Part shown: positions 1 through 35,480 of the stretch, piece by piece | Position numbering within the stretch: the stretch's first letter is position 1 | Layout of the letters: each line of letters opens with the position of its first letter | Origin: a virus | Direction: 5' to 3' (one strand) | Virus record (IMG/VR): IMGVR_UViG_3300023174_000386 | Coordinates: 1-35,480 of that record | Length of the DNA stretch: 35,480 nucleotides | Made by a program: the position numbers and the translations under genes | Notes under the pieces: model-generated | The model's input: the letters and a program-made list of their open reading frames with translations, nothing else | Database searches by the model: none | Told to the model about the DNA's origin: nothing

Positions 1-66
1 CGACCAGCTGCCGACCAGCTGCCGACCAGCTGCCGACCAGCTGCCGACCAGCTGCCGACCAGCTGC
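1..66. repeat. 11-base tandem repeats, CGACCAGCTGC x6 (7 in the circle)
   Basis: Six perfect head-to-tail copies of CGACCAGCTGC, each holding the palindrome CAGCTG. The right end of the window carries seven copies (35343-35419); after merging the overlap the circle has seven. The repeats lie between two converging transcription units. Packaging site, replication origin or terminus, and protein-binding array are all possible; sequence alone does not decide. Confidence 0.9.
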
Positions 67-127
67 CGGCGCCCACGCCATGCGCAAAAGCCATTTCATT
101 TTAAATCTTGCAGGCAAACGCTCCCGT
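1..127. repeat. Contig-end overlap (copy at 35354-35480)
   Basis: Bases 1-127 are identical to the last 127 bases of the window. The match begins inside an 11-base tandem repeat and continues through unique sequence to the contig end. An exact overlap of 127 bases equals the largest k-mer used by a common short-read assembler, so I read it as a circular-assembly overlap rather than a biological terminal repeat. On that reading the unique genome is 35,353 bases and headful (circularly permuted) packaging, as in P22, fits. Confidence 0.85.
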
Positions 128-200
128 TTTTTGTAGGCAAACGCTCTCATTTTTTGCAGGCAAACGCTCCCGTTTTTTGTAGGCAAACGCTCCCGTTTTT
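109..200. repeat. 23-base tandem repeats x4
   Basis: Four head-to-tail copies of a 23-base unit (109-131, 132-154, 155-177, 178-200) of the form TGYAGGCAAACGCTCCCGTTTTT. Copies 1 and 3 have TGCAGG and copies 2 and 4 have TGTAGG; copy 2 also has CTCTCA for CTCCCG. Each unit ends in a T run on the plus strand. The array stops five bases before the primase stop codon. No gene is visible in 1-204. Confidence 0.9.
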
Positions 201-204
201 TGGT

Positions 205-2517
205 TCATTTGGTATTGACTTTCTGAGGCATTGGCAAGTCCTCTACCGCACGCCTTAGCTCAGACTTACTCAACACGTGCGCTACTTCAGGCGCAGCGTA
301 GATATGCTTCTTACTCTTAAAGTCTGCGCTTGCAAGGCGTCCACAATCTATCCACCCAGCTTCTTTCAAAGCGTGTAACAAAGCAGCTTGCGGTACCTTC
401 ACGTTGCTAGGCGCTAACCCTGCTAAACGATCACAAAGCGCATGAAATGGTGAGCCAATCACGCCACGGGCGAACTCGCTGGTACGACTCTTTAGCATCT
501 CAACTAAATAACTCTCGGCCATGCTCATGCCATGCTCAACCAAATTGGCCTTAAACTCTGTCATGGCAGGCGCCGCCGCAGGGTTAAACTTAGTCACGTC
601 ACGGGCGTGCAACCATGCAGCAATAGATTCAAACCCACCCTTGCGATACCACGCCCACAACGCCTGCGCTACTTTAGCATCCATCCTAGCTGCTGCTGAC
701 CAAACACAAAACCAACGCCTGTCCTGCGACGCTAACGAAATAGGCACGGGATCATTTGAGAACGCTAGAACAAACACACGGTTAGCCATTTGGTATGGGT
801 GCAGTCCCTTACGGTTAATCGGTAGCATCTCAGGCGGTGCGGCTATGATGGGCTTTAATTGATTGGCCAACTGCCTACGGGCAGACGCATCGGGTTCTTT
901 TAACTCATTAATTAATAAAATTTCAGACTCAAGCTGATAACCCCATTGTGAATTGATGGAGTTGTTGTCCATAATGCCACGGTTCTTTAAGTGCGAACCA
1001 CAGACTGCCCAAATGAACGGCGCCCACATCGTATCTTTGCCGCTACCCTCATCGCCGCCATGCAACACGGCATGATTGATCTTAACTTGCGGGTGCTGCA
1101 CCTTGCAGGCCATGATGTCAAGCAAGTGTTCTAACTCGGCAGGCTCAGGCACCAACTCACGGCAATGATTTAGCCAAGGCGCTATTGTCGATTCGGACAC
1201 GGCCACGCCCGACACGTCAGGTCTAGCGTCACGCCAACGGTTGCCGTACAGATCACCATCACGGGCGACAAGCACAGTCTCGCCTGCGGCGTATGTGATC
1301 CCCACAAGCGCCTTAGCGCCCATTGTCTGTCTGTTCTGGTCAAAGCAGATAGATGCCTCAACCTTGGTGGTAGGCGCATGGATTGACATACACTTGATAT
1401 GACGGAATAGCGCATTAAAAGTCTGTCTTGACACTTCGCGTCTGTCTTGCATATCAAAATAGGACTCATCGTCCTGCACATAAGCGAAACGCTCATACCA
1501 CTTGGACTTCTCGACACGGCCTAGCTCTTTGCGCTCGACTTCGGCTATTTTTGCGTCAGCGTCATCGGTAAACATATCACTAGGTGTAATCTTGGCAAGC
1601 GCAACGGTCATCGCCTCAGCGATCAACTGATCACGCAAACCATGTGTAACTTTAGGGCCACCATTGGCAGCAACCCAATCAAGAAATGTTTGGCTACCGA
1701 AATCGACACAATGCGAGTGCAGGCAACAATAACTACGATCTAGGGGTTTGTACCGACCTTCGGGGTTGCCGTCGGTATGTTCGGCATTATTTGGGCAAGT
1801 GACTGAAAGCCACCCTTCGCCGTTAATCTTAGACAATACCATGCCTTGATCATTCATCCATGCTAACACATCGTCACCGCCATTGTCGGCTAATCTAATC
1901 GGTGCGTAGTGATTCGTGTCAGCAGGCGCAGGTGTTACACCAAGTGCCGTGCAGATATCGTCTAGCGTGTAGTCACGTTCAGGATGAAACTCGACGAGCT
2001 TGGCTTCGAAGTTATCACGCCCAGGCTTCAGGTTAATTGAGCCTGGCAGACGCACATTACGGACTGCATTAGTTGCGCCTGCATCGGTGTAACCTGCCGC
2101 AGCAATCGCTTTGACCGCTGCCGTGAACTCACCCTTGGTGGGTTGCTCCGAGAAAGCGTAGCCGTACTGAAAATTATCAGGGCTAGTCTCAAGAATCCAT
2201 GTCGGTGCAAGGGGCGGTGTTTTCGACTTGGTGCCAATGTCATCTAACATCATAAAGAGTACAAACTCGCAGTTAGCTGCGGACGCTGACACACGCCCAT
2301 CCTCGAAGCGATCTATGATAAACGACGCCGTATTGATGTACCACGCCTCACCCTGCTTCATCTTATGACTAGGCAGATAAGCAGGCCATGTGCATTTAAT
2401 AGCGCCGTCAGCGTGCAACTGCAACGCGCCATCTTTTAATTGTGGTTTTTGGCGCACAATCAAGGCAGTCTCGCCATCGGGGGCTAATTGTGTGATAAAC
2501 TCTAAAAAGTTGTGCAT
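205..2517 (-). CDS. Primase-helicase (AEP primase + superfamily 3-like ATPase)
   Basis: Likely replicative primase-helicase of the phage, 770 residues. The N-terminal part resembles RepB-type archaeo-eukaryotic primases: LDDIG at 91-95 supplies paired acidic residues and VRLPGSINLKPG at 155-166 is the conserved basic strand. A possible zinc site follows (C241, H247, C264/C265, H267, C270). The C-terminal part is a DUF5906/D5-like ATPase: Walker A GGDEGSGKDT (487-496), Walker B ILLINELK (533-540), sensor FVLAFSNDP (582-590) and a likely arginine finger QDRRW (598-602). It is last in the minus replication block. GGAAGG lies upstream of the ATG. Primase and helicase roles are inferred from motifs; which DNA strand it serves is unknown. 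Confidence 0.88.
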   Translation of the reverse strand: MHNFLEFITQLAPDGETALIVRQKPQLKDGALQLHADGAIKCTWPAYLPSHKMKQGEAWYINTASFIIDRFEDGRVSASAANCEFVLFMMLDDIGTKSKTPPLAPTWILETSPDNFQYGYAFSEQPTKGEFTAAVKAIAAAGYTDAGATNAVRNVRLPGSINLKPGRDNFEAKLVEFHPERDYTLDDICTALGVTPAPADTNHYAPIRLADNGGDDVLAWMNDQGMVLSKINGEGWLSVTCPNNAEHTDGNPEGRYKPLDRSYCCLHSHCVDFGSQTFLDWVAANGGPKVTHGLRDQLIAEAMTVALAKITPSDMFTDDADAKIAEVERKELGRVEKSKWYERFAYVQDDESYFDMQDRREVSRQTFNALFRHIKCMSIHAPTTKVEASICFDQNRQTMGAKALVGITYAAGETVLVARDGDLYGNRWRDARPDVSGVAVSESTIAPWLNHCRELVPEPAELEHLLDIMACKVQHPQVKINHAVLHGGDEGSGKDTMWAPFIWAVCGSHLKNRGIMDNNSINSQWGYQLESEILLINELKEPDASARRQLANQLKPIIAAPPEMLPINRKGLHPYQMANRVFVLAFSNDPVPISLASQDRRWFCVWSAAARMDAKVAQALWAWYRKGGFESIAAWLHARDVTKFNPAAAPAMTEFKANLVEHGMSMAESYLVEMLKSRTSEFARGVIGSPFHALCDRLAGLAPSNVKVPQAALLHALKEAGWIDCGRLASADFKSKKHIYAAPEVAHVLSKSELRRAVEDLPMPQKVNTK

Positions 2518-2543
2518 TTTGTGTTTCCTTCCGTGAATTAATT

Positions 2544-2573
2544 ACCCCTAGCCCAAAACTAGGGGTTTTTTTT
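2544..2573 (+). terminator. Plus-strand intrinsic terminator, antisense to the replication block
   Basis: Stem CCCCTAG (2545-2551), seven-base loop, stem CTAGGGG (2559-2565), then eight T. It is oriented for plus-strand transcripts although both flanking genes are on the minus strand, so it probably stops antisense or read-through RNA. It has the same seven-base stem and the same loop length as the terminator at 35294-35321. Confidence 0.75.
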
Positions 2574-2575
2574 GT

Positions 2576-3277
2576 TTAAAGCGAACAAACCCTACAAGTA
2601 TCTTTGCGCTTGTACTCACGCAACTTACGACCTGCATCAAATTCTTTAGACAACAATTCTAAATTAGCAGGCCAATTGTCTCTGCCTGGGCTTCTAAAAG
2701 TATGCCCAATTTTCTTTTCTAATGCCACACCTTCAGCGTATAAATCAGGATAATTTTTGTACAGATCGCGCCATTCGCCTAGACGTTGATAAGGACATAA
2801 AGCGCAGTCAGTACGTTTTGGTATGCAAATACCTTTTGAGTTTAGATAATCCCAAACGTCTTTCTCATTCCAATTCCACTCACGCATCGGAAAACGAACT
2901 GTAATATCTTCTCCATACAAACCCTTACGTTCCATTTCATCAGCGCGTAAGCCAACGTAAAGCGTAGACCCAGCAGGCAACGATTCAAAGTAATCAAGGG
3001 TTGGCTCAATCTTCAGCCGAATCGTACACCATCTAGCAAATACGTTAGGCAGCATATTAATCTTTTCGATTTCTTCAATCAAACTGCGTGCATGACGAAC
3101 GCGTTGAATTGGCTCACCTAAAATATTTTCTAATTTATCCCAATGCGCTTTCATGTCAGGCAACTCATTACCTGTTTCATTGCATATATAAATGTATTTA
3201 CGCGGCTCAACTTCTGCCAGGCGTAGCGCCAAAGCCGTTGAGTCTTTACCACCACTTAGTCCGACTATGTGTTTCAT
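2576..3277 (-). CDS. PP-loop ATPase, PAPS-reductase/DndC-like
   Basis: A 233-residue member of the adenine-nucleotide alpha-hydrolase (PP-loop) superfamily. SGGKDS at 8-13 is the ATP-pyrophosphate loop, and RWCTIRLKIEP at 82-92 and GLRADE at 109-114 match conserved blocks of CysH/DndC-like proteins. Five cysteines (C84, C158, C161, C228, C231) including two CxxC pairs could hold an iron-sulphur cluster. CysH enzymes reduce PAPS in sulphate assimilation; DndC acts in DNA phosphorothioation. Neither a thioredoxin partner nor other Dnd genes are seen here, so the substrate is open. Its ATG overlaps the polymerase stop by four bases, with GAGGT just upstream, suggesting coupled expression with DNA replication. 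Confidence 0.8.
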   Translation of the reverse strand: MKHIVGLSGGKDSTALALRLAEVEPRKYIYICNETGNELPDMKAHWDKLENILGEPIQRVRHARSLIEEIEKINMLPNVFARWCTIRLKIEPTLDYFESLPAGSTLYVGLRADEMERKGLYGEDITVRFPMREWNWNEKDVWDYLNSKGICIPKRTDCALCPYQRLGEWRDLYKNYPDLYAEGVALEKKIGHTFRSPGRDNWPANLELLSKEFDAGRKLREYKRKDTCRVCSL

Positions 3278-5244
3278 TTTCCGTACCTCGTCATAATATT
3301 AGCCTCAACGTCTAGTGGTAAACCCTCAGCCCATACGGGTGGGGTACACATAACGTCTTTGATTATTTGTACTGCTATTTCGGGTGTTGCTGACTCGACC
3401 ACAATTTCATCATGGACGTGAAGTACCACATCATCCAAGCCTCGCAAAGCGTGTCGCAGTAAGTCATTGGCGACGGCTTGCGTGATGTTTTCACAGGCGA
3501 GTCCTTTCCATAATCTAGCTCTAGGCCACTCTTTAGCGTCTGTGGCTGGTTTCCAACTAGCTTTGGCATAACTGACTCCATCTGTATCTAATCGGGCGAA
3601 TGGATAGCATAACACACGCCCACTTGGAAGTGCATACCACAAATGTTGCCCATCAAATAAATAGGTTACTCGCCCTGCTCTAAACTCATGTCCTTTGTTT
3701 CGCATCGCCCTTGTGTAAGCATTTTCAAGGTCTTGCCAGTACGGCACCGACCACGGGTTCGCTAGACGCCACGCATTAACCATGCGCTTGGCTTCAGGTT
3801 CAGGTAACAAAATACCATACGCTCGACCCATTGCAGCGAACGCGCCAACTCCGCCTGCAAATCCGCACGCTAACTCTTGCACCTTGCCAATCTGTCTCTG
3901 CTCAGATGTAATTTGATCAACAGGCACATGGAACGTCGCACTAGCGTTGACCTTGTAAACATCCTCACCTGTACGGAACAGATCTAGCTTACGAATACCT
4001 GCGGGGCAGTTAGACAACCACGGGTTGACGCGTGCTTCAACGGCTGCCCAATCAGCAACAACTAATGATTTTCCCCGTTGGGGTATGAGGGCAGGTCTAA
4101 GCATTGACTTGAGTACATCGGTAATTCGGCGTCCAAAGGCAGGGACAATTGCGTGGCCTCTAACCATAGCGGATCTAACGGCATCAGGTTCTTTGGCACA
4201 CTTTCGGGTAAAGTTGTGGACTTGCGCTCCGTAACTACTTGCCCTACCTGTGGCTGCGCCACCAGCAAAGACAAATGCTCCACGAACTCGGTTATCTTCT
4301 TCATCAGCCAGATCCTTTAATCTTTTAAATTTTGCGACGCTAGATGCCCATAAGTCGTCCGCGCTTTGGATAACATCTGCAACTTGCGGCGGTATCTCAT
4401 TGGGATTTTCTTCAGAATAAGCAAGTAGATTAGCTCGAACTGTCTTGTCGATTGAATATTTTTTGTCACCATCTTTGTAGTTTTCCATTAACTTCTTGGC
4501 CTGATCGCCAACTCTTGCAAGTACCCACTCGCGCATCCGTGGACTTCTCACGCTTAATATTTCACCATCTGTTAATTCTGCTACTAAATTCTCTATTTCT
4601 ATTAGTTCTACACTCGCATACTTGATAGCTGACTCGGCTAAGGGTTTGTCTAACAATACCCCACGGTCATTAATCTTCTCATTAACATGATAGTCTAACA
4701 GCTCATCATCTGAAAGCTGACGCATAGCTTGACTAATCGCACGCATTGCCCGAACATCCTGCTCGCAATAGGCAACCATTTCAGACATAAGCGTCATGTC
4801 ATTGTTGAACGTACCATCAGCCTTGGGAATAGATAGCAAGCGAATCAATTGATTGCCTCTATGGTCTTTACGCATATTGACACTTGCGAATCTGCCCACG
4901 TCATCAAGCGAGCCTGGCGCGCAGTTGGCACGCGCCTGCGTAGCTGTACAATAGAACTGTTCCGTAGTCGGTTCTGGGATTCCTTTGTCTGGACAGAGGA
5001 CGTACCACATGATCAAGCGCTCGAACGCAGCGTTATGCGCCCGTATTTGACCGCCATCTTTAATGTGTTGAATCACTCTGTCAGGGAACGGTTGATCAGG
5101 TAGCCATGACTGCACTTCCTCATCATCAAACGCATAGGATAAGCAAAGCACCGACGTGCTGGCATCCCTTGCGTAGTTATAGACGCCACGGCTGGGTAGA
5201 TCACAGCGTGAGCGCGTCTCGAAATCAATATATAGGATTGTCAT
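3274..5244 (-). CDS. Family A DNA polymerase with 3'-5' exonuclease
   Basis: Replicative DNA polymerase, 656 residues, of the phage type that lacks the 5'-3' exonuclease domain. Proofreading domain: Exo I with D7 and E9 (YIDFE), Exo II AHNAAFE (69-75), Exo III YCEQDV (159-164, D163). Polymerase domain: motif A VVADWAAVEAR with D398, motif B QRQIGKVQELACGF (449-462) with K454, motif C HVHDEI with D612. All catalytic acids expected for both activities are present. The start is forced: Exo I lies at the N terminus and the frame closes upstream without another ATG. No SD is visible before it; instead an inverted repeat ends six bases upstream of the start codon (see 5251-5319). Confidence 0.95.
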   Translation of the reverse strand: MTILYIDFETRSRCDLPSRGVYNYARDASTSVLCLSYAFDDEEVQSWLPDQPFPDRVIQHIKDGGQIRAHNAAFERLIMWYVLCPDKGIPEPTTEQFYCTATQARANCAPGSLDDVGRFASVNMRKDHRGNQLIRLLSIPKADGTFNNDMTLMSEMVAYCEQDVRAMRAISQAMRQLSDDELLDYHVNEKINDRGVLLDKPLAESAIKYASVELIEIENLVAELTDGEILSVRSPRMREWVLARVGDQAKKLMENYKDGDKKYSIDKTVRANLLAYSEENPNEIPPQVADVIQSADDLWASSVAKFKRLKDLADEEDNRVRGAFVFAGGAATGRASSYGAQVHNFTRKCAKEPDAVRSAMVRGHAIVPAFGRRITDVLKSMLRPALIPQRGKSLVVADWAAVEARVNPWLSNCPAGIRKLDLFRTGEDVYKVNASATFHVPVDQITSEQRQIGKVQELACGFAGGVGAFAAMGRAYGILLPEPEAKRMVNAWRLANPWSVPYWQDLENAYTRAMRNKGHEFRAGRVTYLFDGQHLWYALPSGRVLCYPFARLDTDGVSYAKASWKPATDAKEWPRARLWKGLACENITQAVANDLLRHALRGLDDVVLHVHDEIVVESATPEIAVQIIKDVMCTPPVWAEGLPLDVEANIMTRYGK

Positions 5245-5250
5245 ATTAGG

Positions 5251-5319
5251 TGGGGCTAGTCGGTTTTCTTAGTTCTTCGACTTGTGTGTACTAGACTGAA
5301 TACTATCAGACTAGCCCCA
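5251..5319 (-). promoter_or_regulatory. Alternative hairpins upstream of the DNA polymerase start
   Basis: TGGGGCTAGTC (5251-5261) pairs perfectly with GACTAGCCCCA (5309-5319). The same 5309-5314 segment also belongs to a competing local hairpin, CTAGACTGA (5291-5299) with TCAGACTAG (5306-5314), eight of nine pairs and a six-base loop. The two folds exclude each other. Translation control of the polymerase is an inference from position. Confidence 0.5.
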
Positions 5320-5323
5320 TTTC

Positions 5324-5485
5324 TTACTCTGCTACTGAATCCACAGGCGCAGCTTGCGGCTGCACTTGCGGTACGGCTTGCTGCTTAATCTTGTCAACCA
5401 AAGGCTGCGCCATTTCATAGGGCGCTTTACCCAAGGCCATCAAGATGCCGTTTACTTCTTCAATGCTAAGTTCTAGCTTGATCAT
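5324..5485 (-). CDS. Small conserved phage protein (53 aa)
   Basis: A 53-residue ORF beginning MIKLELSIEEVNGILMALGK and ending in a Pro/Gln/Ala-rich tail. A strong SD (AAGGAGTG) lies just upstream of its ATG, which supports it as real. The helical N-terminal part recalls a small family seen in many tailed phages (pattern L-x-EVN-IL-x-LGK-P), function unknown. It sits between the 220-residue protein and DNA polymerase in the replication block and has no cysteines or membrane segment. Confidence 0.75.
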   Translation of the reverse strand: MIKLELSIEEVNGILMALGKAPYEMAQPLVDKIKQQAVPQVQPQAAPVDSVAE

Positions 5486-5486
5486 A

Positions 5487-6149
5487 TTAAACACTCCTTC
5501 TTCTGCGTGCTGTTGCTACAGGAGCTACTGATTCTGCTTCTGCCTCAACTGCGGTTTCTTCTGCTGGCGTACCAGACTCATCGGTCATACTCATCCAACT
5601 TGTAATCTTAAAAATTGGTGTGTAGATGCGACCATAAGACTTGTGACTATAATGCTCTTTTTCTAGCAAAACAATCGGTACAGGCAACTTCGGGTCTGCG
5701 TCTACTTGCGTAGCTATGGCAACTGCAAGGGCTTGTACAGAACGCTTACCACCAACCGAAGTTGTGGTGTAGCGTACTTCCATGCCCTTATCTTCGCCAG
5801 ACAAACACTTCATAGACATACCTACCTGAGTCTCCCAACCCTTACGAGCCATTGGTGGCGCTGCTTCAAGTTCAGGCAATGGCTGAGATACTGATACCAT
5901 CTTCTCGCCAAGCACCTCACCGTCACCCCATGCTATAAAACCATGCACGAATGAGAATGGATTGACTGCCCATGTTGAATCTTCTTCAACTTCGGTTTGA
6001 TCTGCACCGAACACCCAATGACCTGTCTTGTCCATCTTGAGGATGACAACACCTGCTGCGCCAACATCAGTTTCTAAAGCGCGTAACGCTGTCGATAATG
6101 AAGTGACTGAGGGTAAATTTGCTGCTGAAAACGTAGTTATATTTGACAT
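5487..6149 (-). CDS. Replication-block protein, possible ssDNA-binding protein
   Basis: A 220-residue protein starting MSNITTFSAANLP; AGGAAT upstream of 6149 supports this start over an in-frame ATG 13 codons earlier. The body contains many beta-prone stretches and aromatic residues (for example GHWVFGADQ and NPFSFVHGFIAWGDG), followed by an acidic, Glu/Ala-rich tail and a closing RRRR. Position between a Cas4/RecB-like nuclease and DNA polymerase is where many phages place a single-stranded DNA-binding protein, and the acidic C-terminal region would fit that role. I do not recognise a named family, so the role is inference from context only. Confidence 0.6.
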   Translation of the reverse strand: MSNITTFSAANLPSVTSLSTALRALETDVGAAGVVILKMDKTGHWVFGADQTEVEEDSTWAVNPFSFVHGFIAWGDGEVLGEKMVSVSQPLPELEAAPPMARKGWETQVGMSMKCLSGEDKGMEVRYTTTSVGGKRSVQALAVAIATQVDADPKLPVPIVLLEKEHYSHKSYGRIYTPIFKITSWMSMTDESGTPAEETAVEAEAESVAPVATARRRRSV

Positions 6150-6159
6150 TAGATTATTC

Positions 6160-7287
6160 CTATTGGATTTTAGAAAGGGCTGCAACAAGTTGCTTCCCGA
6201 TTTGTACTACGGCTGGACGGGGATCTTCTTCCCGTGCCAACGTACTGCCACTACTTACTGCTATTACTAAGTCGTCAGGCAGTTTATCACCTAACTTCTT
6301 GAGTACCTTTTCCGCAACTGCTGGTGTAATGAGTTTAGTCACATACAACTCAGCTTCGGGAATTACTTTTGCTAACACGTCTGCTGCCTGATCATCGTTC
6401 GCCCATTGGCGTGTGGCACGCTTGTTGACTAACTTCCAACCTGGCACAGGCTTGTCTGCTTCTAACATTTGATGCGCTAACGCTCGCAGATCAGTAATCC
6501 ATTGTTCTAACAGATCACAATTCTTTAAGTAGCCACCTATCATATCAGCATTGAGGCTTGCCAACTGCTCCTGTAGCGCACGCTCGACTGCACCTGTCAT
6601 CTTAGGGCAAATTGGTTTTGCAGCGCACCAACGACAATGCTCACCTGCGCTCAAGTCTGCGTTTTTCTTCTGCGATTCTTTGACCGATGCAACTAAATTA
6701 TTCTCAAAAATTTTGACACGATCTACGGTTGTTATCCAGCGCTTAACACTTGGTGGTTGCACAATAACGCACTCAATTTCTGTTGCGCCGTCAAACACCC
6801 ATGCTACTGACGGTGTACGCATGGCTGCTGCTGCGTAGAATAAGAGTTGTTCGTTTTCCTCTACACCCACAGCAACGCCATCGCCAAACTTCCAATCAAG
6901 CACGATAGCACGGTTACCGATACGGCCTAGCAAGTCACATGAGCCAAACACGTTAGGTAAGAAGTCACCGAAGCCAACCTCGGTTTCAACAGCGTATTCC
7001 ATTTCTAACTTAGGGTCTATCTCGCCAAGTAAGTTAAGGGCAACGTGGAGCTTGTTGTCGATATGGTCTTGCGTCAGCACCTGATCTTGATACTTCATGC
7101 CAAGCAACGACTCAGGCGTTACACCTTGGTCAAGCACTTGTGCTACTGCATTGTGGAGTAATGTACCTAAGTCAGCGTACACGCTACTTGGTCTTGGTGG
7201 CATCTTGGCACATAAAGCAACAGAGCCAGGGCAACCCATAACCCTTTTGGCAGTTGAGCCACCGACAATATTTGAATGTTGAGCCAT
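6160..7287 (-). CDS. DUF2800/Cas4-like PD-(D/E)XK nuclease with Fe-S cysteines
   Basis: A 375-residue nuclease of the RecB/Cas4 superfamily, DUF2800-like. Visible active-site series: GTLLHN (H45), GSCDLLGR (D118), VLDWKFG (D131, K133) and Q147 in EQLLFYA. Cysteines C19, C218, C221 and C227 have the one-plus-three spacing of the AddB/Cas4 iron-sulphur fold. Such enzymes resect DNA ends to give single-stranded tails for recombination. It is the first gene of the minus replication block, 36 bases downstream of a good promoter, with a leader reading ATAAACTAAAGGAAACTAAA before the ATG. The phage has no recognisable Red-beta or RecT-type annealase, so the partner for the tails it may create is not evident. 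Confidence 0.82.
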   Translation of the reverse strand: MAQHSNIVGGSTAKRVMGCPGSVALCAKMPPRPSSVYADLGTLLHNAVAQVLDQGVTPESLLGMKYQDQVLTQDHIDNKLHVALNLLGEIDPKLEMEYAVETEVGFGDFLPNVFGSCDLLGRIGNRAIVLDWKFGDGVAVGVEENEQLLFYAAAAMRTPSVAWVFDGATEIECVIVQPPSVKRWITTVDRVKIFENNLVASVKESQKKNADLSAGEHCRWCAAKPICPKMTGAVERALQEQLASLNADMIGGYLKNCDLLEQWITDLRALAHQMLEADKPVPGWKLVNKRATRQWANDDQAADVLAKVIPEAELYVTKLITPAVAEKVLKKLGDKLPDDLVIAVSSGSTLAREEDPRPAVVQIGKQLVAALSKIQ

Positions 7288-7322
7288 TTTAGTTTCCTTT
7301 AGTTTATTTGTTTAGAAATTTT

Positions 7323-7352
7323 ATTATACATACATTTTTAATTATGTGTTAA
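7323..7352 (-). promoter_or_regulatory. Sigma70-type promoter for the replication block
   Basis: On the minus strand TTAACA (7347-7352) and a perfect TATAAT (7323-7328) are separated by 18 bases. Predicted start of transcription is near 7316, leaving a leader of about 29 bases before the ATG at 7287. It lies in the only gap between divergent genes at this locus. Confidence 0.7.
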
Positions 7353-7362
7353 ACTTTTTTAC

Positions 7363-7656
7363 ATGAATGAAAAAGAAATTGAATCTTATTTTAAATGGGC
7401 GGTAATGTCAATAGGCGGAAAGACTTATAAGTTTAGGTCAATCAACCAACGTGGCGTGTCAGATCAGATCGCGTGTCTACCCAACGGTGATACGTGGTTT
7501 GTGGAATTAAAGACAAAGGGCGGTAAAGTGTCTGCCTTACAGAAATTTTTTATGGAAGAAGTAACGGGGTTATCCCAACAATATGCGTGTTTATGGACTA
7601 AGGAGCAGATAGATGAATGGGTTAAGGTTACGCGACTATCAAGAGATAGCCGCTGA
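7363..7656 (+). CDS. VRR-NUC domain nuclease
   Basis: A 97-residue stand-alone VRR-NUC protein, a PD-(D/E)XK nuclease family that acts on branched DNA such as Holliday junctions. The active-site series is GVSD (D34), VELK (E48, K50) and the following KVSALQ (Q60). Length matches typical single-domain phage members. It opens the plus-strand operon and its 3' end overlaps the SNF2 helicase gene by 44 bases, so the nuclease and helicase are probably co-translated and may work together in recombination or DNA maturation. The start at 7363 is the first ATG after the divergent promoter region; its own promoter is not clear, being AT-rich sequence without a good -35. Confidence 0.85.
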   Translation: MNEKEIESYFKWAVMSIGGKTYKFRSINQRGVSDQIACLPNGDTWFVELKTKGGKVSALQKFFMEEVTGLSQQYACLWTKEQIDEWVKVTRLSRDSR

Positions 7657-8953
7657 TTTTTTATATGAGCATGACCGTGCTATGATTCTTGCGCCTGTTG
7701 GTGCAGGTAAGACGGCTATCACGCTACGCGCTATGTACGATTGTCTGTACAACGGCGTTGTAACTAGATGGCTAGTCATAGCACCAAAGCGTGTCTGCAC
7801 CGATGTATGGCCTGTTGAGCAACCGAAGTGGGCGCCGTTTATGAAGTTAGCCGTCGCCGTAGGCACACCAAAGCAACGCAAAGAAGCGTTTGAGTCTAAG
7901 GCGCTAGTGGTTGTGACCAACTACGACAACCTGCAATCGTTGCCAGACGACATGGACTTCGACGGTATCGTGTTCGATGAGTTGACCAGGTTAAAAAATC
8001 CGTCAGGCGCACGCTTCAAAGCCCTTAATAAAGTCATTGACCCCATCAAGATACGTTGGGGTTTGACAGGATCGTTTACTAGCAATGGCCTTGAGGATGT
8101 GTTTGGGCAATGTAAGATCATCGACCAACAGTTGTTAGGGCGGTCTAAGGGGGCTTTTATGCAAAAATATTTTATCCTAATGAATAAAGACTTTGGCGAG
8201 TGGGCGCCACGCAAGGGCGCGCTGCCTGAAGTGATGCACACGATTAAGCCTGCGACGTTTGTGCTAGATGCTGGCGAGTACGCTGACCAGCTACCACCGC
8301 TACACATTGTTGAAATGCGTTGCGATATGGCTGACCGTAGCCACTATGAGAAGATGAAGAAAGACTTTGTTGTGCAGTTTGGTAAAGAAAAAATTACGGC
8401 AGTTAGCGCAGCCGTAGTCACACAGAAGTTACAACAGATGTCGTCAGGGTTTGTTTACAGTACCGAAACAACTGCGTCCAATACACCTGGGCGCATGAAC
8501 GTCACCCAAACGCCTATTTGGTTTAGCACCCACAAGTTTGATATGTTAGATGAGCTGCTGAATGAGAATCAACGGGCGAATACCATTATTGTTTATAACT
8601 ACGTTGAGGAGCTGGCAGAACTCAAGCGTAGGTATCCTAGCGCACAGACGATCAATGACCCGCAGTCGATTGCCCGTTGGAACGCAGGTGAAATAGAACT
8701 GTTGTTAATCCACCCACTATCAGCAGGGCATGGGTTAAATCTACAGCATGGCGGCTGCAAGATGGTGTTTGTGTCTCTGCCGTGGTCGCTAGAATATTAC
8801 GAACAAACCATCGGTAGACTGCACCGAAGCGGTCAAAAGCATGACGTATGGGTTTACATCCTGATCACAACGAAAACGATTGAGGAACGTATTTTGGGTG
8901 CCTTGAAGGATAAAAAGGCGTTATCGGAAATAGCTATGGAGGAGCTGACATGA
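7613..8953 (+). CDS. SNF2-family DEAD-like helicase/ATPase
   Basis: A 446-residue superfamily 2 ATPase of the SNF2 type common in phages. Motif Q/I: RDYQ (7-10) and PVGAGKT (28-34); motif II FDEL (121-124); motif III LTGS (151-154); motif VI IGRLHRSGQ (400-408), the diagnostic SNF2 signature. It probably remodels or translocates on DNA during replication or recombination; no extra targeting domain is visible. AGGAG at 7601-7605 gives proper spacing to the ATG at 7613, so the 44-base overlap with the VRR-NUC gene is likely genuine. Its stop overlaps the next start (ATGA). Confidence 0.92.
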   Translation: MNGLRLRDYQEIAADFLYEHDRAMILAPVGAGKTAITLRAMYDCLYNGVVTRWLVIAPKRVCTDVWPVEQPKWAPFMKLAVAVGTPKQRKEAFESKALVVVTNYDNLQSLPDDMDFDGIVFDELTRLKNPSGARFKALNKVIDPIKIRWGLTGSFTSNGLEDVFGQCKIIDQQLLGRSKGAFMQKYFILMNKDFGEWAPRKGALPEVMHTIKPATFVLDAGEYADQLPPLHIVEMRCDMADRSHYEKMKKDFVVQFGKEKITAVSAAVVTQKLQQMSSGFVYSTETTASNTPGRMNVTQTPIWFSTHKFDMLDELLNENQRANTIIVYNYVEELAELKRRYPSAQTINDPQSIARWNAGEIELLLIHPLSAGHGLNLQHGGCKMVFVSLPWSLEYYEQTIGRLHRSGQKHDVWVYILITTKTIEERILGALKDKKALSEIAMEELT

Positions 8954-9168
8954 ACGAACAACAGTTGATTAAATTGTTAGAGAGTGCCGAGGGTACGATT
9001 GCACGGCTGATGCTAGAAGTTAATCGGCTATCTAAAGAAGTTGAGTTGCGTGAGTTAACAGAAGATGAAATAAAAGAAGTGTACGACCAGTATTTTGATG
9101 TAGAGAATTTTGGATGGTTACAACTTGAATGTATTAGAGAAATTTTACAGAAAGCGAGGGAGAAATGA
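8950..9168 (+). CDS. Small acidic phage protein (72 aa), paralogue of 9258-9479
   Basis: Unrecognised in function. The 72 residues are helical and charged; after an N-terminal coiled-coil-like stretch comes a block of the form LTEDEIKEVYDQYFD ending in ILQKAREK. The same arrangement recurs in the protein at 9258-9479 (VSDKEIEELAGFIF ending in LLQKAREK), and the last 19 coding bases before the stop are identical in the two genes. The block resembles the LTDEEI-type small domain found in many phages. ATGA overlaps at both ends couple it to the SNF2 gene and to the 25-residue zinc-ribbon peptide. Confidence 0.75.
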   Translation: MNEQQLIKLLESAEGTIARLMLEVNRLSKEVELRELTEDEIKEVYDQYFDVENFGWLQLECIREILQKAREK

Positions 9169-9242
9169 CCAACTACATTTGCGTACATTGCAAGTCAAAG
9201 ATATTAACCATATTGGTTAGATGCCCATATTGCAGTAAATAA
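9165..9242 (+). CDS. Zinc-ribbon micropeptide (25 aa)
   Basis: ATG at 9165 overlaps the previous stop (ATGA) and GAGGGAG upstream is a good SD. The 25-residue product has two CxxC knuckles, CVHC (6-9) and CPYC (20-23), ten residues apart, so it could fold around a single zinc. It starts MTNYI and ends SK. It is too short for an enzyme; binding to nucleic acid or a host protein is a guess. Overlapping start, SD and paired CxxC motifs are the evidence that it is real. Confidence 0.6.
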   Translation: MTNYICVHCKSKILTILVRCPYCSK

Positions 9243-9257
9243 CTAAGGAGAAGAACC

Positions 9258-9479
9258 ATGACTGAATCAGTAGCGTATATGTCTGAAAATGGCGTACTTT
9301 TTAAAGAAATGCCACCAAACCCTATGTTTGAATTGACGCCACTTTATAAATTGCGTGACGTATCAGATAAGGAGATAGAAGAATTAGCAGGTTTTATTTT
9401 TACTGAAGATCGGGCGTATGAATACTGCGATGTCTATAAATTTGCCAAAGCATTACTACAGAAAGCGAGGGAGAAGTGA
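9258..9479 (+). CDS. Small acidic phage protein (73 aa), paralogue of 8950-9168
   Basis: A 73-residue protein preceded by a clear SD (AAGGAG). Its C-terminal half follows the same pattern as the 72-residue protein two genes upstream (DKEIEEL, then LLQKAREK), and the shared 19 bases TACAGAAAGCGAGGGAGAA (9457-9475; also 9146-9164) encode the common tail and provide the SD for the following gene. Duplication followed by divergence is the simplest explanation. Function unknown; acidic and probably helical in its C-terminal half. Confidence 0.75.
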   Translation: MTESVAYMSENGVLFKEMPPNPMFELTPLYKLRDVSDKEIEELAGFIFTEDRAYEYCDVYKFAKALLQKAREK

Positions 9480-9670
9480 AAAGGTTATTACAATACAAAG
9501 CCAAGTTGAAGGCAGCGCTAGCTGAGGAAACAATCAGGGCGCGGCAGTATAACGCTGCTGCCAAAGCATTAAAAAAAGTTACTAACGAAACTATTGAACT
9601 ACAAAGAAAGGTAGAAGATGAAACCATTAAGCTGGCGCAAGCTACAAGCCGTACTCAATCAGCTCAATGA
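9476..9670 (+). CDS. Small coiled-coil protein (64 aa, GTG start)
   Basis: GTG at 9476 overlaps the preceding TGA (GTGA) and uses the SD GAGGGAG. The product is rich in Lys, Ala, Glu and Gln with heptad-like spacing over most of its length (KLKAALAEETIRARQYNAAA and onward), so a single helix or coiled coil is likely. It overlaps the next gene by 53 bases in another frame. No family recognised. Confidence 0.6.
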   Translation: MKRLLQYKAKLKAALAEETIRARQYNAAAKALKKVTNETIELQRKVEDETIKLAQATSRTQSAQ

Positions 9671-9812
9671 GTCTGAAGTATTAATTATGCTGATTGAGGA
9701 GCGACGTGGCCTTAAGCGAGCATCTATCATGGAGAGATTACACATGAGGTACAACACTTTGCGGGTTAGCCGTGAACGTATAGAAATAATGCGAGAGGCA
9801 ACCGCACCGTGA
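9618..9812 (+). CDS. Small conserved phage protein (64 aa)
   Basis: A 64-residue basic protein with SD AAAGGTAGAAG before the ATG. It carries the pattern LNESEVLIMLIEER, then MERLHMRYNTLRVSRERIEIM, which I recognise as a recurring small phage family of unknown function. Two helices, the second strongly basic, would suit nucleic-acid or protein binding. The 53-base overlap with the upstream gene and the GTGA overlap with the next gene show dense packing. Confidence rests on the SD and on the familiar pattern. Confidence 0.7.
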   Translation: MKPLSWRKLQAVLNQLNESEVLIMLIEERRGLKRASIMERLHMRYNTLRVSRERIEIMREATAP

Positions 9813-9979
9813 CAGAACCTGATTTTGCCTGTTGGTCACACGCCAATTTAGTTGAATTTGCAACAGAAGCGTATTCTCGGATTTTAGAGGATACTTATGA
9901 GATAGAATTATTAAAACGAGACTTGCGAATGGCTATTCAAGCCTATCGACAAGTCAATACAAGGAGCAACTATGAATAA
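9809..9979 (+). CDS. Small helical protein (56 aa, GTG start)
   Basis: GTG at 9809 overlaps the preceding TGA by three bases. The 56 residues start TEPDFACWSHANLVEF and end with LLKRDLRMAIQAYRQVNTR, a helical pattern (RDLR-AI-AYR-VN) that recurs in small phage proteins. No catalytic motif. Its 3' end overlaps the next ATG by eight bases, and AAGGAGC inside its last codons is the SD for that gene. Confidence 0.65.
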   Translation: MTEPDFACWSHANLVEFATEAYSRILEDTYEIELLKRDLRMAIQAYRQVNTRSNYE

Positions 9980-10148
9980 TACCGACAAGAATATGATTAC
10001 GCAAATGATTCGGGCAGGGCGATTTACCCCTGATATATGCGAGTTATTACAACAAAAACAAATTGAAGATGCTAGGAAAATGATTAAGCAGATGGGCGAG
10101 AAATATTGCTGCCATGCTATTAATGCACCGAAAAAGGGTGCATACTAA
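9972..10148 (+). CDS. Hypothetical small protein (58 aa)
   Basis: ATG at 9972, preceded by AAGGAGC. The 58 residues are rich in Met, Gln and Lys, and contain a YCCH cluster near the C terminus (47-50). Predicted to be helical. It is linked to its neighbours by overlaps on both sides; the last base of its TAA is the first base of the next ATG. No family recognised. Confidence 0.6.
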   Translation: MNNTDKNMITQMIRAGRFTPDICELLQQKQIEDARKMIKQMGEKYCCHAINAPKKGAY

Positions 10149-10330
10149 TGGACGACGATTACGAAGAATATGTACCTGTGCCGCAGAACAACGAAGGCCA
10201 CATGAGCCAGCAAGAAGTTGCAGATGAGTTAGGGCTTTCCCGTAGTCGAGTTAGCGAAATTGAAAGTATGGCGTTGCGGAAGTTTAAGTACCACTTGTTA
10301 AAAAAATACTCACTAGGAGACGTGATATGA
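10148..10330 (+). CDS. Stand-alone sigma region 4-like DNA-binding protein
   Basis: A 60-residue protein: an acidic N-terminal tail (MDDDYEEYVPVP) followed by a helix-turn-helix closely resembling sigma70 region 4.2. MSQQEVADELGLSRSRVSEI (19-38) and then ESMALRKFK (39-47) line up with bacterial HTLEEVGKQFDVTRERIRQI and EAKALRKLR. Region 4.2 binds the -35 element and contacts the beta flap of RNA polymerase. With no region 2, this protein could act as an anti-sigma-like competitor, a transcription adapter or a repressor; I cannot choose. It is embedded in the plus-strand operon, overlapping genes on both sides. Confidence 0.75.
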   Translation: MDDDYEEYVPVPQNNEGHMSQQEVADELGLSRSRVSEIESMALRKFKYHLLKKYSLGDVI

Positions 10331-10536
10331 AAACAGACGGCGTAGTTATTTTAGTAGCGTTATTTGGGATTATTGTCTGCACTTACTTGGTTGCTATGAC
10401 CGAGTTAACGCGTAGAGAAGATCGAGCAAAAGTTAATTGTGACGTATTGATGGGCGGATGGCATCCTGATACCGCTAAGAAATACGCTGAGTTATGTATG
10501 CAAGCGCGTGAGATGGCTAGGCAACAGTCACGCTAA
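10327..10536 (+). CDS. Small single-pass membrane protein (69 aa)
   Basis: Starts with an ATGA overlap on the sigma-like gene. Residues about 5-24 (GVVILVALFGIIVCTYLVAM) form one hydrophobic helix, followed by a charged 45-residue C-terminal part with two cysteines. It is the last gene of the plus operon and its 3' end overlaps the endolysin 3' end by nine bases in convergent orientation. Function unknown; a link to host envelope changes is possible but unsupported. Confidence 0.65.
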   Translation: MKTDGVVILVALFGIIVCTYLVAMTELTRREDRAKVNCDVLMGGWHPDTAKKYAELCMQAREMARQQSR

Positions 10537-11064
10537 CATGGTTGACGCAGATGTTTGCACGTCAGCTACACGCTTGAGCCATCCTTTGCCGTATGTTTGG
10601 AAGGTCGGCAACGACTTGTAGAACGCTTCTTTGCTATGACTAAACTTATTTAATAAGTCCTTACCATCAGCCTCTTGGATTGCTTTCATAGTTGCAGGGC
10701 CAATAGCACCATCAGCAGTAACACCAAGGGCTTTCTGTATCATTTTACGAGCAGCGGCTGGCCCAGCATTAATAGCAAAATCAAACACGGCGTAATCCAC
10801 GCCAGCAGGTAAATCATCACCTCGAACGGCATCCCAATAATCTCTTTTGTATAACGGTTTAACATCTTCTTTCTTTAGCGCTTTCATATCATCTTGCGTT
10901 ACTTCATGTCCTATGTACTTCTCCCAATTAGCTTGAGTACATCCTAGCATGGTAGAACCTTTGCGACCATCTGGTAACTTATTGCCAGGGTCACGCTCAT
11001 CGTTAGTAAAACCGCCCTCATGGGCTATGACCATATTAAACGACTTATCCCAATTATTTAGCAT
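10528..11064 (-). CDS. Endolysin, GH108-type muramidase
   Basis: A 178-residue peptidoglycan hydrolase. N-terminal glycoside hydrolase 108 fold with the catalytic E16 in HEGGFTNDERDPGN (15-28); the C-terminal part (KALGVTADGAIGPATMKAIQ and onward) matches the PG_binding_3-type domain that accompanies GH108. It cleaves the glycan backbone of the cell wall at lysis. No signal peptide or N-terminal anchor is visible, so export depends on the holin encoded immediately upstream, with which it overlaps by 11 bases. It is the last gene of the late block. I see no hairpin terminator in the nine-base overlap with the opposing operon. Confidence 0.92.
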   Translation of the reverse strand: MLNNWDKSFNMVIAHEGGFTNDERDPGNKLPDGRKGSTMLGCTQANWEKYIGHEVTQDDMKALKKEDVKPLYKRDYWDAVRGDDLPAGVDYAVFDFAINAGPAAARKMIQKALGVTADGAIGPATMKAIQEADGKDLLNKFSHSKEAFYKSLPTFQTYGKGWLKRVADVQTSASTMLA

Positions 11065-11455
11065 TTTTCTTCATGTCCATAATTTTTTCAAGGGTTCTAC
11101 CACCAAAATAGAAGGACATAATAAGCATACCCCATTGACCTAATAACTCAACATAATTGTTGTTTACCTCAATATCCCATGCACTCATCATAGCAAAGGT
11201 AGTGTATGTCATTAGGATAAATACCAGCGTCATTGGGCGAATGTTTTTAGATAGCCAAGAGTCTGACATCATGTCGGCTTGTTGTCGCTTAGTAAGTTCT
11301 TGTTGCTCGCTTACATCTGCTTGTAGCTGAGCCAACTCACCGTTTTGGGCTAAGGTTGCTAACTCCAACTGTGCCTTAGCCTTAGCCTCTGGGTCAGGGA
11401 TTAGCTTATCAATTAACTTACCACCAATATTTAGTATTGCGTCAAGTCCTAACAT
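11054..11455 (-). CDS. Holin of the 3TM superfamily type
   Basis: A 133-residue protein of the type annotated as holin of 3TMs (GTA-type holin). An N-terminal helix (LDAILNIGGKLIDKLIPDP) precedes an amphipathic Ala/Gln/Lys stretch, then hydrophobic segments around MTLVFILMTYTTFAMMSAW and LLGQWGMLIMSFYFGGRTLE. The WLSKNIRPMT pattern before the membrane part is characteristic. It would form the inner-membrane lesion that releases the endolysin. Its gene overlaps the endolysin start and follows three small membrane-protein genes. Confidence 0.82.
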   Translation of the reverse strand: MLGLDAILNIGGKLIDKLIPDPEAKAKAQLELATLAQNGELAQLQADVSEQQELTKRQQADMMSDSWLSKNIRPMTLVFILMTYTTFAMMSAWDIEVNNNYVELLGQWGMLIMSFYFGGRTLEKIMDMKKNAK

Positions 11456-11724
11456 TATTTTCTCCCGTATTTTTCACGTTCTTCAAGCAGTTGCACTTTA
11501 ACTTGCAATTGATTAATTTCTTTGTACAGTTCTTCTTTAAGTCTATGCCTTGCCTCGGCACTTAAAGGTGAGTCTGTAGGTACATTTTCTTTAGTAATTA
11601 AAGCAGGCATTTGACCTTCAATCTTTGTTAGTCTAGTAGAAAAGTCTGATACTTGACCTAATAACCATGCTAAACAAGCTACAACAATCGGCAGTACTGC
11701 TTTTAAAATGTCTTGAATATTCAT
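11455..11724 (-). CDS. Membrane-anchored coiled-coil protein (89 aa), spanin-like topology
   Basis: N-terminal hydrophobic helix (about 8-25) followed by a long charged helical part with heptads (RLKEELYKEINQLQVKVQLL). This layout is that of an i-spanin or of a small holin accessory protein. No lipobox-bearing o-spanin partner is visible in any frame that I examined, so the spanin idea is unproven. It overlaps the holin stop by one base and the 48-residue gene by four. Confidence 0.6.
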   Translation of the reverse strand: MNIQDILKAVLPIVVACLAWLLGQVSDFSTRLTKIEGQMPALITKENVPTDSPLSAEARHRLKEELYKEINQLQVKVQLLEEREKYGRK

Positions 11725-11867
11725 TTTTTATTCCAAAGTTCAAACAGCGTTTTTACTTTTTCTTCAAGGACAGACACTTTATTATCCATTTTGGCAAGAA
11801 CAATCACCAGCGTAACAAACCCCACAAGCAAAGGCCATATCTTTGCTAGGATGTCAACGGTTTCCAT
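11721..11867 (-). CDS. Membrane micropeptide (48 aa) in the lysis cassette
   Basis: Starts METVDILAKIWPLLVGFVTL and ends ELWNKK. One transmembrane helix (about 9-27) is followed by a short coiled-coil-like tail (MDNKVSVLEEKVKTLFEL). No SD is evident; its ATG shares a base with the upstream stop (TAATG) and its stop overlaps the next ATG (ATGA), so it is probably translated by coupling. Topology mirrors that of the 89-residue neighbour, suggesting a related role. Confidence 0.6.
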   Translation of the reverse strand: METVDILAKIWPLLVGFVTLVIVLAKMDNKVSVLEEKVKTLFELWNKK

Positions 11868-12064
11868 TATTTTACAATTACGGCTTGCATTAATTGCATA
11901 AAAGTATCCTTACCAAAAAATGTAACGACCATCAACGCATACAACATATATTCGATGCGAGCCATACGTTTAGCCCCACGATCAAATGATTCCTCGATGC
12001 GCTTATATCGTTCGGCGCATACTGCCTCATGCACGCTAATTCGTGTATTGTTCTCGGCTTCCAT
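11867..12064 (-). CDS. XhlA-like small membrane protein (65 aa)
   Basis: The first 36 residues are polar and helical (SVHEAVCAERYKRIEESFDR and onward); a hydrophobic helix follows (YMLYALMVVTFFG). The pattern HEAVCAERY plus a C-terminal membrane helix is typical of XhlA/haemolysin-like phage proteins next to holins. Likely membrane-associated lysis accessory; exact role unknown. One-base overlap with the next gene. Confidence 0.65.
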   Translation of the reverse strand: MEAENNTRISVHEAVCAERYKRIEESFDRGAKRMARIEYMLYALMVVTFFGKDTFMQLMQAVIVK

Positions 12065-12066
12065 AA

Positions 12067-14034
12067 TTACCTTGCAAGTGCGTTTTGGTTTTGTTGTTGG
12101 GGCGCTAACGAATTAACTATTTCTGGCTCGCCTAGCGTTACTGTAGCGTTTGGTGTGCTTAATCTGCCCTCAATACCCATCATTACTTTGCCTGTAGCAG
12201 GTACAACGGCTTTCCATGTTGCAGGATCATTTATTGCTTTTAATACTTTACTACGTTCTTGCGCCGGTAAGGTGGCTAATAATTCATCAAATGATTTAGC
12301 TGTTTCACCGGCTTTAGCTAATTCAATAAGTGTCTTTTTACCTACTTTGACGCCTAAAGTATCTAAAAACTTATTGGCGGTTGTTGCAATTACGTTAAAC
12401 ACATTGGGTAGACGGTAGTTAGGTAACTCATCTTTAAGCAATTCTGTGGCGCGTTGCTGACCTTGCGAGATCTGTTTACCTACAGACGCTTGTGTTTCTA
12501 GTTCTTTTGCAACTTCTTTTACTACTTTTAATTGATCAGGCGTTAATACTTCATTAAGTGCTTCAAAACGTGGGCCGCCACGACCACCGGCACGTTTAAG
12601 CATAGCTTCTTCGCCACGTCCTAAAGTATTTAAGAATGGCCCAATACGCTCGCCCCCACCTGGCTTTTCTAACACAGATACCATTTCTTTAAGCACTTGC
12701 GCTTGATTAACAGGTGCTGACATATCCGAAAAGATTTGACGGGCTTGACCGTACTCAGGTACTTTAGTCTCAAAAACTTTAACGTAATCGTCTAACAATG
12801 TACGAGCTGCGCGTTGTGCATCTTGACCAATTCCTGTTGTAGCTGTTGGGCCATACGCTATATCTCCTAATGCACGTTTAATATAGTGCATTGATTCACC
12901 CGTTATTTCAGGAATTTCGGCAGCAGTTTGTTTTGTAATTGGTTGGCCAGCAGCATCTAACACGCCTGTCGGTATTACCCCCGCAGGTTTAGAAGTACCC
13001 ATAATAAATGGACGGCCTTCCATCTTAGCAATTTCGGCTGCTTTTGCTAGCGTACCGTTTGGCATTCGACTTATAATACTTAATAAATCTGTATCAATAG
13101 GAACAACAGCTGTGTCTGCTGCCTCATACAACGGTTTAGACGCCATACGTCTCGCAGTAACCGCAGCGTCAATATCAGGTGTAACGCCTTTGATGGTTGA
13201 CATACGCGCTGCTTCATCTTGAAGCATTTTGGTCGCTTGAATTGATGGCGCAACTTTAGCTTGTACTTTCTGTAGCACCGCTTGAGTGCCTGGCGCAACT
13301 ATGCCGCCTTGTGCTAATGCTTGTTGAGCTGTTAAATTTTGCCCAGCTTGTGTAGATTGTTGCAACGCATTACGGCCTGCCTGTACATTAGCAGGATTTT
13401 CAAATGATTCGCGTGCTATTCTTGCAGCTAATTGTTTAGGTAACTGGTTAATATCTGCTACTTTACCTAATGCAGAAGAACCTAAATTAACTAATTTGTT
13501 AATTGCAGGGCCTACAACTGTTCTACCTAATATATCGTATGTAGCGCCTTCAGCAACATTAGTTGCGGCGGCAGGTAATCTTTGTGCAATTGTTTGTGGA
13601 GGTCTAAGTCCTAACGCTACATCGGCAGCTTGCAAACCTTCTTTAGCAATACCGTACCCTAACGCTGAACCAGCAACACCGCCAGTAATAGGATTGATTA
13701 CAAGTGTAGGGCTTGCTAAAGTACCTGCACCTGCGCCAACAGCGCCCCCAACCATGCCACCTAACATCTCTACGCTAGGGCCTGCAATCTGACGCGCTTT
13801 AACGGCTGCTGAGTAGAGCTTAGGATACTCTTTAGCCCATGCCGGCACTTCAGCGCCTACGTTAGCGCGCGTTTCTTCAACTGGTGCCGGTTGATCAGTT
13901 AGCCACTTATCACCAATTAAAAAGGCTTTAACGCCTTCTTTATTGGTTGCGGATTCCTTAATAGGCTGCCATTGATCGCCGATTAAAGCGACACGCTCAC
14001 CTGTTTGTGGATTGGTTGCAGTTTGAAGTGCCAT
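12067..14034 (-). CDS. Large virion protein, probable ejection/internal protein
   Basis: A 655-residue protein. The N-terminal 60 residues contain two similar short blocks (ERVALIGDQWQPIKE and VKAFLIGDKWLTDQP). A Gly/Ala-rich membrane-active stretch at about 90-130 (MLGGMVGGAVGAGAGTLASP) is followed by long helical, Gln/Ala/Lys-rich sequence. Large size, glycine zipper and position downstream of two ejection-like genes fit a protein that is packed in the head and delivered with DNA, like P22 gp16. No lytic transglycosylase motif is seen. Family assignment is by context, not by a diagnostic motif. Confidence 0.6.
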   Translation of the reverse strand: MALQTATNPQTGERVALIGDQWQPIKESATNKEGVKAFLIGDKWLTDQPAPVEETRANVGAEVPAWAKEYPKLYSAAVKARQIAGPSVEMLGGMVGGAVGAGAGTLASPTLVINPITGGVAGSALGYGIAKEGLQAADVALGLRPPQTIAQRLPAAATNVAEGATYDILGRTVVGPAINKLVNLGSSALGKVADINQLPKQLAARIARESFENPANVQAGRNALQQSTQAGQNLTAQQALAQGGIVAPGTQAVLQKVQAKVAPSIQATKMLQDEAARMSTIKGVTPDIDAAVTARRMASKPLYEAADTAVVPIDTDLLSIISRMPNGTLAKAAEIAKMEGRPFIMGTSKPAGVIPTGVLDAAGQPITKQTAAEIPEITGESMHYIKRALGDIAYGPTATTGIGQDAQRAARTLLDDYVKVFETKVPEYGQARQIFSDMSAPVNQAQVLKEMVSVLEKPGGGERIGPFLNTLGRGEEAMLKRAGGRGGPRFEALNEVLTPDQLKVVKEVAKELETQASVGKQISQGQQRATELLKDELPNYRLPNVFNVIATTANKFLDTLGVKVGKKTLIELAKAGETAKSFDELLATLPAQERSKVLKAINDPATWKAVVPATGKVMMGIEGRLSTPNATVTLGEPEIVNSLAPQQQNQNALAR

Positions 14035-14045
14035 ATCAACCTTTG

Positions 14046-15329
14046 TTATTTATCAACAGTAAAGCCAGGCGGTAATGCTGGGCCACCGCTACTAATACCT
14101 TCGTTTATCATACCTTCGGTAGTAAATTGGTTTTTACGATTTTCCATTATCCGTATAATAGTTTTTGCGGCTGCTTTTCGTGTTGCAACAGGTAACGCTG
14201 AATTAGCCAACTGACCGGCAGCCTCTTTGTAAGACGCCGTATCTTTGTCAGATTGTGGGCCTTCAAAACGCGGTACCATTTTAAGTGTCATATCAGCAAT
14301 TGGCGCTAGTGATGCTGCGGCAATAGAACCTTCAGTAGCATAGCCAACAAAATTACCCGCTGCGTCTAAAACTTTACCTGCGCCACTAGCGGTTGATTTT
14401 TCAAGAAGGCCGCCAGGTTTAATAGCGTCTTTAAGTTCTGTAATTGTTGTGCCAAGGTTTTTCTGTAACTCAACTTTTACATTAGCTGCTTTTTCAAACG
14501 TAGCGCTAGGTTTACCTGCCGCGCTAACTTTACCAACAACCTCACCAAATTTATTAAATTGCGTAACATTACCCGCAGCATCCGTAGTAGTGTTAGCAAC
14601 AATATCTCGACGTTCGCCAAGATTTATACGTTGTTGTTCACGTGCATTGGTTAATAATTCGCCAGGCGTTGCGGTTACTTGAGCCGTTCTTGTAACAACT
14701 GGCGCGCCACCCAAGCCAGGTGTTTGAATTTGTTCTGATATACCACCGCGAGTTACGTTCTGAATAACAGGTTTATTTAATTCAGTAAATTTAGCAAGCG
14801 TTAAAATATTTTGATTTAATAATTGTTCAAATCCGCCTGGTTGTTTTATTGCTGCGTTAAGTTTTTGTCGTATTGAGTCTTCTGTAACGCCTGCACTTTT
14901 TAATTGAGGCCCTAACAAAGGGTCTTTTAAATTATAAAGTGAACGGGCTAAAAATTGTTCAGGTGTTGATATATATTGAAAAATGTCTTTCTCTTGTTTA
15001 TATCTGTCCGTTAAGTTTTTTGACACAAGTCCTTCAGATTCTAAACTTGTTTTTTTATACGTAGCTATATCTTTTTGAAGTGCAGCAGCTAACTTAGGAT
15101 TAACTTTAGCTACATTTTTAATGTAATCAGGATCGTTTATGTCTCCTGGAATTTCTCGTAAAGCATTACGATCAGCCATATCTTGTTGCGCTTCTTGCAT
15201 TTTCAACATATTTAATTGTTGACCTTGTTGCCCACTTTGAATCTGCGTCATTGCCGCCAATTGATTTAATGGATTTTCAATCTGAACGGGTCTAACGCCC
15301 ATTGCAATACTTGGATCAATAGTTGCCAT
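14046..15329 (-). CDS. Virion protein, probable ejection protein (427 aa)
   Basis: A largely helical 427-residue protein with a Gln/Met-rich N terminus (LAAMTQIQSGQQGQQLNMLK) followed by Ala/Lys/Leu-rich helices and a C-terminal part with Gly/Pro (SSGGPALPPGF). No enzyme motif. The Q/M-rich start is typical of podovirus internal proteins. It lies between the P22 gp7-like protein and the 655-residue protein, in the order expected for gp7/gp20/gp16, so a gp20-like ejection role is likely. Recognition is by position and composition. Confidence 0.6.
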   Translation of the reverse strand: MATIDPSIAMGVRPVQIENPLNQLAAMTQIQSGQQGQQLNMLKMQEAQQDMADRNALREIPGDINDPDYIKNVAKVNPKLAAALQKDIATYKKTSLESEGLVSKNLTDRYKQEKDIFQYISTPEQFLARSLYNLKDPLLGPQLKSAGVTEDSIRQKLNAAIKQPGGFEQLLNQNILTLAKFTELNKPVIQNVTRGGISEQIQTPGLGGAPVVTRTAQVTATPGELLTNAREQQRINLGERRDIVANTTTDAAGNVTQFNKFGEVVGKVSAAGKPSATFEKAANVKVELQKNLGTTITELKDAIKPGGLLEKSTASGAGKVLDAAGNFVGYATEGSIAAASLAPIADMTLKMVPRFEGPQSDKDTASYKEAAGQLANSALPVATRKAAAKTIIRIMENRKNQFTTEGMINEGISSGGPALPPGFTVDK

Positions 15330-15338
15330 AATTAGTCC

Positions 15339-16265
15339 TTAATACTCGTTATTCATTGCGTATTGCGCTACTGAAGGAGGCGTATAAGCTGGGTTGTTAG
15401 CGCCGCCGCCGTATACATTACCTGCGCCGTATTGATTAGATAAATTATTGTATCGTAATTGATTTACTAAATTTTGATTTTGATAAAAGTTTAACCCTTG
15501 ACCTATTCCGCCAGTTAACGCATTAGCCCCGCCAACATACCCTGATGCTCTTGCGTTGCCTGCGCCAATAATGTTACCCGCTTGAGCATTACCAAAATTG
15601 CCTAATGCGCCAGACGCGCCTGTAGCGTAGTTTTGCGCTGCTTGTTGCGCTTGTTGAGTAGCTGACTGTCCAACGCCTGCTAGACTTTGTAGCGGTGCAA
15701 GCGTGTTAGTTCTTTCAGTTTGGAAACGATTAAACGCATTGCCATACTCTTGCGCTTGCGCTGCACGATTGGCTTGATAACGGTTGAAAGCGTTTTGGTA
15801 CTCTTGTGATCCTAATTGTTGCCCGTACTCTTGTCCTGCTCTTAAAGCATTGCCAGATAATAAACCACCTCTAGCCGCGGCAGTAGCGTTCATGCCTTTT
15901 AAACCTTCAGATAGACGGAACGCATAACCTGGGTCGGCTTGAAAATCACCTGCACCAAAGTTTCGCATGGCTGATGCTGGATCATATCCTTCTACGCCAC
16001 CAAACTTAGCAGACGCGTATGGGCCACCTTGCAGTTGGGCTAACAACATATTTTGACCAGTAAGACCAGCTTGCCTAAACGGTTCGTTTAGCTCAAGTTG
16101 TTTTAGATACTGCTCACGTTGCAATGCAACTTGTTGGTCAGCAATATCTCGCTGCGCTTGCGTAGCTTCGCCTGCTGATTGTGCTTGCGATCTTGAGGCG
16201 CTACCAGACGCCATGCCACCTATTAAAGCGCCGCCTAAAATTGCTGCCCCTGTAAAAAATGGCAT
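15339..16265 (-). CDS. DNA transfer/ejection protein, P22 gp7-like
   Basis: A 308-residue protein beginning with a hydrophobic Gly/Ala segment (FFTGAAILGGALIGGMASGS) that resembles a membrane-inserting N terminus, then a Gln/Ala-rich helix and Gly/Asn/Ala/Tyr-rich sequence with repeats such as YQNAFNRYQ and YGNAFNRFQ. This profile matches phage proteins annotated as DNA transfer protein, which leave the head and enter the cell envelope during infection. It is the first of three consecutive ejection-type genes, after the cupin gene. Confidence 0.72.
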   Translation of the reverse strand: MPFFTGAAILGGALIGGMASGSASRSQAQSAGEATQAQRDIADQQVALQREQYLKQLELNEPFRQAGLTGQNMLLAQLQGGPYASAKFGGVEGYDPASAMRNFGAGDFQADPGYAFRLSEGLKGMNATAAARGGLLSGNALRAGQEYGQQLGSQEYQNAFNRYQANRAAQAQEYGNAFNRFQTERTNTLAPLQSLAGVGQSATQQAQQAAQNYATGASGALGNFGNAQAGNIIGAGNARASGYVGGANALTGGIGQGLNFYQNQNLVNQLRYNNLSNQYGAGNVYGGGANNPAYTPPSVAQYAMNNEY

Positions 16266-16266
16266 A

Positions 16267-16650
16267 CTATTCCCCTTTATTCAATTCTATTGCTAATTCT
16301 GCGACTTTTTTGTGGTCTACAGGCGCAATTAATACTTCATCTATTTTGTCCTCATCGGTGCAATCTGTTGCATGAATACAATACCAAACAACGTCTGTTA
16401 ATGATTTTACGCCATGATGCGTATTTGCACAAATATTTATGCAAGCAGGTGCATGAATAGTAGATGTTTTATCATTAACGGTTAATTCTACGCTACCACT
16501 AGCCAAAATAGATAAATGGTCATACGAATGAGCGTGTTGTACTAACCAATGGTTTGCGGGTATATGTGTTTCTTTAGCGTACATTCCTGCGCTAAAATGA
16601 TGTAACGTGTCCATTTTAGGTAAAACGTCTAGGTTATATGTATCGTTCAT
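16267..16650 (-). CDS. Cupin-domain protein
   Basis: A 127-residue single-domain cupin. Motif 1 is H39-A-H41-S-Y-D-H45 with G52, and motif 2 contributes H78 (CANTHHG); H39, H41, H45 and H78 could bind one metal ion. Small cupins occur in phage structural modules but their role is unsettled: an enzyme, a carbohydrate-binding or a structural unit are all possible. It lies between the small tail protein and the ejection genes and overlaps the former by four bases, so it is expressed late with virion proteins. Confidence 0.78.
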   Translation of the reverse strand: MNDTYNLDVLPKMDTLHHFSAGMYAKETHIPANHWLVQHAHSYDHLSILASGSVELTVNDKTSTIHAPACINICANTHHGVKSLTDVVWYCIHATDCTDEDKIDEVLIAPVDHKKVAELAIELNKGE

Positions 16651-16841
16651 ACAATCTTCGTAATGATGCCGTTAGTGACGGTGACTGTCTTACCATCATT
16701 TGTTGTGAAACTGCCCGACACGCCATTATTGGTTAGCGTATAAATGTTAAAAAAGAATCTGTACCATTGAGTTGACATTAAATCTGTATCAGGTAATAGC
16801 ACAGGTACTTTAGCAGACGGGATTAGTGTTATATTTTCCAT
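16647..16841 (-). CDS. Small virion-associated protein (64 aa)
   Basis: A 64-residue protein with the familiar pattern MSTQWYRFFFNIYTLTNNG followed by TVTVTNGIITKIV. The same pattern occurs in small phage proteins adjacent to tail genes, probably structural. Its ATG overlaps the gp10-like stop by one base and its stop overlaps the cupin start by four. No enzyme motif; beta-rich C terminus. Confidence 0.68.
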   Translation of the reverse strand: MENITLIPSAKVPVLLPDTDLMSTQWYRFFFNIYTLTNNGVSGSFTTNDGKTVTVTNGIITKIV

Positions 16842-18382
16842 TACGCCCTTGTTGGTGATAGTTGTAACTCAGCAGCCATAATAGATATTTTTACTGGATC
16901 GGTGCCTGACACTTCATAAACACGGTCACGCAACTTAACAGTCATGCCAAGACGACGCCAAAATATACGCTTTCCATAGTTACCTAGCTGGCCCATTGAC
17001 GACCAATGCTCATTAGACCAAGTATGACCACCATCATCCGACCAGCGCAACATGGCTTGGGGATAATAGCCTGGAGCTGCTGTATGAATTGTAGTAATCA
17101 ACGGGTTACTACTAATAGTCGTAACAAGATTAGACCCGTTCTGCGTAGTTAGTTCTTCGGCTACTTCGTATTCGGGGTATAAGTTAAGTCCAACGCCTGT
17201 CTCAGCATCGAGCTGTAAAGTATGTTGAGCTGTACGTTTATAGTTATTAGCGCCTTGTGGTAGCGCACGCCAAGACCGTAACCATTTCTGAATACCCGTA
17301 CCGTCACTATACACATCTAAGTCTAAAGCGTAGATATTGCCGTTTTCAAAGTCACCAACAATAATGTCTTGGTTAAAATTCATCTGACAGTTAGAACGGT
17401 GGCGGGTAAAGTCACCATTTTTAAAGCCTGCACGTTCATGCCATAAGCCTGTAGCTACATCATAAACCCATGTTTTGCCTACAGTTGGGAATGTCAATAC
17501 GTAGAAAGAATGGCCTTCTTGCTGGTATGTGTACGCAATTGCATCCGTTAAAACATCATAGTTTTGTATGGCAAATTCAATAGCGTGCGTAGATACGCGT
17601 AAGGCGTTGTAACCTTGGTTACGGTATACAACACCAAAGCCCCTAGCATCTGCGCCTAACCAAAATAAGCTGTTGTCAAGTTTAGCTACAGAATACGCAG
17701 CCAAGCAACCGACTTCATTGAACGCGCCTTGGATAGGTGCTAAAGGAAAGCCAGGAAGCGCTGCGTCATACCAAACTTCGGTAGAGTTTGTACCGAACAA
17801 CCATACTTCACGATTGTTAACCGCTAAAGATAATAGAATGTCAGGCGCACTTTCAGCGCTAGCAAAATTTAACGGGCTAATAGATAGTCCGTCTAATAAA
17901 TCACAAACCCAAACAATTTGAGAGTCTGGTTGATTAAATACAAAATATCCGTCTATGTAACCAACTGTTACAGCGCCTGCAAAATCAAAATCTGTAATCT
18001 GTTGGAAAACTTGCGTGGTCTTGTTGTAAATAAACCCGTTAGGGTTACACGCTAAAAACAATTGCGTGCCATTGTCGGCAATAGACACAGGGCCTGTACC
18101 TGATACAGTTCCTATTAAGCTAGCTACGTAGCTAGTACTTAACCGATAAAACTCATTACCTGATACTACAAAAGCATCTTCCCCGCGTGTTTGATTTGCC
18201 CATACAGCTCGAATAGGCCCTGTACCAACGCTAACTAATGTTTTAAGTCCTGGCGCTCTATTAAGAAAACCTGTGTCTTTACTGCCTTCAGGTGTCGCTT
18301 CAGGGAATAGATTAACCATGCGGTTGTCCGCTGCGTTAATTGTCCTAGCTACATACGCTTGACCTAAAATAGGGGTTTTCAT
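16841..18382 (-). CDS. Tail hub/DNA stabilization protein, P22 gp10-like
   Basis: A 513-residue protein matching the phage_stabilise (gp10) family. The start KTPILGQAYVARTINAADNR followed by MVNLFPE is characteristic, and the rest is rich in repeated beta strands as in the beta-propeller-like gp10. In P22 gp10 forms the second ring below the portal, closing the packaged head and connecting to the needle and tailspikes. Its gene follows the gp4-like gene with one intervening gene, as expected for a P22-type neck. Confidence 0.88.
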   Translation of the reverse strand: MKTPILGQAYVARTINAADNRMVNLFPEATPEGSKDTGFLNRAPGLKTLVSVGTGPIRAVWANQTRGEDAFVVSGNEFYRLSTSYVASLIGTVSGTGPVSIADNGTQLFLACNPNGFIYNKTTQVFQQITDFDFAGAVTVGYIDGYFVFNQPDSQIVWVCDLLDGLSISPLNFASAESAPDILLSLAVNNREVWLFGTNSTEVWYDAALPGFPLAPIQGAFNEVGCLAAYSVAKLDNSLFWLGADARGFGVVYRNQGYNALRVSTHAIEFAIQNYDVLTDAIAYTYQQEGHSFYVLTFPTVGKTWVYDVATGLWHERAGFKNGDFTRHRSNCQMNFNQDIIVGDFENGNIYALDLDVYSDGTGIQKWLRSWRALPQGANNYKRTAQHTLQLDAETGVGLNLYPEYEVAEELTTQNGSNLVTTISSNPLITTIHTAAPGYYPQAMLRWSDDGGHTWSNEHWSSMGQLGNYGKRIFWRRLGMTVKLRDRVYEVSGTDPVKISIMAAELQLSPTRA

Positions 18383-18385
18383 AGG

Positions 18386-19009
18386 CTATGCAATAACGGA
18401 TTTAATTACCGCAAAAGCAATCACAATAAGATCTGATAGTGAACCTGTAGTAACATTACGCACGTTAATAGTTGCAGATCCAGCTGCCGCTTGAGCATTA
18501 AGCAAGTAAGACCCTGCTACGCCACCACTAATATGATTCATTATTAAAATATCGTTGGTTTCAATTACTGAATTAGTTAGCACAAACGATACGGTTGTAT
18601 CGCCTGCTAAAGCAGCCGTATTTAGCGTAATTTGCCCTGTTGGCTTATTTAATGTTACGCCTGTTGATTTGCTAGTAAGTTGCGTTACGGTGCCACCTGA
18701 ACCCGTAGTATAGCCTTGCTTACCTGCGCCTGAGATAACTTGATTGCCTGTGGTTGATAAACTTGTGCCTGTAGAAATACCTATGTTTGGTGTAGTAAAT
18801 ACTGGGCCACCAGTACAGTTACTTAAATTACCACTTGCAGGTGTTCCTAATGCGGGGGTTATTAGCGTAGGGCTAGTTATAGTAGGCGATGTAAATATTA
18901 ACGCATTGGTTATCTGTCTAGTAACATTATCATTTTGAACGATAGGAAACACATCCGTAGACGCGGCGGCGGCTGCAACTGGCAAGCCTGTGATAGTTAT
19001 ATTTGGCAT
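18386..19009 (-). CDS. Virion protein with tail-adapter N terminus; C-domain duplicated at 19977-20417
   Basis: A 207-residue protein in two parts. Residues 3-25 (ITITGLPVAAAAASTDVFPI and onward) match the N-terminal motif of the S74 tail fibre at 24300-26264 (LP-A---A-T--LPIVQ). The C-terminal 105 residues share order and sequence with most of the 146-residue protein at 19977-20417: QGYTTG, TQLTSKSTGVTL, VSFVLTNS, GSYLL, NVTTGSLSD. The middle has short TSPTL/TPAL repeats. It lies between gp4-like and gp10-like genes and is probably a neck or tail decoration. Function beyond virion structure is unknown. Confidence 0.65.
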   Translation of the reverse strand: MPNITITGLPVAAAAASTDVFPIVQNDNVTRQITNALIFTSPTITSPTLITPALGTPASGNLSNCTGGPVFTTPNIGISTGTSLSTTGNQVISGAGKQGYTTGSGGTVTQLTSKSTGVTLNKPTGQITLNTAALAGDTTVSFVLTNSVIETNDILIMNHISGGVAGSYLLNAQAAAGSATINVRNVTTGSLSDLIVIAFAVIKSVIA

Positions 19010-19018
19010 ACTTTATCC

Positions 19019-19735
19019 TTAATAATTGCCAGCAAATATGTTGTAGCGCTGGCGTGTACCAACAATACTGTATGGCAAAGACATAATATCGTCAGGGTTG
19101 TTAATACGTTTTATGTTGCGTTTAGACGCCATCGCAATCCGTGATACTTGTGGGCTTGGCTCTACACCAAACTCGGCAGCAAACTCACACGCTAAGTTAT
19201 ACCTAAAAGCTCTTAAATAGCCTGGCGGAAACAGTATGTTAGTCGCAAGCGTAGCTGGTTGTGTTAGCTCCTCAACCGAAATAAAATGCCATTGCAACAC
19301 TTTAGTTGGTTTAGGGTATATAAACATCTCAATGTTAGGGTACGTCATATTGGTAAATATGACTTGCGGATATGTGCTAGTGACTGTTTTAACGGCAATA
19401 CCGTCGTATTGTTGCTGATTAATCATCTTAATACCAAACGATATACCGTTGGCAGGGTCAATAAAATACGTAGCATCGTCTAATAGAACAGGTCGATTAC
19501 CTACAAAGTCACCTGTAGGCCCTAGCGTTCTACTGAGTACATTAGGTGGCCAATTAAATACTTGGTCTTGCGTAGAAAATACTGATAGACGCTCAGTATT
19601 CCATGAATCAATCATTTGATTTAAAGCAGCTAAAGCATCTTGCGATGTGGCGGCAGACGGCGTTTCACCTTCAGCCAATACTCCTAATAGACGTAGCGCC
19701 CCATTAATTTGATCGTTGGCGGTATAAATTGCCAT
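19019..19735 (-). CDS. Head-tail adaptor, P22 gp4-like
   Basis: A 238-residue protein of the P22 tail accessory factor gp4 type. Diagnostic N-terminal helices (ANDQINGALRLLGVLAEGE, then LNQMIDSWNTERL) lead to the beta-rich middle and the C-terminal segment (PPGYLRAFRYNLACEFAAEF). In P22, twelve gp4 copies assemble on the portal after packaging and provide the platform for gp10. P22 gp4 also has peptidoglycan-hydrolase activity, but that region is not obvious here. Gene order relative to gp10 agrees. Confidence 0.88.
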   Translation of the reverse strand: MAIYTANDQINGALRLLGVLAEGETPSAATSQDALAALNQMIDSWNTERLSVFSTQDQVFNWPPNVLSRTLGPTGDFVGNRPVLLDDATYFIDPANGISFGIKMINQQQYDGIAVKTVTSTYPQVIFTNMTYPNIEMFIYPKPTKVLQWHFISVEELTQPATLATNILFPPGYLRAFRYNLACEFAAEFGVEPSPQVSRIAMASKRNIKRINNPDDIMSLPYSIVGTRQRYNIFAGNY

Positions 19736-19745
19736 AACTCACCCT

Positions 19746-19925
19746 TTACTCGATAGTTTTACGACGTCTTTTTACTTCCAATGTATTGACAGGAGCCGCA
19801 ATCATTTCTTCGGATGGCGTATCGTCAGTATAACGCACCCAGCCATTTTGTTCATCATATTCTGCTTCTTGTTCCATCGTAGCAACTTTACTACCGTGGT
19901 CAGGATGTTTTAAATATATAGTCAT
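19746..19925 (-). CDS. Small head-region protein (59 aa)
   Basis: A 59-residue ORF starting MTIYLKHPDHGSKVATMEQE and ending in the basic VKRRRKTIE. The middle holds NGWVRYTDD, and the short strand-helix-GWV pattern recurs in small proteins of phage head modules. It fills the gap between the 146-residue protein and gp4. No good SD is seen (ACCGAATACGAAC upstream), so expression could be weak or depend on coupling. Function unknown. Confidence 0.62.
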   Translation of the reverse strand: MTIYLKHPDHGSKVATMEQEAEYDEQNGWVRYTDDTPSEEMIAAPVNTLEVKRRRKTIE

Positions 19926-19976
19926 GTTCGTATTCGGTAGGGGGCGTATTGCCCCCTGATTTTAATTAAAAATAAA

Positions 19977-20417
19977 TTAAGCCTGTGCAACGTGAATAGT
20001 TGCAAAATTTATAGTTAATGCTTCACTTAAACTACCTGTACTTGCGTTTGTAATTACAATAGTAAATGAACCCGCAGCAACCGTAGCAATAGAAAGTAAA
20101 TACGTTCCTGCGGTAGCAGCGCCGCTTGCTATTGCAACAACTGGTACATCATAAGCACTTATAGCACTATTAGTAACAACAAAAGCTACTTCGGCAGCAG
20201 CCGCTAATGCAGCGTTATTAGTCACAATTTGACCAACAGATGCGTTAATTGTCACGCCTGTTGATTTACTTGTGGCTTGTGTAACGGTTGACGGTGCTGT
20301 ACTACTTGAGCCAGTATTGTAACCAATTTGACCTGTACCAGCCAAAACGTAAATATTACTTGAACTTTTTAGATCTTGATCTTCAAAAGCTACGCCTATT
20401 GATTTGGTATTACCCAT
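19977..20417 (-). CDS. Virion accessory protein (146 aa), paralogue of the 18386-19009 C-domain
   Basis: A 146-residue Ala/Thr/Ser-rich beta protein. After about 28 unique residues it follows the same order as the C-terminal domain of the protein at 18386-19009: QIGYNTG, TQATSKSTGVTI, VAFVVTNS, GTYLL, NASTGSLSE. The alignment covers most of both domains, so a tandem-type duplication is clear. SD AGGGGAAT supports the start. Lying after the coat and 131-residue genes, it is probably a head decoration or fibre-like protein. Confidence 0.68.
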   Translation of the reverse strand: MGNTKSIGVAFEDQDLKSSSNIYVLAGTGQIGYNTGSSSTAPSTVTQATSKSTGVTINASVGQIVTNNAALAAAAEVAFVVTNSAISAYDVPVVAIASGAATAGTYLLSIATVAAGSFTIVITNASTGSLSEALTINFATIHVAQA

Positions 20418-20431
20418 AATCTATTCCCCTA

Positions 20432-20455
20432 TAAAATCCCCGCCGAAGCGGGGGG
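20432..20455 (-). terminator. GC-rich hairpin with TTCG loop, possible terminator
   Basis: On the minus strand CCCCGC-TTCG-GCGGGG (20438-20453) is a very stable hairpin with a UUCG tetraloop, followed by ATTTTA. It lies between the 131-residue and 146-residue genes. The T tract is short and interrupted, so it may be a partial terminator or an RNA-stabilising 3' end that sets the expression ratio of head genes. Confidence 0.65.
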
Positions 20456-20461
20456 TTAATA

Positions 20462-20857
20462 TTAACCAGCTACGCGATAGAATACATAAGTCGCATCAGC
20501 CGTTTTACGAACACGCCAAATACAAGACGTAACCGCATTAACTGCTGCAACACCAACCAAAGTACAACCTGTATTAGCAGTTACAGTAGCAGCGTTAGTT
20601 GCGCCTGTATTGATAATAACAAACTCAAAACAGCTATTTACTTTCATACTTGGAAATGCGGTATCTAATTCTGTACCAAGAGGTACAGTTAAAGCGACTG
20701 CTGCGCCAGTATAAGTAATAATACCTGTTGCTAATTCGGCAGCCGTTAAAGTTGCTGCTGCTGTTTTAGCCGTTGGGGTTGGTTGAGTAACCATGTTAAT
20801 TTCGGTTAAATTACCGTCGCCAAACTGATAACCACCTGCACCATTAGGTAATGCCAT
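20462..20857 (-). CDS. Probable head decoration protein (131 aa)
   Basis: A 131-residue Ala/Thr/Val-rich beta protein directly downstream of the coat gene. Its start (ALPNGAGGYQFGDGNLTEIN) is followed by strands such as TAAELATGIITYTGAAVALT and an aromatic end (YVFYRVAG). This resembles short structural proteins found after coat genes that decorate capsids. Minus-strand hairpins flank it on both sides (20884-20902 and 20438-20453), so its level may be set independently of coat. SD AAGGAGAAT is strong. Confidence 0.65.
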   Translation of the reverse strand: MALPNGAGGYQFGDGNLTEINMVTQPTPTAKTAAATLTAAELATGIITYTGAAVALTVPLGTELDTAFPSMKVNSCFEFVIINTGATNAATVTANTGCTLVGVAAVNAVTSCIWRVRKTADATYVFYRVAG

Positions 20858-20877
20858 AATAATTCTCCTTAAATATT

Positions 20878-20903
20878 AAAAAAGCCCCCGTCTACACGGG
20901 AGC
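20878..20903 (-). terminator. Intrinsic terminator after the coat gene
   Basis: On the minus strand CTCCCGT-GTAG-ACGGGGG forms a seven-pair stem (one G-U pair), followed by C and a run of six T. It sits nine bases after the coat stop codon, a common arrangement that separates abundant coat mRNA from downstream genes. Confidence 0.8.
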
Positions 20904-20911
20904 ATTTAGGT

Positions 20912-22120
20912 TTAACCCCACAAACGAACTGCCATTTGTGGTCGGATCACGCTGAAGCCATATAGAACGTCAATACGGCAAGGTAAACGGTCATTGTTGA
21001 TGTCGTACTGACGTACTATACGCATCGAAATACCGTTATGAACTTGACGTGAAGCCATGTCTACACCTTGTGGTAATAACAAGTCAGCAGTCGCAAAAGT
21101 GATTGCATCTTTATGATAGATCAAGTTTTGTGGGTACTGAGTTGCGGATCCACCTAAGAAAGTTAAGATAGCACTAGCAGCAGGGAAGGCATTGATGGTA
21201 GCCAATGCGTTAGCAGAGGTATACATCGCTGGCGATACTGTTAGGGTACCAGTTGTGGTTGAAGAAATGTTCAGATCAGCAGTTACAACAAATTGTTGTA
21301 GTGAACCTGTTGACTGACGAGTCTGTGGGTTAACAGCAAACACGTTAGCAATAGTAAACACATCACCAATTTTGAAAGTTGGTGAACCTGAGCTAAAGCT
21401 AATTGCTAATGAAGTAGTACCTTCAGTAGTTGGTGCCGTAGCTACGATTGGTAAAGTTGGAGTTACACCAGTTGTATGCTGACTGATAGATTGGCTCATG
21501 TTGATTTCTTCGAACCCTAATACACCTTCGCCCATCATACCGTTCTTGAACTGGCGGCTGATAGTGTCAGTTGGGTTGAATAAGCCTTTCATACCTTCAA
21601 CCAAGCCAGCGTTAGCGGCAGGGTTTACAGTAGCGTACCGTGGGGACATTACAGCAGCAGCTTCGTTCAATTTCTGTTGGGCTTGTAACAAGACCAAAGA
21701 AGTTGATGGAACTGTGCCTGGTGTACCAACAGACTGATAAATGCTCTTGAAAGAAGTAGCTACGTCAGCATCAATACTTGAGGCTAACTGGCTAATACGA
21801 GGTTTTAGAACACGCTCTGCAAAGTCATCTAACTGCATAGTTAATTCAGCAGATGTGAAGTTGACACCGATGTGCTTTTGACTAGCAACAGTCAAAGTTG
21901 TGAACTGTTCGTTGTCGTCTTGAACTTGCAAGGCGGCACCGTCAGTTACCAAAGCACGGTCTGGTAGACGAATACGGAGTGTTGATCCAATTTTGGCACC
22001 TTCAACGGCGAAAGAATCGTCGTATTGGCGGTTTACGTTACGTGTGATTACAAGGTTGTTCTCGAGGATTTCGAGGGCTTTTCTTGTAATCATATCAATC
22101 GTTAAGATCGAATTTGACAT
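20912..22120 (-). CDS. Major capsid (coat) protein, P22 gp5-like
   Basis: A 402-residue protein of the P22 coat family. The N terminus (LTIDMITRKALEILENNLV, then NRQYDDSFAVEGAKIGSTL, then RIRLP) is the recognisable start of gp5-like coats, and the length is close to that of P22 (430). Coat subunits take the HK97 fold and form the icosahedral shell around scaffold. The gene lies directly after scaffold and before an intrinsic terminator, as expected for the most abundant product. Confidence 0.92.
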   Translation of the reverse strand: MSNSILTIDMITRKALEILENNLVITRNVNRQYDDSFAVEGAKIGSTLRIRLPDRALVTDGAALQVQDDNEQFTTLTVASQKHIGVNFTSAELTMQLDDFAERVLKPRISQLASSIDADVATSFKSIYQSVGTPGTVPSTSLVLLQAQQKLNEAAAVMSPRYATVNPAANAGLVEGMKGLFNPTDTISRQFKNGMMGEGVLGFEEINMSQSISQHTTGVTPTLPIVATAPTTEGTTSLAISFSSGSPTFKIGDVFTIANVFAVNPQTRQSTGSLQQFVVTADLNISSTTTGTLTVSPAMYTSANALATINAFPAASAILTFLGGSATQYPQNLIYHKDAITFATADLLLPQGVDMASRQVHNGISMRIVRQYDINNDRLPCRIDVLYGFSVIRPQMAVRLWG

Positions 22121-22142
22121 AATAAATTCCTTTTAAAAATAG

Positions 22143-22928
22143 TTAGCGGTTTCTCAATGCTTCGTACTTCTTGATCTGTCGGTTTCGTTCAGCTTCAATC
22201 CATTCTGACGTACTCATGTTCTTAATCGAACGAGGATCAGTTGTATCGTATGCTGGCGAGCCAGAACCTCTAGCTGTGACAGGTGCAATCGGTGCAGGAG
22301 CGTTTGAAGTCTTTTTTACAGGCGGGTTGTCGCTTAACTTCGCTTCAATCCTCCCTATTTCTTTGGCCTGCATGAAAGGTGATAAGCGAGATATACGTTC
22401 AGCTTCTTTTGGATTAGACCCTAGGTAATAAGCCATATCGGGGCCAACATCAGAAGATTGAATCGTCTGAGCCATCACGTCAGTAATTGGTAGCTTGGGG
22501 TTATATGCGACTTGTTCAAAGTCATCATACTTCGTCCGAGCTTCTTCTTCTCTGTCGTGGTAAGACTCTAAAAGTTCAGACTGCGCTCTAGCTTGGTCAC
22601 GCCTAGCGAGTAGTTCTTCTGCCTTACGTTCTGCTAATACTTCAGCATATTCTTCGGGCGAGTTAAACGAATCGACTGACGGGATTTCGGCTGGAATCGC
22701 CCTTGTTTGCATTTCTGCTCGCTTGGCGTTCTGTTCTCTTTCCCACTTACGTTGTTCTCTTGCAAGTCGTTTTCCAATCGCAGCGTCTAATTCTTCTTGT
22801 GTAAAGGTTTTAGATGCTTCAAGTGGCTTTTCTTCCAGCGATGTTACTTCAGTATCAGGAGCTGCTGTTGCTACCTGCTCTGGCGCGGCAGTTGAGTCCG
22901 CTAAGACTACTTCTTGTTCTTCAGACAT
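22143..22928 (-). CDS. Scaffolding protein
   Basis: A 261-residue, highly charged, helical protein with an acidic Ala/Glu-rich N terminus (EEQEVVLADSTAAPEQ), a long central helix (AIGKRLAREQRKWEREQNAK) and a basic C-terminal helix (RNRQIKKYEALRNR) like the coat-binding end of P22 gp8. It directs coat assembly and leaves before or during packaging. The position immediately upstream of coat is diagnostic. A candidate promoter lies just ahead (22976-23005). Confidence 0.88.
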   Translation of the reverse strand: MSEEQEVVLADSTAAPEQVATAAPDTEVTSLEEKPLEASKTFTQEELDAAIGKRLAREQRKWEREQNAKRAEMQTRAIPAEIPSVDSFNSPEEYAEVLAERKAEELLARRDQARAQSELLESYHDREEEARTKYDDFEQVAYNPKLPITDVMAQTIQSSDVGPDMAYYLGSNPKEAERISRLSPFMQAKEIGRIEAKLSDNPPVKKTSNAPAPIAPVTARGSGSPAYDTTDPRSIKNMSTSEWIEAERNRQIKKYEALRNR

Positions 22929-22975
22929 CCATGACTCCTAAGAATCCCTAGCTAACGGCTAGTACGTTTACGGTA

Positions 22976-23005
22976 ATTCTATACTAAAAACTTAATCTGT
23001 GTCAC
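22976..23005 (-). promoter_or_regulatory. Candidate promoter for scaffold and coat
   Basis: On the minus strand GTGACA (23000-23005; five of six to TTGACA) and TAGAAT (22976-22981; five of six to TATAAT) are 18 bases apart, in an 84-base gap before the scaffold start. A small hairpin CTAGC-CGTTA-GCTAG lies downstream in the leader. Confidence 0.5.
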
Positions 23006-23012
23006 TTTTTTA

Positions 23013-23975
23013 TTACGTCTTGATAATGAAATTAAGAGCTAGGTACGGCGGTAAGTTAGCATTTGTGCCTGATACACCGTCCGTTGCAATGCTGTGCGTA
23101 TGGTCTACACTATTAGTAGCCGTAGTTCCACTCACACTATGTACGTGGTCTACGCTGTTAACGCTTGTAGCTATAGTTCCCGCTGGGCCGCTACCTGAAT
23201 CATCGCCAACATAAGCTGTACCAGCCGCCGCATTAACACCCGTATACTTTGTCATGTTATGGCTATGCTGTACGCTTTGACCACCTGTAGTAATGCTTAC
23301 GCCGTGGGTGTGCGTTACGCTTTGACCGCCTGTAACGCCACCGTGATTGTGGCTTACAACAACCGCATTAGCAGACCCGCCTGTTGCGCCAATAGCATAA
23401 GTATCTGCACCGAAAGGCATCCTATTTCTGTAATCAGGTATATTAAAAGTTGTAGATCCGTCACCAACACCGAAAGTAGTGCCAATTAACGAAAATAAAT
23501 CGACAAATGTTACGCGTGATATAGCATCGCCATTACAAATTTTCCAATTAGTAGGGCTTGTATTTGATGGCCACATAATAACGCTACCTGTTGGCACAAG
23601 GAAAGTGCCTAAACCTAAGTTAGCTCTTGCGCCTGCGGCTGTTGTAGCACCTGTACCGCCGTTGTAAATACTGACGGGCAAAGACGCAATAGGGAATAAA
23701 CTATCGTAAGTGCCGATAAGCACATTGGTAGACGTTTGCAATACAAACTTACTGTTAGTACCTTCAGGTATCCAAACTTCATTAATTCGCCCTGCTGAAT
23801 CCAATACAATTGGATTTGGATGGGCGGTCAAGCCTGTACTCGATGTGTACGTTACTAACGGCGTCGTAGTGCCAGCTAAGTAAGTGTAAATTAATCCACC
23901 CGCTAACGGAACACCGCTATTGTCAAAAAATTGACTGCCAGCGCCAGCAAACGAAGATAGATTAACGGTTGGCAT
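23013..23975 (-). CDS. Tail protein: head-binding-like + tail collar + HxH tip
   Basis: A 320-residue modular tail protein. Residues about 8-65 (GSQFFDNSGVPLAGGLIYTY, then NPIVLDSAGRI) resemble the virion-binding domain of P22-type tailspikes. GGTGATTAAGARANLGLG (106-123) is a common fibre motif. Residues about 128-190 are a phage tail collar domain (GSVIMWP, NWKICNGD, FNIPDYRNRMPFG). The C-terminal part has five HxH motifs (209-211, 222-224, 237-239, 277-279, 292-294) and ends LPPYLALNFIIKT. HxH series bind metal along the axis of the T4 gp37 tip, so a trimeric metal-stabilised tip is plausible. Probable receptor-binding protein. Confidence 0.8.
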   Translation of the reverse strand: MPTVNLSSFAGAGSQFFDNSGVPLAGGLIYTYLAGTTTPLVTYTSSTGLTAHPNPIVLDSAGRINEVWIPEGTNSKFVLQTSTNVLIGTYDSLFPIASLPVSIYNGGTGATTAAGARANLGLGTFLVPTGSVIMWPSNTSPTNWKICNGDAISRVTFVDLFSLIGTTFGVGDGSTTFNIPDYRNRMPFGADTYAIGATGGSANAVVVSHNHGGVTGGQSVTHTHGVSITTGGQSVQHSHNMTKYTGVNAAAGTAYVGDDSGSGPAGTIATSVNSVDHVHSVSGTTATNSVDHTHSIATDGVSGTNANLPPYLALNFIIKT

Positions 23976-23979
23976 TATG

Positions 23980-24300
23980 TTAGACAGCCCACGAAAGAGG
24001 AAGTGTTACTTCAGTAGGATTTGCTAAGTTAGCTAATTGAGTTCCTATTGCTTCTTCGGTTACTTCTTTATTTACGCCGTTAGCCCAACACCATCCTAAG
24101 ACTTGCTCTTGTGTTAAATCTTCGTAAGGCGTAAATGTGCCTTGCGCTAGAGGAATATTGCACGTGTTATAAACAGAAGTATTATAAGTACCGTCTGTTC
24201 CTGCACAAGTCCAATGGACGGTAAAAACTACATTGGTATTGTCATCTTTTTGCGCGTAACAATTCATTGCGGTAACTGTCCAGGTATAAGTGTTTGCCAT
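23980..24300 (-). CDS. Tail-associated protein, DUF7936-like (106 aa)
   Basis: A 106-residue protein with the pattern TYTWTVTAMNCYAQKDDNTN, then VVFTVHWTCAGTDGTY, which I associate with the DUF7936 group found beside phage tail fibre genes. Five cysteines, mostly beta. It overlaps the S74 fibre stop by one base, and four bases separate it from the next gene, so it is part of the fibre module. Its exact place in the tail is unknown. Confidence 0.62.
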   Translation of the reverse strand: MANTYTWTVTAMNCYAQKDDNTNVVFTVHWTCAGTDGTYNTSVYNTCNIPLAQGTFTPYEDLTQEQVLGWCWANGVNKEVTEEAIGTQLANLANPTEVTLPLSWAV

Positions 24301-26264
24301 TATTTATTCTCCAATGCGGTTAATCGTGTTGTTAATGATTCTATTAATGCTTGTTGTTCTTGAATTGCTGCTGTGAGTGTTGCTACTAAATGTGATGTAT
24401 CCATTGCTTGATATTTAGGATTGCCGTCTTCATCAATAGCATCTTTTTCACCTGTTACGCAATCAGGTACAACGGCTTGTAGTTCATGGGCAATAAATCC
24501 TTGACCATCTGAGCCATTTGATTTCCACTTGTAAGTTACAGGGTTTAATTGTGCAACTTTAGCTAAAGCACCTGTCATTGGTGCAATGTTTTCTTTTAGT
24601 CGATAGTCTGAAGATACATTGTAAGAAGTTAATGTACCATTTGTAGTTATACTACCAACAAAATTAGCACCGTTGTAATAAAAATTAATGAGAGCAGAAC
24701 CTGTACTAGTTACACCCATAGCACAAGCATTTGAAACATCAGAATAAACTCTAAAACAAGTTGTACTAGGAGTTACAGTTACACCTGATACTTTACTAGT
24801 AATAGGGTCTGTTACTGTAACACCCACTAATAAATTCCCACTAGAGTCTAGTGTCATTGCAGTAGTTGCAGATATAGCCGTTCCTGCGTTTGCTGTTCCT
24901 GCTATATCCCAATAATGACTTCCTACTCCTTGAAAATATCTAGTCGCATAACCTGTTGTTATTCTAAAATCACCAGTTGCAGAATGATACCAATTTTGAC
25001 CTACAATATTATATGCTGAACCTTGATTCCAAATACAACTATTACTACCATATTGAAATGCTTTATCAGAACTATTCCAAGCACTAGGAGTAACTCCAAG
25101 ACCTAGGTTGCCACTAGAGTCTATACGCATCCGTTCTGTATTATTTGTAGCAAAAACTATTGGGCTGGCTGATTCTACTCCAAGCAACATTCCAGCAGGA
25201 CCAGTACTAGAGGCAACTCCTGCCCAAAGTTCAGTAAAGTTTGCAAGTGATATTCCAGCATGGGTAAAGGTTGTAAATCCTGAACCATAAGACCTTAATG
25301 CTGTTTCATTTTTATCAGTTGATGCAATATAACCTACATATACACCTGCTCCTGTATCTGTGTTTACATTGTATGCTTGCGAACTAGCATTACCAGTTGT
25401 AGAAATGTGTAATTTAAAACTAGGACTAGTTCCAATACCTAATCGAGCATTAGTATTATCCCAAATAAAATTAGCACTATCACTTAACACGCCACTAGCA
25501 CCTGCAAATGTTACTCGACCACTTGTTAATGCAGAATTAGTAATGCCTGTAGCTAATAAAGTGCCATAGAATCGTGCATTTGCATTATCCCACCAAGCTC
25601 TTACGTTACCATCGCCATCACTTAATACAATGTTATTGTTAGTTGTGCGAATATCTAATGTGCCTGTATTGCCTGAATACGATCCTAAAATGACGTTCTT
25701 AGTACCAGTAGTCATTGCTATACCTGATTGGTAGCCAATAGCCGTGTTGGTACTGCCTGAAGTTACTTTTAATGCTTCATAGCCAATAGCCGTATTGCTA
25801 CTAGTAGCCGTGGCAGTTGATAAAACTGAAAACCCTATACCAACATTACTACTGCCTGAAAGATTAGTCCCTAAAGCCAAATAGCCACTAGCCACATTGT
25901 AATTGCCTGAAGTGTTATCTCGCAAGGAAGTAAAACCCGTCGCCGTATTTCCAATACCGCCAAGGTTTGAAGCTAATGCGCTTGCGCCGAAAGCCGCATT
26001 ACTGTCGCCCGTACTTGTTGCCGCTAAAGCGTTAGCGCCCACCGCTGTGTTTAGGCTAACGCTACCACCCCCACGACCAACGGTAACGCCATTAATAGTA
26101 GCATCGTTAGTAGACGTAAGCGACAAAGCGCTTACGGCTCGACCTGCAGTCAAATTAGCAACTGATACCTGTTTAGTTGTTGCGCTTTGAACAATAGGTA
26201 GGATTTCGGTACCCGCAAGTGGGGTTGATGAGGCGGGTAATGCTGAAATTTTAAGGTCTGCCAT
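24300..26264 (-). CDS. Tail fibre with C-terminal S74 self-cleaving chaperone
   Basis: A 654-residue tail fibre. N-terminal adapter motif LKISALPASSTPLAGTEILP (4-23), shared with the virion protein at 18386. Residues about 72-200 are imperfect repeats of the form N-x-A-x-G-x-x-A-L separated by SGxxN, reminiscent of YadA-head beta-roll repeats. The C-terminal ~107 residues are a peptidase S74 (intramolecular chaperone) domain: SSDYRLKENI with S552 and K557 as the likely catalytic pair, GFIAHELQ, and a final coiled coil (IQEQQALIESLTTRLTALE). The chaperone trimerises the fibre and then cuts itself off. Probable host-recognition protein. Confidence 0.88.
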   Translation of the reverse strand: MADLKISALPASSTPLAGTEILPIVQSATTKQVSVANLTAGRAVSALSLTSTNDATINGVTVGRGGGSVSLNTAVGANALAATSTGDSNAAFGASALASNLGGIGNTATGFTSLRDNTSGNYNVASGYLALGTNLSGSSNVGIGFSVLSTATATSSNTAIGYEALKVTSGSTNTAIGYQSGIAMTTGTKNVILGSYSGNTGTLDIRTTNNNIVLSDGDGNVRAWWDNANARFYGTLLATGITNSALTSGRVTFAGASGVLSDSANFIWDNTNARLGIGTSPSFKLHISTTGNASSQAYNVNTDTGAGVYVGYIASTDKNETALRSYGSGFTTFTHAGISLANFTELWAGVASSTGPAGMLLGVESASPIVFATNNTERMRIDSSGNLGLGVTPSAWNSSDKAFQYGSNSCIWNQGSAYNIVGQNWYHSATGDFRITTGYATRYFQGVGSHYWDIAGTANAGTAISATTAMTLDSSGNLLVGVTVTDPITSKVSGVTVTPSTTCFRVYSDVSNACAMGVTSTGSALINFYYNGANFVGSITTNGTLTSYNVSSDYRLKENIAPMTGALAKVAQLNPVTYKWKSNGSDGQGFIAHELQAVVPDCVTGEKDAIDEDGNPKYQAMDTSHLVATLTAAIQEQQALIESLTTRLTALENK

Positions 26265-26270
26265 TTTTTT

Positions 26271-26435
26271 CTATTCCAACAAAATAAGCCCGTTATTCTC
26301 TTGTACAAGATTATCGCTGGCTTCGGTTAAAAGATTTCCTTCGGATGATCCACTATCACGGGTGCCTGAAAACAATGTAATAACACTACCTAAACCGATA
26401 GCTACTCCATTACGAAGGGCAACACCCCAACTCAT
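26271..26435 (-). CDS. Small virion-region protein (54 aa)
   Basis: A 54-residue ORF starting MSWGVALRNGVAIGLGSVIT, a Gly/hydrophobic pattern that I recognise from small proteins near phage tail genes, then a polar tail ending NNGLILLE. Its ATG overlaps the preceding stop by four bases (ATGA). The N-terminal part could be a membrane-active or buried segment. Function unknown. Confidence 0.62.
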   Translation of the reverse strand: MSWGVALRNGVAIGLGSVITLFSGTRDSGSSEGNLLTEASDNLVQENNGLILLE

Positions 26436-26734
26436 CGAATATTAATTGGTTTGCAATACACATCGCCACTATCCGTAACACGGATTGCACTTACTCGCCA
26501 CGGGGCGCCTGTACCTGGCGGTACTGTAAAAGGAATTGGTGTGTACGCTGGTATTGGTGTGCTAGCTGTAGTAGCGGTAACGCCTTCACCGACTAAAATG
26601 TACGCTGGTGTAGTTGACCATACAACCACACCTTGTGGGCCTGCGCCCCATGTAGCTGTAGAACCTGCTGTACCTGTATATGCCACAGTACGACCAGGGT
26701 AATTGTCATCGGCTAAGGGTCTAAGTAACTCCAT
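26432..26734 (-). CDS. Structural-module protein (100 aa), unknown
   Basis: A 100-residue, beta-rich, Thr/Pro/Gly-rich protein (TGTAGSTATWGAGPQGVVVW, then TPIPAYTPIPFTVPPGTGAP). No enzyme motif, no membrane helix. It lies between the DUF5856-like gene and the 54-residue gene in the late block and is preceded by an AAGGAAAAA-type SD. Composition suggests a virion component such as a neck or fibre accessory protein. Confidence 0.6.
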   Translation of the reverse strand: MELLRPLADDNYPGRTVAYTGTAGSTATWGAGPQGVVVWSTTPAYILVGEGVTATTASTPIPAYTPIPFTVPPGTGAPWRVSAIRVTDSGDVYCKPINIR

Positions 26735-26745
26735 TATGTTTTTCC

Positions 26746-27108
26746 TTATGCTAAAAAGCGTAGCTTATACAGCGTTGATAAATATAACTCAATAATACCA
26801 TCAATTAAGTTCTGCAACGGTGTATCGTCTTTATCGCATACATCGTAACGCACAGATTCGATTTCGGCAAGTTGATTTTCTAAAAATTCAACCACATTTG
26901 ATGTTTTTTTGGCGGACATAAGGCTAATTGGCCCTAATAAACCATATCGCCCTTGGTATGCTTCTGCAAAACTATCGGCTAAATCAATGATATTTTCGTA
27001 AAATTTTTGTAATGCCTTGTGTTTTGAGTAACTTCTAGTGTTTAAATGTACACTATGCGTCACATCGCGGGCTAAGAAGAATAATCCGACAAAATCTGCG
27101 CCTTTCAT
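26746..27108 (-). CDS. DUF5856-like helical protein (120 aa)
   Basis: A 120-residue all-helical protein with the recognisable series ADFVGLFFLARDVTHSVHLN, then SYSKHKALQKFYENIIDLAD, then SFAEAYQGRYG. This resembles the DUF5856 group of phage proteins, whose helical His/Glu/Asp pattern is ferritin/Dps-like in appearance. Whether it binds metal is unknown. It overlaps the portal stop by four bases, so it is co-translated with the portal. Confidence 0.65.
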   Translation of the reverse strand: MKGADFVGLFFLARDVTHSVHLNTRSYSKHKALQKFYENIIDLADSFAEAYQGRYGLLGPISLMSAKKTSNVVEFLENQLAEIESVRYDVCDKDDTPLQNLIDGIIELYLSTLYKLRFLA

Positions 27109-29363
27109 TGTTGCATCCCTTCAGGTGGTACTGCCATTGGTTGTTGTGGGGGTGCCATTTGCCCTTGCATCATTTCTGGCGGTACTTGTCCTTGCATTTG
27201 TTCAGGCATCGGCTCATTCATTTCGGGCATTTCTCGCCCAGGCATCTCATTAATTAAATCACCGCTAGTAATCATGCCATGCACCGTACCCATAACAATA
27301 TCTTGGATCTGTTCAGGTGTCATAGACGCTTGAACGGCAGTAAGTCTCTTAGTTTCTGCATCAAACGCTTTAATAGTGGCTTCAAATTCTTTACGCTGGA
27401 GATCTTGAGCTTCCATTGATTTATTAACATTTTGTAACATCCCTTGTAATTGGTCGAGTTCTTGGCCCATTGCTTGAATCTGTTGTTCAGCAGCCTGTAG
27501 CTCAGGGGGTTTATCGTCGTCTTGCATTAATTTTGGATCAATTGTCTTAGCAAAGCGTTTTGCCATTTCTTGTGCGCCAGGCCAATCCATATTCTTAACG
27601 AACAGATCGCCAGCTACCGACCAAAGTTGCGGGTTGCCTTGCAACAGTTGGCTCATCGCATCTAATGCCTCTTGGCGCTTAGTCATGTAGCTTGGGCCAG
27701 TAGTAACCACTACATCGTATGTACCAACGCTAGGGTTATAGACTTTTTCGATTACCATGCCCTGTTCATCAATGATTTTTTTGACGGCTTCAGGTTGCAT
27801 TGGATTAATCTTTACCATATCGACTTCACCATCTAAGCCTACAATCCTTGCAATGCGCTCGGTATCATAAATTTTAGGAATCATATCGACTAGTTGTCGA
27901 ATTACATGGCGAATAGCACGGGATAAATTATCAACATAGTGATAAGTACCTGTGTCGCCTTGTTTCTCTCTTGCCAGGATAGCCCGACCTGAGCGTTCGT
28001 TGCTTGTGGCACCTAAGCTCGAGTCGTATTGGCCTGTGGTAGATTTAATGTCATCGGATGCGCCAGCTTTTGCTTGCAGTAGCCCACTCGATGCCATTGG
28101 CGGTTGGGCGCGTTGCGGTAAAGGCAGTACGCTACCTGCGCCGTCCGTTACATCTGGATTAACTTCTAAATAAGGCCAGTTGGTTGTATTAGCCGTTTTC
28201 CAGTTCTGTTCATACCCTTCAAACTGACCGCCATAACCAATAAACGGTGCTTTCGGTGCCAATGCCAACATTTCAGCTTCTTGGCTAACCCAATAGTTAT
28301 ACATTCTTTGGGCATCTTTAGCATTTCGCACTAAGCCTGACACATACAAGCGACCATCTACTTCAAATTCGTTACCAACTACCCGAATGACAGGAATAAA
28401 CTTGCCTGCCCATTCTCTTTCTTCTAACACTTCGTAGCCATTGGTTTTCATCCACATGACTTTTTTAACATCCACCATCCGACTCTTGATTGGCTTTAAG
28501 CCCATCATCTTCATCTGTTTATCTTCAGGTGAGCCGTCAAAATGACTCATATTGCCTGGGTACAGATTCAGTTTAGTAGGTGTATGTTTGTAATAGAAAT
28601 ATTCAGCAATGCGGATTGTATTTTCATTTATCCATTGGCTAAGTGAGGAGTCGCCTACGCCTTGCGCTAGCATGGATGAGATGGGCGCAGCGTCTGGAAA
28701 CTCTCTTTCGTATTCGTCTTTTTGTATATCTTCAGTAATAAAACAATATTCAGCATCTGATCCGCATGGGTCTTGAATTAACGGATCCATGTAAACGCTA
28801 AAAGCGTTACGGATTCTGCCAATACGGATGTCTTGATCGAAAGTTTCATCATTACAATACTCAGTCAAAATACGGATATAGCCTTCACCGTAGGTGACTT
28901 GATTATCGCAAGCCGTATCATAGGCTACATCCGCATCTGAAATGTATTCAATATGACGCACCATGCCATCAAAGATTTCAGCAACTTCAACGTCGCCTTT
29001 ATCATCCGCAGGGATTACCTTCCCAGAGGGTCGATTTTGACGTTGTTCGTTAGTAACTTGCCTGACGTGTTGAGGCAGTTTGTTAATAGTGAGGCAAGGT
29101 CTAGCGTTGATGGTCTGTCCTTGAACAGATCCTCTAGTTGCCAATACGTCAGCAGGCCATTGCCATTGATTATCTGGAGAACCAGCCATAAATCGAAGGT
29201 CATCTAGTTCATCTTCACGAGATTCGCTATACGCTGACAACGCTGTTGTAAAGCGTGAGCGCATCGTAGATAGCTTATCCTTTGGATCTTCATTGGTCGT
29301 TGGGTTGCTACCGACGTCGGCTACTTTACCGACAAGGTTCATGTTTGACTGGTCGTATGCCAT
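27105..29363 (-). CDS. Portal protein, P22 gp1-like
   Basis: A 752-residue portal of the P22 family; P22 gp1 is 725 residues. Early helices (RSRFTTALSAYSESREDELD, then DLRFMAGSPDNQW) and the block RPCLTINKLPQHVRQVTNEQ (then RQNRPSGKVIP) are characteristic. The C-terminal part holds a long helical barrel region with coiled-coil heptads (ELDQLQGMLQNVNKSMEAQD) and a Met/Pro/Gln-rich tail (PEQMQGQVPPEMMQGQMAPP). Twelve copies form the DNA channel and packaging vertex. In P22, scaffold and coat follow the portal directly; here seven genes including two tail fibres intervene. Confidence 0.92.
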   Translation of the reverse strand: MAYDQSNMNLVGKVADVGSNPTTNEDPKDKLSTMRSRFTTALSAYSESREDELDDLRFMAGSPDNQWQWPADVLATRGSVQGQTINARPCLTINKLPQHVRQVTNEQRQNRPSGKVIPADDKGDVEVAEIFDGMVRHIEYISDADVAYDTACDNQVTYGEGYIRILTEYCNDETFDQDIRIGRIRNAFSVYMDPLIQDPCGSDAEYCFITEDIQKDEYEREFPDAAPISSMLAQGVGDSSLSQWINENTIRIAEYFYYKHTPTKLNLYPGNMSHFDGSPEDKQMKMMGLKPIKSRMVDVKKVMWMKTNGYEVLEEREWAGKFIPVIRVVGNEFEVDGRLYVSGLVRNAKDAQRMYNYWVSQEAEMLALAPKAPFIGYGGQFEGYEQNWKTANTTNWPYLEVNPDVTDGAGSVLPLPQRAQPPMASSGLLQAKAGASDDIKSTTGQYDSSLGATSNERSGRAILAREKQGDTGTYHYVDNLSRAIRHVIRQLVDMIPKIYDTERIARIVGLDGEVDMVKINPMQPEAVKKIIDEQGMVIEKVYNPSVGTYDVVVTTGPSYMTKRQEALDAMSQLLQGNPQLWSVAGDLFVKNMDWPGAQEMAKRFAKTIDPKLMQDDDKPPELQAAEQQIQAMGQELDQLQGMLQNVNKSMEAQDLQRKEFEATIKAFDAETKRLTAVQASMTPEQIQDIVMGTVHGMITSGDLINEMPGREMPEMNEPMPEQMQGQVPPEMMQGQMAPPQQPMAVPPEGMQQ

Positions 29364-29512
29364 TATTTTTTCATTTTGCCTGCTGGTTTAGCTGCGCTGC
29401 GCTTCGTAGCGTAGGCAATTGCCAGCGCTTGTTTGACAGGTTTGCCTGCTTTTACTTCAGCGCGGACATTTTCTCGAAATGCTTTAGGACTAGCTGATTT
29501 TTTTAACGGCAT
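29363..29512 (-). CDS. Small basic protein (49 aa)
   Basis: Starts MPLKKSASPKAFRENVRAEV and continues KAGKPVKQALAIAYATKR to a Lys-rich end. This is a familiar small phage protein found between terminase and portal genes, function unknown. Lys/Arg content suggests nucleic-acid binding. One-base overlap with the portal ATG (TAATG) indicates coupling. Confidence 0.72.
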   Translation of the reverse strand: MPLKKSASPKAFRENVRAEVKAGKPVKQALAIAYATKRSAAKPAGKMKK

Positions 29513-29514
29513 GA

Positions 29515-29667
29515 TTATTTCTTCTTTGCAGTTTTAGCTGAATCTTTAAAATCTTTAGCAGTCGGCGCACCTTTACTACCTACTTTGCGCATTTTTTCTT
29601 TAGATCCTGCTTCTATTCTTGCACGTTTAGCCAAAATATTTGCATATAGTCCAGGTTTAGTTGCCAT
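29515..29667 (-). CDS. Small basic protein (50 aa)
   Basis: Starts MATKPGLYANILAKRARIEA, then GSKEKMRKVGSKGAPTAKDF, ending in a Lys-rich tail. AAGGAG upstream is a strong SD. The GLYANI-KR-RI--GS-EKMRK-GSKGAP pattern is a recurring small protein of phage packaging modules and is likely to bind DNA or the portal; function unknown. Confidence 0.72.
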   Translation of the reverse strand: MATKPGLYANILAKRARIEAGSKEKMRKVGSKGAPTAKDFKDSAKTAKKK

Positions 29668-29678
29668 TTAATTCTCCT

Positions 29679-29954
29679 TTAGCAGTTCCAATTTTTAAGT
29701 GCGGCTTTAGCGCGTGGTGCGTCGCCTTTAGCGTTTTTAACAACTCCTGACATTCTCGCACAAAACGATGCTTTTCTACCAGCATCGGCTTTTGTTTTCG
29801 GATTCGGTGCAGGTGCTTTCAAATTACTGTTGTTTTTTGCATTGTACTCGGCTCGCCCTTTGGCGGTCATTCCCGCGCCCTTATCAGTTGGGTTATAGTT
29901 CTTACCCTTACCCGTGGTCGTGCGTGGTATCGGTTTGCTGTGTTTAGTCGCCAT
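29679..29954 (-). CDS. DUF6321-like basic protein (91 aa)
   Basis: A 91-residue strongly basic protein with the DUF6321-like pattern GAGMTAKGRAEYNAKNNSNL followed by KAPAPNP, and RKASFCARMSGVVKNAKG. It lies directly after the large terminase and before two other small basic proteins. A role in packaging or as a DNA-associated virion protein is inferred from charge and position; the family has no established function that I know. Confidence 0.75.
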   Translation of the reverse strand: MATKHSKPIPRTTTGKGKNYNPTDKGAGMTAKGRAEYNAKNNSNLKAPAPNPKTKADAGRKASFCARMSGVVKNAKGDAPRAKAALKNWNC

Positions 29955-31481
29955 CTAACTTCCCATCCAAGAATTAGAGACCGCACCTTGATTCTGGTAC
30001 GTATTCTTTCGGATTATACCCTTATATTCCCGATGTGCAACAGGAAATGCGAAAGTCAATGCAATAGCGTCGGCAGCGTCGGGTGACGCTAGTCCTCTTG
30101 ATCTCATGTCTTTCTTCGATTCCAAAAATATGCTTCCCTTGCTATCAGGCTTCATCATGGGCGAGATCAGATCACTTTTCAAGTACCGATCCGTAGGCAC
30201 GCTGGCTGACTTGAGCCATTCTCGCATATCGCCCCACATCTCCGCCCGTTTGTTACCATACATCATGCTGTTCTTTGCTTTGTTCCCGAAGTTAACACCT
30301 TTGATCTTGTACCGTTGCTCTTTTAGTCGATCCACTACACCAGCTCCAAGTCCACCTTCGTCGATGTTGACTAGCGTTGGCTGATATTCCTCGATAGCCT
30401 CGATCACCCGCCCAACTGTTTCCATTGTATCGTCACCCTTGTGCCGCTTGATAGCTATGACATCCCGTCCTTGTCTGACAGCGATGACGGTTGAGTCCGA
30501 CCCAAACCGTGCAGGGTCAACCCCAATGATGATGGGCGCAGTATTGTCTTTGTACTTCTCCCGTTGCATGGCTTCTTCGACTGTGTTGACGCTAATGAAC
30601 TGATCATCGGACGCGTTCGGGAACATACCGTACACTTCGACGTGGGCTTGCACCGAGTCCGAGCCGTACTCAGCGATGATCTGCTCATAGACGTTCTTGT
30701 CTGTACCTTCGACTTGGCGTGAGTCAATGTTGCGGTTTTTCCAAAACTCTCGCTTAGAGTGGAACGCCTCATAGAAATAACCCGAATTCCGTCGTGGGTT
30801 GCTAAACGCCATCCAAAACCTGTTGGGCGTATTCTCTGTAAAAAACCCAGATGTCACCGCCCAAATAGAATCATCAATACCCGATGCCTCATCGAATATA
30901 ACCATTACCCCGTCGTAGTTGTGAACCCCAGCGTAAGCATCAGGATTCTCCGCCGACCACAATCGTCCTTCAACACCCCAGTACCGCGTGCCTTTTTTCA
31001 AATCACGCTCGACTAGCTCAGTCAACCATTTGGCTGGCATTACCCGTGTTGCCGATACCTCAAACCAATGGCTGTTGATGGACATGGATAACCACTTAGT
31101 TATTTCCGCCCAGGTGACGCTGCGGAGCTGGCTTTCCGAGTTAGCCGACACGATGACGGTTGCGCCTATTCTGGTAGATAACATCCAATGTTCTAGCCAT
31201 GAGACTAGCGCTGACTTACCAATTCCACGCCCAGACGCTACCGCTTCTCTTAGCACATCAAAGTCCAGCTTGCCTTGGTTCTGCTTAATATGTTCAGCTA
31301 TGTCCAGTAAGATCTCACGTTGCCACTTGCGTGGCCCTGTGAAATTTTCAAGCGGCGTACCCTGTTGCGCCCACGGATAGCAATACATCACAAACGCTAG
31401 CGGGTTGTCCTTAATCGCAGGACTCCACAGGCGTGACATTAACTCTTGTTCGTCTTGCGCTGAGTAGATGGTAGATTGCAT
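29955..31481 (-). CDS. Terminase large subunit
   Basis: Packaging motor, 508 residues. ATPase domain: Walker A SGRGIGKS (83-90), Walker B VMVIFDEA (192-199) with D197 and E198, coupling motif AFSNP (225-229). Nuclease domain (RNase H-like): D322 in IIIGVDPARFG, D374 in VNIDEGGLG, and D468/D471 in SPDAADAIALTF. All three acidic clusters expected for the metal-dependent nuclease are present. It docks on the portal, cuts the concatemer and pumps DNA. It directly follows the small subunit with no gap. Confidence 0.95.
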   Translation of the reverse strand: MQSTIYSAQDEQELMSRLWSPAIKDNPLAFVMYCYPWAQQGTPLENFTGPRKWQREILLDIAEHIKQNQGKLDFDVLREAVASGRGIGKSALVSWLEHWMLSTRIGATVIVSANSESQLRSVTWAEITKWLSMSINSHWFEVSATRVMPAKWLTELVERDLKKGTRYWGVEGRLWSAENPDAYAGVHNYDGVMVIFDEASGIDDSIWAVTSGFFTENTPNRFWMAFSNPRRNSGYFYEAFHSKREFWKNRNIDSRQVEGTDKNVYEQIIAEYGSDSVQAHVEVYGMFPNASDDQFISVNTVEEAMQREKYKDNTAPIIIGVDPARFGSDSTVIAVRQGRDVIAIKRHKGDDTMETVGRVIEAIEEYQPTLVNIDEGGLGAGVVDRLKEQRYKIKGVNFGNKAKNSMMYGNKRAEMWGDMREWLKSASVPTDRYLKSDLISPMMKPDSKGSIFLESKKDMRSRGLASPDAADAIALTFAFPVAHREYKGIIRKNTYQNQGAVSNSWMGS

Positions 31482-31964
31482 TTATGCGACTTTTTGTTTG
31501 CGTTCGGTGTTAACTGCGGGGTTCACGTGGAACGCTTCTGCGTCGGTTGGTTGGCTTTCCACTTGTTTGAACACGCCTTCGATGACGCGGTGTTGCGCTT
31601 GTTCGAGTGCGGCTGTGATTGAGATGCGCTGCTCAACATCTATCGACAGTTGTTGTTTAGCTACCCAGCCATGCTGGTGCTTGAGGATTTCTAGCGCAGC
31701 TTTAGCGTCGCCATCGGCTGCGGCTTTGTGCAGTATCGCTGATAACTCCATCTCGCCATCGGCTTTGCCTTTTTGTTCAGCGTATTCAGCAATGGGATCT
31801 AGTTGCGTGAGCTGTCGGTATTCGGTAGGGCGCATCCCAGCAGCAAGTGCGAGTGTGTCGCCTTTGAGTCCTAACTTGGCCGCATCGTAGATGCGTTGCA
31901 ATCTAGCCTCGGTAGCCTCTAGCTTGCGTGGCTCATACACATAGGAATGAAAGTTATCAAACAT
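31482..31964 (-). CDS. Terminase small subunit
   Basis: A 160-residue DNA-recognition subunit. Predicted helix-turn-helix-like N-terminal part (AARLGL-type: IYDAAKLGLKGDTLALAAGM, then RPTEYRQL) and the recurring terS pattern LHKAAADGDAKAALEILKHQ followed by HGW. The C-terminal tail is polar. It binds the packaging site and hands DNA to the large subunit. First gene of the late block; a -10-like TATGAT (31976-31981) lies upstream without a good -35, so an additional activator could be needed. Confidence 0.82.
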   Translation of the reverse strand: MFDNFHSYVYEPRKLEATEARLQRIYDAAKLGLKGDTLALAAGMRPTEYRQLTQLDPIAEYAEQKGKADGEMELSAILHKAAADGDAKAALEILKHQHGWVAKQQLSIDVEQRISITAALEQAQHRVIEGVFKQVESQPTDAEAFHVNPAVNTERKQKVA

Positions 31965-32004
31965 GGTGGAATCTTATCATAGATTTTTTATAAAAAAATA
32001 AAAA

Positions 32005-32016
32005 GTTTGCGCAAAC
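32005..32016. promoter_or_regulatory. 12-base palindrome GTTTGCGCAAAC
   Basis: A perfect palindrome located 41 bases upstream of the small terminase start, at the left edge of the control region. It could be an operator for the late block. No protein partner can be named. Confidence 0.4.
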
Positions 32017-32019
32017 CCT

Positions 32020-32230
32020 CCGGCAGCGTGACCGGTCGGTCGCCGGCCCTACCCCCCCCTCAAAAATGGCCGCCGGCCGACCGGCCAGCAGGCCGCCGGC
32101 TAGCAACCGACCGGCCAGCAGCAACCGACCGACCGGCCGCAGCTTGCAGCAGGAAAGCCGGCGGCTGCGGCGGCATGACGTGGGCGTTTTTACCAGGGCG
32201 TTTTATTGGCGGGTAATTGTAAGGCGCCGG
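32020..32230. repeat. GC-rich repeat block in the control region
   Basis: About 210 bases of very GC-rich sequence in an otherwise AT-leaning genome. CCGACCGGCCAGCAG occurs twice at a 30-base period (32077-32091 and 32107-32121), with further CCGACC and GCCGGC words around it. The long plus-strand open frames here have unlikely composition and no SD, so I treat the block as non-coding. Confidence 0.75.
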
Positions 32231-32235
32231 CGGCC

Positions 32236-32568
32236 ATTGTCACATTGTCAAATTGTCACGCCAAAATAATTAGCGCTTAGGTTCTTACTTATAAGTCAAA
32301 TTGTCAAAAGACAATATGACATATAAACTAGTTTAGGGATTTTTGGCGCCGGCATAGGGCGGCCGGAATTATAGGTCAAATACGTCATATTGTCGGCCAT
32401 TTTAAATTGACGCCATAGCAGCCTATATTTATTAAATTTAATCTACTTAAATATATCTAATAAAATGACAATTTGACCTATAAATCTTCCCGCGCGTTAT
32501 GCCAATTGGCCGCGTCAATTGTCATTTATCAATTGTCATTTGACAATTTGAGACAATATTTTGACAAT
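32236..32568. promoter_or_regulatory. ATTGTCA/TGACAAT array, candidate origin or operator region
   Basis: AT-rich sequence with nine exact copies of ATTGTCA or its complement: plus orientation at 32236, 32244, 32252, 32300, 32518, 32532; reverse at 32466, 32541, 32562. Shorter GACAAT or ATTGTC versions are at 32310, 32389 and 32552. The first three lie at an 8-base period. AATTGTCATTTGACAATT (32531-32548) is a near-perfect inverted repeat. TTATAGGTCAAAT (32369-32381) is inverted exactly at 32471-32483, with a variant at 32289-32301. No gene is visible in 31965-32677. Confidence 0.7.
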
Positions 32569-32603
32569 TTTTAACTATTTTGTTGTATTTGTAACGAAAT
32601 CCG

Positions 32604-32632
32604 TTGCAATAGTTAAAATTATGCGATAAACT
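32604..32632 (+). promoter_or_regulatory. Weak candidate promoter for the small-gene operon
   Basis: TTGCAA (32604-32609) and TAAACT (32627-32632) with a 17-base spacer, each four of six to the sigma70 consensus, just downstream of the motif array and 45 bases before the first ATG. Confidence 0.35.
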
Positions 32633-32677
32633 AAACGGGCAGTACACAACAAACAAACAAGTAAAGGAAAACACAAA

Positions 32678-32881
32678 ATGAACAAATCGCAAGCTAAACA
32701 AGTCGACATGATCAACGTATATTTGGCCAATGGTATGCAAGATACTGCAGCCCGCAGCCTATCATCTTTGATTAGATCGGCCATGACAAGTAAGAGCAAA
32801 TTTGAATTAGTGCAGATTGCAAAAATGCACAATTTACTAGCGCATCCTGATTTCAAATGCGGATTTCAAATAATTAACTAA
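32678..32881 (+). CDS. Hypothetical small protein (67 aa)
   Basis: First gene of the right-hand plus operon, with SD AAAGGAAAA before the ATG. Residues are mixed helical (QAKQVDMINVYLANGMQDTA, then ARSLSSLIRSAMTSKSKFEL). No cysteine pairs or membrane helix. First position after a large control region suggests early expression; a host-takeover or regulatory role is possible but not shown. A small hairpin follows the stop codon (32889-32907). Confidence 0.65.
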   Translation: MNKSQAKQVDMINVYLANGMQDTAARSLSSLIRSAMTSKSKFELVQIAKMHNLLAHPDFKCGFQIIN

Positions 32882-32888
32882 ACAATAC

Positions 32889-32907
32889 GCCAGGCCTTGC
32901 GCCTGGC
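32889..32907 (+). other. Hairpin GCCAGGC-CTTGC-GCCTGGC
   Basis: Perfect seven-pair stem with a five-base loop between the first two genes of the operon. No T tract follows, so it is more likely an RNA-processing or stability element than a terminator. Confidence 0.5.
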
Positions 32908-32931
32908 ATTAATAAACTAAAGGAAAACAAA

Positions 32932-33231
32932 ATGCAAATAGATAAAATAATCAGTTTCAATACGGGCCGCCAATACTCTGATAAAGGGCAGCGGATCGCA
33001 GCTGCAATACACAATGGCGTAGTTATCATGGTAGATATTGACCGTGGGATAGATTACGCTTTACCAGCTGCGGCCTTAGATCGTAATTCAATAATGAATG
33101 CTTATGACGATCCCGCCTTGCATACTTACTCTGGCGCAGCATTTGACAATAATTTCCAATTAGAGCGTGAATTTCTTAAAGAATTAGAGGATCACGCCTT
33201 ACTAGCATCGCCTGGCATCTTAAAAGGATAA
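32932..33231 (+). CDS. Hypothetical phage protein (99 aa)
   Basis: A 99-residue protein with SD AAAGGAAAA and the start QIDKIISFNTGRQYSDKGQR, then IAAAIHNGVVIMVDIDRGID, a beta-like pattern that I have seen in small phage and plasmid proteins without a known function. The C-terminal half is polar and helical. Two genes before the clamp-like gene; a link to replication is only positional. Confidence 0.65.
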   Translation: MQIDKIISFNTGRQYSDKGQRIAAAIHNGVVIMVDIDRGIDYALPAAALDRNSIMNAYDDPALHTYSGAAFDNNFQLEREFLKELEDHALLASPGILKG

Positions 33232-33236
33232 ATAAA

Positions 33237-33320
33237 ATGAAACAATTAGATATTTTAATTATTACGCTGTTGGTAGTATCGCCGTTGATTTTAGCAATAA
33301 CTCAATTAATCTTAAACTAA
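33237..33320 (+). CDS. Membrane micropeptide (27 aa)
   Basis: MKQLDILIITLLVVSPLILA and seven more residues: essentially a single transmembrane helix. SD AAAGGAT precedes the ATG at 33237. It fits exactly between the 99-residue gene and the clamp-like gene. One of three such micropeptides in this operon. Confidence 0.5.
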   Translation: MKQLDILIITLLVVSPLILAITQLILN

Positions 33321-33333
33321 AGGAAACTAAAAA

Positions 33334-33981
33334 ATGCAATTCTCAATCAAACAATCGCAGCTTAAGGCCATGCTAAACCTAGCAGCAAAGCAGGATATTA
33401 GATTTTATCTATGTGGCGTATTCGTGGAATTTAATCAAACCACTACTCGCCTGGTCGCAACGTGCGGTCATAAACTAGGTGTTTTAAATCATTCGAGCGA
33501 AGATAACCAGGGCGCAGGATCCTTGATTATTCCAAGGGAAGTAATTGAAAATCTACCAAAGGCCACTAGGTCATTCGATCCTGAATTAATTATCACTAGC
33601 GAAGATAAAGAAGGATTTTGGAAAATAAGCGCAGCGGGTACACAAACAATCTTTGGCCAAATTGACGGTAGATTTCCAGAATATCGCAGGGTTTGTGATT
33701 TTAAAACAAGCGGCGAGGCTGCTAATTTTAATTATGAGTACATGGTCCAATTTTTAAAAGTACAACACGCGCTTGGTGGATCTAAAACGTGTACCGTCAA
33801 TTTATACCAGAACGGCACAAGCGGCGCCCTGGTCACTCTAGCTGGCGTTGATAATTTTGCTGGCGTGATCATGCCAATACGTAGCGACGCAACAAACCAA
33901 GCTGGCGCAACAATGGATAATGAGCTATTAAAGTTATTACCCGATACAAGCGTAGGCGACGCCGCCGCCGTAGCAGCTTAG
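33334..33981 (+). CDS. Shortened beta sliding clamp-like protein
   Basis: A 215-residue DnaN relative. Its first residues align with the start of domain II of E. coli DnaN: QDIRFYLCGV against QDVRYYLNGM, RLVATCGHKLGV against RTVATDGHRLAV, LIIPREVIENL against VIVPRKGVIEL, DGRFPEYRRV against DGRFPDYRRV. After that about 70 residues (first half of domain III) are missing, and the match resumes with FNYEYMVQFL against FNVSYVLDVL and VIMPIR against VVMPMR. All of domain I is absent. The kept segments are those that form the clamp's peptide-binding cleft. An extra 32-residue Ala-rich tail follows. SD AAAGGAAAC supports the start. Ring formation is doubtful; see findings. Confidence 0.85.
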   Translation: MQFSIKQSQLKAMLNLAAKQDIRFYLCGVFVEFNQTTTRLVATCGHKLGVLNHSSEDNQGAGSLIIPREVIENLPKATRSFDPELIITSEDKEGFWKISAAGTQTIFGQIDGRFPEYRRVCDFKTSGEAANFNYEYMVQFLKVQHALGGSKTCTVNLYQNGTSGALVTLAGVDNFAGVIMPIRSDATNQAGATMDNELLKLLPDTSVGDAAAVAA

Positions 33982-33989
33982 TGTTATCT

Positions 33990-34017
33990 TATAAGCGCTC
34001 TGCTTAGGGCGCTTATA
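33990..34017 (+). other. 12-pair hairpin after the clamp-like gene
   Basis: TATAAGCGCTCT (33990-34001) pairs with AGGGCGCTTATA (34006-34017), one G-U pair, four-base loop GCTT, nine bases after the clamp stop codon. No T run follows, so it may protect the upstream mRNA or attenuate rather than terminate. Confidence 0.6.
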
Positions 34018-34065
34018 GGGCTAACATTTGGCCAATAAACTAAACTAAAGTAAAGGAATCTAACC

Positions 34066-34398
34066 ATGTACCAAAATGTTAATTTTACGGATTTTCACAA
34101 TGCTTTTAAGCAGCTGCGGCCTAATAATTTTTCTTTTGAGGGCTTGCAGGCGTTATTCGAATACTGCGAAGATTATGAGCGCGATACGGGCGAGCCGCAG
34201 GAATTAGACGTCATCGCGCTATGCTGCGATATAACCGAAGATAAGCCCCTAAGTATTGCCTTGGGCTATCGCATTGATCTAAGCGCCGTTGATCTAGGCG
34301 ACGATCCAGCTATACGCCAGCTAGTGCTGGATCACTTGCAGGATCATACAACGGTAGTTGGTGAAACTGCGGATTCTATTTTATTCGTAAACTATTAA
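34066..34398 (+). CDS. Conserved phage protein (110 aa), unknown
   Basis: An acidic 110-residue protein with the pattern NFTDFHNAFKQLRPNNFSFE, then GLQALFEYCEDYERDTGEPQ, then ELDVIALCCD. I recognise this arrangement from many phage and mobile-element proteins of unknown function. The strong negative charge is compatible with DNA mimicry or binding to a host protein, but no specific evidence supports that. SD AAAGGAAT lies upstream of the ATG. Confidence 0.7.
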   Translation: MYQNVNFTDFHNAFKQLRPNNFSFEGLQALFEYCEDYERDTGEPQELDVIALCCDITEDKPLSIALGYRIDLSAVDLGDDPAIRQLVLDHLQDHTTVVGETADSILFVNY

Positions 34399-34407
34399 GG
34401 GGATAAC

Positions 34408-34602
34408 GTGAATAATCAAAATAGATTTGAAGTAAAAGAAGAAGAATTACCAAGCGACGAATACGACAATGAAATTAATCATTGGTACGTTTACGACAAT
34501 GAGACGGATACCGTTGTCAATAACGAATGGTTTGATACTGAAAAGCGCGCCCAGGACTACTTAGAATTAATCGAAAGCCAAATTTTACAATTAGAGGGTT
34601 AA
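34408..34602 (+). CDS. Acidic small protein (64 aa, GTG start)
   Basis: GTG start at 34408 preceded by AAGGGGAT. The 64 residues are very acidic (EVKEEELPSDEYDNEINHWY, then VYDNETDTVVNNEWFDTEKR) and end in a short helix. No cysteines. Function unknown; acidic small proteins of this sort are often anti-host factors, but this is only an analogy. Confidence 0.6.
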   Translation: MNNQNRFEVKEEELPSDEYDNEINHWYVYDNETDTVVNNEWFDTEKRAQDYLELIESQILQLEG

Positions 34603-34605
34603 ACC

Positions 34606-34704
34606 ATGAAAACATTTTTAGACTATTTACTAGGTGGCCTATTTATGGCCGCCATGGGCTTAGGCCTGGCTCTTATTTATATCTACAAAATAGGGGGTTT
34701 TTAA
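34606..34704 (+). CDS. Membrane micropeptide (32 aa)
   Basis: MKTFLDYLLGGLFMAAMGLG continues to LALIYIYKIGGF. One hydrophobic helix with small residues (GGLFMAAMG) that favour helix packing. SD GAGGG precedes the ATG. It lies in the correct strand between two genes with no room for another frame. Confidence 0.5.
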   Translation: MKTFLDYLLGGLFMAAMGLGLALIYIYKIGGF

Positions 34705-34705
34705 A

Positions 34706-34900
34706 ATGAAAAATATATACATCGTAATGATTAAAGAAGAACTTGAAAATTCTACAAGTATTGAAACTTGCAAGGCGTTTCAAACTAAAAAACAAGCTAA
34801 TCAATATATGAAAACTTTAAAACCTTTGTTTGATGAGGGCAAAACAAGTTTTTATATTGAAATTTGCCCTTTCGAGTTTGAGGAGGTCAAATGTATATAG
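34706..34900 (+). CDS. Hypothetical small protein (64 aa)
   Basis: A 64-residue mixed alpha/beta protein (KNIYIVMIKEELENSTSIET, then CKAFQTKKQANQYMKTLKPL, then FDEGKTSFYIEICPFEFEEV). The strand-helix-strand layout with basic helix is typical of small phage proteins. It follows the 32-residue micropeptide by one base, and GAGGAGGT in its last codons is the SD for the next gene. No family recognised. Confidence 0.6.
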   Translation: MKNIYIVMIKEELENSTSIETCKAFQTKKQANQYMKTLKPLFDEGKTSFYIEICPFEFEEVKCI

Positions 34901-35001
34901 TTCATTACACAATCCAAGGCGAGGATTACTCAATTCGATTTACTAATAAAACAAGTGCGCAGCTATTTGCGGCGCGTTACAACGGGAAAATAAGCACATG
35001 A
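34891..35001 (+). CDS. Hypothetical micropeptide (36 aa)
   Basis: ATG at 34891 with a perfect SD (GAGGAGGT). The 36 residues start MYIVHYTIQGEDYSIRFTNK, a beta-hairpin-like stretch, then a short basic helix. It overlaps the previous gene by ten bases and the next by four (ATGA). The SD is the main support. Confidence 0.6.
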   Translation: MYIVHYTIQGEDYSIRFTNKTSAQLFAARYNGKIST

Positions 35002-35213
35002 AAACATATCAAGCTAAAAACGGTAAAACACAATATAAACCTAGTGAAAAACAATTAATGACGGCTATTGATAACATGGCGGGATTTTGCCTGGCGTGCG
35101 GCGCTGAGTCGGAAACTGTGGAGCCAGATGCGCGTAGGTATAGCTGCGCTTGCTGTGGCGCTGCTAAAGTGTACGGCGGCGAGGAATTACTATTAATGGG
35201 GTTATATCACTAA
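34998..35213 (+). CDS. Zinc-ribbon protein (71 aa)
   Basis: A 71-residue protein with two cysteine knuckles, CLAC (31-34) and CACC (50-53), followed by GAAKVYGGEELLLMGLY. This is a recurring zinc-ribbon phage/plasmid family (pattern FCLACG--------DAR-Y-C--CGA--VYG-EELL-MG) of unknown function, probably binding nucleic acid or protein. ATGA overlap with the upstream gene. Confidence 0.72.
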   Translation: MKTYQAKNGKTQYKPSEKQLMTAIDNMAGFCLACGAESETVEPDARRYSCACCGAAKVYGGEELLLMGLYH

Positions 35214-35275
35214 TGATCTATATTTTAATTGGCCTTATATTGGCCGGTATCGTGGCGTATTGGTTAGATCTTTAG
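35213..35275 (+). CDS. Membrane micropeptide (20 aa)
   Basis: MIYILIGLILAGIVAYWLDL: a single hydrophobic helix. Its ATG shares a base with the preceding stop (TAATG), so coupling is possible, but the SD is weak. Small ORFs of this length arise by chance; support comes from position in a tight operon directly before the terminator. Confidence 0.4.
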   Translation: MIYILIGLILAGIVAYWLDL

Positions 35276-35293
35276 CTAACCACTAACCCGCCG

Positions 35294-35321
35294 CCCCTAG
35301 CTAACCCCTAGGGGTTTTTTT
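35294..35321 (+). terminator. Intrinsic terminator of the small-gene operon
   Basis: Stem CCCCTAG (35294-35300), loop CTAACCC, stem CTAGGGG (35308-35314), then seven T. Same stem and loop length as the plus-strand terminator at 2544-2573. Confidence 0.85.
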
Positions 35322-35333
35322 ACGCCTGGCGCT

Positions 35334-35419
35334 GCGGATCCGCGACCAGCTGCCGACCAGCTGCCGACCAGCTGCCGACCAGCTGCCGACCAGCTGCCGA
35401 CCAGCTGCCGACCAGCTGC
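35334..35419. repeat. Palindrome plus seven 11-base tandem repeats
   Basis: The palindrome GCGGATCCGC (35334-35343) abuts seven copies of CGACCAGCTGC (35343-35419). This is the intact version of the array seen at 1-66. It is followed by the unique 61-base sequence shared with 67-127. The 205 bases from 35276 to the window end contain no gene. Confidence 0.9.
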
Positions 35420-35480
35420 CGGCGCCCACGCCATGCGCAAAAGCCATTTCATTTTAAATCTTGCAGGCAAACGCTCCCGT

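Follow-up and report, generated by a model that had tools for sequence, protein, structure and literature searches.

A repeated word in the control region of a freshwater phage, a probable replication origin, co-varies with three residues of the phage primase-helicase

Between two divergent operons in the 35.4 kb genome of a freshwater phage, a member of a very common freshwater phage group, lies a dense array of the heptamer ATTGTCA, which raises the question of what the array does and which protein reads it. The window analyzed is the whole virus record IMGVR_UViG_3300023174_000386 (35,480 nucleotides), and because it has a 127-bp direct terminal repeat at the contig ends we take it to be a circularly assembled, complete genome of 35,353 bp. 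The original prediction offered either an iteron-type origin or a multi-site operator; this was the right pair of alternatives, and covariation with the primase-helicase favors the origin. The sites and associated elements are as follows.

32236-32568, both orientations: array of putative initiator sites (proposed replication origin), with nine ATTGTCA cores
32236-32242, 32244-32250 and 32252-32258, + strand: three direct sites with an 8-base period
32300-32306, + strand: ATTGTCA site inside the composite TTATAAGTCAAATTGTCA (32289-32306)
32369-32381, + strand: TTATAGGTCAAAT element, containing the half-site GTCAAAT
32426-32485: candidate DNA-unwinding element, the most AT-rich 60-mer of the genome (87% A+T), between two site blocks
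32466-32472, - strand: ATTGTCA site inside the composite TTATAGGTCAAATTGTCA (32466-32483)
32471-32483, - strand: inverted TTATAGGTCAAAT copy, fused to the 32466 site
32518-32524, + strand: ATTGTCA site
32531-32548: inverted site pair AATTGTCA-TT-TGACAATT (32532-32538, +; 32541-32547, -), with perfect 8-base arms
32562-32568, - strand: ATTGTCA site (AATTGTCAAAAT)
33144-33150, - strand: isolated tenth site within the small-gene operon (TATTGTCAAATG)

The nine exact heptamers within 333 bases (+ strand at 32236, 32244, 32252, 32300, 32518 and 32532; - strand at 32466, 32541 and 32562) all lie where they had been placed originally, and so do three additional hexamers (32310, 32389, 32552), the three heptamers at an 8-base period (32235-32259) and the inverted repeat at 32531-32548. 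The second element of the original prediction was likewise recovered as an inverted pair of TTATAGGTCAAAT, with a third, variant copy, TTATAAGTCAAAT, at 32289-32301; among the classes checked, this element is found only in relatives with an ASADFKS or ASHDYPS sequence in the primase wing described below. A genome-wide count, proposed as a check, gives 15 copies of ATTGTCA in the window against 5.5 +/- 2.4 expected, a number that none of 100 shuffles reaches, and nine of the 15 lie within the 333 bp; 5.5 copies per 35,480 bp correspond to about 0.05 in a segment of that length. We also note a stray GATTGTCATATT site outside the array at 5236-5247, at the 5′ end of the DNA polymerase A gene (3274-5244, - strand).

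The array is flanked by divergent operons, as had been described, and itself also flanks the AT-rich 60-mer; the corresponding regions of relatives are AT-rich too, with a median of 78%. It is thus a compact, non-coding segment with a multi-copy word and an adjacent AT-rich element, as sought in an origin. Leftward lie the terminase genes, and rightward there is a run of small genes followed by the primase-helicase gene, reached across the artificial contig ends. The genes and protein segments that matter here are these.

31482-31964, leftward of the array: small terminase candidate, with the array directly upstream
29955-31481, leftward of the array: large terminase, followed by late genes
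205-2517, - strand: primase-helicase of 770 amino acids and proposed initiator, with a RepB-type primase, a DUF5906/superfamily-3-like helicase and a C-terminal winged-helix-like domain
280-462, - strand: C-terminal winged-helix-like domain, residues about 686-746, from AlphaFold2 models
313-333, - strand: wing loop, residues 729-735 (ASADFKS), proposed specificity determinant

On the circular map the primase-helicase gene is only about 3 kb from the array, and it is read from another operon; the earlier statement that no initiator is encoded nearby is wrong, as this candidate escaped notice only because the ends of the linear window fall between it and the array. A turning point of GC skew, also suggested as a check, is absent at the array; detrended skew reaches its minimum at an operon boundary (7026), and the test is thus uninformative.

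Relatives were collected by a terminase search of viral contigs, which yielded more than 600 candidate stretches; the relatives are metagenome contigs. Among those with a terminase 99–100% identical to that of the window some retain the ATTGTCA array, and many are without the heptamer and carry other repeated words in the same place, such as TTRTCCACA; slightly more distant relatives have TTGTAAG or GTAGTCATG repeated there. In one relative (L153) the DNA flanking the array aligns on either side at about 93%, and that of the array does not align. The place is thus kept while the word changes, and the loss of the motif in relatives sharing the flanking genes, which was to have counted against the original prediction, occurs to the letter, but with another word standing in for the lost one. 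Class words crowd the array region and hardly occur outside it: in 17 relatives of the ATTGTCA class, the class word occurs at 6.3 per kb in the array, as compared to 0.07 per kb in the rest.

Four scans with primase queries gave 227 non-redundant loci that include both the primase C-terminus and the region upstream of the terminase, and these have more than 60 types of the seven-residue wing. De novo motif discovery, with the most enriched 7-mers as its only seeds, yields one word per wing type, for example:

wing ASADFKS (window): ATTGTCAAAT
wing KSREFDT: ATTGTCCACA
wing KSRAHTT: ATGACYCACA
wing ASGDFQS: ATGACCCAAA
wing MSRDYTS: ATGACTAACA
wing ASRAHST: ATTGCCTACA
wing ASREYQT: ATTGCCAACA

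All of the class words fit a single 10-bp frame, A1 T2 N3 N4 N5 C6 N7 A8 N9 A10. Some loci, with the wings ASRTYST, KSRAHDS (L505) and KSRNNDT and including several of the G033 clade, are dominated by a different repeat, CTAAGTTAGTG. The same repeat, or CACTAAC, also appears as a second element beside the wing-dependent words in one clade (G033/G027; L052, L059, L370, L372-L374). The TTATCCACA and TTGTCCACA words of relatives with TTRTCCACA arrays look like DnaA boxes; we rejected that reading since no such words occur in the window and it is the primase wing that the word tracks.

Comparison of the primase-helicases with these words reveals where the correlation lies. Between the ATTGTCA (A) type and the TTRTCCACA (B) type among the closest relatives of the window, only six of 770 residues discriminate fully (729, 731, 734, 735, 747 and 748), four of which are in the wing. 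We scanned 460 variable columns of the protein over 204 loci, regressing motif distance on residue difference with backbone distance removed, and the best columns are 734 (r 0.51), 731 (r 0.49) and 729 (r 0.375), with the next best at 0.20. A family prior had gone into the per-locus motifs, so we reran the scan with raw, seed-free 6-mer spectra, and the same three columns are at the top (734, 0.42; 729, 0.355; 731, 0.203). Loci with equal wings have similar words at any backbone distance (0.14–0.23), and with unequal wings the words differ even under 5% backbone distance (0.27). Residue-by-position effects, computed over 95 clusters, tie individual residues to individual bases: residue 731 corresponds to site position 9 (eta2 0.83), with arginine accompanying a C, glycine an A, and serine mostly a T; residue 729 corresponds to position 7 (eta2 0.55), with lysine accompanying a C; and residue 734 corresponds to positions 3–5 (eta2 up to 0.64, at position 5), with aspartate accompanying TGT and threonine GAC. 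These residues have changed at least 32 (729), 17 (731) and 41 (734) times on the backbone tree, and phylogenetically independent pairs run in the expected direction about 12:0, 14:1 and 16:1; the p-values of these pair tests (about 0.001 or less) are only indicative because the states were chosen after seeing the association. The three residues at the wing tip thus appear, from sequence comparison, to dictate which word is used.

The covariation also bears on two explanations in which another protein reads the array. As the small terminase candidate and the large terminase follow immediately downstream of the array, it might be a packaging (pac) site read by the adjacent small terminase, but the terminase is 99–100% identical among phages with different words, and the small terminase columns explain almost nothing, the best reaching an r of 0.147; we find this explanation barely credible. 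It also seems highly improbable that the array is read by a separate phage repressor or small DNA-binding protein, with the primase co-varying only by linkage. The genes for the 67-residue, sigma-like and zinc-ribbon proteins, which the original prediction named as candidate binders, are indeed located within the operon next to the array or close to it, and the whole stretch from the 3′ end of the primase gene to the small terminase is poorly conserved between types. However, linkage would not pick three codons from 460 columns, nor tie them to particular base positions across far clades; moreover, several relatives with the ATTGTCA array lack the 67-residue and zinc-ribbon genes, and between types the sigma-like protein stays 98% identical, as in G010, whose array differs. 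A stoperator-like array of repressor operators would be expected to have a co-varying phage repressor gene, and none of the small DNA-binding candidates follows the array type.

If the wing sets the word, then the word should be predictable from it. In a leave-clade-out test we trained a wing rule only on loci more than 20% divergent and scored six positions, of which it predicts 82% of the bases, compared to 67% for the majority base and 69% for the nearest neighbor with another wing. Positions 5 and 7 account for the gain; at positions 3–4 the rule does no better than the nearest backbone neighbor, and at position 9 training on far clades gives almost no gain over the majority base because C9 is so common. 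Five new loci fit the rule: a Rhodoferax-MAG contig with wing KSRRHDS (nine copies of TTGTCCACA), an actinobacterial-MAG contig with wing ASRDHTT (ATTGCTTACA), and loci with wings MCREYTA (ATGACTACA), ASGELTS (ATGACCTAAA) and ASAEHST (ATTGCCCAAA). Another locus with wing KSRRHDS (L481) has ATGGTCCACA, which is off by one position. A DNA search of named phages gave MW202483.1 as the sole match, over 12% of the query; this GenBank phage has a 54% identical primase with wing FAPELST and a GTTTACA array in the same place, a word that the wing rule could not predict; this wing is outside the training set. We note also that MW202483.1 has an annotated DnaA-type helix-turn-helix gene near the primase-helicase (31423-31719; L435 7083-7379).

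The predicted structure of the C-terminal part of the primase-helicase places the three residues on a hairpin loop. AlphaFold2 models show two helices followed by a beta-hairpin with a loop at 729–736 (domain pLDDT about 91–94), and residues 729, 731 and 734 are on the tip of this predicted loop. The models thus have a winged-helix topology, in which the wing carries the three residues; the assignment rests on topology because a Foldseek search of the domain against the PDB gave nothing at an E-value of 1e-3, the best match being at 0.024 and the matches mostly MarR-type winged helices. The C-terminal part has no PHROG match at an E-value of 0.1. Upstream of it, the protein matches DUF5906 (E 5e-10), and the helicase part matches NrS-1 polymerase (6k9e/6k9c, E 2.4e-9, profile 460–661), to whose helicase it is homologous on sequence evidence. 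In three relatives (L150, L153 and L156) nucleotide identity to the window falls at primase codons about 661–700 and 721–740, most clearly in L150, with neighboring codons staying higher, a pattern that fits a patchy exchange of this domain.

The relationship to NrS-1 polymerase suggests another possibility, namely that the words are loading or primer start signals on a single-stranded template, like the 8-nt signal of that enzyme, rather than double-stranded iterons. The helicase part is indeed related (6k9c, E 2e-9), and the recognition word of NrS-1, present in two genomic copies, may be the origin there (PMC7102993). This nonetheless seems very unlikely here, as the specificity determinant is in the C-terminal domain and not the primase domain, the words are in both orientations and form inverted pairs, and the window phage has a dense array rather than two words.

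Promoter-like hexamers overlap the array sites more often than in shuffled sequences (10 found versus 2.5 expected), so a regulatory role of the array is also possible. Many replication initiators regulate transcription as well, and the array might simply be an operator from which the primase-helicase C-terminal domain, or some other protein, mainly controls the two divergent promoters with no role in an origin. We consider this improbable: the co-varying protein is a replication enzyme rather than a regulator and its gene is in another operon, and an origin requires just such an AT-rich stretch as lies between the blocks of sites.

Given this base-by-base covariation between the sites and the primase-helicase C-terminal domain, we strongly favor the reading that the array is a replication origin with iteron-type sites bound by the primase-helicase, three wing residues setting the word, with a probability of roughly 85%. 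Direct binding and origin function offer the simplest account of what we observe, namely the array, the replacement of its word by others, the covariation with the wing and the predicted new cases, and we infer the following steps. The primase-helicase would bind the array sites through its C-terminal winged-helix domain, with residue 734 reading positions 3–5, residue 729 positions 6–7 and residue 731 position 9; it would load as a helicase beside the AT-rich stretch that separates the two blocks, and the same protein would open this stretch and prime. Wing and array would be exchanged or mutated together, so that specificity would turn over rapidly and near-identical phages would hold different, matching origin specificities.

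By analogy, the primase-helicase may work like the alpha/ori system of P4 or the Rep/ori system of SaPIs. In P4 alpha, primase and helicase are fused and a C-terminal winged helix binds the ori/crr iterons, an arrangement like that proposed for the window phage, where the winged helix is predicted. P4 is not known to show an allele series, and there is no detectable sequence relation between the two proteins; the origin-binding domain of P4 alpha was not among the 50 best structural matches listed. More generally, the C-terminal domain shows no homology to SaPI Rep or P4 alpha by PHROG (E 0.1) or PDB (E 1e-3) searches. SaPI Rep and SCCmec Cch2 are described as self-loading initiators whose C-terminal domain recognizes iterons (Ubeda et al. 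2007, as described in PMC7581432). They resemble the system proposed for the window phage in having a self-encoded initiator helicase of a mobile element, a C-terminal domain for the short repeats of their own origin, and element-specific Rep-ori pairs. They differ in that the window phage is tailed and has its primase and helicase fused, that its array is 3 kb from the gene rather than directly downstream of it, and that specificity in the window group is narrowed to three wing residues, base by base, over more than 60 alleles.

NrS-1 polymerase (PDB 6k9c/6k9e) is similar in having a related helicase domain in a phage primase-polymerase and sequence-specific initiation, with an 8-nt recognition word in two genome copies (PMC7102993), but structural relatives of its Tail domain are reported to be lacking, and it is not described as having an iteron array. 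In the PLE RepA/ori system, an origin and its matching origin-binding domain have been swapped repeatedly under attack by the ICP1 nuclease Odn (PMC8263062); as in the window group the two co-vary, and in PLE the reason for diversification is shown, but the initiators are of the RepA_N type without primase or helicase, there are few modules, and there is no residue-to-base series. Variable residues in the iteron-related domain of geminivirus Rep have been linked comparatively to iteron bases (Arguello-Astorga and Ruiz-Medrano 2001, cited in PMC10653810), although that domain is N-terminal, belongs to rolling-circle initiators of eukaryotic ssDNA viruses, and is not homologous to the initiator proposed here. 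Self-loading initiators, exchange of origin modules and links between residues and iterons are thus already known; among open-licence papers we found no comparably large allele series in tailed phages with a three-residue wing tracking single bases, and one may be described elsewhere.

An unexplained repeat cluster can in this way be assigned to a proposed initiator-origin pair for a very common freshwater phage group, and more than 60 natural wing alleles with matching words provide rare natural data on how a DNA-binding loop changes its target. It is conceivable, and we offer it tentatively as somewhat short of an even chance, that the wing is a readable protein-DNA code through which origin identity shifts by small steps or by cassette exchange, with selection maintaining the many coexisting alleles as a compatibility system, based on origins, in which it is settled whose initiator can replicate which of several co-infecting near-identical phages or parasites. 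Candidate causes of diversification include interference by co-infecting relatives, parasites that use the origin, and origin-directed nucleases as in PLE/ICP1. The cause becomes testable because A and B types with nearly identical terminases share samples (3300011334 and 3300011339).

Several side observations concern the group and the rest of the genome. Contigs from this group have been assigned to MAGs of Actinobacteria, Mucilaginibacter, Armatimonadetes and Proteobacteria (L436-L442), which is probably mis-binning and a caution for host calls; as these phyla are unrelated, we claim no host. The gene at 33334-33981 has a RusA-like resolvase as its best PHROG match (1e-30) and a DNA polymerase processivity factor as its second (1e-9); because its sequence looks like that of a sliding clamp, the resolvase label may be wrong. 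An imperfect GC-rich tandem repeat, GGCCGACCGGCCAGCA, lies between the small terminase and the array (32075-32121), accompanied by terminator-like stems on the - strand. Finally, an 11-base tandem repeat, CGACCAGCTGC, is present within the terminal repeat in six to seven perfect copies per contig end (35343-35421 and 1-68), which form one array spanning the ends, and together with four copies of a 23-base repeat, TTGCAGGCAAACGCTCCCGTTTT (108-202), it sits between the convergent small-gene and primase operons.
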